Both the position numbers and the translations under genes were made by a program. A DNA stretch of 38,854 nucleotides from a virus. The notes below the pieces were generated by a model that was given only the letters and a program-made list of their open reading frames with translations, was not told the DNA's origin and did not search any database. Positions 1 to 38,854 of the stretch are shown here, piece by piece (within the stretch, counting starts at the first letter, position 1; each line of letters starts with the position of its first letter). The stretch spans positions 1-38,854 of the IMG/VR virus record IMGVR_UViG_3300042988_000801. The stretch is one strand, 5' to 3'.

Positions 1-133
1 GACACTCGACACTCGACACTCGACACTCGACACTCGACACTCGACACTCGACACTCGACACTCGACACTCGACACTCGACACTCGACACTCGACACTCGA
101 CACTCGACACTCGACACTCGACACTCGACACTC
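1..133. repeat. Left terminal array of 7-bp tandem repeats
   Basis: Nineteen perfect uninterrupted copies of GACACTC fill the left end. The array stops abruptly at AGTGAAATT. The right end of the window carries the same heptamer on the same strand, so these are direct terminal repeats, not inverted telomere-like ends. The simplest reading is one array in a circular or circularly permuted genome, opened here because reads or k-mers could not span it. The true copy number is therefore unknown. All frames through it are open only because seven is not a multiple of three and the unit contains no stop; it is not a gene. Confidence 0.95.
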
Positions 134-278
134 AGTGAAATTCCGCGAGCGCGATTAAAATTGCAAGACGTTGTATCGATTGGGACGGAACTATTAACGA
201 CATACGCCCATGCTGCGCGTATGCTCGCGAATTACAAGAAATATCCAATGTGTGAAATCGTCGCTCTGGTCGAAAGCC

Positions 279-884
279 TCAAGGTTTTTGTTTGCGATCC
301 CGAATCAGTTGATGATTTGAAGGAGTGTCTTCTTTTTCACGAAGACGTTTGTGTAAAAAACCTGGAGACGCACCGTCAAGAGCGCCTTGCGCAGCGGTCA
401 ATGTTTTAACATTCAAAAGCAATTCAAAGCCGTCGGCTCCGAAGATTTTGATCATCGTTGTGATACGAGGATCAACCTGAGCCACAGGGCCGTTTGCTTT
501 TAGCTTCTCGATCTCAGCCTTGAGCGCTTCGTTTTCGAGGCGGAGGCGCTCAATCCCTCTGCCTTCAATGCGAGCTTCAGCAATCGCTGCCTTGATTTCG
601 TCGACTGTGAGTTCGATGCCAGATGTGCTTGCAGCAGCCGCGTTCGCGGGGATTGCAAGACTGGGAATCGTCTCGAATGGTACCTCAAGCGCTTCGAGAG
701 TCGTGCCTAAGGCGCCTGCGACGGCACGAATGCTGTTCGGTCTAACATTCTCGTTTGCGTGCTCAATTCGGAACACCGTATGTAACGAAACCTTCGCTTT
801 TCCCGCTAAATCAGTCTGAGAAAGTCCCTTAGACTCTCTCAGTCGAGCAACATTTTCAGCGATGATTTCGTTAGTCCTTTTCAT
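279..884 (-). CDS. CI-like prophage repressor, XRE-family HTH
   Basis: This is a 201-aa leftward protein. Residues about 7-66 form a Cro/C1-type helix-turn-helix domain (LSQTDLAGKAKVSLHTVFRI). Residues about 94-130 are a charged, heptad-like helix likely to give dimerisation, followed by an unassigned basic tail. It is divergent from the Cro-like gene at 980, with a 95-base intergenic region full of TTTAGC/GCTAAA half-sites, the classic immunity-switch layout. It is as long as lambda-type repressors, but I see no S24/LexA-type peptidase signature, so RecA-stimulated self-cleavage is not supported. The call as repressor is inference from domain plus position; binding to the operators has not been shown. 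Confidence 0.8.
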   Translation of the reverse strand: MKRTNEIIAENVARLRESKGLSQTDLAGKAKVSLHTVFRIEHANENVRPNSIRAVAGALGTTLEALEVPFETIPSLAIPANAAAASTSGIELTVDEIKAAIAEARIEGRGIERLRLENEALKAEIEKLKANGPVAQVDPRITTMIKIFGADGFELLLNVKTLTAAQGALDGASPGFLHKRLREKEDTPSNHQLIRDRKQKP

Positions 885-899
885 ATCTTAACTCTAGCG

Positions 900-969
900 T
901 TTAGCGCCAAAAGAGAAAATTTGCTTGTTAAGCTAAAAACAACTTCCATTTTTAGCTTTGCGTGCTAAA
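900..969. promoter_or_regulatory. Repressor/Cro operator region
   Basis: The divergent intergenic region carries four half-sites: TTTAGC at 900-905, GCTAAA at 932-937, TTTAGC at 951-956 and GCTAAA at 964-969. The last two form an inverted repeat TTTAGC-N7-GCTAAA. AGCTAAAAA (931-939) and TTTTTAGCT (949-957) form a perfect 9-bp inverted repeat with a 9-base spacer. TTTGC...GCTAAA at 920-937 resembles a second, less regular operator. I could not assign convincing -35/-10 boxes for either direction. Confidence 0.7.
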
Positions 970-979
970 GTCTCTGTAT

Positions 980-1201
980 ATGAGACGAGTTGACGCACGA
1001 AAATTGAGAGCTTGGCTTGGCGCTGAAGGGCGCCATTCTCGGACGCGACTTTCAAAGGAAGCGCTTGTATCGCGCCAATGGATCAACACGGCGGCTCGTG
1101 GTGACTATGACCACGCTCCGCATGCTGGCACGATGGACCGAGTCTGTAGAGTTACCGGCTATACAGTCGACGAGCTATTTCCACTCTCACAGAGCAGCTA
1201 A
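980..1201 (+). CDS. Cro-like HTH regulator
   Basis: This is a 73-aa basic protein divergent from the repressor. Residues about 20-66 resemble a compact Cro/C1 HTH: 'RLSKEALVSRQWINTAARG' could supply the helix pair and 'TMDRVCRVTGYTVDELF' matches the usual C-terminal helix. I chose ATG 980. An in-frame GTG at 962 would add six residues but lies in the operator. Neither start has a clear ribosome-binding site, so a leaderless transcript is possible. Position and size suggest the lytic-side switch protein that shuts off the repressor promoter. Confidence 0.65.
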   Translation: MRRVDARKLRAWLGAEGRHSRTRLSKEALVSRQWINTAARGDYDHAPHAGTMDRVCRVTGYTVDELFPLSQSS

Positions 1202-1240
1202 AACCAAACTGACGGCACAAATTATTGCGAAATTATTAAG

Positions 1241-1258
1241 CACGCAAGGTTTTGCGTG
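1241..1258 (+). promoter_or_regulatory. Hairpin between cro-like gene and erf
   Basis: CACGCAA-GGTT-TTGCGTG is a perfect 7-bp stem with a four-base loop, 30 bases before the erf ribosome-binding site. There is no strong U-run, so it may be an attenuator, a processing site or a protein site. GCACGCAA also occurs, inverted, inside the operator region (TTGCGTGC at 958-965), so a regulator could bind both. Confidence 0.4.
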
Positions 1259-1301
1259 TTGATGGGTATTTCTACGCCTAGGAAATGAAGGAGTTTCAGT
1301 C

Positions 1302-2006
1302 ATGAGAGAGGTTCAATCGCCTAGCATCGCAACATTAATCGGTGCGCTCGTGAAGGCGCAAGCGAACATCGGGCATGCTCTGAAGGACGCGCAGAACGGT
1401 CACTTTAAGAGTGATTATGCAACTCTGGAAAGCGTCATTAATGCGACGAAAGCTCCGCTCGCTGAGCAAGGACTTGTCGTTATTCAACAGCCTGACAGCG
1501 ACGAAACTGGACGGCTCGTTCTTATTACTACGCTTGCCCACACGTCCGGCGAATGGTTGCGCTCGTTTACTCCGATCATGACAGAGAAACAGAACGCGCA
1601 TGGGCTGGGCTCAGGAATGACTTATTCTCGCCGTTTTGCGCTCGCGGCTTTATGCAATATTAGCCAGACCGATGACGACGGCAACGTCGCTTCGAACCAT
1701 GAGCAGAAGACACAAGCTCCGAAGCAAACAAATCATATTCAGCCTTCGAAACAGCAAAAGTCAGCCGGTCAAGGCGGCGCGTTCGTCATTACCTTCGGGA
1801 AGAAATATAAAGACATGACGATCCAAGAAGCCGTCGACAAAGACGGTTTACCTGCGATGCAGAAGTTTGTGCATTGGCTCGAAGACGAAGCAAAGAAACA
1901 AAATAAGCCATTGTTCCAGGATGCCATTTCTTTGAAAGCAAATCTCTCAGCGTATGCTGACGAATTGAAGCTCGGCGAGGCTTGGCAGAACGAAGAGTTC
2001 TCATGA
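1302..2006 (+). CDS. erf: Erf-family single-strand DNA annealing protein
   Basis: The 234-aa product would anneal complementary single strands during phage recombination and genome circularisation. Residues about 5-130 fit the ERF family: an N-terminal helical part, 'KSDYATLESVINATKAPLAE', and the diagnostic block around residues 101-128 with GSGMTYSRRFAL followed by DDDGN. The C-terminal half after a Gln/Lys-rich linker (about 135-155) is variable, as is usual in this family. A good ribosome-binding site (GAAGGAG, 8 bases upstream) fixes ATG 1302. It opens the early operon, and its stop overlaps the next gene as ATGA. P22 also uses Erf, which fits a circularly permuted, headful-packaged genome. 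Confidence 0.88.
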   Translation: MREVQSPSIATLIGALVKAQANIGHALKDAQNGHFKSDYATLESVINATKAPLAEQGLVVIQQPDSDETGRLVLITTLAHTSGEWLRSFTPIMTEKQNAHGLGSGMTYSRRFALAALCNISQTDDDGNVASNHEQKTQAPKQTNHIQPSKQQKSAGQGGAFVITFGKKYKDMTIQEAVDKDGLPAMQKFVHWLEDEAKKQNKPLFQDAISLKANLSAYADELKLGEAWQNEEFS

Positions 2007-2224
2007 CAAAGGCAGAATGGGAGTCTCGCGTTCAAGCAATGCTTCAATCACTTGTTGATCACATTAACGAGAAGAAGGCTCTCGGCGAGCCTACGAATCG
2101 TCCGATTCCAGGAGTTGGTGAAGGCTTTAGCACTGACGACGAGTTTATCGTGAGCGAGTTCGACATTTACGGCGCTCGATACGTGGAAGACGAGCGGCCT
2201 GATCAACGGAGGTTTGGTCTATGA
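2003..2224 (+). CDS. Small early protein, unknown
   Basis: The 73-aa product begins MTKAEWESRVQAMLQSLVDH, an amphipathic helix, and then becomes acidic (GEGFSTDDEFIVSEFD). I chose ATG 2003 because it overlaps the erf stop (ATGA), implying translational coupling; an in-frame TTG at 1982 is less likely. No family is recognised. Its place between erf and other small early genes suggests an accessory role in recombination or host takeover, but this is only context. Confidence 0.65.
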   Translation: MTKAEWESRVQAMLQSLVDHINEKKALGEPTNRPIPGVGEGFSTDDEFIVSEFDIYGARYVEDERPDQRRFGL

Positions 2225-2412
2225 CAGCTAATCAAGCTCTGGCGAGAATTTCGAATCTCACATTTCTCGTCGAATGCAGGATCATAAATCCGAACGAGTT
2301 TGCTGCTCAGGTTTGCGAAGTCATGCACGAGTTGAACACAGCTGATGCCGCATTTTGGGCAAACGTCGCAAAGGAACGCGAACAGCAAGAGAAGGCGGAG
2401 CGGGAAGCATGA
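2221..2412 (+). CDS. Small early protein, unknown
   Basis: The 63-aa product is mostly helical, with a C-terminal acidic/basic charged stretch (NVAKEREQQEKAEREA). Start and stop both overlap neighbours as ATGA, so it is part of one translationally coupled string. No recognisable domain. Confidence 0.65.
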   Translation: MTANQALARISNLTFLVECRIINPNEFAAQVCEVMHELNTADAAFWANVAKEREQQEKAEREA

Positions 2413-2654
2413 CAGACAACGAACAGACGTGGGCAGAAAAATACGCACGCGATAAGAGTCGGAGTCCAAACTCGACGAGTTTCTATCGTTGCCCGTATTG
2501 CAGAAAAACAGTTTCGGCTGACGATCGCGCCGTGGCTTCGTGTTGCGGAAAAGTCGGTCACTGCCTCGAATACACGCTATGCGTGGTGTGCGAGGGCATA
2601 GGCGAAAAATGCGATAACTGCGATGGTGTGGGGATCGTTGAAGTAAGACGCTGA
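2409..2654 (+). CDS. Zinc-ribbon protein with DnaJ-type CxxCxGxG motifs
   Basis: The 81-aa product has nine cysteines. Three are CxxC pairs at about residues 28-31, 58-61 and 68-71, with further Cys at 45, 46 and 52. The last two pairs read CVVCEGIG and CDNCDGVG, the CxxCxGxG pattern of the DnaJ cysteine-rich zinc domain, but no J domain is present. It probably binds one or two zinc ions and may contact nucleic acid or protein. ATG 2409 overlaps the previous stop; an upstream in-frame start at 2355 would lie entirely inside that gene and is not favoured. Confidence 0.7.
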   Translation: MTDNEQTWAEKYARDKSRSPNSTSFYRCPYCRKTVSADDRAVASCCGKVGHCLEYTLCVVCEGIGEKCDNCDGVGIVEVRR

Positions 2655-2670
2655 GAAAAAAGGAGGCTAC

Positions 2671-2868
2671 ATGAACAAAACAGATTTTAAACTTGCGCGA
2701 AAAGAAGTGAGAGAGATCGATTTCCAGATCGCTCGTTTGAGCGAAAAACTCGGGCAAAAATTATCTCTTGTAGACCGCGCCCATATGGAAGCTGCGATTG
2801 ATTATTATCTTAATCGCCGAAGGATAATCGAAAGTGACGAGGTGTTCAGTCGCAAGACTGGCGTTTGA
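2671..2868 (+). CDS. Small helical early protein, unknown
   Basis: The 65-aa product is strongly charged and predicted helical throughout (DFKLARKEVREIDFQIARLSEKLGQ), probably a coiled coil. It has one of the best ribosome-binding sites in the window (AAAGGAGG shortly before ATG 2671), suggesting high expression. It ends the erf operon; its stop codon abuts the structured segment that follows. Confidence 0.7.
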   Translation: MNKTDFKLARKEVREIDFQIARLSEKLGQKLSLVDRAHMEAAIDYYLNRRRIIESDEVFSRKTGV

Positions 2869-3122
2869 ATTGAACCGGCGGGGCGTGTCCTTAAAACGAG
2901 CGAGTCCTGCTCTGCTTCGTCGGTTCAATTGAGACGTTTGGCGGTGAGAGTTGAGCGAATTGAATCGTAGCTACGGCGATGCTCAAGACCTGCCAGTGTC
3001 TCAACTAGTTCGATTGAATGAATTCTGCGCAGGCTCTGTCGCCGAAAGAAACTTGTTATCCCGGCCACGGGGGCCAAGTTCGGCGATGGATCCCCTCCTG
3101 CCCAGAATTCATTGAGTCGAAC
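2868..3122 (+). ncRNA. Candidate structured RNA or att-linked folded region, no gene
   Basis: No convincing gene lies here, yet nearly the whole stretch self-pairs. Hairpin A: 2868-2877 pairs perfectly with 2921-2930 (AATTGAACCG/CGGTTCAATT), with an inner 9-bp helix 2896-2904/2910-2920 carrying two single-base bulges. Hairpin B: 2929-2944 with 2989-3004, one bulge, and inside it TTGAGC/GCTCAA (2951-2956/2981-2986) and ATCG/CGAT. Hairpin C: 3008-3033 with 3097-3122, 26 positions with only two mismatches and one G-T. Inside C are TCGCCG/CGGCGA (3039/3081), AACTTG/CAAGTT (3050/3075) and a GGCC hairpin. No U-run follows, so these are not terminators. ATTGAA-containing motifs recur in both orientations, so protein binding at DNA level (Xis/Int) is an alternative. 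The strand is arbitrary; + is the direction of flanking genes. Confidence 0.5.
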
Positions 3123-3141
3123 ATCATGAGTGGAGGACAGC

Positions 3142-3318
3142 GTGGGGGCTGAATTCTTATCAACAGAAGAAATTGCAAAGCGAAAAGGTTTCTCAGTCAC
3201 TTTCATCAAAAAAGCGGCAAAACAGTTTGGGTTGCCACATTACAAATTCGGACGCCTGTTGAAGTTCAAAGAATCTGACTTCGATGAGTGGGCAAAGCAA
3301 CGCCAGCAGGTCGGCTAA
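3142..3318 (+). CDS. Excisionase-like small HTH protein
   Basis: The 58-aa product matches the MerR/excisionase-type winged helix (HTH_17-like): 'LSTEEIAKRKGFSVTFIKKAAKQFGLPHYKFGRLLKFKESDFDEWAKQ' has the helix-turn-helix, the wing strand with the basic 'KFGRLLKF', and the closing helix with 'DFDEW'. GTG 3142 has GGAGG six bases upstream; GTG 3130 would place that site inside the gene. The start region lies directly after the folded segment, and the gene precedes the integrase by 17 bases. It could direct excision or regulate int; the two roles often coincide. Confidence 0.75.
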   Translation: MGAEFLSTEEIAKRKGFSVTFIKKAAKQFGLPHYKFGRLLKFKESDFDEWAKQRQQVG

Positions 3319-3335
3319 CAAAAGCGAGACTTGCT

Positions 3336-4568
3336 ATGAGTGAAGCTAAACGAAATCCATTACAGGAACTTGTGCGCCTCGAAAAATACGAGGGGTATTA
3401 CATTTGTCCTGCGAATGGAAGAATCACCTATCGCAAGTCTCACAATGGCGTTCACCACAAGATCGCGACCGGGGTGGTCGGCAAGATTGATCTCAAGACC
3501 GGCAAGGTCGATGGCATCGCGAAGGCACGTGAAATTGTCGAGATCGAGCTTGAGAAGCGGCGGACTGGAAAGACTGAATCGGCGATCAAGCGGGAGCGCA
3601 GAGGCGTAACGAATCCGCTCCTTGAGGACCTTTACAAAGAACTCTCAGAATTAAAAACTGAAGGCAAAGAGCAAGCCACCAAAGACAACTATGCCAAAGC
3701 CTGGCGCAACGGAATGGCGTTTTATTGGCGTGGGAAGACCGCCGCCGATTTTAAGACTGAGAACATGCCAGCCTACAAAAAGGCGTATCTTGAGCACAAG
3801 GCGAGTCGCCTTTTCGAAAAGACTTTCGACTTCATGAAGATGTTTGGACGCTTCTTGGTTGAGCGAAAGCATATTGCCGAGCTTCCTGACTTTAAAGAAC
3901 TCGGAGACCTCGACGAAATCATCCGAAAAAATAAGCGTTATGTGAAAGCCGGTCGTGTCTATACATCAGCTGAGCAAAGAGCAATGCTGGGCGCATGGGA
4001 GCACTTTTTAACGACTCAAGTCGGAGGCACCACGACGCGCCATAAAAGACTCTTGGCAGCGCGCGCGCGACTTGGGTTGAGGCTTGGTCTGTTGTGTGGC
4101 CTTCGCATGAATGAGTTCCTAATGCTTGAACGTGAGAAGGTCGATCTCGATAAGGCGGTCATGCACGTATGGTCTTTCAAGAACCACAAGTGGCGGGAAG
4201 TGCCGCTTGTCTCTGAAGTAGTCGAGGCTTTCAAGTACCAGTTTGAGGCCAATGCACATCTCAAGTCGAAATTCATTTTCCCGATGCCGTCGGATCCGAG
4301 CCGGTATCTTTCGGACCAGGTTTTTGATAAGACGTGGTACAAAGTCAGGGACATTGCCGGTGTCATTCCTCGGCGCAAATACGATGCTCGGTTTCACGAC
4401 CTGAGAAAGACGTTTGCGACTATGACGGCGGAGGAAGGTTGGCCCTGGAAAGTGGCCTGCGAGATCCTCGACATGTCGCTCGAAGAATATGAGAAGACCT
4501 ACGCCAACAAGGTCAGTCTCGAATCAAAATCAGCATTCATGAATAGACAATTCGGAGGCCGGAAGTAA
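3336..4568 (+). CDS. int: Tyrosine-recombinase integrase
   Basis: The 410-aa product would catalyse attP x attB recombination. An N-terminal arm-type DNA-binding region (about 15-65) and core-binding domain (about 95-190) precede the catalytic domain (about 205-400). Catalytic residues by pattern: R257 in LCGLRMNEF, a beta-hairpin Lys near K285 in KNHKWREVP, H354 and R357 in FHDLRKTFA, and nucleophile Y389 in EKTYANK. At the usual His/Trp position, nine residues before the Tyr, the sequence is ILDM, giving Met380 instead of the LGH-type His. I chose ATG 3336; GTG 3288 lies inside the previous gene. The attP-like region follows directly. Confidence 0.92.
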   Translation: MSEAKRNPLQELVRLEKYEGYYICPANGRITYRKSHNGVHHKIATGVVGKIDLKTGKVDGIAKAREIVEIELEKRRTGKTESAIKRERRGVTNPLLEDLYKELSELKTEGKEQATKDNYAKAWRNGMAFYWRGKTAADFKTENMPAYKKAYLEHKASRLFEKTFDFMKMFGRFLVERKHIAELPDFKELGDLDEIIRKNKRYVKAGRVYTSAEQRAMLGAWEHFLTTQVGGTTTRHKRLLAARARLGLRLGLLCGLRMNEFLMLEREKVDLDKAVMHVWSFKNHKWREVPLVSEVVEAFKYQFEANAHLKSKFIFPMPSDPSRYLSDQVFDKTWYKVRDIAGVIPRRKYDARFHDLRKTFATMTAEEGWPWKVACEILDMSLEEYEKTYANKVSLESKSAFMNRQFGGRK

Positions 4569-4584
4569 TGCGCCTCAAGGGTGG

Positions 4585-4861
4585 TTTTTGTCTATTCTTT
4601 GTCTACCAAAAAGGGAAGAATCCGGTAACAAGCGTATTTTACGGAGGAAAACAAAACCACTCGCACAGTCCCTCTACCACCTCCACTCCTGTCAGTTGTG
4701 TACAAACCTTCAAATCTAACCTGAGAGAAATGGGCCGAAAAAACGGCCTTTTGCCTAGGCAGTTCAGCCGTTTTGGGTTCAGGCGCGGACATGTCAGTCT
4801 AGACACAAACACCAGCCTTCCGGCGCCGAGTTTTTGTCTACTGATTTGTCTACTAGACAAA
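4585..4861. other. Probable attP region with TTTGTCTA repeats
   Basis: This stretch lies in the 423-base gene-free gap between int and the replication genes. It has two similar repeat pairs: TTTTTGTCTA plus TTTGTCTA at 4585-4605, and TTTTTGTCTA plus TTTGTCTA at 4831-4852. The second pair ends in a perfect palindrome TTTGTCTA-C-TAGACAAA (4845-4861), and GTCTAGAC sits at 4797-4804. Such spaced repeats flanking a core, next to int, are typical of integrase arm sites. I could not identify the crossover core. The open frame across this region (4568-4954) is low in coding character and I do not call it. Confidence 0.55.
4732..4753 (+). terminator. Rho-independent terminator after int
   Basis: GGCCG (4733-4737), loop of six A, CGGCC (4744-4748), then TTTT. 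The A-rich loop and short flanking T-run make a compact terminator for the int transcript about 165 bases past its stop. Confidence 0.65.
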
Positions 4862-4991
4862 CCTGAACGCGGACCTCCCATTCGCCCTCATCACTTCGAT
4901 CAATCAATCAGATTTCACAACTTAGTTTCAGCGCCTGCCCTGGGGAGGGTTTGATGATCGCGGACGATCGAATGGCGCATGGGAGACAGCA

Positions 4992-5894
4992 GTGGCAAGA
5001 CTCAACTTCGATGATGCGCTCTTTAAAGAAGAAGGATTTCAAAACTTACTTATTTCAGTTGGCGATCGCCAAAAGGCGAAAGGGATCGTCTGGGAACTTT
5101 ACGAACTCGCTCAGAAATACTGGTACCCGGACCGCAAGCTGATACCGCTTGAGGCCTTTTACGACCGAAATCTTCCCGAAGACCTCTACGCAAAAGGTGG
5201 CCTGGCTGAACTTCGTGATGGGGGAGTGTATGTCAAGGGAAGCGAAAAGCAGTTCGAGTGGCTTTTCGAAGCACGAGAAAATGGCAAGAAAGGCGGAAAG
5301 ACCTCTGCAAAACGTCCACGAGACTCCAGGGGGAGACTGCTTTCTGCTAAAAAAGCGGACAAAACGCCCAAGCACCCTCCAAGCGGTGACCAAGCGTCGC
5401 TTGGAGAAAATCCAAGCACCCTCCAAGCCAATCCAAACCTCTTTACTCTTTCCTCTTCTCTCTCTTCTCCTATCTCTTATCTCAATACTCCTAGCTCTGA
5501 ATTAAGTAATTCTTGCGCTGGGCTCGATGAGCCACAGGCGCAAAACGTGGAGCCTCCGTCGCCAACAGCGAAAGTTTGGCAGGCGTACCGCAAAGCTTAC
5601 GAGGCCCGCTATAAAGCGCCAGCAACGTGGAATGGCAAAGCGGCGGGCCAAATCAAGCAGTTCGTTTCGCGAATACCGGCTGCAGAGGCGCCCGATGTGG
5701 CTTCTTTTTACGTCCAGCACAACGGCTACCTGTATGTCACGAGCGGACATTCGGTAGGGCTCATGCTGCGTGATGCAGAGAAGTTGCGAACGGAGTGGCT
5801 CACAAGGCGAGTCATCACTTCTAGCGACGCTCGGAGTGCCGAAGCTTCCGACTCGCTGAAAAATCAGATTGCGCGACTCGGGGTGGTGAAATGA
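4992..5894 (+). CDS. Replication initiator, O-like
   Basis: The 300-aa product resembles phage primosomal/initiator proteins by layout: a compact N-terminal domain (about 1-95, winged-helix-like, 'KAKGIVWELYELAQKYWYP'), a basic and Ser/Pro-rich linker (about 95-185) and a C-terminal helical domain (about 190-290). The linker coding sequence contains iterons and a pyrimidine-rich tract, just as lambda ori lies inside gene O. GTG 4992 has GGGAGA shortly upstream. Its last codons overlap the next gene. Function is inferred from architecture and the internal origin; sequence similarity to a named family is not certain. Confidence 0.7.
   Translation: MARLNFDDALFKEEGFQNLLISVGDRQKAKGIVWELYELAQKYWYPDRKLIPLEAFYDRNLPEDLYAKGGLAELRDGGVYVKGSEKQFEWLFEARENGKKGGKTSAKRPRDSRGRLLSAKKADKTPKHPPSGDQASLGENPSTLQANPNLFTLSSSLSSPISYLNTPSSELSNSCAGLDEPQAQNVEPPSPTAKVWQAYRKAYEARYKAPATWNGKAAGQIKQFVSRIPAAEAPDVASFYVQHNGYLYVTSGHSVGLMLRDAEKLRTEWLTRRVITSSDARSAEASDSLKNQIARLGVVK
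5368..5510. other. Candidate replication origin inside the initiator gene
   Basis: Two identical 17-base copies of CCAAGCACCCTCCAAGC (5368-5384 and 5412-5428) flank a perfect palindrome CCAAGCG-T-CGCTTGG (5390-5404). So the CCAAGC element occurs repeatedly in both orientations within 61 bases. It is followed by a pyrimidine-rich tract (about 5437-5480) that turns AT-rich near 5500, suitable for duplex opening. This matches the iteron-plus-unwinding-element plan of lambdoid origins. The encoded linker is low-complexity, so selection at DNA level is plausible. Confidence 0.7.
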
Positions 5895-6475
5895 ACTCGC
5901 AAGAAACCGCCCGACTCGCACAAACCTTTGCCATGTATGCCGCTTATTATCGTTTAAAGCTCGATGACGAGGTTTTGCGGATGTATGCCGAGGATTTGGT
6001 GGATCTTCCACTGGCGCCCGTTATAGACGCTTTACGCGCGTATAGGGCCAATCCGAAAAATCGGGTAATGCCGATGCCCGCTGACGTCCGCGCAATGCTT
6101 GAACCACAACTCGACGATGACGCAATGGCGCGTGAGGCAGCATCGCGAGTCATGGCAGCGATTTCGAAGTTCGGTTACATGCGGGGCACAGAGGCGCGCG
6201 AATGGATCGGCGAACTCGGCTGGCTTGTCGTTCAGCGATACGGCGGCTGGCAGAGGCTTTGCGAATCGCTCGGCTCAGAACTCGACATCGGCACGTTTCA
6301 AGCACAGGCACGCGATCTTGCGAAGACACAAGCTCAGCTTGCCCGCGCCGGTCGGCTTGATCAGCCGCCTGGTTTACCCGGTGCGACGGCCCTCATGCTC
6401 GATGCGACACCGACGCAAGGTCTCACAAGCGCCGCTGATCTTCTCAAACGCATTCAGTCGAAGCGGGACGAGTGA
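5891..6475 (+). CDS. Replication partner protein, possible helicase loader
   Basis: The 194-aa product starts by overlapping the initiator gene (ATGA). It is all-helical by appearance: 'ETARLAQTFAMYAAYYRLKLDDEVLRMYAEDLVDLPLAPVIDALRAYRANPKNRVMPMPADVRAML' is a compact domain common next to phage initiators. A helical middle with 'GYMRGTEAREWIGELGWLVVQRYGGWQRLCESLG' follows. No Walker motif is visible, so it is not an AAA+ DnaC-type loader. By position it takes the place of lambda P or a helicase adaptor; this is inference. Confidence 0.6.
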   Translation: MNSQETARLAQTFAMYAAYYRLKLDDEVLRMYAEDLVDLPLAPVIDALRAYRANPKNRVMPMPADVRAMLEPQLDDDAMAREAASRVMAAISKFGYMRGTEAREWIGELGWLVVQRYGGWQRLCESLGSELDIGTFQAQARDLAKTQAQLARAGRLDQPPGLPGATALMLDATPTQGLTSAADLLKRIQSKRDE

Positions 6476-6478
6476 CCT

Positions 6479-6703
6479 GTGGATAAATCAAATTTAGTTG
6501 TTGAAAAGCCTGTGGGTTCTTCTCGCGCTGAAATCATGCTCATTGAAGAAAACAAAAGATTAGAAAAAGCTCTTCAGGAAATAACAAACGACCGCGATAG
6601 GTTCGCTCGCAAGTATCACGATGCGAAGGTCGATATTGAATATTTGCGACAGCGAATCGAGGAAATGCAGCGGTGTTCATTTCCACGAGGGAAAGTGAGT
6701 TGA
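6479..6703 (+). CDS. Small coiled-coil protein
   Basis: The 74-aa product from GTG 6479 has a long charged heptad-like helix (about 18-66: LIEENKRLEKALQEITND onward). No family is recognised. It starts four bases after the previous stop and its own stop is overlapped by the next small frame, so it belongs to the same transcript. Confidence 0.55.
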   Translation: MDKSNLVVEKPVGSSRAEIMLIEENKRLEKALQEITNDRDRFARKYHDAKVDIEYLRQRIEEMQRCSFPRGKVS

Positions 6704-6843
6704 AGAAAGACGACTTCACGTCACGGCACATTTGCGACCGCGATTTCGACGGCATCGTCCGAAGCGACAAGTCTTTGCTTCGGGCGAAGCTCGACGAATT
6801 GCTGATGGACTACTTGAACCATGGCGGGAAGATCACGCGATAG
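6700..6843 (+). CDS. Possible 47-aa protein
   Basis: A TTG start overlaps the previous stop (TTGA) with GAGG about nine bases upstream. The peptide (KKDDFTSRHICDRDFDGIV near its start) is acidic and soluble-looking. A second open frame (6732-6920) overlaps it in the -1 frame, and only one need be real; a sequencing or natural frameshift joining them is possible. Low certainty. Confidence 0.4.
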   Translation: MKKDDFTSRHICDRDFDGIVRSDKSLLRAKLDELLMDYLNHGGKITR

Positions 6844-6920
6844 AAACGGCCGGCATTCGATGCTGTGACGATCAGCCGAAAGAATACTTGGGGCACGGGC
6901 CCGAAGAAACCGCCGACTAA
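6732..6920 (+). CDS. Possible 62-aa protein or frameshifted continuation
   Basis: This frame opens with TTG 6732 and overlaps 6700-6843. Its first part is Arg-rich and looks like an out-of-frame shadow. Its last part (REDHAIETAGIRCCDDQPKE near the end) looks protein-like and fills what would otherwise be an unusual gap in a tightly packed operon. It may be the 3' half of a gene whose 5' half is in the neighbouring frame. Confidence 0.3.
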   Translation: MRPRFRRHRPKRQVFASGEARRIADGLLEPWREDHAIETAGIRCCDDQPKEYLGHGPEETAD

Positions 6921-6932
6921 GCCGAGGGTGAA

Positions 6933-7166
6933 ATGATCGATAGAGAATTATTGAGGGCGTCCCCGCTTGAACATCGTTTCGGAATTAATGTGAGGCGATT
7001 GAGAAAGGATCGGAAGCTCCTGCAGAGAGAACTAGCAGCAATGATTGGCATGGAAAGATCAATAATTTGTTCGATTGAAACCGGGCGCTACCGAACAAGT
7101 TTAGAAGTCGCATTACGAATCGCATGTGTGCTAGGTCCGAAGGTGTTCGCTGGAGTCGTGAAGTGA
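6933..7166 (+). CDS. XRE-family HTH protein
   Basis: The 77-aa product has a single Cro/C1-type HTH: 'FGINVRRLRKDRKLLQRELAAMIGMERSIICSIETGRY' is a textbook match, followed by 'TSLEVALRIACVLG'. It has no effector domain. A GAGGG site precedes ATG 6933. It lies inside the middle operon, not at a divergent junction, so it may tune middle-gene expression or counter host regulators. The stop overlaps the next start (GTGA). Confidence 0.8.
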   Translation: MIDRELLRASPLEHRFGINVRRLRKDRKLLQRELAAMIGMERSIICSIETGRYRTSLEVALRIACVLGPKVFAGVVK

Positions 7167-7657
7167 ATTTGATGAAAATTGATCCGAAAGTTTCGAGCAT
7201 CGATGCTGCGTTCTTTATCAACGAACAGATGGACAAAGACGAGCTGATTCGCGATTTGAAAGATGAGAACGAGATTCTGCGCAATTGCATTTTCTCTCTT
7301 CATGACGATCGCCTTGAGCAAGGAAGCGTCCGCCTGAAACAAGCTAAACTCTTGGCGTTGAGGCATTTCCCAACTCTTACTGTATACACAGTCAAAGTTC
7401 CGAAGGACTTGTGGTTTTACAAAGTGTTAGTTGATTGCGGCGGAGTTGGTTTGAGAATTGATAATGGACATCTAGAGACTTTGCCTAGAGGCGGGATTCA
7501 TCACTATGTGAAGACGCGCGGTCTAACGAGAATGAAAGGGCAGCAGGCCTTAAACAACTGGTCTAAAAACATTGAGAAGGTCCATCACTTTCAGATGCTA
7601 TTGCTCGCTCTGCATGGTGCTGAAGAATCACATGACGATTGGCGGGAGTTGCCGTGA
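7163..7657 (+). CDS. Middle-region protein, unknown
   Basis: The 164-aa product from GTG 7163 is coupled to the HTH gene. The N-terminal third is a charged helix or coiled coil (KDELIRDLKDENEILRNC). The remainder is a mixed alpha/beta segment with aromatic-rich 'VPKDLWFYKVLVDCGGVGL'. No family is recognised. An upstream in-frame start at 7124 would lie wholly inside the HTH gene and is not favoured. Confidence 0.6.
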   Translation: MNLMKIDPKVSSIDAAFFINEQMDKDELIRDLKDENEILRNCIFSLHDDRLEQGSVRLKQAKLLALRHFPTLTVYTVKVPKDLWFYKVLVDCGGVGLRIDNGHLETLPRGGIHHYVKTRGLTRMKGQQALNNWSKNIEKVHHFQMLLLALHGAEESHDDWRELP

Positions 7658-8049
7658 AACTTTTTAGCGCTTGGATACCAGGGCGATGTATCATCAAAAA
7701 AAATACTCAGAGAGTTGTGGGCCAAGGCCATTCAAAGCACGTCATTTACTCAGCTCGCTTCGTGCAATGGGAGCAGATAGCACTTCGAGCGCTGGCAAAT
7801 TCAGCAATGATGCCGAAAGCGCCGCTCAAAGGGCACTTAGCCGTGCAGTTCAACTTTTTTTTTCAGAACCACATGGCAGAGGCAGACGTTTCGAATCTCA
7901 TCGAAGGCCCAGCTGATGCGCTGAAGAAAGCGCGCGTGATTCACGACGACAAGCAATTCATGCGTGTGAAGGCCGAGAAGTTCTTCAATGAGAGATGCGA
8001 ACCAGGCGTCGAAATCATTATTTGTGAGTATGTGGAAGGTGTTGCGTGA
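7654..8049 (+). CDS. RusA-like Holliday junction resolvase
   Basis: The 131-aa product has the RusA fold signature: an N-terminal strand 'KLFSAWIPGRC', a central beta-hairpin (HLAVQFNFFFQ), then the acidic DxxN plus helix block 'EADVSNLIEGPADALKKARVIHDDKQF'. Candidate metal ligands are D78, D88 and D98/D99. RusA dimers cut four-way junctions at the recombination/replication stage and clear branched DNA before packaging, which complements Erf. GTG 7654 overlaps the preceding stop. Length (about 120-130 aa) fits the family. Confidence 0.8.
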   Translation: MKLFSAWIPGRCIIKKNTQRVVGQGHSKHVIYSARFVQWEQIALRALANSAMMPKAPLKGHLAVQFNFFFQNHMAEADVSNLIEGPADALKKARVIHDDKQFMRVKAEKFFNERCEPGVEIIICEYVEGVA

Positions 8050-8429
8050 ATTTTGAAAAGGCAGAAAAATACAGAAAGCCTCATCCGAGGGGTTTCCCTC
8101 ATAAAGCTGGCGACAAATATGGTTGGTTTGAAATTCCGACTTCGGCGACAGGTCCGAAACTATCGGTAATGGTCGCTTCTGAAAATGAAGATTGGCAGCA
8201 TATTTCAGTTTCCCTGTCGTTCCGATGCCCAACCTGGGATGAGATGTGCAAAGTGAAAGACCTCTTTTTTGATGACGAAGATATCGTCGTTCAATTTCAT
8301 CCAAAGAAATCTCAATACATCAATCTCGCCAAGCACTGTCTGCACTTATGGCGGTTAAATGACGGAAGGATCTTCCCGACACCGCCAAGCATTTTGGTCG
8401 GCCCAAATATTGAGGACTTTTTGAAGTGA
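8046..8429 (+). CDS. Conserved phage protein, DUF7694-like
   Basis: The 127-aa product carries the pattern 'W.HISVSLSFRCPTWDEMCKVKDLFFDDED..VQFHP' and 'LHLWR....FPTPPSILVG', which I recognise from a widespread small phage family near replication and resolvase genes (DUF7694 as I recall it). Function unknown. It starts by GTGA overlap with the resolvase gene and its stop overlaps the next start. Confidence 0.65.
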   Translation: MNFEKAEKYRKPHPRGFPHKAGDKYGWFEIPTSATGPKLSVMVASENEDWQHISVSLSFRCPTWDEMCKVKDLFFDDEDIVVQFHPKKSQYINLAKHCLHLWRLNDGRIFPTPPSILVGPNIEDFLK

Positions 8430-8602
8430 AGCCAGGCGATAAAGTCTTGTTCTACCATTTCTCAGGCGGCGTGAGTACGCACAAGATCAAAGCGAAAATC
8501 CCTGCGACAGTCGTGAAGGTGGGTTCGCTTCGCGTGACGATTGAACTCGAAGATGGCAGGAAGAAAAACGTGCTGAGTGAAAATCTCCAGGTGATCAAGT
8601 GA
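8426..8602 (+). CDS. 58-aa small beta-barrel-like protein
   Basis: GTG 8426 overlaps the previous stop (GTGA) and the TGA at 8600-8602 overlaps the next GTG. The peptide begins MKPGDKVLFYHFSGG and continues with alternating hydrophobic strands ('PATVVKVGSLRVTIEL'), like a small SH3/Tudor-type barrel. No family is assigned. Confidence 0.6.
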   Translation: MKPGDKVLFYHFSGGVSTHKIKAKIPATVVKVGSLRVTIELEDGRKKNVLSENLQVIK

Positions 8603-8793
8603 TTCACGCCCCAGGCGAGAAACTAATCTGGCGTAGACAAAAGTATCAAAGCACGGCGAGACCTAGAGAGCGAGTGCCCGTCACGTTCGTTCAGCACATG
8701 GCGAAGTATGACAAAGTGATGATCGACGAGACGGGCCGACTTGTATGCGTTGATCCCGATAACTTGAGAAAGATAAAACATGAATTGGCCTGA
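8599..8793 (+). CDS. 64-aa basic protein, unknown
   Basis: It starts at GTG 8599, coupled to the previous gene. It is Arg/Lys-rich at the N-terminus (GEKLIWRRQKYQSTARPRER), then 'VTFVQHMAKYDKVMIDETGR', a strand-turn-strand pattern. No family is recognised; nucleic-acid contact is possible from charge. Confidence 0.55.
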   Translation: MIHAPGEKLIWRRQKYQSTARPRERVPVTFVQHMAKYDKVMIDETGRLVCVDPDNLRKIKHELA

Positions 8794-8857
8794 AGCTTTT
8801 GTAATCGCGACGATGTTTGCATGTGTAGGATTCATAACCTGGGTGAGCTTGAAATGA
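8780..8857 (+). CDS. 25-aa single-pass membrane microprotein
   Basis: ATG 8780 sits inside the end of the previous gene, and its TGA is overlapped by the next ATG (ATGA at 8854). The peptide MNWPEAFVIATMFACVGFIT and five further residues is essentially one transmembrane helix with a Lys at the C-terminus. Its position in a string of coupled genes, plus clean overlaps on both sides, supports translation. It could act on the host envelope, for example as a superinfection or toxin-like peptide, but this is speculation. Confidence 0.5.
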   Translation: MNWPEAFVIATMFACVGFITWVSLK

Positions 8858-9102
8858 AGCTTAAAAACTTCGTAAGAAAACGCCGCAAGGAACTGGGCCT
8901 ATTGATGAAGGAAATTTCATATCCGTTGGGCTATAGTAGCAATCAATCGGTATGGAATTGGGAACATGGACGCGCTCCAATTCCATATTATATGTTTAGG
9001 CAATTAGCTAAATTGTTAGATGTGAGACTCGAAACTCTCATCGATTTAGCCGTGGAAGATTATCGCGACGAATTTACGGCAAACGTGCGGGGTGCAAGAT
9101 GA
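8854..9102 (+). CDS. XRE-type HTH protein
   Basis: The 82-aa product, ATG 8854 coupled by ATGA, contains a HTH: 'VRKRRKELGLLMKEISYPLGYSSNQSVWNWEHGRAPIP' then 'FRQLAKLLDVRLETLIDLAVEDY'. The helix-3 region 'NQSVWNWEHG' is the usual XRE recognition pattern. It is the second HTH protein of the middle operon. The upstream in-frame start at 8821 lies inside the microprotein gene and is not favoured. Confidence 0.75.
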   Translation: MKLKNFVRKRRKELGLLMKEISYPLGYSSNQSVWNWEHGRAPIPYYMFRQLAKLLDVRLETLIDLAVEDYRDEFTANVRGAR

Positions 9103-10019
9103 GTGAGCCGTCTCAAACCCTCCCCGAAGTGCCTCCGAGAGAGTTGGTGGAAAAATACCGCCAAACCTGCCTCGATTATTTCCGACTAGGTATCCCAATT
9201 GGATTCGACGATCACTGGCTAGCATCGGTCGAGGTGCGAGGTTTTGAGCGTGGGTATCTTTCTGCAAAAAATGAGGAGAAATTTGCAGCAAAAGAAGAAA
9301 CCATCTCTGAAGTGCTTTCGAACGAAGATGAGTTTAAGGAAAACGCCAAAGATATTGCCATCGGTCACATTTGCGCGAACTGCGATGAGGCGTTTCATGT
9401 GCAGTGGAGAAACCTAGCAATTCAGTTTGATAACGGATGGGACGCACACAAAGAGTTTACTACTATGAATACCCTCTCCACAAACCCCGTCGCATCCGTG
9501 GCGGTGAGTGAGATATGGAAACATCTCGACCTAGCCGACGACCTTATTGGTGACGCGCTCGATAGCGCGATGAATGGCTTCGCTGCAATTGAATGGCGTG
9601 AGAAGTACGTCAAGATGTTCCAGGACTGGACCGAAGCACAGAAGCGTCACTTAGCACTCAACAATACGGCTGAAAGCGTGACTACTATCAGCGTAAAACG
9701 ACTAGATGAACTCGAAAGGGCCGAAGCGCGAGCTATGGAACTTGAGGCTGATAATGAAGCGCTAAAAACAATAAACAAAGAATATTTCGGAACTATCGGT
9801 GAAGAGGCGGACCTCAAAAAGCTGGTCTGGGAACTCACGTTTGATCCGGATGCTCCATATATTTCAGGCACAAAATTAGAGTCAGATTGCGGAACGCCAG
9901 TAAAAATCAACGTTGTCGCGAAAGTGTTGGCTGATCATTATCGGAAGGCACTTGAGAAGATCTGCGTTTGGACCAATGAGCCTGAAGTCGATGAAATCGC
10001 ACAAGAGGCGCTGAAGTAA
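9099..10019 (+). CDS. Large middle-region protein, unknown
   Basis: The 306-aa product from ATG 9099 (ATGA overlap) is acidic. It has a CxxC plus His motif ('ICANCDEAFH', about residue 91-100) that could bind a metal, a central helical region, and a coiled coil about 200-225 ('VKRLDELERAEARAMELEAD'). The C-terminal part ends 'KICVWTNEPEVDEIAQEALK'. I recognise no family. It ends the middle operon, followed by a promoter for a new unit. Confidence 0.6.
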   Translation: MSEPSQTLPEVPPRELVEKYRQTCLDYFRLGIPIGFDDHWLASVEVRGFERGYLSAKNEEKFAAKEETISEVLSNEDEFKENAKDIAIGHICANCDEAFHVQWRNLAIQFDNGWDAHKEFTTMNTLSTNPVASVAVSEIWKHLDLADDLIGDALDSAMNGFAAIEWREKYVKMFQDWTEAQKRHLALNNTAESVTTISVKRLDELERAEARAMELEADNEALKTINKEYFGTIGEEADLKKLVWELTFDPDAPYISGTKLESDCGTPVKINVVAKVLADHYRKALEKICVWTNEPEVDEIAQEALK

Positions 10020-10072
10020 ATCCCACGGCTAACCTGTTGATTCTAATAGCTTATAAATTAAGCAGAAATGCC

Positions 10073-10101
10073 TTGCTATTGGTATATACCGCGCATATAC
10101 T
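10073..10101 (+). promoter_or_regulatory. Sigma70-type promoter with internal palindrome
   Basis: TTGCTA (10073-10078), a 17-base spacer, then TATACT (10096-10101) is the clearest sigma70-like promoter I found. A perfect palindrome GGTATATACC (10081-10090) lies in the spacer and would be an ideal operator. It would drive the unit starting at 10146, which ends with a ribbon-helix-helix protein that could be its repressor. Confidence 0.7.
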
Positions 10102-10145
10102 GAATGAGTAGTCGCAATTGAGCGAACTAGGAGAGTGATAATTTT

Positions 10146-10370
10146 ATGAAAATGAATAAAATCAATATGGACATTTTGTGCGAAATGATGGGCGACACTT
10201 ACTCTTTAAATGAAGCGGGAGTGATGTTGAGTTTACTGAGCCGAGACTGTGTTTCTGACACAGACGAGGTTAGCGAAGCGCAATGGAGCAAATATCTAGT
10301 TGAAGTAGCAAATATAATTAAAAACGAAGCCGAATATATTCCGATCGAAGATGAGGAGAACGAACAATGA
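10146..10370 (+). CDS. 74-aa acidic protein, unknown
   Basis: The product is Met-rich at its start (MKMNKINMDILCEMMGDTYS) and strongly acidic at the end. It is the first gene after the 10073 promoter, with AGGAG about 12 bases before ATG. Its stop overlaps the next gene (ATGA). No family is recognised; small acidic phage proteins sometimes mimic DNA or inhibit host factors, but nothing specific shows this. Confidence 0.6.
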   Translation: MKMNKINMDILCEMMGDTYSLNEAGVMLSLLSRDCVSDTDEVSEAQWSKYLVEVANIIKNEAEYIPIEDEENEQ

Positions 10371-10675
10371 GAATAGCACTATTACATCAAAGCTTCGATC
10401 CGCAGCACGTGGAAAATGTGAAAGCTGAAATGCGAAAGCTTGGCGCGCCTGAAGTTAAGGCTGTGTATATGCCGTGTTATGACATGTATGTCGCGCTCGA
10501 AGGATGCCATCGCATTCGAGCTGCAAAAGAGCTTGGCCTCACGCCGATAATCTCAAGTGTCGAGTACAGTGACACGGTAACAACGAGCGATCTTGGTCTT
10601 GAGTTTGGCGGCGACAGCTGGACAATCGCAGAGATTGCACATAGCGCGGCAAACGCCGAAATTATCGAGTTTTGA
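10367..10675 (+). CDS. Small ParB/sulfiredoxin-fold protein
   Basis: The 102-aa product has a ParB-N-type box 'ALEGCHRIRAAKELGLTP' (about residues 43-60), matching the GxHRxxAAxxLG nucleotide/phosphate-binding motif. It lacks a HTH or dimerisation domain, so it is not a complete partition ParB. Stand-alone ParB-like domains in phages may act as nucleases, CTP-binding switches or modifiers. The coupled neighbours are a small acidic protein and a ribbon-helix-helix protein. Function is unproven. Confidence 0.7.
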   Translation: MRIALLHQSFDPQHVENVKAEMRKLGAPEVKAVYMPCYDMYVALEGCHRIRAAKELGLTPIISSVEYSDTVTTSDLGLEFGGDSWTIAEIAHSAANAEIIEF

Positions 10676-10676
10676 T

Positions 10677-10835
10677 ATGGCAACAAAAGCAATATCAATC
10701 AAAATTGACGAGGATCTGCTCGCTGCTATCAAAGAGGCAGCGGCCGTAGATAACCTGCCTTATCAAACATGGATTAAATTCGTGATCGGAAAAGAGCTAA
10801 AGAAACTGGCTCTTAGAGAGAAGCGGCAGAAGTAA
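10677..10835 (+). CDS. Ribbon-helix-helix protein, antitoxin-like
   Basis: ATG 10677 gives a 52-aa protein: strand 'KAISIKIDEDLL', helix 'LAAIKEAAAVDN', turn 'LPYQT', second helix 'WIKFVIGKELKKLAL'. This is the CopG/BrnA-type ribbon-helix-helix. I prefer this start because an upstream in-frame GTG/ATG would overlap the ParB-like gene by more than 80 bases. It may autoregulate the 10073 promoter through GGTATATACC. No toxin partner such as BrnT or RelE is visible beside it. Confidence 0.7.
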   Translation: MATKAISIKIDEDLLAAIKEAAAVDNLPYQTWIKFVIGKELKKLALREKRQK

Positions 10836-10903
10836 CTTGCATAATATGCGCATAAAGTTCGGCAATCATAGACTATCCGTCTACCGTTTGTCTCAACGAA
10901 AAA

Positions 10904-10926
10904 ACGCCGACAAAGAGCTGTCGCGT
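10904..10926 (-). terminator. Terminator for the leftward regulator gene
   Basis: On the minus strand ACGCGACA pairs with TGTCGGCGT (one bulged G) around a six-base loop, followed by a run of six T. The stem touches the stop codon of the leftward gene at 10926. On the plus strand no T-run follows the stem, so it works mainly leftward. Confidence 0.6.
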
Positions 10927-11168
10927 TAGCTAGATTGATTCGTCTCAGCTTGGCGAATCGCTTCGCGAACCACGCTTTGGACAAGCTTTGAAAAGCGTCG
11001 GCAACTCTTCGCCTGAAGAATGTCGTATTTCAGGCGCTCTTCTGGACGAACCCAAATCGTGAGCGGCGAACGATCTTGCCTTGAGACTTGTTTCTCAAAA
11101 TCAAAATCAGAAATCATCTCGTGAACTTTGTCTTTCAGTTCCATGCTTTGACCATAAGTTCGCAGCAT
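10926..11168 (-). CDS. Leftward ribbon-helix-helix regulator
   Basis: The 80-aa product has an N-terminal extension and a C-terminal ribbon-helix-helix: strand 'PLTIWVRP' (about 35-42), helix A 'EERLKYDILQAKS' and helix B 'RFSKLVQSVVREAIRQAE'. It is the only leftward gene besides the immunity repressor and is divergent from the late genes. The palindrome at 11200-11219 lies in the divergent intergenic region, and the same palindrome recurs before the portal and tail-fibre genes. I infer that it is the DNA-binding protein for these sites, regulating itself and late transcription. Confidence 0.75.
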   Translation of the reverse strand: MLRTYGQSMELKDKVHEMISDFDFEKQVSRQDRSPLTIWVRPEERLKYDILQAKSCRRFSKLVQSVVREAIRQAETNQSS

Positions 11169-11199
11169 AGAAAATCAATCATAAAGTAAACCGCGCGTG

Positions 11200-11219
11200 T
11201 GTTTACATTGATGTAAACC
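11200..11219. promoter_or_regulatory. Late-region palindrome, copy 1
   Basis: TGTTTACATTGATGTAAACC contains a perfect 8-bp inverted repeat (GTTTACAT-TG-ATGTAAAC). It sits between the leftward regulator and the methyltransferase gene. A further half-site AAAGTAAACC lies at 11183-11192. TTGATG within the site is followed, after 17 bases, by AAAAAT (11231-11236), which could serve as -35/-10. Confidence 0.7.
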
Positions 11220-11242
11220 AGGAGCCAGAGAAAAATCATGGC

Positions 11243-12430
11243 ATGGCGAAATCAGAAATGAAAGTCCAGTGCGCGCACAGTGAACTTGTGGACATTGACC
11301 TGCTAGTCCCAAACCCGAAGAATGCGAACAAGCATCCGAAAGATCAGATCAAGCTTCTCGCTAAGATCATGGCGCATCAAGGGTGGCGTTCGCCGATTGT
11401 CGTGTCGAACCGCTCAGGCTTCATCACGAAGGGCCATGGGCGATTGCAGGCCGCAAAGCTTAACGGCTGGGATAAAGCACCTGTAGATCGACAAGACTAT
11501 GCGAACGAGGCCGACGAATACGCTGACATGGTAGCGGACAATAAAATCGCTGAGCTATCGGACACTGATTTGTCGATGGTTCTAAAGGACGTTCTCGATC
11601 TTGGGCCGGACTTTGATTTTGACCTGCTTGGCATTCCTGATTTCAAACTGCCGGAAGAGTTCGAACCTCAAGCTGACGAAGACGAGGTGCCTGCTGCGCC
11701 AGTTGAGCCAAAAACTAAGCGCGGAGATATCTATCGGCTTGGACGGCATCGGTTGATGTGCGGTGATTCGACGAGCATTGATGACGTTGAGAGGCTGATG
11801 GCTGGCGAGAAGGCGGACATGGTTTATACAGATCCGCCATATGGGATGAACGTCGTGCAGCCTCATGGGAAGCTCATCAATGAAGGTTCGGTCGGAATCG
11901 CTGGAGCAGCGAAGCGCGGAACCTATGCGCCTATCATTGGCGACGATTCAATTGATACGGCGGTCGATGCGTTCAATCTCTGTCAGGCGTTGGAGATCCC
12001 TGTGCAGGTATTTTGGGGTGCGAACTTCTATGCCTCAAAGCTGTCAGACTCTTCTGGCTGGATATGCTGGGACAAAGAGAATGGCGAAGGCTTCTTTGCG
12101 GATGGAGAGCTTGCTTGGACGAACTCAGATAAGCAGCTTCGAATCTGTCGGCATCAATGGAAGGGCATGATTAAGGCGAGTGAGCGCGGCGAGAAAAGGG
12201 TTCACCCGACACAGAAGCCGGTCGCGCTGGCGGAGTGGGTATTTGAGAACTATGGCGGTAGCTGCAAATCTGTGTTGGATCTCTTTGGCGGGTCAGGCTC
12301 AACGCTCCTTGCGTGCGAGAAAACAAGCCGCCGAAACTTCAGCATGGAACTCGACCCACTTTACTGCGATGTCATCGTTGCCCGCTGGGAGAAGTACACC
12401 GGCAAGAAAGCGGAGCTTTTGAATGGCTAA
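11243..12430 (+). CDS. ParB-domain DNA methyltransferase fusion
   Basis: The 395-aa product joins an N-terminal ParB/sulfiredoxin domain (about 14-110; box GHGRLQAA at 64-71) to an N6-adenine/N4-cytosine methyltransferase (about 160-390). Catalytic motif IV is DPPY at 197-200, and the AdoMet motif FGGSGST is at 348-354 preceded by HPTQKP. Motif IV before motif I is the beta-class order. Such fusions are common next to phage terminase genes, where they may protect phage DNA from restriction. ATG 11243 is chosen; ATG 11238 is out of frame. The C-terminus overlaps the small terminase gene. Confidence 0.9.
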   Translation: MAKSEMKVQCAHSELVDIDLLVPNPKNANKHPKDQIKLLAKIMAHQGWRSPIVVSNRSGFITKGHGRLQAAKLNGWDKAPVDRQDYANEADEYADMVADNKIAELSDTDLSMVLKDVLDLGPDFDFDLLGIPDFKLPEEFEPQADEDEVPAAPVEPKTKRGDIYRLGRHRLMCGDSTSIDDVERLMAGEKADMVYTDPPYGMNVVQPHGKLINEGSVGIAGAAKRGTYAPIIGDDSIDTAVDAFNLCQALEIPVQVFWGANFYASKLSDSSGWICWDKENGEGFFADGELAWTNSDKQLRICRHQWKGMIKASERGEKRVHPTQKPVALAEWVFENYGGSCKSVLDLFGGSGSTLLACEKTSRRNFSMELDPLYCDVIVARWEKYTGKKAELLNG

Positions 12431-12797
12431 GACAGGACCAAAAGGGCCAACGACTCAAATCGACAAAGAGAAGTTCGAGAAGCTTTGCGGCCTATTCTGC
12501 ACATGCGAAGACATTGCGGAATTCTTCGATTGCTCGGTTGATACGATTGACCGATTTTGCAAGCGCGAATACGGCGCCAATTTTGCGGAGGTATATAAAA
12601 AGAAATCCGGTCAAGGTCGCCTGTCGCTTCGGCGCAAGCAATACGAAATGGCAATGACCGGCAATATCACGATGCTTATTTGGCTTGGGAAGCAGCACTT
12701 AGGCCAGCGCGACAAGCAAGATATTGAGCACTCTGGGAATGTGGAACTTGCAGCAAAGATTGCAGAGGCAAGAAAGCGAATAGCTGACGGTGAGTAA
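12423..12797 (+). CDS. Terminase small subunit
   Basis: The 124-aa product has an N-terminal HTH ('LCGLFCTCEDIAEFFDCSVDTIDRFCKREYG'), a central 'GQGRLSLRRKQYEMAMTGNITMLIWLGKQHLGQRD' segment and a helical C-terminal tail. That middle segment is characteristic of small terminases that recognise pac DNA and load the large subunit. It overlaps both the methyltransferase gene and the large terminase gene by eight bases each. Confidence 0.88.
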   Translation: MAKTGPKGPTTQIDKEKFEKLCGLFCTCEDIAEFFDCSVDTIDRFCKREYGANFAEVYKKKSGQGRLSLRRKQYEMAMTGNITMLIWLGKQHLGQRDKQDIEHSGNVELAAKIAEARKRIADGE

Positions 12798-14253
12798 CCA
12801 AGAGTTAGAGCTAATTAAGCTTTTAACCGACTTCACTCACGATCCGCTAGGTTTCGTGCGTTGTGCGTTTCCTTGGGGTAATGGCGAGCTTGAATGCGAA
12901 CGAGGCCCGCGCAAATGGCAGGCTGAAGTTCTATCAGACATTCGCGATCATTTAAAAAACCCAGCGACTCGACACACGCCGCTGATGGTTTCCGTTGCGT
13001 CCGGGCACGGCATTGGAAAATCAGCACTCATCAGTCAAATCATCAATTGGGGAATGTCCACATGCGAGGACTGCAAGGTTGTCGTCACAGCGAACACTGA
13101 GACTCAGCTTCGCACAAAGACATGGCCTGAGATCGGGAAATGGCATCGATTGGCGATTAACGCCCATTGGTTTCGTTTTACAGCGACGGCCCTTGCATCG
13201 GTTGACCCGAAGCATGAGAAGAGTTGGCGAGCCGATGCGGTCACATGGTCTGAGAACAATACAGAAGCATTCGCAGGACTACACAACAAGCGAAAGCGAA
13301 TCATCCTCATTTTCGACGAAGCCTCGGCAATCGCTGACCGAGTTTGGGAAGTTGCCGAAGGTGCTTTGACTGATGAAGAGACTGAGATCATCTGGATTGC
13401 GTTCGGAAACCCGACTCGAAACACCGGGCGGTTCAGAGACTGCTTTGGACGGCTCAAACACCGTTGGTTAGGTAGACAGATAGACTCTCGCGAAGTCGAG
13501 GGCACGAACAAAGCGCAGATTCAGAAATGGATTGATGACTATGGCGTTGACTCGGACTTCGTGAAGGTTCGTGTGCGCGGCATTTTTCCTTCGGCAAGCT
13601 TCAAGCAATTCATCTCGCTTGAGGATGTCGACGCCGCTTACAATCGCGAGCTCAAAGAAGAGCAGTATAACTTCGCGCCGAAGATCATCACTGTTGACCC
13701 GGCTTGGGAGGGTGACGACGAGTTTGTGATAGGCATGCGCCAAGGTTTAAACTTTAAAATCATGCGCACGATTACAAAGAACGATAACGACATGCAAATG
13801 GCGTCGCTCATAGCTTCGATTGAAGACGAAGAGAGAGCTGATCAAGTCTTTATAGACGCAGGCTATGGAACCGGCATTGTCTCAGCCGGGCAAACGATGG
13901 GCCGCAGTTGGCAGCTCGTGTGGTTCGCCGAGAAAGCAAACGATGCCGGTTGCCTCAATAAGCGTGCTGAAATGTGGAAGCTCATGCGTGATTGGCTCAA
14001 GGCTGGCGGTTCAATCCAAAAAGATCCGCAGCTTCACTCGGAACTGATAGGCCCTGAAACGGTCCCTCGAATGGACGGAAAGCTGCAAATCGAAGCTAAG
14101 AAAGACATGAAGGCGAGAGGCATTCAATCGCCAAACCGTGCCGATGCCTTGGCTTTGTCTTTTGCCTTCCCGGTGACGAAAGCCAAAGAATTATTCACAC
14201 CCGAAACGATCGGCGTTCGCTACGGCTCTTATGAATCAGGCCTTGGATTTTAA
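12790..14253 (+). CDS. Terminase large subunit
   Basis: The 487-aa product is the packaging motor. Walker A is SGHGIGKS at about 71-78, Walker B IILIFDEA at 171-178, followed by a coupling-motif-like 'FGNPTRNTG' at about 205-213. The C-terminal nuclease has acidic residues D303 (TVDPAWEGDD), D356 (FIDAGYG) and D452 (NRADALALSF). The GTG start at 12790 lies inside the small-subunit gene. Both domains are intact and length is normal. P22-type companions imply headful packaging from a pac site, probably in or near the small-subunit gene. Confidence 0.93.
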   Translation: MSNQELELIKLLTDFTHDPLGFVRCAFPWGNGELECERGPRKWQAEVLSDIRDHLKNPATRHTPLMVSVASGHGIGKSALISQIINWGMSTCEDCKVVVTANTETQLRTKTWPEIGKWHRLAINAHWFRFTATALASVDPKHEKSWRADAVTWSENNTEAFAGLHNKRKRIILIFDEASAIADRVWEVAEGALTDEETEIIWIAFGNPTRNTGRFRDCFGRLKHRWLGRQIDSREVEGTNKAQIQKWIDDYGVDSDFVKVRVRGIFPSASFKQFISLEDVDAAYNRELKEEQYNFAPKIITVDPAWEGDDEFVIGMRQGLNFKIMRTITKNDNDMQMASLIASIEDEERADQVFIDAGYGTGIVSAGQTMGRSWQLVWFAEKANDAGCLNKRAEMWKLMRDWLKAGGSIQKDPQLHSELIGPETVPRMDGKLQIEAKKDMKARGIQSPNRADALALSFAFPVTKAKELFTPETIGVRYGSYESGLGF

Positions 14254-14267
14254 GCGCACAGAGCGCG

Positions 14268-14287
14268 GGTTTACTTTGATGTAAACC
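14268..14287. promoter_or_regulatory. Late-region palindrome, copy 2
   Basis: GGTTTACTTTGATGTAAACC is a 7-bp inverted repeat with a six-base spacer, in the 58-base gap between terminase and portal. It is identical over all 20 bases to the copy at 27291 and 17/20 identical to copy 1. TTGATG (14276) plus 17 bases leads to AACGCT, a poor -10, so an activator or another function is possible. Confidence 0.75.
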
Positions 14288-14311
14288 GCTTTAAGCCGAA
14301 CGCTAGAGGCA

Positions 14312-16456
14312 ATGGCTGAAGATAGTGTTCTTCTAGAAGAAATCAAAGAGAGATTCAAAGAGGCTGAAGACGCATCTAGCAATGCGCGACAAGCCTTTAA
14401 ACGCGATATGGGTTTTCGCTACGGCGATCAATGGGACCATGTCGACATGCGAAAGCGTAAAGAGCGCGGGCGGCCGTGCTTTGTCTTTAACCGAATAAAT
14501 CCCACTATTCGGCAGATCACAAATGATCAACGCCAGAATAGCCCTTCGCCCGATGTCGTGCCTGTTGACGACGCTTCTGATCCGAAGACGGCCGAAGTCA
14601 TTCAAGGAATGATTCGCTACATCTTGAACGCTTCGAACTCAAAATCAGCGTTCTCGACTGCTTTTGAACATTCAGTCACTGGCGGATTTGGTTATTTCAG
14701 GATTCTAACGGATTACGAAAACGACAACTCATTCGATCAAGAGATCAAGATCAAACGCGTGGTCAATCCGCTATCAGTCTACTTTGACCCGCATTCGACG
14801 GAGCTCGACGGCTCTGACTCTGACTGGGCGTTCGTTACTGATGAAATGTCTAAGGATAAGTTTAAGCGCCTTTTTGGTGACTCTAAGCTTGCATCAATGG
14901 ACTCATGGAGTGGCGAAGAGAATCCATTTATCTTAAACGATAAATCGCTTCGCATTGCGGAGTACTTCTATTCCAAGTACACGCCAAAGACGCTTCTACT
15001 TTTATCCAACGGACAATCGGTACTTGAAGACGAACTTGATCTTGATGCTCTTTCGCTGAGTGGCCTCACGGTAATTGAAGGGCGCACGCGGAAAGTTAGC
15101 GTCAAATCGGTTAAATGGGTAAAGACCAACGGCACAGAGATTCTTGAGTCGACCGATTGGGCAGGCCTTTGGATACCGATCGTTCCGGTTTATGGCGAAG
15201 AGTTCTACCTAGACGGTAAGATCAATCGCCAAGGTATGGTAGCCGATGCCAGAGACCCGCAGATGGCGTTTAATGCTCTCTCAAGCTCTGAGATTGAGGC
15301 AATCGCACTTGCGCCCAAGGCGCCCTGGCTCGTGACTCTAAAGAACATTGAGAACCTCAAATCTGTCTGGGATCAGTCGAACGAGAACCTTCCATATTTG
15401 CCGTTTAATCCTGATCAGTCTGGCTATGTCCCTAGTCGCGTGATGGCTGAAGCGAACATTGGGGCGATCACTCAAGCTTCGGCGCAGATGGCGGAAAACC
15501 TAAAGTCTGCCACCGGCATCTTCGATGCTTCGCTTGGCGCACGCTCAAACGAAACGTCTGGCGTTGCTATCGCTCGGCGTACGATGCAAGGGCAGACTGC
15601 GAACTTCCACTATCAAGATCATTTGAACGCGAGCCTTGCGCATTGCGGGCGCATTCTCGTTGATCTGATTCCGAAGGTGTACGACGCAAAACGTGCGGTG
15701 AGAATCCTCGGCAATTCTGACGAGATTCAAACTGTAACGGTCAATGCCGAGAATCCTGAAATGAACGGCATGATCTATGACCTGACAGCTGGCAAGTACG
15801 ATGTCCGTATTCAGACGGGCCCGTCTTATCTTACGAAGCGCCAAGAAGCTGCGCAGTCGATGATGGAAGTTGCGAAAACCAATCCGCAATTCACGCAGTC
15901 TGCAGGCGACCTCATGATCAAGGCAATGGATTGGCCGCATGCTCAAGAAATTGCTGAGCGAATCAAGCGCACGATCCCGCCGCAAATTATAGGCGAGCAG
16001 CAGCAGCCGCCTGTGCCGCCTGAAGTTCAAGCGCAGATGGCTCAGATGGGCCAGGTGATTCAAGGTCTTCAAGCCGAGCTTCAAGCAGCACAGAACCCGA
16101 TCATTGCTAAGAAGATGGAAATCGACTCGAAAGAGCGCATCGAACTTCTTAAAGCCGAGAAGGATCTTGAGATCAAGAAAATGGAGCTTGAAGCAAGCGT
16201 TGGCGACATCAATGCCGCCATGCAGACGCTGGCATTTCAAATCCAGGACCTTCAATCGCGGCTTGGATTCTTAGATCAGGCGCACGCGGCGATGGCTCAG
16301 GCGCCCGAGGCGCCGCCGCAAGAACAATATGAACACCAATTTCAAGGCCAAGGGCCGATGCCTATGGGTCCCGAGATGGGGCTACAGGCTGAGCCTATGG
16401 ATGAACCTTCTTTCCCTACCGGCGGGTATCAATCACCGGGTGAAATCATGGAGTGA
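14312..16456 (+). CDS. P22-like portal protein
   Basis: The 714-aa product would form the dodecameric DNA-entry ring. It matches the P22 portal type in size and pattern: 'ARQAFKRDMGFRYGDQWD', 'GRPCFVFNRINPTIRQITNDQRQN', 'FGYFRI', and 'NETSGVAIARRTMQGQTANFHYQDHL' in the core. From about residue 570 there is a long Gln-rich helical tail (barrel-like coiled coil), ending in a Pro/Gln/Met-rich segment (about 650-714). ATG 14312 follows GAGGC. The upstream palindrome suggests its own regulation. Confidence 0.88.
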   Translation: MAEDSVLLEEIKERFKEAEDASSNARQAFKRDMGFRYGDQWDHVDMRKRKERGRPCFVFNRINPTIRQITNDQRQNSPSPDVVPVDDASDPKTAEVIQGMIRYILNASNSKSAFSTAFEHSVTGGFGYFRILTDYENDNSFDQEIKIKRVVNPLSVYFDPHSTELDGSDSDWAFVTDEMSKDKFKRLFGDSKLASMDSWSGEENPFILNDKSLRIAEYFYSKYTPKTLLLLSNGQSVLEDELDLDALSLSGLTVIEGRTRKVSVKSVKWVKTNGTEILESTDWAGLWIPIVPVYGEEFYLDGKINRQGMVADARDPQMAFNALSSSEIEAIALAPKAPWLVTLKNIENLKSVWDQSNENLPYLPFNPDQSGYVPSRVMAEANIGAITQASAQMAENLKSATGIFDASLGARSNETSGVAIARRTMQGQTANFHYQDHLNASLAHCGRILVDLIPKVYDAKRAVRILGNSDEIQTVTVNAENPEMNGMIYDLTAGKYDVRIQTGPSYLTKRQEAAQSMMEVAKTNPQFTQSAGDLMIKAMDWPHAQEIAERIKRTIPPQIIGEQQQPPVPPEVQAQMAQMGQVIQGLQAELQAAQNPIIAKKMEIDSKERIELLKAEKDLEIKKMELEASVGDINAAMQTLAFQIQDLQSRLGFLDQAHAAMAQAPEAPPQEQYEHQFQGQGPMPMGPEMGLQAEPMDEPSFPTGGYQSPGEIME

Positions 16457-16461
16457 GTGAC

Positions 16462-17424
16462 ATGTCAGAAACACTCGGTGGAGCTACTGAAATCACTGCA
16501 GCGGAACTCTTCGGCACCCAAACAGAAAAACCCGCGCCGGAGGCTAAACCCTCCGACGAAACACTAGAGAACTCGGAAGCTCAAAGTACGGAACCCGATG
16601 AAGACGCGAAAGAGACAAGTGGTGAGGGCGACGAGACGAAGGATGAGAAGGCCGATACCGACGAATCCTCCGACGAAGATCAGCCCAAAGGTGAAAAACA
16701 AAAGGGATTCGGAAAGCGCATCTCAAAGCTTGTGAAAAAGAACCAGAACTTGAGCCAAGAGCTTGAGTATTGGAAAACGCAAGCCATGGGCGCACAGAGC
16801 GGCAAAACTCAAAGCACAGCAGCAGCGGGTAAAGCGGTAGAGGGCAATCAGGATGCCCGACCGAAGGCAGATGATTATGAATCCTACGAGGATTATCAGA
16901 TTGCCCTAGGCGAATACAGCGCGCGTAAAGCATTCGCACCTGCTTTTGATGAGCTGAAAAAGTCGCTTGGCCCAAAGACTGAGCCCGAAGCGGACAAAAT
17001 CGCAAAGGCTTTTGAGAAGCGCACGAAAGACTTCGTAAAAGAGCACAAGGATTATTCCGAAGCCGTGCAATCGCTTGCTGGCATTGACGTTGATAAGTCA
17101 GTCGAGCGGGCAATCGTTGAAAGCGATCATGGTCCGGCACTCCTTTACGAACTCGGTAAGAATCCCGACCTAGCTGAAGAGATCGCAGAACTTCCACCTC
17201 ATCGCCAACTCAAAGAGATTGGCAAGCTTGAGGCGAAGATCGAAGCGCGTCTTGAAGCGAAGAAGGCTACGCCACTTAAAACCACGAAAGCACCGGCACC
17301 GCCAAACCCTGTTGGCTCAAAGAGCGAAGGGAAAAAGCAGGTGAGTGACCCGAACGTCTCGACTATCGATTTCTTCAAGCTCCGCAATGAAGAAGAAAAG
17401 CGAATGAGAAATCAGTTCTTTTAA
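16462..17424 (+). CDS. Scaffolding protein
   Basis: The 320-aa product, between portal and coat, is very acidic in its first 75 residues (EAQSTEPDEDAKETSGEGDE). It then has a basic patch (GFGKRISKLVKKN) leading into a coiled coil, a helical middle, and a basic C-terminus (EEEKRMRNQFF) of the kind that contacts coat subunits. This composition and position fit the P22 gp8-like scaffold. I chose ATG 16462 because GGAG lies eight bases upstream; the GTG at 16453 would add three residues. Confidence 0.8.
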   Translation: MSETLGGATEITAAELFGTQTEKPAPEAKPSDETLENSEAQSTEPDEDAKETSGEGDETKDEKADTDESSDEDQPKGEKQKGFGKRISKLVKKNQNLSQELEYWKTQAMGAQSGKTQSTAAAGKAVEGNQDARPKADDYESYEDYQIALGEYSARKAFAPAFDELKKSLGPKTEPEADKIAKAFEKRTKDFVKEHKDYSEAVQSLAGIDVDKSVERAIVESDHGPALLYELGKNPDLAEEIAELPPHRQLKEIGKLEAKIEARLEAKKATPLKTTKAPAPPNPVGSKSEGKKQVSDPNVSTIDFFKLRNEEEKRMRNQFF

Positions 17425-17443
17425 TATTAAAGGAGTTTAGAAA

Positions 17444-18649
17444 ATGGCTAACACGTTTTTGACCGCTGACATGATCACCAAAGAAGCCCTTCGCGTCCTC
17501 GTGAATAATATGGTGTTCGCGAAGAAAATGGGCCGCGAACTCAACAAAGAATGGAACCAAGATCGTAAGATCGGCGAAACCGTTCGTGTTCGTAAGCCTG
17601 CGAAGTATTCGGTCCGTACCGGAAAGACATTCGCCGCTCAAGACATCGTCGAAGAATACACCTCGGTTTCGATCGATACGATGAAGGGCGTTGACGTTTC
17701 TTTTGATTCGTCTGACTTGGCTCTCAACATTCAATCGTTCAGCGATATTTTCCTTAAGCCTGCAGTGAGCCGTCTTGCGCATGAGATCGATTACGATTGC
17801 ATGAGCCTTGCAATGGACATCGCAGGTGCGGCCGGCACACCTGGTTCTGGCACTCTCGACGCCGACACGGTTTTGACAGCTAAGGCGATTCTTGATGAAG
17901 GCTCGTGCCCGACTGATCCTGAGCGCACGCTCATCGTTGACCCGCGCACTGAGATTAAAGCTGTGTCGGCTCTGAAGGGCCTCTTGAACCCTGGTAAAGA
18001 GCTTTCTGAGCAGTACCGCATGGGCTCGATGGGACAGGCGCTTGGTTTTGATTGGTTCATGTCGCAAAACGTGAATCGTCTCACTGTTGGCGCACAAGGC
18101 GGCACTCCGCTGGTTGATGGCGCAGGCCAAACAGGCGCGACGCTCGTTACTAAAGGCTGGACTGCAGCTGCAGCGGCTCGCCTGAACAAAGGCGACGTGT
18201 TCACGATCGCTGGCGTTTATAAGCTTAACCCGGCTAACCAGCGCTCAACTGGCCAGCTTCAGCAGTTCCTGGTAACGGCTGATTTCGCCTCTGGTGCAGA
18301 CGGTAAGGGCGGCATTGCGATTTATCCTTCGATCGTCACCGCTGGCGCAAGCGCAACTGTGACTGCAGCACCGGCTGACGGCGCAGCAATCACGGTTATC
18401 GGCACTGCGAACGCAACGTCGGCAGCAAACCTCGCATTCCATCGCGATGCCTTCAAACTCGTCTTCGTTGAACTTCCGCAGCCCAAAGGTATGGATATGG
18501 CTTCGACCATTTCCGTACCTGAAGTTGGTCTCTCGATCAGCTTCGTTCGCGGATTCGACATCAGCGACCGCAGCTTCAAGTCGCGCCTTGACGTTCTCTA
18601 CGGCAAAAAGACCGTGCGTCCTGAGTTCGCTTGCCGCCTGCATATGTAA
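17444..18649 (+). CDS. Major capsid protein, P22 gp5-like
   Basis: The 401-aa coat protein starts MANTFLTADMITKEALRVLV, typical of the P22 coat family, and continues 'NNMVFAKKMGRELNKEWN..RKIGETVRVRKPAKYSVR'. Middle and C-terminal parts ('DPRTEIKAVSALKGLLNP', 'FVRGFDISDRSFKSRLDVLYGKKTVRPEFACRL') also fit. Family members are about 400-430 aa, with an HK97 fold plus an inserted domain. A strong AAAGGAG site precedes ATG. A stable hairpin follows the stop. Confidence 0.92.
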   Translation: MANTFLTADMITKEALRVLVNNMVFAKKMGRELNKEWNQDRKIGETVRVRKPAKYSVRTGKTFAAQDIVEEYTSVSIDTMKGVDVSFDSSDLALNIQSFSDIFLKPAVSRLAHEIDYDCMSLAMDIAGAAGTPGSGTLDADTVLTAKAILDEGSCPTDPERTLIVDPRTEIKAVSALKGLLNPGKELSEQYRMGSMGQALGFDWFMSQNVNRLTVGAQGGTPLVDGAGQTGATLVTKGWTAAAAARLNKGDVFTIAGVYKLNPANQRSTGQLQQFLVTADFASGADGKGGIAIYPSIVTAGASATVTAAPADGAAITVIGTANATSAANLAFHRDAFKLVFVELPQPKGMDMASTISVPEVGLSISFVRGFDISDRSFKSRLDVLYGKKTVRPEFACRLHM

Positions 18650-18661
18650 GCCCGTCACCTT

Positions 18662-18689
18662 GGGCCGCCCTTTTCACAGAGGGCGGTCC
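18662..18689 (+). terminator. Hairpin after the coat gene
   Basis: GGGCCGCCCT (18662-18671) pairs with AGGGCGGTCC (18680-18689) with one G-T, giving a 10-bp GC-rich stem and eight-base loop. What follows is TCCTCCTC, not a U-run, so it could be a weak terminator or a stabiliser that raises coat mRNA level relative to downstream genes. Confidence 0.5.
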
Positions 18690-18714
18690 TCCTCCTCTAA
18701 AGAGAGGCTCTCTT

Positions 18715-18996
18715 ATGAAGATCGAATATCCAAAGTGGCTTTACCCGAAATCTGGTCCTGGGGTCATTGTCGCCAGTGCAGAAGAGCGCAAAAACCTCGT
18801 AGGCGAATTTAAGGAAAGCCCAGCAGATTGGCTGAGCGAACAAGCCACTCACGCGGTTCATGAGGCGCATGCAAGCAATGGCCTCGACATGATTAAAGCA
18901 GCGTTGAAAGCAGCTGGGTTTAAAGATTCGCAGCTTAAGAAGAAGAGCGAGGCAGAACTTCTGGCTTTGTACGCAGCGCTTGAGAAGAAAGGCTAA
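18715..18996 (+). CDS. Small head-region protein, unknown
   Basis: The 93-aa product starts MKIEYPKWLYPKSGPGVIVA. This short opening recurs in small proteins next to phage coat genes. It is followed by a helical C-terminal part ('GLDMIKAALKAAGFKDSQLKKKSEAELLALYAALEKKG') resembling a Rho-N/HeH-type helix-extended-helix. GAGAGG precedes ATG 18715. Upstream in-frame starts lie in the hairpin and coat gene. It may be a head decoration or completion factor; that is inference from place. Confidence 0.6.
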   Translation: MKIEYPKWLYPKSGPGVIVASAEERKNLVGEFKESPADWLSEQATHAVHEAHASNGLDMIKAALKAAGFKDSQLKKKSEAELLALYAALEKKG

Positions 18997-18999
18997 TCA

Positions 19000-19443
19000 A
19001 TGGCGAAAACCGCTCGAAGCATTATCACTTCCTCGCTTCGCAAGCTCGGAGTTGTGGCTTCGGGCGAGACGCCATCAGCTGAAGAGCTTCAAGATGGCCT
19101 CACTAGCCTTCAAGGCATGTTAGAAACATGGAGCCAAAGCGATCTCTTCTCCGACACCGAAACGCTCGGAGCGCTTCTGTCAGTTGCAACGGTGAATACC
19201 GAGCTTGACCTCCCTGTCGCCTACATTGATGCCATCACCTACAACCTATGTGTAGAACTCGCTGATGAGTTTGGCGGAACACTTACGCCCGCGATTGCTG
19301 ATCTTGCTGAAAAGAAACTCATGGCAATAAAGATGCGAAATCTCGCAAAAGACATTCCGGCATTTAAGTCTGATGACATGTATCAGGGTGACCGCAGTCG
19401 TTTCGGCTGGTCGCTTTCTGACTTTCTAGAAGGCGGTTCGTGA
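19000..19443 (+). CDS. gp4-like tail accessory factor
   Basis: The 147-aa product fits the P22 gp4 / head-to-tail connector family: 'ARSIITSSLRKLGVVASGETPSAEELQDGLTSLQGMLETWSQ' is the conserved N-terminal helix pair, and 'LPVAYIDAITYNLCVELADEFGG' the second. In P22 gp4 binds the portal ring and closes the packaged head; family length is about 150-165 aa. Three bases separate it from the previous stop. Confidence 0.85.
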   Translation: MAKTARSIITSSLRKLGVVASGETPSAEELQDGLTSLQGMLETWSQSDLFSDTETLGALLSVATVNTELDLPVAYIDAITYNLCVELADEFGGTLTPAIADLAEKKLMAIKMRNLAKDIPAFKSDDMYQGDRSRFGWSLSDFLEGGS

Positions 19444-19444
19444 T

Positions 19445-20992
19445 ATGCGGTTTAAAGGGTTCATCGGCCCAAGCTACACGCTTCAGAGTCTGAACGTTGA
19501 CTGCCAGCGCTCGGTGAATCTTTATCCTGAAACCAATGAGCTCGGCACGGGAAAAGAAGGCGAGGTCGTCCACCTAAACGGAACGCCTGGCTTAAAAAGT
19601 TTGATCGAAGTCGGCGAAGGCCCGATTAGGTGCATTCACGTGACACCTTCCGGAATCATCCTCGTCGTTTCAAAAAACAGACTCTATAAAATCACTTACG
19701 ACACACTGACTGACTCGTGGTCATCTAGCCTTTACGCGACAGCGATGAACGTGAACACGCCGCTCGTGCGCGCGACTTCGACCATTGGTGCAGAAGAAAT
19801 GGTCTCTGGTTCTCCCTTTACCGAAGAGCTTGTTGTCTTCGTTGGCGGCGACCAAGAATATCTATGGCGGCGCTATAATGACGCTGGGGTGATCACCGAG
19901 ACGTTTCAGTCATTTTCCGCAGCAGGCTACAAAGGCGCATTCGTCCTTGAACCCTACGACGGTTCGTTTGGCGGCTCGCACGTAGCGCTTGTTGACGGCT
20001 ACCGAATTTACAACAAGCTCAATACGGGGAAATTCTTCGTCTCTGACTTAGAGTCTCCTGCAGTTGACCCGCTCTCGTTTTTTACGGCCGAAGGTGATCC
20101 TGACAAGCTTCTTGCGGTCGTCGACAATTACCGAGACCTCTGGTTCTTTGGTGAGCGCTCAACTGAAATCTGGCAATCAAGCGGCGATGTGAATGCTCCG
20201 TTTATCAGAGCGGCATCAGGCTTTCTTGAGATCGGGTGCTTTGCTCGCTACAGCCCAGCTACAGTTGCAGGCTCAGTCATCTGGCTCGGCCGAAATAAAG
20301 AGGGCCGTGGCATCGTCTACATGACTCAAGGCTATCAGCCTAAACGCGTAAGCACGCACGCGGTTGAATTTGCGATTAACTCCTACGCTAGTCCTGAAAG
20401 TGCAATTGCCTACACGTATCAAGAGGGCGGGCACTTCTTCTATGTCCTATCGTTTGACGAAGGGACATGGGTCTATGACCTGACCACTAGCATGTGGCAT
20501 GAACGCGCTCGGCTTGATGCTGGCGAGTTTAAACGGCATCGAGCTAACTGTTACGCCTTTGCTCCAACGGTTCAAGGCGGCATTCATCTCGTCGGCGATT
20601 TTGAAAATGGCAGCATCTATCAGATGAGCCAAGAGATTTACACCGATGACGATGAAGAAATCGTGCGCCTTCGTACGGCACCGCATGTTACTGCAGGACT
20701 TAAGCGCGTTCGCCATAAGACTCTTCAGATCGATATGGAAACGGGCGTTGGTCTTGACGGTAATTCGCAGGGCTCAGACCCGCAGTGTATTCTCGATTGG
20801 TCCGACGACGGCGGGCACACTTGGTCAAACGAACATTGGGCGGCGGTAGGCAAAATTGGTCAATTCCGGCATCGCCTCATCTGGCGAAGATTAGGTATGA
20901 GCCGTGATCGTGTTTACCGCATGCGAATCACAGACAAAGTGAAGGTCGTTGTCATAGGCGCAGAGATTGATGTCGAGGGAGGAAAAAGCTAA
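19445..20992 (+). CDS. gp10-like packaged-DNA stabilisation protein
   Basis: The 515-aa product matches the P22 gp10 tail-hub type: 'IGPSYTLQSLNVDCQRSVNLYPE' followed by 'LNGTPGLKSLIEVGEGPIRCIHVTPSGIILVVSKNRLYKI', then blade-like repeats of beta-strands (for example 'GDPDKLLAVVDNYRDLWFFGERSTEIWQSSG' and 'YQEGGHFFYVLSFDEGTWVYDL'), consistent with a beta-propeller. It would form the hexameric hub to which fibres attach. P22 gp10 is about 470 aa; this one is slightly longer. Confidence 0.88.
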   Translation: MRFKGFIGPSYTLQSLNVDCQRSVNLYPETNELGTGKEGEVVHLNGTPGLKSLIEVGEGPIRCIHVTPSGIILVVSKNRLYKITYDTLTDSWSSSLYATAMNVNTPLVRATSTIGAEEMVSGSPFTEELVVFVGGDQEYLWRRYNDAGVITETFQSFSAAGYKGAFVLEPYDGSFGGSHVALVDGYRIYNKLNTGKFFVSDLESPAVDPLSFFTAEGDPDKLLAVVDNYRDLWFFGERSTEIWQSSGDVNAPFIRAASGFLEIGCFARYSPATVAGSVIWLGRNKEGRGIVYMTQGYQPKRVSTHAVEFAINSYASPESAIAYTYQEGGHFFYVLSFDEGTWVYDLTTSMWHERARLDAGEFKRHRANCYAFAPTVQGGIHLVGDFENGSIYQMSQEIYTDDDEEIVRLRTAPHVTAGLKRVRHKTLQIDMETGVGLDGNSQGSDPQCILDWSDDGGHTWSNEHWAAVGKIGQFRHRLIWRRLGMSRDRVYRMRITDKVKVVVIGAEIDVEGGKS

Positions 20993-21300
20993 TGGCTGTG
21001 AAGCTTGAACCTCCATTTAAGACAGCGCCACTTGAAAACGGCTTCTTCTCGAAAGCCTGGGAGATGTTCCTTCGCGCTCTCATCAATCGCCAAGAGATGA
21101 TCGTCATTGAGTTCACAGGCAACGGCGTACTCAATCAATTCACTCTCTCAAGCGAACCGAAAGATAAAGATCACACCATGGTTTTTGTGAACGGTGTTTA
21201 TAAACATAAGGATTCGTACTCTGTGAGCGGCAACAAAATCATTTTTCTCGCAGCGCCCGCAAATGGAAGCAAAATCGAGGTGACTACACATGGCCGCTGA
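20992..21300 (+). CDS. Small tail protein with fibre-type beta domain
   Basis: The 102-aa product overlaps the gp10-like gene (TAATG). The N-terminal half is helical ('SKAWEMFLRALINRQE'). The C-terminal half 'FTLSSEPKDKDHTMVFVNGVYKHKDSYSVSGNKIIFLAAPANGSKIEV' is a beta domain also found at about residues 100-170 of the next protein. It is probably an adaptor between hub and fibre. Confidence 0.65.
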   Translation: MAVKLEPPFKTAPLENGFFSKAWEMFLRALINRQEMIVIEFTGNGVLNQFTLSSEPKDKDHTMVFVNGVYKHKDSYSVSGNKIIFLAAPANGSKIEVTTHGR

Positions 21301-22531
21301 TGTCGTTCCTTACTTCAGACCACAATTCTTTGATAGTAATGGCAAGCCGCTAGATGGCGGCAAGGTCTACACCTACAAGGCTGGAACCACAACGCCGCTC
21401 ACGACCTACAGAGACGCTGCGTTCACGCCGAACACAAATCCGATCATTCTCGACTCGGCTGGTTCTGCAGACATCTTCATCGGTATTCAATCGGTGAAGT
21501 TTACAATCTTCGATAAGAACGATGCGCTGATCAAGACAGTCGATCAAGTCACTGGCGCGAACTCTACAGCGGTCGGACTTCAGACGATCGTTCCGATTAC
21601 GACTAACGGAGTGCAGACCACGTTCGCTTTGGGCGTTGAGCCTGAAGTTGCGCAGAATTGCACGGTGATTGTTCAATCTTCGTCCGGTGATCGCATCGTC
21701 TACATGACGAGTGAGTTTTCAGTAAGCGGACAAAATCTTATCTTCAACACCGCGCCGCCTAGTGGCGCTGGGGAGGTTCGCATTGGAAGCACGCGCGCTA
21801 TTGCCTCGGCGGGCTTGAGCGATGGTAGCGTCACAACAAGCCGCATTCAGAACAATGCCGTCACAAATGCCAAGCTCGCTGATAACTCAGTTGGTACCAG
21901 CAAAATTCAAGATGATGCAGTTACTACGCAAAACATTCTTGATCAATCCATTACTCAGGCGAAACTTGAGGATCTAGCGAAGTGGTCAGTCGGCGACATC
22001 AAGCTTCACCACACGTTTAACGGCCTAGCTCCAGTGGGGCGAGGTTGGATGATTTGCTCTGGCCAGCAGGTTCTCCAGGCCAATTACGATGCTCAGCATG
22101 GCGCTGGCGCGTGGGTATCGGATGGCGCGGCTTCAAGCCCGCTTTTTGGTAAGCACCTTCCAAACTTTAATTCTAAGTATGCGGTCGGATCGGCGACCAC
22201 AACTCAAGACGGCGTTTTTTCAATGTCTTCGGTCGGCAACTCAAGCCATCAAGTCAATCTTCAGCACAGCCACCAATGGTATCACTCGACCGGCTATAGC
22301 GGTGGGCATGACGCAACCTTCGACTCGTCCGGGAATTCCGCTGGACTGCTTGCTGTGAGTAAGACTCAGACCGGCACCTCGCTGAAAGCTATCCATCTAT
22401 ATGACTCTGGGCTTGCGGTTACCGCGCCTTTTACGGGCTTGGGCGATTCATACACAAACAAATCTGGTTCAGCGGCTCAAAATATTCAGCCTGAATCCAT
22501 CCAAGTTCTTTATCTGATGAAGGTGATTTGA
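21290..22531 (+). CDS. Collar-domain tail fibre
   Basis: The 413-aa product has three parts. Residues about 1-85 form a virion-attachment domain (FFDSNGKPLDGGKVYTYKAG, PLTTY) shared with the 940-aa fibre. Residues about 100-170 are a beta domain like the preceding 102-aa protein. A linker with repeats of the type 'DNSVGTSKIQDDAV' follows, then a C-terminal collar domain from about 240 ('GDIKLHHTFNGLAPVGRGWMICSGQ' and 'LPNFNSKYAVGS'). This is a short side-fibre or receptor-binding architecture. It starts inside the previous gene. Confidence 0.8.
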   Translation: MAADVVPYFRPQFFDSNGKPLDGGKVYTYKAGTTTPLTTYRDAAFTPNTNPIILDSAGSADIFIGIQSVKFTIFDKNDALIKTVDQVTGANSTAVGLQTIVPITTNGVQTTFALGVEPEVAQNCTVIVQSSSGDRIVYMTSEFSVSGQNLIFNTAPPSGAGEVRIGSTRAIASAGLSDGSVTTSRIQNNAVTNAKLADNSVGTSKIQDDAVTTQNILDQSITQAKLEDLAKWSVGDIKLHHTFNGLAPVGRGWMICSGQQVLQANYDAQHGAGAWVSDGAASSPLFGKHLPNFNSKYAVGSATTTQDGVFSMSSVGNSSHQVNLQHSHQWYHSTGYSGGHDATFDSSGNSAGLLAVSKTQTGTSLKAIHLYDSGLAVTAPFTGLGDSYTNKSGSAAQNIQPESIQVLYLMKVI

Positions 22532-22866
22532 TGATTCAAAACACTCTGTTCGCCAAATATCTCAGCGAGCGTGAAGGGAAGCGAATCATCGAGGATGAGC
22601 GCGGATTCATCATCTACAAGATTCAAGGCGAGGAATGCTTTCTAGCCGAAGGTTTCATTCAAGTAGAATCACGCGGAAGTTCCGCAGCATCTGACCTTCT
22701 TCGGAATCTAATTGCTACGGCTAAGGCAGAAGGCTGCAAGACAGTGACGGCAACAATTTATCTTTCTGACCCAGGAGCGATGCGAACACTCGCCGCAGCT
22801 CTGAAGCGAGGCTTTCGGGTTTATTCAGCCAATCATGATGTACTTTTGATCGCGAAGGAGATTTGA
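22531..22866 (+). CDS. GNAT-fold-like small protein
   Basis: The 111-aa product starts at ATG 22531, sharing a base with the previous TGA. The pattern 'ECFLAEGFIQVESRGSSAASDLLRNLIATAKAEGCKTVTATIYLSDPGAMRTLAAALKRGFRVYSANHDVLLIAKE' resembles an acyl-CoA N-acyltransferase core (strand 4, the turn before helix 3, then 'N/D-P...A...L...GF'). Small GNAT proteins are frequent among podovirus tail genes. The acetyl-CoA loop is degenerate (SRGSSA), so activity is doubtful. Confidence 0.6.
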   Translation: MIQNTLFAKYLSEREGKRIIEDERGFIIYKIQGEECFLAEGFIQVESRGSSAASDLLRNLIATAKAEGCKTVTATIYLSDPGAMRTLAAALKRGFRVYSANHDVLLIAKEI

Positions 22867-22869
22867 AAT

Positions 22870-23733
22870 ATGGGATCGCAACCAAGCGTGGACACATCTG
22901 CTCAAGAGCGGGCGGCAGCTCGGGCCCAGAGCGATTTGAAGGAAGTCTATCAGCAGCAACAGCAAAACGCTCAGCCTTGGATGAACGCGGGCACAACGGC
23001 GCTGACTTCACTTGCTAATAACGACTTCATGAAGAACTGGCAAACCGATCCAGGTTATCAGTTCCGACTCGATCAAGGATTGAAAGCAACGGCTGGATCG
23101 GCCGGAGCGCGAGGTCTTAACGGTTCGGGTGCAACACTCAAAGCGCTCGCGAACTACGGGCAGAACATGGCAAGCCAAGAGTATGGCAATGTCTATAATC
23201 GCGAGTCGGGGCGCCTGACAGGTTTGGCGAACCTTGGCATGAGTGCCGTAAACGGTCTCAACGGTGCGGCTCAAAACTACGGCAATCAATCAGCTAACAT
23301 TACGACAGGCCTCGCTAATGCCCAGGCAGCAGCGCAAATGGCGAATGCTCAAGCTGGGCAAGCGCGGGCGGGTCAGATGGGAACTCTTCTCGGTGCAGGT
23401 GCTGGTTTTGCCCTTGGCGGCCCGGCTGGCGCATCAGTCGGTGCATCGATGGGAGCGGCTGGCGGGCAGATGCTTTTTAGTGACGAGCGAGTGAAAAAAG
23501 ACATTGAGCCGATTTCTAAAAAAGACCTTGGCGAATTTCAAAGAGCCATTAAACCATATTCATTTAAATACAAGGACGATGAAATGGGCGAGGGCGAATA
23601 TGCTGGCGTGATGGCTCAAGACCTTGAGAAATCTAAACTTGGTCGGAAGATCGTCGAAGAAAAAGATGGGGTGAAGACGATTAATCTTCAAAAACTCGCA
23701 TCGCTTTCTCTCGCAATGATGGCGAAAGGGTGA
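22870..23733 (+). CDS. Ejection-type protein with S74 chaperone domain
   Basis: The 287-aa product has a Gln/Ala-rich N-terminal part ('VYQQQQQNAQPWMNAGTTAL', 'DPGYQFRLDQGLKATAGSAG') typical of P22 gp7-like DNA-transfer proteins. A Gly/Ala-rich hydrophobic stretch follows (about 175-200, 'LLGAGAGFALGGPAGASVGASMG'). The C-terminal peptidase S74/endosialidase-chaperone domain begins at 'LFSDERVKKDIEPI' and continues 'YAGVMAQDLEKS'. In S74 proteins cleavage occurs just before the conserved Ser-Asp (SDERVKKDI). The S74 domain usually trimerises fibres; here it is on a putative internal protein. Confidence 0.75.
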   Translation: MGSQPSVDTSAQERAAARAQSDLKEVYQQQQQNAQPWMNAGTTALTSLANNDFMKNWQTDPGYQFRLDQGLKATAGSAGARGLNGSGATLKALANYGQNMASQEYGNVYNRESGRLTGLANLGMSAVNGLNGAAQNYGNQSANITTGLANAQAAAQMANAQAGQARAGQMGTLLGAGAGFALGGPAGASVGASMGAAGGQMLFSDERVKKDIEPISKKDLGEFQRAIKPYSFKYKDDEMGEGEYAGVMAQDLEKSKLGRKIVEEKDGVKTINLQKLASLSLAMMAKG

Positions 23734-23741
23734 GGTGATCT

Positions 23742-24857
23742 ATGCCGTTTGATACAAGCATGTATTCCAATTACGCTGAAGGTAGTCGCCGAAACCTGTC
23801 TGACCTCGTCTCTGGTATTCAAGGCGCTGCGAACACCTATCTGCAGGCGAAAAACCAAGAGCGGCAAAATGAGTTTCAAGCAAAGCAACAAGCGCTGCAA
23901 GAGCAGGCCGCTCAGAGGCAGCAGCAGGCTTTTGAGACTGAACAAGCCGATGCTCAAAGGAAGAGAACGAACGAACTCTTTCAAACCGTAGGGCAGACTG
24001 CGACAAATCTCATGTCGATTCAAGATCCTCAAGCGCAGCAGGCCGAATGGCTAAAGTCTCGCCAAGGATTGGTCAATGCTGGGCTGGCAAAACCGCAAGA
24101 GCTTCCCGAAAGCTTCGAAGCGGCAAAGCCTATGGTCAGCTTCTATCATGCGAAACATCAGCAAGCCCAGGCAGCCGAGGCGCTGAAGACTTCCAAAGAG
24201 AAAGCTGAGATTTATAAGCTCAACGCTGATGCTCGCAGGAAAGACAGCGGTGGTGACCCGGTAGCACAAGCGCTTGCGATGGAACGTCTTAAAAAGTTCG
24301 AGACTGATCGACAAGAGAAAGAGCTCGGCCTCGCAGTCCCAGGATATCGGCGCACTGGCGAGGTCATGCCGAAGGCTGAAGAGGCAATGAAACTTCGCAA
24401 GGCTACGGGCGACGCCGAACAGCTAGTCACCAAGCTTGGCAGACTGAAAGACCTTGTTTCGGAAAATGGATCTTTCGAGTATGGCGGCGAGGGTGGAACT
24501 GAAATGGAATCCTTGGCAACAGAGATTCAGCTTCTCGCCAAGGGTGATAACATGTATCAGCTCGGCGTTTTGACCGGGCCTGATATGCGCTTACTTGAAA
24601 AGATCACTTCAGACCCTTCAAGCTTAGGATCTTTCTTCACTAGAGACAGCACTCGCCAAAAGCAAATCGACACTCAGCTTAAGTCCATCAAGGAAAAGCT
24701 CGCGTCAGTCACGAAGGCGTCAGGGTACGCGAAAGCTGATAGCGGCGGCAAAAGAACGGTCGTTGATCGAATGATCAATAAACGAACAGGCCAGACTAAG
24801 CTTGTCTATAGCGATGGCTCAGAAGAAATCAGCAATTCCAACGTGGCTGGGCGGTAA
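23742..24857 (+). CDS. Putative ejection (internal virion) protein
   Basis: The 371-aa product is mostly helical, with a long Gln/Arg/Glu-rich coiled coil (about 28-75: 'NEFQAKQQALQEQAAQRQQQ') and further charged helices. Its position between the gp7-like and the 807-aa protein matches the ejection-protein trio of P22-like phages (gp7-gp20-gp16). No enzymatic motif is seen. The role as an ejected protein is inferred from order and composition. Confidence 0.65.
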   Translation: MPFDTSMYSNYAEGSRRNLSDLVSGIQGAANTYLQAKNQERQNEFQAKQQALQEQAAQRQQQAFETEQADAQRKRTNELFQTVGQTATNLMSIQDPQAQQAEWLKSRQGLVNAGLAKPQELPESFEAAKPMVSFYHAKHQQAQAAEALKTSKEKAEIYKLNADARRKDSGGDPVAQALAMERLKKFETDRQEKELGLAVPGYRRTGEVMPKAEEAMKLRKATGDAEQLVTKLGRLKDLVSENGSFEYGGEGGTEMESLATEIQLLAKGDNMYQLGVLTGPDMRLLEKITSDPSSLGSFFTRDSTRQKQIDTQLKSIKEKLASVTKASGYAKADSGGKRTVVDRMINKRTGQTKLVYSDGSEEISNSNVAGR

Positions 24858-24859
24858 CG

Positions 24860-27283
24860 ATGGCTGACAACGAATGGGTAAGCGATCCATCATTCACCAA
24901 ACATGATTCTGATTGGGTGAGCGATCCGACGTTTAAAGCGCCTAAGGGCTCAAAAGCTGAGTCGGCGTTGCGCGGAGCTGAACAAGGCCTGACTTTTGGA
25001 TTCTATGACGAGTTGTCGGGCGCAGCTGAAGCTGCAGGCCAGGCAATTGGATTGAAGGGCCTGGGCGCAAATTCGTTTTCCGAGCTCGGGCTTCAGGCAC
25101 CGAATGGGATTGATAGTGAAAAGCTAAGAGCCGCATATATCGCTCGCCGCGATCAACAAAGAGCCGCCGCTCATGATGCTCAATCAGCAAATCCTGGTTC
25201 ATATTTGACCGGGGAATTCGCTGGAGGTGTCGCAGGTGGAATGCTGATCCCTGGCGGTCAGACGAAGACCTTGGGGCAAGCGATGAGGCTAGGCGCAGCC
25301 TATGGCGCAGGTCAGGGCCTTGGTTCTAGCGAAGCTAAAGACATTAAGGGTATGGCGCTCGATACGGGTCTTGGTGCTTTATTCGGCCTAGGAGGCGGCG
25401 CGGCTGCGCACGGGTTGGAAAAGGGCGTAGCCTACGGCGCAAAGCGTGCCCAGCCGGTGATTGACCAGGCGAAAAAGTGGGTAGGCGAGAAAGCGCAAGA
25501 TGTTGCCGAGAGTGCAGCGTTTAAATCAACAGGTGCAATGCTCAAAGACTGGCGCGCCGCTCGTCGCGATGGATCGGCGAGTAAGGTCGGGCGTTATATG
25601 CTCGATTCGGGAGAGCTGAAGCTTGGAGATTCTGTCGACGATGTGACCGAGAAATTCACGGCGCGAAAAGTCGCAGCCGGAGAAAAAATCGGTTCGATTT
25701 ATGAAAATGCTGACGAGCAAATGAAAGCTGTTTTGAACAAAGTCGGCTTTGATCCAAAGCGCGACAAGAATGAATTGCTTAAAGCAGCTCGCGAGGCTTT
25801 AGGAGAAACCGAAGGCGCAGATGCGGCCGTAAATCGCCTGTCAGGGTATCTAGATGAAGTTGCCGCGAGACATGGTGATAAGCCAAACGAACAGGCGCAG
25901 GCTGCATATAAACGCGAGGTCGAGGCATATCTGCCTAAGCTTCGTAACTTTATGCGCGATCGCCGCGAGTATAAAGACGCTCTAGGGAAATCCGCTCAAG
26001 ACCCAAGGCAGCCTGTTCTCTCAGGCATGCTTGATGATGGACAGCGCACAGGTTCGGGCAAGGTACAGGTCGAGTTAAACGGCAAGCCCGCAGAGATTAT
26101 GGCGCCAGCTAAACCGCAGCCGCTCATGACTCAAGATTACCTACCAGAATTGCCTACTGCGAGGACAGAGGCTGAACGCGTTTTCGGTACGCTCGATGAT
26201 CCGTTTGGCAAGCGGGCGGGAACTAGAGCCGCTGAGCAGCTTGTGCCTAGTGCTCAACAAAATTTTCTAGATCAGCACGCCGCTGAGCAAATCTCAATGT
26301 TTGGGCGACAAGGTGAGATTGAGGGCACTGGCCTTGTGCCAAGGTCTTATGCAGAGGCGAATCTCCCTTCTGTAGTTAACCGGGGTGGACAAACGAGAAT
26401 GCCGATTGAGCCATCGGCGCCAGCTCGTCCAATTAGACCTGACGAAGTTCGAAATCCAATGTCCCTCGGGAAGACCAATGAAGTGAAGGGCGCATTGGAT
26501 GAGCGAATCAAATATTCTCGGAATCCGATTCAGCCAGACCCAGCAGTGGAGAAGGCATTTTACGCAGCTCGCACGAAGTTATCGCAAAACATCGACACAG
26601 CGATTGAATCGCTCGGCGATGATGCTGTTTTGAGTGAGTTAAAAGCCGCTAATCGTGAGTACGGCATGGCTAAGCGCGTATCTGACGTTGCTCGCGATCG
26701 AATGGATCGTGAGAGCTCGCACAAGTGGCTTGGCTTGACCGACACAATCGTAGGAAGTGCGGGCCTAGGATACGGGTGGGCTACGGGTGATTGGCAAACT
26801 GCGGGCGCAGCACTACTTGGGAAGAAGGCTGTTGAAAAATACGGTACGACCGCAATTGCGCTAACCGCTGACAAGATCTCAAAGCGTTTACTGCAGGCGC
26901 CTCAACTCAAAAATCTTGCGACATCTAGCCCTGAAGTATTCAAGGCAACGGTTATCAATCTGACTCGTCGTGCGCTTGCGGCCGCAGAAGAAACGAGGCT
27001 TCCAAGAGCAGCGTCTAACGAAGTGCCAACTGATATGGAGCCCAGTCAGCCGCCGACCTATCAGGAACAGCCAAAGGAGCCAACACCTCTTAAGGGCCCT
27101 GAGAAGTGGGTAGCTGATGGATTTTCCAAGGTCGCCGAGCATAACCCAGGCTTGAGCAACGCGCGCGACCAGATGCTCTCTGATCCGAAGATCAAGCATC
27201 TGCTCATGCAGGCGTCTGACCTTAAGCCAGGCTCAAAAGCGATGCGTTCGATTATTGCGCAAATAAAAGCAGAACTAGGGTGA
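24860..27283 (+). CDS. Large putative ejection protein
   Basis: The 807-aa product starts with two tandem short repeats (EWVSDPSF and DWVSDPTF). Gly/Ala-rich amphipathic segments follow (about 35-75 and 115-195: 'EFAGGVAGGMLIPGG', 'GALFGLGGGAAAHGLEKG') that could insert in membranes. A long charged helical middle, a Pro-rich stretch (about 515-545) and a second hydrophobic Gly-rich patch near 630-655 complete it. This layout fits phage DNA-ejection channel proteins. It starts three bases after its neighbour. A clear terminator is not seen; the regulatory palindrome follows at once. Confidence 0.65.
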   Translation: MADNEWVSDPSFTKHDSDWVSDPTFKAPKGSKAESALRGAEQGLTFGFYDELSGAAEAAGQAIGLKGLGANSFSELGLQAPNGIDSEKLRAAYIARRDQQRAAAHDAQSANPGSYLTGEFAGGVAGGMLIPGGQTKTLGQAMRLGAAYGAGQGLGSSEAKDIKGMALDTGLGALFGLGGGAAAHGLEKGVAYGAKRAQPVIDQAKKWVGEKAQDVAESAAFKSTGAMLKDWRAARRDGSASKVGRYMLDSGELKLGDSVDDVTEKFTARKVAAGEKIGSIYENADEQMKAVLNKVGFDPKRDKNELLKAAREALGETEGADAAVNRLSGYLDEVAARHGDKPNEQAQAAYKREVEAYLPKLRNFMRDRREYKDALGKSAQDPRQPVLSGMLDDGQRTGSGKVQVELNGKPAEIMAPAKPQPLMTQDYLPELPTARTEAERVFGTLDDPFGKRAGTRAAEQLVPSAQQNFLDQHAAEQISMFGRQGEIEGTGLVPRSYAEANLPSVVNRGGQTRMPIEPSAPARPIRPDEVRNPMSLGKTNEVKGALDERIKYSRNPIQPDPAVEKAFYAARTKLSQNIDTAIESLGDDAVLSELKAANREYGMAKRVSDVARDRMDRESSHKWLGLTDTIVGSAGLGYGWATGDWQTAGAALLGKKAVEKYGTTAIALTADKISKRLLQAPQLKNLATSSPEVFKATVINLTRRALAAAEETRLPRAASNEVPTDMEPSQPPTYQEQPKEPTPLKGPEKWVADGFSKVAEHNPGLSNARDQMLSDPKIKHLLMQASDLKPGSKAMRSIIAQIKAELG

Positions 27284-27290
27284 TGCAAGG

Positions 27291-27310
27291 GGTTTACTTT
27301 GATGTAAACC
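27291..27310. promoter_or_regulatory. Late-region palindrome, copy 3
   Basis: GGTTTACTTTGATGTAAACC, identical to the copy before the portal. It fills most of the 50-base gap between the last ejection protein and the main tail fibre. Spacing to the ATG (24 bases) and the downstream sequence (AAC-A/G-CT, GAGGC, ATGGCTGA) are also similar to copy 2, so the whole leader is duplicated, not only the palindrome. Confidence 0.75.
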
Positions 27311-27333
27311 GTTAGCGGTCAAACACTGAGGCT

Positions 27334-30156
27334 ATGGCTGAACTCCTTCCATGTCCTCGCTCGCAATTCTTTGACGATAACGGTGATCCCTTGGTTGGAG
27401 GGAAGTTATATTCCTTCAAAGCTGGTTCATCAATACCTCTTACAACCTACGCAGACAAATCGGGAAGTATTCCAAACGCGAATCCTGTCGTTTTGAACTC
27501 GCGTGGCGAAGCGCTGATCTTCTTAAGCGCTCAGGCCTACAAGCTCATTCTCAAAGATGCGAATGATGCAACGATTTGGACGCACGATAGTTTCGTCATC
27601 GCGAACGCTGACACAGAAACTCTCGCTGGGGCAATCGCCGATGCACAAGATGCGCAGTCTTTAGCTGAAACAGCAGCGGCTCAATCAGCAGTCAGCGCTA
27701 CAAACGCCCAAGCTTCGGCGACAGATGCAGCAAATGCAAAGAACACGGCTGAAACTGCAGCAGCCGATGCTTCAGCGAGTGCCAGTGTGGCATCGACAAA
27801 GGCTACAGATGCTCAAGGATATTCTGCGCAAGCGCTTGATTATGCCGAGCAGGCTTTGGGATACGCTGGTCAAGCTCTTGATTACGCAACACAGTCCCTG
27901 ACCTATGCCGGACAGTCTTCTAGTTCTGCTAGTGGTGCAGCAACGTCGGCAACGAACGCCGCAAGCTCAGCAACAGCAGCCCAAACATCAGCCACAGCAG
28001 CGTCAGCGTCAGCATCGACAGCTAGCAATGCTGTTTCGGAGCACGCCTCGTCTACAATCAGCGTTCACGGTATCGCTGATACGTCAAAGCTTCTCACTGA
28101 CGACAATACGAAGACTCTCACTAATAAGACTCACGCAGATCCATTGATCTCTGATGCGCTTCGTTTTTCAGAATTGTCGTCAACTCCTGCAAACCCGGAG
28201 TGGGGATTTAAAAAGCTCTACGCAAAAACAGACGGCAAAGTCTATACGCTAAACTCAGGTGGATTAGAAAAAGAAGTTGGCTCAGGAGCTTCGGGCGGTG
28301 GTGTAAAAAACTATCTCACGAATCCAAAAGCGGACGACGGAACCACGACTGGCTGGCGAGCTTACGATGACACTGCTGGTTTTGCATCGGCTCCTGAAAC
28401 TGGCGCTGGAATTACCGGAGCAATGTCTCTGCAATTTAGCGTGACTGCGGATAGTCCGCTTGAGGGACTGAATAGCTTTCAGCTCATCTCGCCGATTGGA
28501 AATACAAGCGGTGAGGGGATTAGTACCGACTTTACGATTGACCGCGAAGATCTTGGGAAAGTTCTTAGCATCAGTTTCTCGTATGAGTTTCTCTCTCTTG
28601 GTGAGTATGCGGATGGCCGATTGGCTTGCTATATCATTGCTGATCCGACTGGGACTCCTACAGTCATTCAGCCAGTTGGGTTCTCAATCCCAAAAGGTGT
28701 AGTTGGGACTACATATAAACAAACTGCGACGTTTCAAGCGTTAACGTCCACGGCTTCTTATCGTCTTTGTATTCACTCGACAGGCGGTACTAGCAATCCG
28801 TACACGATGAAGTTTGATTCATTCAGCGTGGGGCCGCAGACTACGGTTAATGCATCTTTGATTACTGACTGGGCTTCATATACGCCGAGTATATACTTAG
28901 CGACGACTGATGACTCCGCGAACTGGACAACTAGATCAGGCAAATACCAACGTATTGGCGATACGCTTTATTTTAAGATTTTTGCGACAGGGCGAGCTGC
29001 TTCATCCGGAACAAACCTGTTGTCGTTTGGGCTCCCTTCTGTGGGGACTCCTGTTTCGAACGGAGATAGCGTTTATATTGTTGGTACTTGTGTCAGGTAT
29101 AGCCACTCGACTGGTTTATTTGATTCGGCCGGTACTGCTCAGATTATTGATGGGCTATCAAGTCGGGTAATTCTGATTAAGCCAGGAGCGAATACTCGCT
29201 ATACTTCGGGCGATCTCACAGGCACCACAACTGAATTTTCAGTCATGGGGTCGGTCAAGATTCAGGGCTGGGGAAGCTCGACTGTAAGTTCCGACTCTGC
29301 GGGTGATGGCCGAGTTGTCGCATTTAAATCAGTCGCGACATCTGGAAACATCGCAAACGGCGGCACTGATCAATTGATCACTCTCGGAGCGACGGCTGCT
29401 ATCGATGAGCTTGGTGGATGGAACGGGACTACTACATATACAGTGAAAGTACCTGGAGTTTACCATCTCACTGAGATGCTTAATCTCAACCAAGCAGTGA
29501 CCGGAAACATTTCGATCAAATACAAAATCAACGGCGGAACATCTGTTGAAATCGGGATGTTCATCAGTCCTGGTCAATATGTGCGTCTCTCTGGCTCTGA
29601 CATCGTAAAGCTCAAAGCAGGCGATACGGTGCAAATGTATGTCTCGAACAGCTCTTCGACTAATCCCGCCACGATAAACACAGCTCAATTAACACTGACT
29701 AGAATTAGCGGGAATTCGACGATCGTCGCTGGAGAAAGTATCAGCGCAATCGGTAGTAACGAATCAGCTCCGAGTATTCCAAACAGCACAGCTACGAAGC
29801 TTGCACTTCCGGTAATCGAGAAAAACACTCATGGATCTTTGAGTACGACAGGTGATTTTACCGTCGCGATCCCAGGAGAATATGAAGCGACGTGCTCATT
29901 TTACTACGGCAATACAGCAGCAGCTTCGACCGATAACCAGGTAAGACTTTATAAAAATGGAGTGGTTGGTAAGTCAGCCAACTTCCCAAAATCTGGAACA
30001 TCATTAATGCCAATTGCAGGTATAGCGACCCTTCGCGCTCAGTGTATCGCTGGAGATGTTCTTTCTATTTATCTATATCAATCGACTGGCGGCTCGTTAC
30101 CGTTGATCGCAAACGGATATTACAACTGGGTTTCGTTTAGAAGAGTAGGTAACTAA
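27334..30156 (+). CDS. Main tail fibre with C1q-like tip domains
   Basis: The 940-aa product begins with the attachment domain FFDDNGDPLVGGKLYSFKAG (about 11-95), shared with the collar fibre. An Ala/Ser/Thr-rich trimeric coiled-coil shaft (about 95-245) leads to a linker with 'KTLTNKTHADP'. A jelly-roll, carbohydrate-binding-like domain (about 325-505) starts 'NYLTNPKADDGTTTGW'. Another beta domain follows, and then two tandem C1q/TNF-like domains (about 680-815 and 815-940) with 'YTVKVPGVYHLTEMLNLNQ' and 'FTVAIPGEYEATCSFYYG'. It would be the host-recognition fibre. It is preceded by its own copy of the late palindrome. Confidence 0.82.
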   Translation: MAELLPCPRSQFFDDNGDPLVGGKLYSFKAGSSIPLTTYADKSGSIPNANPVVLNSRGEALIFLSAQAYKLILKDANDATIWTHDSFVIANADTETLAGAIADAQDAQSLAETAAAQSAVSATNAQASATDAANAKNTAETAAADASASASVASTKATDAQGYSAQALDYAEQALGYAGQALDYATQSLTYAGQSSSSASGAATSATNAASSATAAQTSATAASASASTASNAVSEHASSTISVHGIADTSKLLTDDNTKTLTNKTHADPLISDALRFSELSSTPANPEWGFKKLYAKTDGKVYTLNSGGLEKEVGSGASGGGVKNYLTNPKADDGTTTGWRAYDDTAGFASAPETGAGITGAMSLQFSVTADSPLEGLNSFQLISPIGNTSGEGISTDFTIDREDLGKVLSISFSYEFLSLGEYADGRLACYIIADPTGTPTVIQPVGFSIPKGVVGTTYKQTATFQALTSTASYRLCIHSTGGTSNPYTMKFDSFSVGPQTTVNASLITDWASYTPSIYLATTDDSANWTTRSGKYQRIGDTLYFKIFATGRAASSGTNLLSFGLPSVGTPVSNGDSVYIVGTCVRYSHSTGLFDSAGTAQIIDGLSSRVILIKPGANTRYTSGDLTGTTTEFSVMGSVKIQGWGSSTVSSDSAGDGRVVAFKSVATSGNIANGGTDQLITLGATAAIDELGGWNGTTTYTVKVPGVYHLTEMLNLNQAVTGNISIKYKINGGTSVEIGMFISPGQYVRLSGSDIVKLKAGDTVQMYVSNSSSTNPATINTAQLTLTRISGNSTIVAGESISAIGSNESAPSIPNSTATKLALPVIEKNTHGSLSTTGDFTVAIPGEYEATCSFYYGNTAAASTDNQVRLYKNGVVGKSANFPKSGTSLMPIAGIATLRAQCIAGDVLSIYLYQSTGGSLPLIANGYYNWVSFRRVGN

Positions 30157-30764
30157 TGAAGAAAATCACGATTAAAAATCTAAACGGCGTCATCACTCAC
30201 GGCCCAGTCGAAATGGAAGACCCATCGGCTTGGATTGCCGAGTGTGTGGCTAACAATGCGTGGGGAAAACCTGAGCGCTGGGTGACTCTAGATCAAGAAG
30301 ACGTTACTGACGCTATTGAAACTCGTGAGATCGAAGTTATTCCAGAAGTGCCCGCTGTGAACGAAGAAAATGGAGCTGAAATAACTCCCGCAATTCCAGC
30401 AGTGACGCGCACTGAGTATAAACTTGCGGCGACGTACACGATTCAACAGATCGACATTACCGCTGAGACTGAAGCTCGCATCAAAATCGAGTTTGGTCTC
30501 AAAGCACAGACGTTCGGTGCTGAGTTGATCGCGATGATTTGGTCAATCAACGAATCAAAGCAACTTACGAGCGAGCAATTCGAACAGCAAATGCAGAACC
30601 AGACGCTCGCTAATATCGAACGCTGCCTGTGGAATGGCGCAATCGTTACCGCGCGCATGCTGATCGCACTGCCTGAAGTTCAAGTTTATTTCTCCGCTCA
30701 AGAAATCATCGACGTGCTCGCGAAGATTGACGAGTTCCTCCAAGCGAACGGAGTACAAGCGTGA
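30156..30764 (+). CDS. Tail-fibre-associated protein
   Basis: The 202-aa product overlaps the fibre stop by one base (TAATG). 'WGKPERWVTLDQEDVTDAIETREIEVIPEVPAV' and 'ITPAIPAVTRTEYKLAATYTIQQIDIT' is a pattern common in proteins encoded right after phage tail fibres. The C-terminal half is helical. It may be a fibre chaperone or a minor fibre component; which one cannot be told. Confidence 0.6.
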   Translation: MKKITIKNLNGVITHGPVEMEDPSAWIAECVANNAWGKPERWVTLDQEDVTDAIETREIEVIPEVPAVNEENGAEITPAIPAVTRTEYKLAATYTIQQIDITAETEARIKIEFGLKAQTFGAELIAMIWSINESKQLTSEQFEQQMQNQTLANIERCLWNGAIVTARMLIALPEVQVYFSAQEIIDVLAKIDEFLQANGVQA

Positions 30765-30973
30765 ACTTTCACGACTTCGTAACATGGGGATTTCAAGGAA
30801 TCGTCACGGGTGCAATCGTGTTTGGCGTTGCTGAAATCAAGGGGCTCAGAAGCTCCATTGAATCTCTCAATCAACAGATTGCGAAGACGATTGAGAAGAC
30901 GGCGTGGCACGAAAAGGAACTCGATAAACACGAAGATCGCATTCATCGACTAGAAACTAGAGGGGGCAAATAA
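30761..30973 (+). CDS. Membrane-anchored coiled-coil protein, holin candidate
   Basis: GTG 30761 overlaps the previous stop. The 70-aa product has an N-terminal hydrophobic helix ('FVTWGFQGIVTGAIVFGVAEI', residues about 6-26) and a C-terminal coiled coil ending in Arg/Lys. This one-TM plus coiled-coil plan occurs in XhlA/holin-associated and other lysis proteins. It opens the lysis block. Confidence 0.55.
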   Translation: MNFHDFVTWGFQGIVTGAIVFGVAEIKGLRSSIESLNQQIAKTIEKTAWHEKELDKHEDRIHRLETRGGK

Positions 30974-31116
30974 TGGAGTTCAATCAGCACACTTTAGAAC
31001 TGGCTTTGGCTTTCATGTGGGCACTCAGCGAGCTTTTGGGCGAGTCGAAGGTAGTCGCCGCAAACAGCGTCTATGGCCTTTTCAAAGGCATTTTGAAATC
31101 CATTTTAAACAAGTGA
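30973..31116 (+). CDS. 47-aa small lysis-region protein
   Basis: ATG 30973 shares its A with the previous TAA. The peptide starts MEFNQHTLELALAFMWALSE and ends in Lys-rich 'KGILKSILNK'. It has moderately hydrophobic amphipathic helices and is a candidate holin partner or antiholin. It was found by reading the gap between its neighbours. Confidence 0.55.
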   Translation: MEFNQHTLELALAFMWALSELLGESKVVAANSVYGLFKGILKSILNK

Positions 31117-31123
31117 GTTAGAC

Positions 31124-31315
31124 ATGGCTTGGCTCGTCGAACGCGTCGTGAAGGCAATACTTGCATGGCTTGAGTCGAAAGGCTTGCGCATTAAAACGCA
31201 GATTGAATCTGATCGACGCATCGACGAGCGAATCCGTGAACAAGTCGAAGCAGTGAAAGCGGCAAAAACTGACGAGGAGTTTGATCGTGCGGCTCGCGAC
31301 GTTTTTAGCAAGTAG
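31124..31315 (+). CDS. 63-aa amphipathic helical protein, spanin-partner candidate
   Basis: It starts MAWLVERVVKAILAWLESKG, an N-terminal amphipathic/hydrophobic helix, followed by a charged helix (TQIESDRRIDERIREQVEAV). Its 3' end overlaps the lipoprotein gene in another frame by 29 bases, like Rz/Rz1 arrangements, but the hydrophobic anchor is weak and the overlap is short. Function is uncertain. Confidence 0.5.
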   Translation: MAWLVERVVKAILAWLESKGLRIKTQIESDRRIDERIREQVEAVKAAKTDEEFDRAARDVFSK

Positions 31316-31574
31316 TTTGCTTATTGTTGGCTGTGCAGCGAAGCCTCCCAAGGGGTGGATCTGCATGCTCAACGCCGAAAGCCATTACCGGCTCTGCTTC
31401 GATCTCGAAAAAGACTTCGACTCTGAAGGCAACGTAAAGGCTGTTGCCGGTGTGCGAGTCCCTGTTAAGTCGCTCGATGACCTACATGCTTTCGTTGTCA
31501 TGGACGTTGATTCAGCGACGAATCTTAAAGGCTACATCCTGAAACAAAAAGCGCGTTGCGAGGCTAAAAAATGA
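31287..31574 (+). CDS. Small lipoprotein, outer-membrane spanin candidate
   Basis: GTG 31287 has GAGGAG seven bases upstream, which beats the TTG at 31281. The 95-aa product has a signal peptide 'MRLATFLASSLLIVGCAAKP' with lipobox IVGC and lipidated Cys16, so it goes to the periplasmic face of a membrane. The mature part has three more Cys and mixed beta/helix. Rz1-type spanins are usually shorter and Pro-rich, so this may be a different lysis or superinfection-exclusion lipoprotein. Its stop overlaps the endolysin start. Confidence 0.65.
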   Translation: MRLATFLASSLLIVGCAAKPPKGWICMLNAESHYRLCFDLEKDFDSEGNVKAVAGVRVPVKSLDDLHAFVVMDVDSATNLKGYILKQKARCEAKK

Positions 31575-32674
31575 GTATCTTTCGTCGCGGGACACTTGAA
31601 GTAAAAAAGCCTGAAACTCAAATCGAGAACGTCTCGCCCGTGAAGCTCCCTTCCAGTGAATCAGGACCCGGCAACGGCTGGGTTCCGACCTGGGAAATCG
31701 GTCACGCAAATCGCAGCGAGTGGACTAAACAGCTTCAGTTCATGATCGGCGGCGAATTCTTCGGCGTTTATGACTCGGCATCAGACGTTGAGAAAATCCA
31801 TCCGAAGTATCGTTCAATGACGAAATCGGATCGTTTGAAAGTGTGGACGGAGTTTTTCTCAGCTGTCGCATCTTTTGAAAGCAGTTGGATTCCCTGGGAA
31901 GAAGAGCCAGACGTCGGCACAAAGGAAAATAAAAACACTTGGAGCGTTGGTCTCTTCCAACTGAGCCAAGTTGATCAGACAAACTATGGGATCAACCTAG
32001 GTTACTCCTACGAAGATTTGAAAGATCCGCTCAAAAACATCAATCTCGCCGTCAGAATCATGGCGAAGCAAATCGCTAAGCGCGGCAAAGTGTTCATTCC
32101 CGTAGGAGAGCCGGGCGTTTATTGGGCCGTAATTCACCCTGGCGGCAAGTACGACAAGACCGCAAAGATTCAAGCCATAGTCGCGAAGGTACCATTTGAA
32201 GACGTGTTCGCTCGTGACATCAAAGAAGACGACATCACGCCTTGGATGACGATTGCAAATCGCGAGCTAGGCCAGCATGAAGTCACAGGCAGCGGAAACA
32301 ATCCGCGCATCGTTGAGTATCACAAAGCGACGACACTTGCTGCATCTGAAGACGAGGTGCCGTGGTGTAGTGCTTTCGTCTCGTGGTGCTTGCAGCAAGC
32401 AAACATGAAGTCGACTCGCAATGCCTGGGCGCGATCATACTGCTCCTACGGCACTAAAGCAGATAAACCTCGATACGGCTGTGTAGTAGTGCTTGAGCGT
32501 GGCACTGACGCTGGTCACGTTGGATTCTATCTAGATGAAACGACAGATGCTGTTTACTTGCTAGGTGGCAATCAGGGCGACGCTGTTACGAAGCAGTGGT
32601 TCGCAAAATCTCGCGTGCTAGCCTATCGCTGGCCTGTGCCGATTCAAAAAGAAATTCCTATGGCTTTCGTTTAA
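31571..32674 (+). CDS. Two-domain endolysin: transglycosylase-like plus TIGR02594/CHAP-like
   Basis: The 367-aa product combines two muralytic folds. Residues about 85-175 resemble a lytic transglycosylase: catalytic-type Glu103 in 'ASFESSW' and 'SVGLFQLS' (GLFQ at 127-130). Residues about 220-360 match the TIGR02594 cysteine-peptidase-like family: 'WMTIANRELGQHEVTGSGNNPRIVEYH', 'VPWCSAFVSWCL' with Cys266, 'GHVGFY' with His316, and 'LLGGNQGD'. No signal peptide is present, so release would need the holin. One domain would cut glycan and the other peptide bonds. It overlaps the lipoprotein stop (ATGA). Confidence 0.85.
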   Translation: MSIFRRGTLEVKKPETQIENVSPVKLPSSESGPGNGWVPTWEIGHANRSEWTKQLQFMIGGEFFGVYDSASDVEKIHPKYRSMTKSDRLKVWTEFFSAVASFESSWIPWEEEPDVGTKENKNTWSVGLFQLSQVDQTNYGINLGYSYEDLKDPLKNINLAVRIMAKQIAKRGKVFIPVGEPGVYWAVIHPGGKYDKTAKIQAIVAKVPFEDVFARDIKEDDITPWMTIANRELGQHEVTGSGNNPRIVEYHKATTLAASEDEVPWCSAFVSWCLQQANMKSTRNAWARSYCSYGTKADKPRYGCVVVLERGTDAGHVGFYLDETTDAVYLLGGNQGDAVTKQWFAKSRVLAYRWPVPIQKEIPMAFV

Positions 32675-32698
32675 AGTTAAATTTAAGGAGAAGTAAAA

Positions 32699-32998
32699 AT
32701 GGCGAAATTATACATCACAGAGCACACTGGTCCTGGCACATGGGGCGGTAATCTATTTCCCGCTGCGAAAGTTCCAGCGCTCGCAACGCAGGTCTTAAAC
32801 ATCACTGCAGGCAGCGTGCAGTCACAGCCGTTTCAGCAAGATTCATATATGATCAGCGTTCACACTGATATGACATGCTCGATTGAGTTTGGTTACGATC
32901 CAGCCGCGACGACCAATTCAAAACGAATGGTCGCTAACTCTACGGAGTATTTCCAAGTTCAGCCAAACCACAAAATCGCGGTTGTCGCGAACAGCTAA
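32699..32998 (+). CDS. 99-aa beta-rich virion-type protein
   Basis: It has a strong AAGGAG site. The product is beta-rich ('LYITEHTGPGTWGGNLFPAAK', 'SVQSQPFQQDSYMISVHTDMTCSIEFGYDP'), looking like a small jelly-roll or decoration protein of the kind seen repeatedly among phage structural genes. No enzymatic features. Function unknown. Confidence 0.6.
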   Translation: MAKLYITEHTGPGTWGGNLFPAAKVPALATQVLNITAGSVQSQPFQQDSYMISVHTDMTCSIEFGYDPAATTNSKRMVANSTEYFQVQPNHKIAVVANS

Positions 32999-33009
32999 GA
33001 GGTAAAGCT

Positions 33010-33507
33010 ATGATGGCAGCAAACATGGTTTATGGCTCTGGCTCCGAAATCGCAACACTAGTTGAGCTACTTTCGAATCCTGAACGAGCGCAAGATGCAC
33101 TACGGATGGTCGCTGAAATGAAAGCGATTGGCGAAGAGGCCAAAGAAATGCTTGATAAAAACCAAGCAGCGGCTGCAGAGGCTCAGTCGCGATTGAAAGC
33201 CTGCCATGAGAAAGAAGATAACATTTCTGCACGTGAAACTAAGTTATCGCAGAAAGACTCTGAGCTTCAATCTCTGAAGGTTGAGCTTGAAATAAAAGAG
33301 GCAAACATCATCGAGCGTGAAAACGTTTGCGCGGAGGGTGCTCGACTGCTTAAAGCCGAACAGGCAAAGTTCGCCGCTGAATCAGTCATGCAAAAAACCG
33401 CGATTGTCGAAAAAGAAAAAAAGGCGGAAGCGGCATTGCAAGCTGCAGAAGCTGTACGCGCTCAATATGAAGCAAAGCTCGCGAACCTAAAATCATTGAT
33501 CGGATAA
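33010..33507 (+). CDS. 165-aa coiled-coil protein
   Basis: After a short head the product is one long charged helix from about residue 35 to 160 ('SRLKACHEKEDNISARETKL', 'ESVMQKTAIVEKEKKAEAAL'), a rod-like trimer or dimer. GAGG precedes ATG 33010. Between a decoration-like gene and a large beta protein, it is probably a virion spacer or chaperone. Confidence 0.6.
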   Translation: MMAANMVYGSGSEIATLVELLSNPERAQDALRMVAEMKAIGEEAKEMLDKNQAAAAEAQSRLKACHEKEDNISARETKLSQKDSELQSLKVELEIKEANIIERENVCAEGARLLKAEQAKFAAESVMQKTAIVEKEKKAEAALQAAEAVRAQYEAKLANLKSLIG

Positions 33508-33510
33508 GAA

Positions 33511-36204
33511 GTGGCAAACATCTATTCGCTGAAATCTGGCCTCGCTTCGGACACGACTTGCTGGTCGTCGGGCACTGTACCAGTGCAAGGTGACCGAGTG
33601 CTAATTTCAGCGGGCCACACAATTACGCTCGATGGCGCTTACACATGGGGCGACGACTCGACTGCTACAGTTGTCATTAACTCAGTATCGACTACAACGA
33701 GCGTTTGGGTTTTAGGCACGGTCCTTCACTCGCGCACGGTTAATAGCTCGATCACTTTTTATGGCAACTGTCGTGTGGCGGCGGGCGGTAAGTGGGACAT
33801 GGGCACTGAAGCGAGTCCAATCCCACTCGGCGTGACTGCGACGATGTATCTAAATAAATCCGCTGCGATGGCTGACAACAAATACGGTTTTGCGACTGTA
33901 GCTAGCGGAAAGTTCTCGGCGTGGGGTGCTCCGAAAACTCTTGTGACAAATCTCACGGCTGACCATTCGGCTGGCGTGACTTCTCTCACTGTATCCGATG
34001 CGACCGGCTGGCAAGTCGGTGATAGACTCTATATCATCCAAACAGATTGGACGACTGACAAACGACGAGACATTGTCACAATTGGGAGTGGGTATACGCC
34101 AGGTGCCACGACTGTGCCTCTCACAGCGGCAACGACTTATGCGCATTCCTACGCGATCAAAAGTTCTCTTTACGTAGGCAACTTCACAAGCAACGTCACA
34201 ATCGGAAATTACAACGACACTTATCGCGGTGGATTCGCTCTTAAACTTGGTTCGGCGAGTAACTATAACGACTATGAGATGGGCTACACATCGGTAATGA
34301 CGATCGGTGGTGCGTATCCAAACTATGGATTTGCGATCGATTCAGATGCTAACTACTCAGCGACGGCTTGGAAGATGCCGTTTAAAAAGCTCTACAAGTG
34401 CGCGATCAACTTGTTGCGAGACGTAAACGGAACTTATGTAGCAACTATTCAGATGCCGTTCTGTGATTCGCGATTGATTGTGGACCAATGTCTGTTTGTC
34501 GGAGATGCATCACTGAATAACGGACACTATGTCTCTGCAAAATCAGGCGCGACGTTTTCTTCGTGTACGTTTCTCGGCGCTGGTATCAATCCGCAATCTG
34601 CCTATGGTGCTCTAGATTTCAACGATTGCGCGATCTCAGGACAAGGTGTCGGCTGGTTTACTCCCATCGGCGCAAACATCGGCGCCACGTTCCGGCGCTG
34701 TAAATTCGGCGGACGGAGAAACTCTGGAACCGGCGTACTCCTCCACTTCGGCGCGCAATACAACTGGCTCGCGACAACAATGTCAGACTGTGATTTCGGC
34801 ACGACAATCCCAACAGCACTCAATGACGTTGCCGGGTACACAGGTTTTCTCGCGTACACACAGTCGCTCGGTGACGCCGTCCAGATCACTGTCAATAACC
34901 CGACTATCAACATGTCGCGGATCAATTTCCCGAACGTCACGTATCTCAACAACATGTCTGAAGAGTCGTTCGTTTTCGCGAAAAACATCAATAGCGATAC
35001 GACTCAACAATATTTGCTTAACAAGTACGGGCAGGTCTCGCGCAATAACTCAATCGTCAATCGCAGCTCGTCATCGTGTGCGCTGAGACCAATCTCTGCA
35101 ACACTACCCCTCACTCGCGAGATTAAAATCTCATGTGCTGTTGGTCAGACTGTGCGAGTCGTTGGATACGTCAAAATGTCTACTGCGTTTTATAATGCCG
35201 GTGATTGCACTTATCCGAGCGTGACTCTCTCAGGAATGGGCGCGACTCCTGTCACGTTTACGAGTACATCGGCTGGTAACAATGCTTGGGAAAAGTACGA
35301 TCTCTCGATCACTAACTCAGCCGGTTACGCTGGGACTTTCTCCCTCACGTACAGTGCACAAGCTAAAACCGTGACGACTGGCGAGGTGTACTTCGACGGT
35401 GTCCCAGATGACCCGTTTGTTACTCAGTGCAGGCATTACGGCTTTGATCTCACACAAGAGACCAGTGCGGCTCGTGTAGTTGATGCGTATGTAGTGGACT
35501 CTGAGAGTACAGCGGCTGGGTATAGTGGTGTGGCGATCGATGGCGATACGACGCGCATCACATTCTCATCAGGGACTGCGAACACAGCACAAAAGTTTTA
35601 CGACTACACACGCGCATGGTCGGCAACTCATCTCAACAAAGATATTCCCCTCACGCGAGCTGGTGCTCTGTATGCTCTCGCGAGCGGCTGGACAGTCGTT
35701 GAACCGAACTATGACGGCATGACTTGGGGCGGAGGCAAAGTTGAGTGGTCTACGCCTGGCGCGAAATCAGGCGCTTATGATTCGAACGTTTTTACCTTCA
35801 CAACGGCTGGTACTTACAATTTCGGAGCCGCGAAGTTTTCGGGCACGGTCACGCTCGTCAATAACTCAGGCGGCGCCGTGACAGTGCAGCTCCCGACTGG
35901 CACCGCCTACACGAACAGCGGCCCAAGCATCACAGTGTCAGTGCCTTCCGTGCGGCTCATTGTTTATGGCTTTCAGACGGGCAGTGACGTTGTGATTTAC
36001 GAGAGCGGGACTGCAAACGTGCTCGCCACAGGTGACTCCGTCACATCTCCATACGAATGGACATACGCTGGCGCACAGACCATCGACATCGGTGTGTTCC
36101 TTCCCGGCTTTGTGCCTTACCGCGCGAATGGTGTCGCTCTCGACGGCTCGACCGCTAGTTTCTTAGTAACTCAATCAATTGATCGAACCTACTCGAATCC
36201 ATGA
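33511..36204 (+). CDS. Large beta-helix-type protein with G8-like N-terminus
   Basis: The 897-aa product (GTG start) begins 'CWSSGTVPVQGDRVLISAGHTITLDG', matching the start of G8-type beta-helix domains, and stays beta-strand/turn rich. Residues about 165-420 look like solenoid rungs. Near 525-640 a carbohydrate-binding-like jelly roll appears ('VRVVGYVKMSTAFYNAG'). The C-terminal end, 'FTFTTAGTYNFGAAKFSG' through 'DRTYSNP', resembles that of the 444-aa protein. It could be a second receptor-binding or depolymerising structure; no catalytic residues are recognised. Confidence 0.65.
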   Translation: MANIYSLKSGLASDTTCWSSGTVPVQGDRVLISAGHTITLDGAYTWGDDSTATVVINSVSTTTSVWVLGTVLHSRTVNSSITFYGNCRVAAGGKWDMGTEASPIPLGVTATMYLNKSAAMADNKYGFATVASGKFSAWGAPKTLVTNLTADHSAGVTSLTVSDATGWQVGDRLYIIQTDWTTDKRRDIVTIGSGYTPGATTVPLTAATTYAHSYAIKSSLYVGNFTSNVTIGNYNDTYRGGFALKLGSASNYNDYEMGYTSVMTIGGAYPNYGFAIDSDANYSATAWKMPFKKLYKCAINLLRDVNGTYVATIQMPFCDSRLIVDQCLFVGDASLNNGHYVSAKSGATFSSCTFLGAGINPQSAYGALDFNDCAISGQGVGWFTPIGANIGATFRRCKFGGRRNSGTGVLLHFGAQYNWLATTMSDCDFGTTIPTALNDVAGYTGFLAYTQSLGDAVQITVNNPTINMSRINFPNVTYLNNMSEESFVFAKNINSDTTQQYLLNKYGQVSRNNSIVNRSSSSCALRPISATLPLTREIKISCAVGQTVRVVGYVKMSTAFYNAGDCTYPSVTLSGMGATPVTFTSTSAGNNAWEKYDLSITNSAGYAGTFSLTYSAQAKTVTTGEVYFDGVPDDPFVTQCRHYGFDLTQETSAARVVDAYVVDSESTAAGYSGVAIDGDTTRITFSSGTANTAQKFYDYTRAWSATHLNKDIPLTRAGALYALASGWTVVEPNYDGMTWGGGKVEWSTPGAKSGAYDSNVFTFTTAGTYNFGAAKFSGTVTLVNNSGGAVTVQLPTGTAYTNSGPSITVSVPSVRLIVYGFQTGSDVVIYESGTANVLATGDSVTSPYEWTYAGAQTIDIGVFLPGFVPYRANGVALDGSTASFLVTQSIDRTYSNP

Positions 36205-36211
36205 GGTCAAA

Positions 36212-36409
36212 ATGATGACTTTAAAAATTACTTCGACGACTGACGGAAAATACATAGGCCATGAATTCGTCTGCCACGGCGAAAAGTGCATCATTCATTT
36301 GAGCGACGACCTCGATTTCTTGCCTGATCAAATTATTGAAATCGGCGAGAACCAGTGGCGATTGGCGAATTCAAACTATGTGCTTGATTGTGAGAAAGTA
36401 GGCGAATAA
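36212..36409 (+). CDS. 65-aa small protein
   Basis: ATG 36212 has GAGG five bases upstream; a TTG at 36179 lies inside the previous gene. The peptide 'MMTLKITSTTDGKYIGHEFV' onward is short beta-strands (C-H-C pattern 'VCHGEKCIIH'). It abuts the next gene with no gap. Unknown function, probably part of the distal structural cassette. Confidence 0.6.
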   Translation: MMTLKITSTTDGKYIGHEFVCHGEKCIIHLSDDLDFLPDQIIEIGENQWRLANSNYVLDCEKVGE

Positions 36410-37744
36410 ATGGCGAAAATTATCGATCCAGATTTCCTTGTTGTCGGAACCGAACTCGCAATCGATACCACTGCGAAAACTATTACTCTCAACGTCGCAG
36501 GCAATCTCATCGCTAAAGATGGCGTGACGATGCAAGCGCTCTATTCAAAGCTTATCCTGCTTTGGACTTCGAGCACGTATCAAGCCTATCCGTTCCCGCT
36601 GTACGCAATCGATAGCCGAAGTGGCCAGTATCAAGTCGGGTTTGATGGCGCTACATACAACGGCTGGACGTTCGCAAACGATGCGACTCGTTCATATATC
36701 AGAGATGCGGGCTGGAGTGAGTACAGTGCTGCTGGGGCTCTTCAGCGACAGTATGTCGGAGTTGTTTCGCTAGGTGATCTCTCAGCCGGTGCTCAACCGT
36801 ATTATCAAAAAGTATCTAGCGGATCTCCAATAAACACAGTCTATTTAGATGAGGTCAACGAGGCGGTCCAGGTCTATGGCGACGCTTCAAACGGCGCCTT
36901 TGATTCTCGTTTCTACTTCAAGTTATTTTGTCGCGAGCCTGGCAAGACATACGACGATGCACTCCTGGGCGACGTTGGTGAAACTGGCACGGGCGCTTTC
37001 AAGATTCAGTTTCCGCTTTCGAACGCTGACGATCTAAAAATCCAAGCGCTCGACGCTGAGATGACAAGTGCGCCGTATTCGAGCATTACGGTCACATATT
37101 ATGGCACAGATCAACTGCGCACGATTGGAAGCTCCTCGTACCCCTTCCGCGTGATTATTGACGGAGCGGGTGCGACGGCTGAACAGATCTACACCAAAGT
37201 GCAGTATCTCCTGCGACAAAACGCAGACATCGACTCTGGCGCTGGGACTGTGATCGGAAAGACTGCATCAGCACTTCTCGCGTTCATCGGCGATACGCTT
37301 AAAACAAGTGCTGGTGTGTACATCGACAATTTCTCGTCATCAGATATTAACCGACTCGTGTTTACTGATCACGAGGGTATTGAACACATGTTCCCCTTCA
37401 CAGCGGCTGGAACTTTGAATTTCAACTCGTTCTTGGCGAGTGGTTCGGGTTACTACCGCATGTTCTTTGCTGACAACTACGGTACAGGTTCCGCGATCAC
37501 AGTTAACGACGCAGATGGTACGCCGATTACCGGAACTATCACGGCACCACAAATCGGATTTACCTTCGCCTACGACTCGAATGCTCAAGGCTCACACACT
37601 CCTGGCACAGATGCAGCCGTTGTCGTCGTCGCTGGTAGTCCGGGAAGTGGTAAGCCGGTGGTGAGTTCAGCTACGATCACTCGAACAGCGGGACAGACAA
37701 TTGCCCTCGTTGCCGAACAAGATCGCGCATACTTGAACCCTTGA
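36410..37744 (+). CDS. 444-aa distal structural protein
   Basis: A beta-rich protein with an N-terminal helical part ('VTMQALYSKLILLWTSSTYQAYPFPLYAIDSRSG'). I associate this pattern with virion proteins in a conserved cassette of several phage groups, usually followed by a protein with FDGPNKLI. The C-terminus 'FPFTAAGTLNFNSF' through 'DRAYLNP' parallels the end of the 897-aa protein. Function unknown; likely a tail or capsid appendage. Confidence 0.65.
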   Translation: MAKIIDPDFLVVGTELAIDTTAKTITLNVAGNLIAKDGVTMQALYSKLILLWTSSTYQAYPFPLYAIDSRSGQYQVGFDGATYNGWTFANDATRSYIRDAGWSEYSAAGALQRQYVGVVSLGDLSAGAQPYYQKVSSGSPINTVYLDEVNEAVQVYGDASNGAFDSRFYFKLFCREPGKTYDDALLGDVGETGTGAFKIQFPLSNADDLKIQALDAEMTSAPYSSITVTYYGTDQLRTIGSSSYPFRVIIDGAGATAEQIYTKVQYLLRQNADIDSGAGTVIGKTASALLAFIGDTLKTSAGVYIDNFSSSDINRLVFTDHEGIEHMFPFTAAGTLNFNSFLASGSGYYRMFFADNYGTGSAITVNDADGTPITGTITAPQIGFTFAYDSNAQGSHTPGTDAAVVVVAGSPGSGKPVVSSATITRTAGQTIALVAEQDRAYLNP

Positions 37745-37752
37745 GGTGATCA

Positions 37753-38355
37753 GTGGCTTACACGTTCGATGGACCAAACAAGTTAATCATCTTGTCGAGC
37801 GGAACGACTACGCTTGATCTTCGTGACGTGTGGTCAAAGTGGGTAGACTGGTTTGTTTTAAGCGACAATGCGAAGTTTCTGCCTGCGTTCTCAACTGTGG
37901 GCGGAGATGAGATTGACGCTTCTTCCGGGACACTCATTCCAATCTATTTATTCCTGCAAAATGGCTGGCGGGTTAGGCCATACGAGGGCAATCACACATT
38001 GTCAGTCATCGATGGAATTTTGCTAGTCCCTGGCGGCGGTGACCCGTTTGTTTCGACAATCGGCAATTATCGTGTCGGCATTCGCTATAGTCAGCCGGTG
38101 CAGGCGATCTCGTTCGCAACTGGCGGTGCCGGAAGCGGAACTTCCGCAGCTGATATTTTAGATGCGAGCGAAGTCGAGGTCGGATTTAGCGTGCGTCAAT
38201 CTCTTAAGCTTATTCTTTCTGCGCTGGCGGGCAGAGTGAGTGGATCGCCAGGGCCAACCGTTGTGATTAGAAATGCAGGCGACACGACTGATCGAATCAC
38301 GGCAACAGTCGATGAGAATGGTAATCGAACCTCAATTTCTTACGATGTGAGCTGA
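37753..38355 (+). CDS. Conserved phage protein (FDGPNKLI family)
   Basis: The 200-aa product from GTG 37753 (GAGG site) begins 'YTFDGPNKLIILSSGTTTLDLRDVWSKWVDWF' and continues 'PAFSTVGGDEID', 'NGWRVRPYEGNHTLSVIDGILLV'. I recognise this pattern from structural modules of unrelated tailed phages. No function is assigned. The tail ends with 'NRTSISYDVS'. Confidence 0.7.
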   Translation: MAYTFDGPNKLIILSSGTTTLDLRDVWSKWVDWFVLSDNAKFLPAFSTVGGDEIDASSGTLIPIYLFLQNGWRVRPYEGNHTLSVIDGILLVPGGGDPFVSTIGNYRVGIRYSQPVQAISFATGGAGSGTSAADILDASEVEVGFSVRQSLKLILSALAGRVSGSPGPTVVIRNAGDTTDRITATVDENGNRTSISYDVS

Positions 38356-38356
38356 G

Positions 38357-38494
38357 ATGTTTTCACGAGCCTATTTCCCAAAGTCGATGTTTGCTGGCGC
38401 ATACTTCGCGCCAGCGGCTGCAGCTTCTGATTCAAGAGGACCGCACATTGTGCTTTTCGCGATGAACGTCGGGACTTTGCTTTTGCGTAAGTGA
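38357..38494 (+). CDS. 45-aa terminal late protein
   Basis: ATG 38357 follows the previous stop by one base. The peptide starts MFSRAYFPKSMFAGAYFAPA, with repeated (S/G)xAYF units. Such short aromatic-repeat peptides commonly close this cassette in other phages, by my recollection. It is the last gene before the terminal array. Too short for detection by length alone; support is context plus motif. Confidence 0.6.
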   Translation: MFSRAYFPKSMFAGAYFAPAAAASDSRGPHIVLFAMNVGTLLLRK

Positions 38495-38720
38495 GCAAGA
38501 AGCCAGCTTCAGCATCGCGCCTATGACAATAATCAAACATCGCATGCAAGTGCCTGTTTCAGCACCCGGTTAAAGTGGGCATGTCCGAAATTAACTAGAG
38601 CTGTGAGACTAAATGTGCAAAAAGGTCGTCACAAAAAAATGACAGCATCTAGAGAAAGCGGTGAGTGTTTGTGCGCGCGGAAGAAAAAAACCTTGAAAGC
38701 AGCGGCTGCAGTGCGATCCG
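38495..38720. other. Non-coding right end before the array
   Basis: I see no convincing gene here. Leftward frames that enter from the heptamer array are artefacts. A short GCAGC-G-GCTGC inverted repeat lies at about 38699-38709. No clear late terminator was found, so if the genome is circular late transcription may read into the array and against the repressor gene. Confidence 0.5.
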
Positions 38721-38854
38721 GACACTCGACACTCGACACTCGACACTCGACACTCGACACTCGACACTCGACACTCGACACTCGACACTCGACACTCGAC
38801 ACTCGACACTCGACACTCGACACTCGACACTCGACACTCGACACTCGACACTCG
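38721..38854. repeat. Right terminal array of 7-bp tandem repeats
   Basis: Nineteen GACACTC units plus one base run to the end of the sequence, after CGATCCG. It has the same orientation, and within one base the same length, as the left array, as expected if an assembler or circularisation step duplicated one array at both ends. The continuous open frames on the minus strand here encode only a 7-residue periodic peptide. Confidence 0.95.

Follow-up and report, generated by a model that had tools for sequence, protein, structure and literature searches.

The DNA analyzed here (the window) is a viral record of 38,854 nucleotides from IMG/VR (IMGVR_UViG_3300042988_000801) with a terminase of the epsilon15 type, 61% identical to that of epsilon15. 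Both ends of the contig (1–133 and 38721–38854) carry the 7-mer GACACTC in 19 perfect tandem copies, a terminal repeat which suggests either that the map is circular or that the assembly produced an artefact at its ends. At the left end of the window a repressor gene on the minus strand is followed, on the plus strand, by a cro-like gene, erf, small ORFs, a gene-free stretch, xis and int. The small ORF before the gene-free stretch (2671–2868, plus strand, 65 amino acids) is without family match. The excisionase gene is of the xis-like HTH_17 type (3142–3318, plus strand) and has a GTG start at 3142 preceded by the Shine-Dalgarno sequence GGAGGA (3132–3137). The tyrosine integrase gene follows on the same strand (3336–4568, ATG at 3336).

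The start codon of int is enclosed by a separate mRNA hairpin on the plus strand (3324–3441) with a perfect 9-bp base, GAGACUUGC at 3326–3334 pairing with GCAAGUCUC at 3433–3441 (-46.8 kcal/mol, z -6.5). This hairpin is not conserved, the int start of the relative phage introduced below being without such a fold (z -0.75). Downstream of int, a gap of ~230 bp lies between two pairs of TTTGTCTA(C) repeats, with left copies at 4587 and 4598, right copies at 4833 and 4845, and an inverted copy at 4853–4861. Paired repeats bracketing a gap are the usual layout of arm-type sites around attP, and 4587–4861 is a candidate attP. Integrase arm-type repeats flanking a core were looked for in the gene-free stretch and are not there; the arm-like pairs lie at 4587–4607 and 4833–4861. 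The hairpins of the gene-free stretch were for this reason rejected as attP, the candidate site being elsewhere.

The gene-free stretch (2868–3122) had been described in the initial annotation as devoid of any credible gene and as folding into three hairpins, one with a 26-position stem broken by two mismatches. Both descriptions hold. Its four ORFs gave no family match in PHROG or Pfam, and for the one of 94 amino acids the relative phage offers no equivalent. The plus strand folds at -120.4 kcal/mol versus -81.7 ± 5.1 for shuffled sequences (z -7.6), a value reached by none of 200 shuffles; the fold of the minus strand is weaker (z -4.6). When all 120-nt segments of the contig were scanned, 3001–3120 on the plus strand ranked first, at -5.6 versus -3.7 for the runner-up.

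The three hairpins, all on the plus strand, do not contribute equally. Hairpin 1, here called W1 (2860–2938), has TTGAA at 2865–2869, TTGAG at 2929–2933, a long stem containing G-U pairs and one inner hairpin; folded alone it gives about -40 kcal/mol (z -6.0). It begins in the last codons of the preceding 65-amino-acid ORF and spans its stop codon, so that the structure starts slightly earlier than the 2868 originally proposed. Hairpin 3, or W3 (3008–3122), has TTGAA at 3014–3018 and TTGAG at 3112–3116, and contains nested inner helices. Its arms (3008–3033 and 3097–3122) are 88% complementary over 26 positions, with a G.G and a C.C mismatch, and at about -63 kcal/mol (z -8.4) it is the strongest structure of the contig. 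Its 3' end lies ~10 nt ahead of the xis Shine-Dalgarno sequence. The middle hairpin, W2 (2932–3003, GAGACG...GUCUC), does not rise above chance when folded alone (z 0.0 to -1.15) and lies outside the element family described below, so that the three hairpins are a remarkable fold as regards the first and third only. Bases 2932–2938 can pair either in W2 or in the outer stem belonging to W1; a bistable switch between the two was considered and rejected, since W2 is no better than chance.

Two further statements of the initial annotation were borne out, the absence of U-runs and the lack of a recognizable RNA family. No intrinsic terminator, that is, a GC-rich stem with a U-run, was called after W1 or W3, nor was any terminator called in the stretch. 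The Rfam search of the window gave no match at the gathering score; the best sub-threshold match, to a miRNA hairpin model, scored 24 bits versus the 54 required and is at chance level.

Integrase searches, single and aligned, across viral and genome collections, phages and plasmids, returned one related phage only. This relative, a 37-kb viral-collection record (L004), has an integrase 52% identical to that of the window and is the only phage found to share this int and xis; cro, erf and an HTH gene are shared as well. Comparison of the two revealed a relation that had been missed at the outset: hairpins 1 and 3 belong together as copies of a single element, of which the relative has three more, G0 (L004 4332–4408), G1 (L004 4637–4729) and G2 (L004 5413–5493), each on the coding strand and each with the same hairpin plan. 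These sit in the interval that separates the small early genes from xis, matching the window copies in early region and in strand, and in both phages the element region is surrounded by homologous cro, erf, xis and int. In the relative, two copies precede a 102-amino-acid gene and one precedes an HTH gene; none adjoins xis directly.

The common plan of the five members is 5'-TTGAA, a variable stem with a variable interior, and TTGAG-3'. A G.G mismatch is invariant, the two motifs pairing in every copy as U.G, U-A, G.G, A-U and A-U. Outside this base stands G-N/N'-C, where N-N' is C-G in three copies, U-A in one and A-U in another, and the hairpin ends read GCTTGAA..CTTGAGGC, GTTTGAA..TTGAGAC or GATTGAA..TTGAGTC. 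Inside it lies a stem of ~10 or more pairs that differs among W1, W3, G0 and G1/G2. The upper stem of G0 is entirely different (CCTGCCATC/GATGGCAGG) over an unchanged TTGAA/TTGAG base. G1 and G2 have their arms in common, and the ends of W1 are unlike those of W3. The distance between the element ends varies from 69 to 103 nt, and copies that are alike at their ends have unrelated interiors. The ATTGAA motifs, originally read as possible Xis/Int binding sites, are explained at least as well by the invariant TTGAA and TTGAG that face each other at the foot of the hairpin.

Two side observations concern sequences in and around the copies of the relative. At L004 5380–5479, inside and beside G2, the sequence matches a tRNA over the full length but below threshold (18 bits versus 29), with a perfect T-arm (GGGTTCGAATCCC); perhaps this is a tRNA relic or a tRNA fragment captured in a hairpin interior. 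A tRNA identity was not accepted for this interior, the match being below threshold and ARAGORN calling no tRNA. Between two hairpin copies, at L004 5039–5329, a short gene made of 12-nt repeats encodes a Gly-Asn-Gly-Tyr/Asp repeat protein.

The stems pair at 9–10 of 10 positions in each of the five copies. When the copies are aligned, both sides have changed in 14 of the 20 stem pairs and 91% of cells are standard pairs, versus 30–52% in slid controls. The copies, from two genomes, were recognized partly by their complementarity, so that this count is supportive and not independent proof of structure. The independent part of the structural support is the number of copies: dinucleotide shuffles of both genomes contained a mean of 0.013 such elements versus the five observed.

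Further members were sought in several ways. The Erf alignment search gave 80 loci, none with a further element outside the relative phage; that with xis gave one locus, which is unrelated; and that with the terminase led to epsilon15-like phages, at 54 loci in viral and 10 in genome collections, all without the element. In a pattern scan for TTGAANTGAA..TTCANTTGAG the stems pair poorly in all matches beyond the two phages, and in one for GCTTGAA..CTTGAGGCGG, carrying the same end motif, none among the at least 120 loci listed reached a stem paired at 8 of 10 positions. As a dispersed repeat the element was found neither in the viral-collection scans nor, apart from one chance match, in 398 Pseudomonadota genomes. 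The same genomes, searched for the host, held no relative of the integrase, an empty answer that is weak evidence there. The literature search met no description of a TTGAA/TTGAG element under the terms tried. An unrelated Erf phage (L355 1921–2015) has a long TTGAA/TTGAA hairpin in a divergent intergenic gap, with a stem paired at 10 of 10 positions (z -5.4) and GTGCCGGTGAACA repeats inside; it was not taken as a member of the family, being in an unrelated phage and near chance given the amount of sequence scanned.

All five copies lie on the coding strand and each is more stable there than on the complement, the energies for plus and minus strand being -40.7/-22.0, -64.5/-54.0, -48.5/-27.5, -48.5/-40.9 and -39.0/-29.2 kcal/mol. 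The difference is due to G-U pairs, of which the five stems together contain 26. RNA would be expected to show such a preference; duplex DNA sites and cruciforms would not. RNA is therefore favoured, five of five being a small sample in which G1 and G2 have common arms. A single-strand DNA energy model gives z -6.4 on each strand; since it is satisfied on both, a role for folded DNA also has to be considered.

Taken together, the evidence points to a real structured element that is undescribed, and one that most likely acts at the level of mRNA. The explanation we favour, to which we would give about even confidence, is that W1 and W3 both represent an intercistronic RNA element that recurs in this phage lineage and acts in cis on the processing or stability of the early-operon mRNA or on the expression of the next genes. 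Because of the gene order, we assume that the element lies in a single early operon (cro, erf, small genes, xis and int) and would be transcribed within it. The base, 5'-G-N-UUGAA ... UUGAG-N'-C-3', would be held fixed, its G.G mismatch lying between the U-A/U.G and the A-U pairs, and presumably serves as a recognition or boundary feature, whereas the upper stem and interior would be free to change provided that pairing is kept. Among processing, stability and expression, we infer that the element is most likely a processing or stability structure, offering double-stranded RNA of the type on which RNase III acts; at 26 positions with two mismatches, the stem would be long enough for such a site. 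Lambda sib and the intercistronic RNase III sites of T7 are likewise long bulged hairpins in phage polycistronic mRNA. The likeness is one of general form and not of compared sequence, and sib, which acts on int, lies downstream of that gene whereas the element here is upstream. Processing or stabilization of this kind would set the amount of xis/int message obtained from the early transcript. A near alternative within the same explanation is that a stable non-coding RNA might be processed and released from that transcript.

The original suggestion of a phage non-coding RNA controlling xis and int thus stands in part. The RNA level is favoured by the strand preference, by stems that vary yet remain paired and by the position in the early operon, but the element is a dispersed repeat and not one RNA dedicated to these genes; as the copies of the relative precede the 102-amino-acid and HTH genes and not xis directly, a dedicated xis/int switch is not supported. 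Rather unlikely is a broader proposal in which these copies would represent a structured phage RNA of a new class. It would be a modular hairpin with interchangeable interiors, one of them tRNA-like, and with a fixed UUGAA/UUGAG G.G-mismatch base that a protein of the phage or of the host recognizes; it would occupy several early intergenic gaps and govern the expression of the excision and integration genes.

One might instead see folded or duplex DNA, the TTGAA/TTGAG ends being sites for a DNA-binding protein or attC-like recombinase sites on extruded hairpins, and the copies marking module boundaries in the exchange of early genes. In the relative, two copies with identical 17- and 20-nt ends do flank a two-gene cassette, the HTH gene beside one copy has a homolog elsewhere in the window (8821–9102), a tyrosine recombinase gene is adjacent, and the DNA folds well on both strands as noted. 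Integron attC sites are likewise long imperfect hairpins (~60–140 nt) in which short ends are conserved while the interior is free to vary, and they too have a tyrosine recombinase nearby; they need RYYYAAC/GTTRRRY boxes, whereas the hairpins here end in TTGAA/TTGAG, contain a G.G mismatch and lack any AAC/GTT triplet. Nor would a duplex-DNA site need variable stems that stay paired, or be expected to show the G-U-dependent strand preference of all five copies. The variable end-to-end distance also speaks against a DNA element. With a candidate attP and its arm-like repeats downstream of int, the single-strand recombination site of the initial annotation is not borne out, and a DNA element of any of these kinds is in our judgement improbable. 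Non-autonomous mobile hairpins of the REP/MITE type that landed in intergenic gaps would account for several intergenic copies per genome and for the direct TTGA repeats that flank the inverted repeats. Ends that are alike around unrelated interiors, ends that differ between W1 and W3, the placing of all copies on one strand and the failure to find them dispersed in viral or Pseudomonadota genomes nevertheless weaken this idea, which had also been raised earlier; we consider it quite doubtful.

Processive antitermination by put-like RNA, in which nascent hairpins bind RNA polymerase and permit read-through from the early promoter to int, has a similarly small probability. Paired hairpins in an early operon upstream of xis/int agree with it, and the put RNAs of HK022 are of similar size (~70 nt), consist of two stem-loops located downstream of early promoters, and need no protein (PMC9378689). 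However, put RNAs are fixed stem-loops, similar to one another in sequence, that contact polymerase through specific bases, whereas the copies here are mid-operon with unrelated interiors, and no plus-strand terminator was called between W3 and the int start. Among the early-operon RNAs compared whose mechanism is understood, put, which comes from a temperate phage and has its hairpins in tandem, stands nearest, but position and interior diversity do not fit. It is less probable still that we are dealing with chance palindromes in a non-coding gap or with a decayed gene. Hairpins are common in phage gaps, and the middle one is no better than chance, but neither the fold of the whole stretch nor five copies in place of a fraction of one is ordinary, and stems as well paired as theirs are absent from the other end-motif loci listed.

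The closest analog found is the ESAS of cluster K mycobacteriophages, described in 2011, an imperfect 17-bp inverted repeat with a spacer of mostly 4–13 bp, located beside a 13-bp SAS; it is lineage-specific, present in several copies per genome upstream of a subset of genes, and of unknown function (PMC3203893), its role still to be verified in a 2025 paper (PMC12699233). Both are repeated inverted repeats with a variable spacer, found in several copies per phage before a subset of genes. The repeat sequence of ESAS is conserved, whereas here TTGAA/TTGAG alone is constant and the stem varies freely; the interiors here comprise tens of bases with inner hairpins; and the 13-bp SAS (GGGATAGGAGCCC) has in the window a single match with three mismatches, below chance. 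Given these differences in repeat consensus, spacer and SAS, the TTGAA/TTGAG element is comparably placed but not a member of ESAS.

Dispersed inverted-repeat elements of temperate phages such as ESAS had a role still unproven in 2025 (PMC12699233). In the present element the fixed base motif, covarying stems and swapped interiors separate structure from sequence, so that a few mutants of the arms, made in a single phage, could reveal at which level, RNA or DNA, elements of this kind work and whether they exert any control over xis and int.
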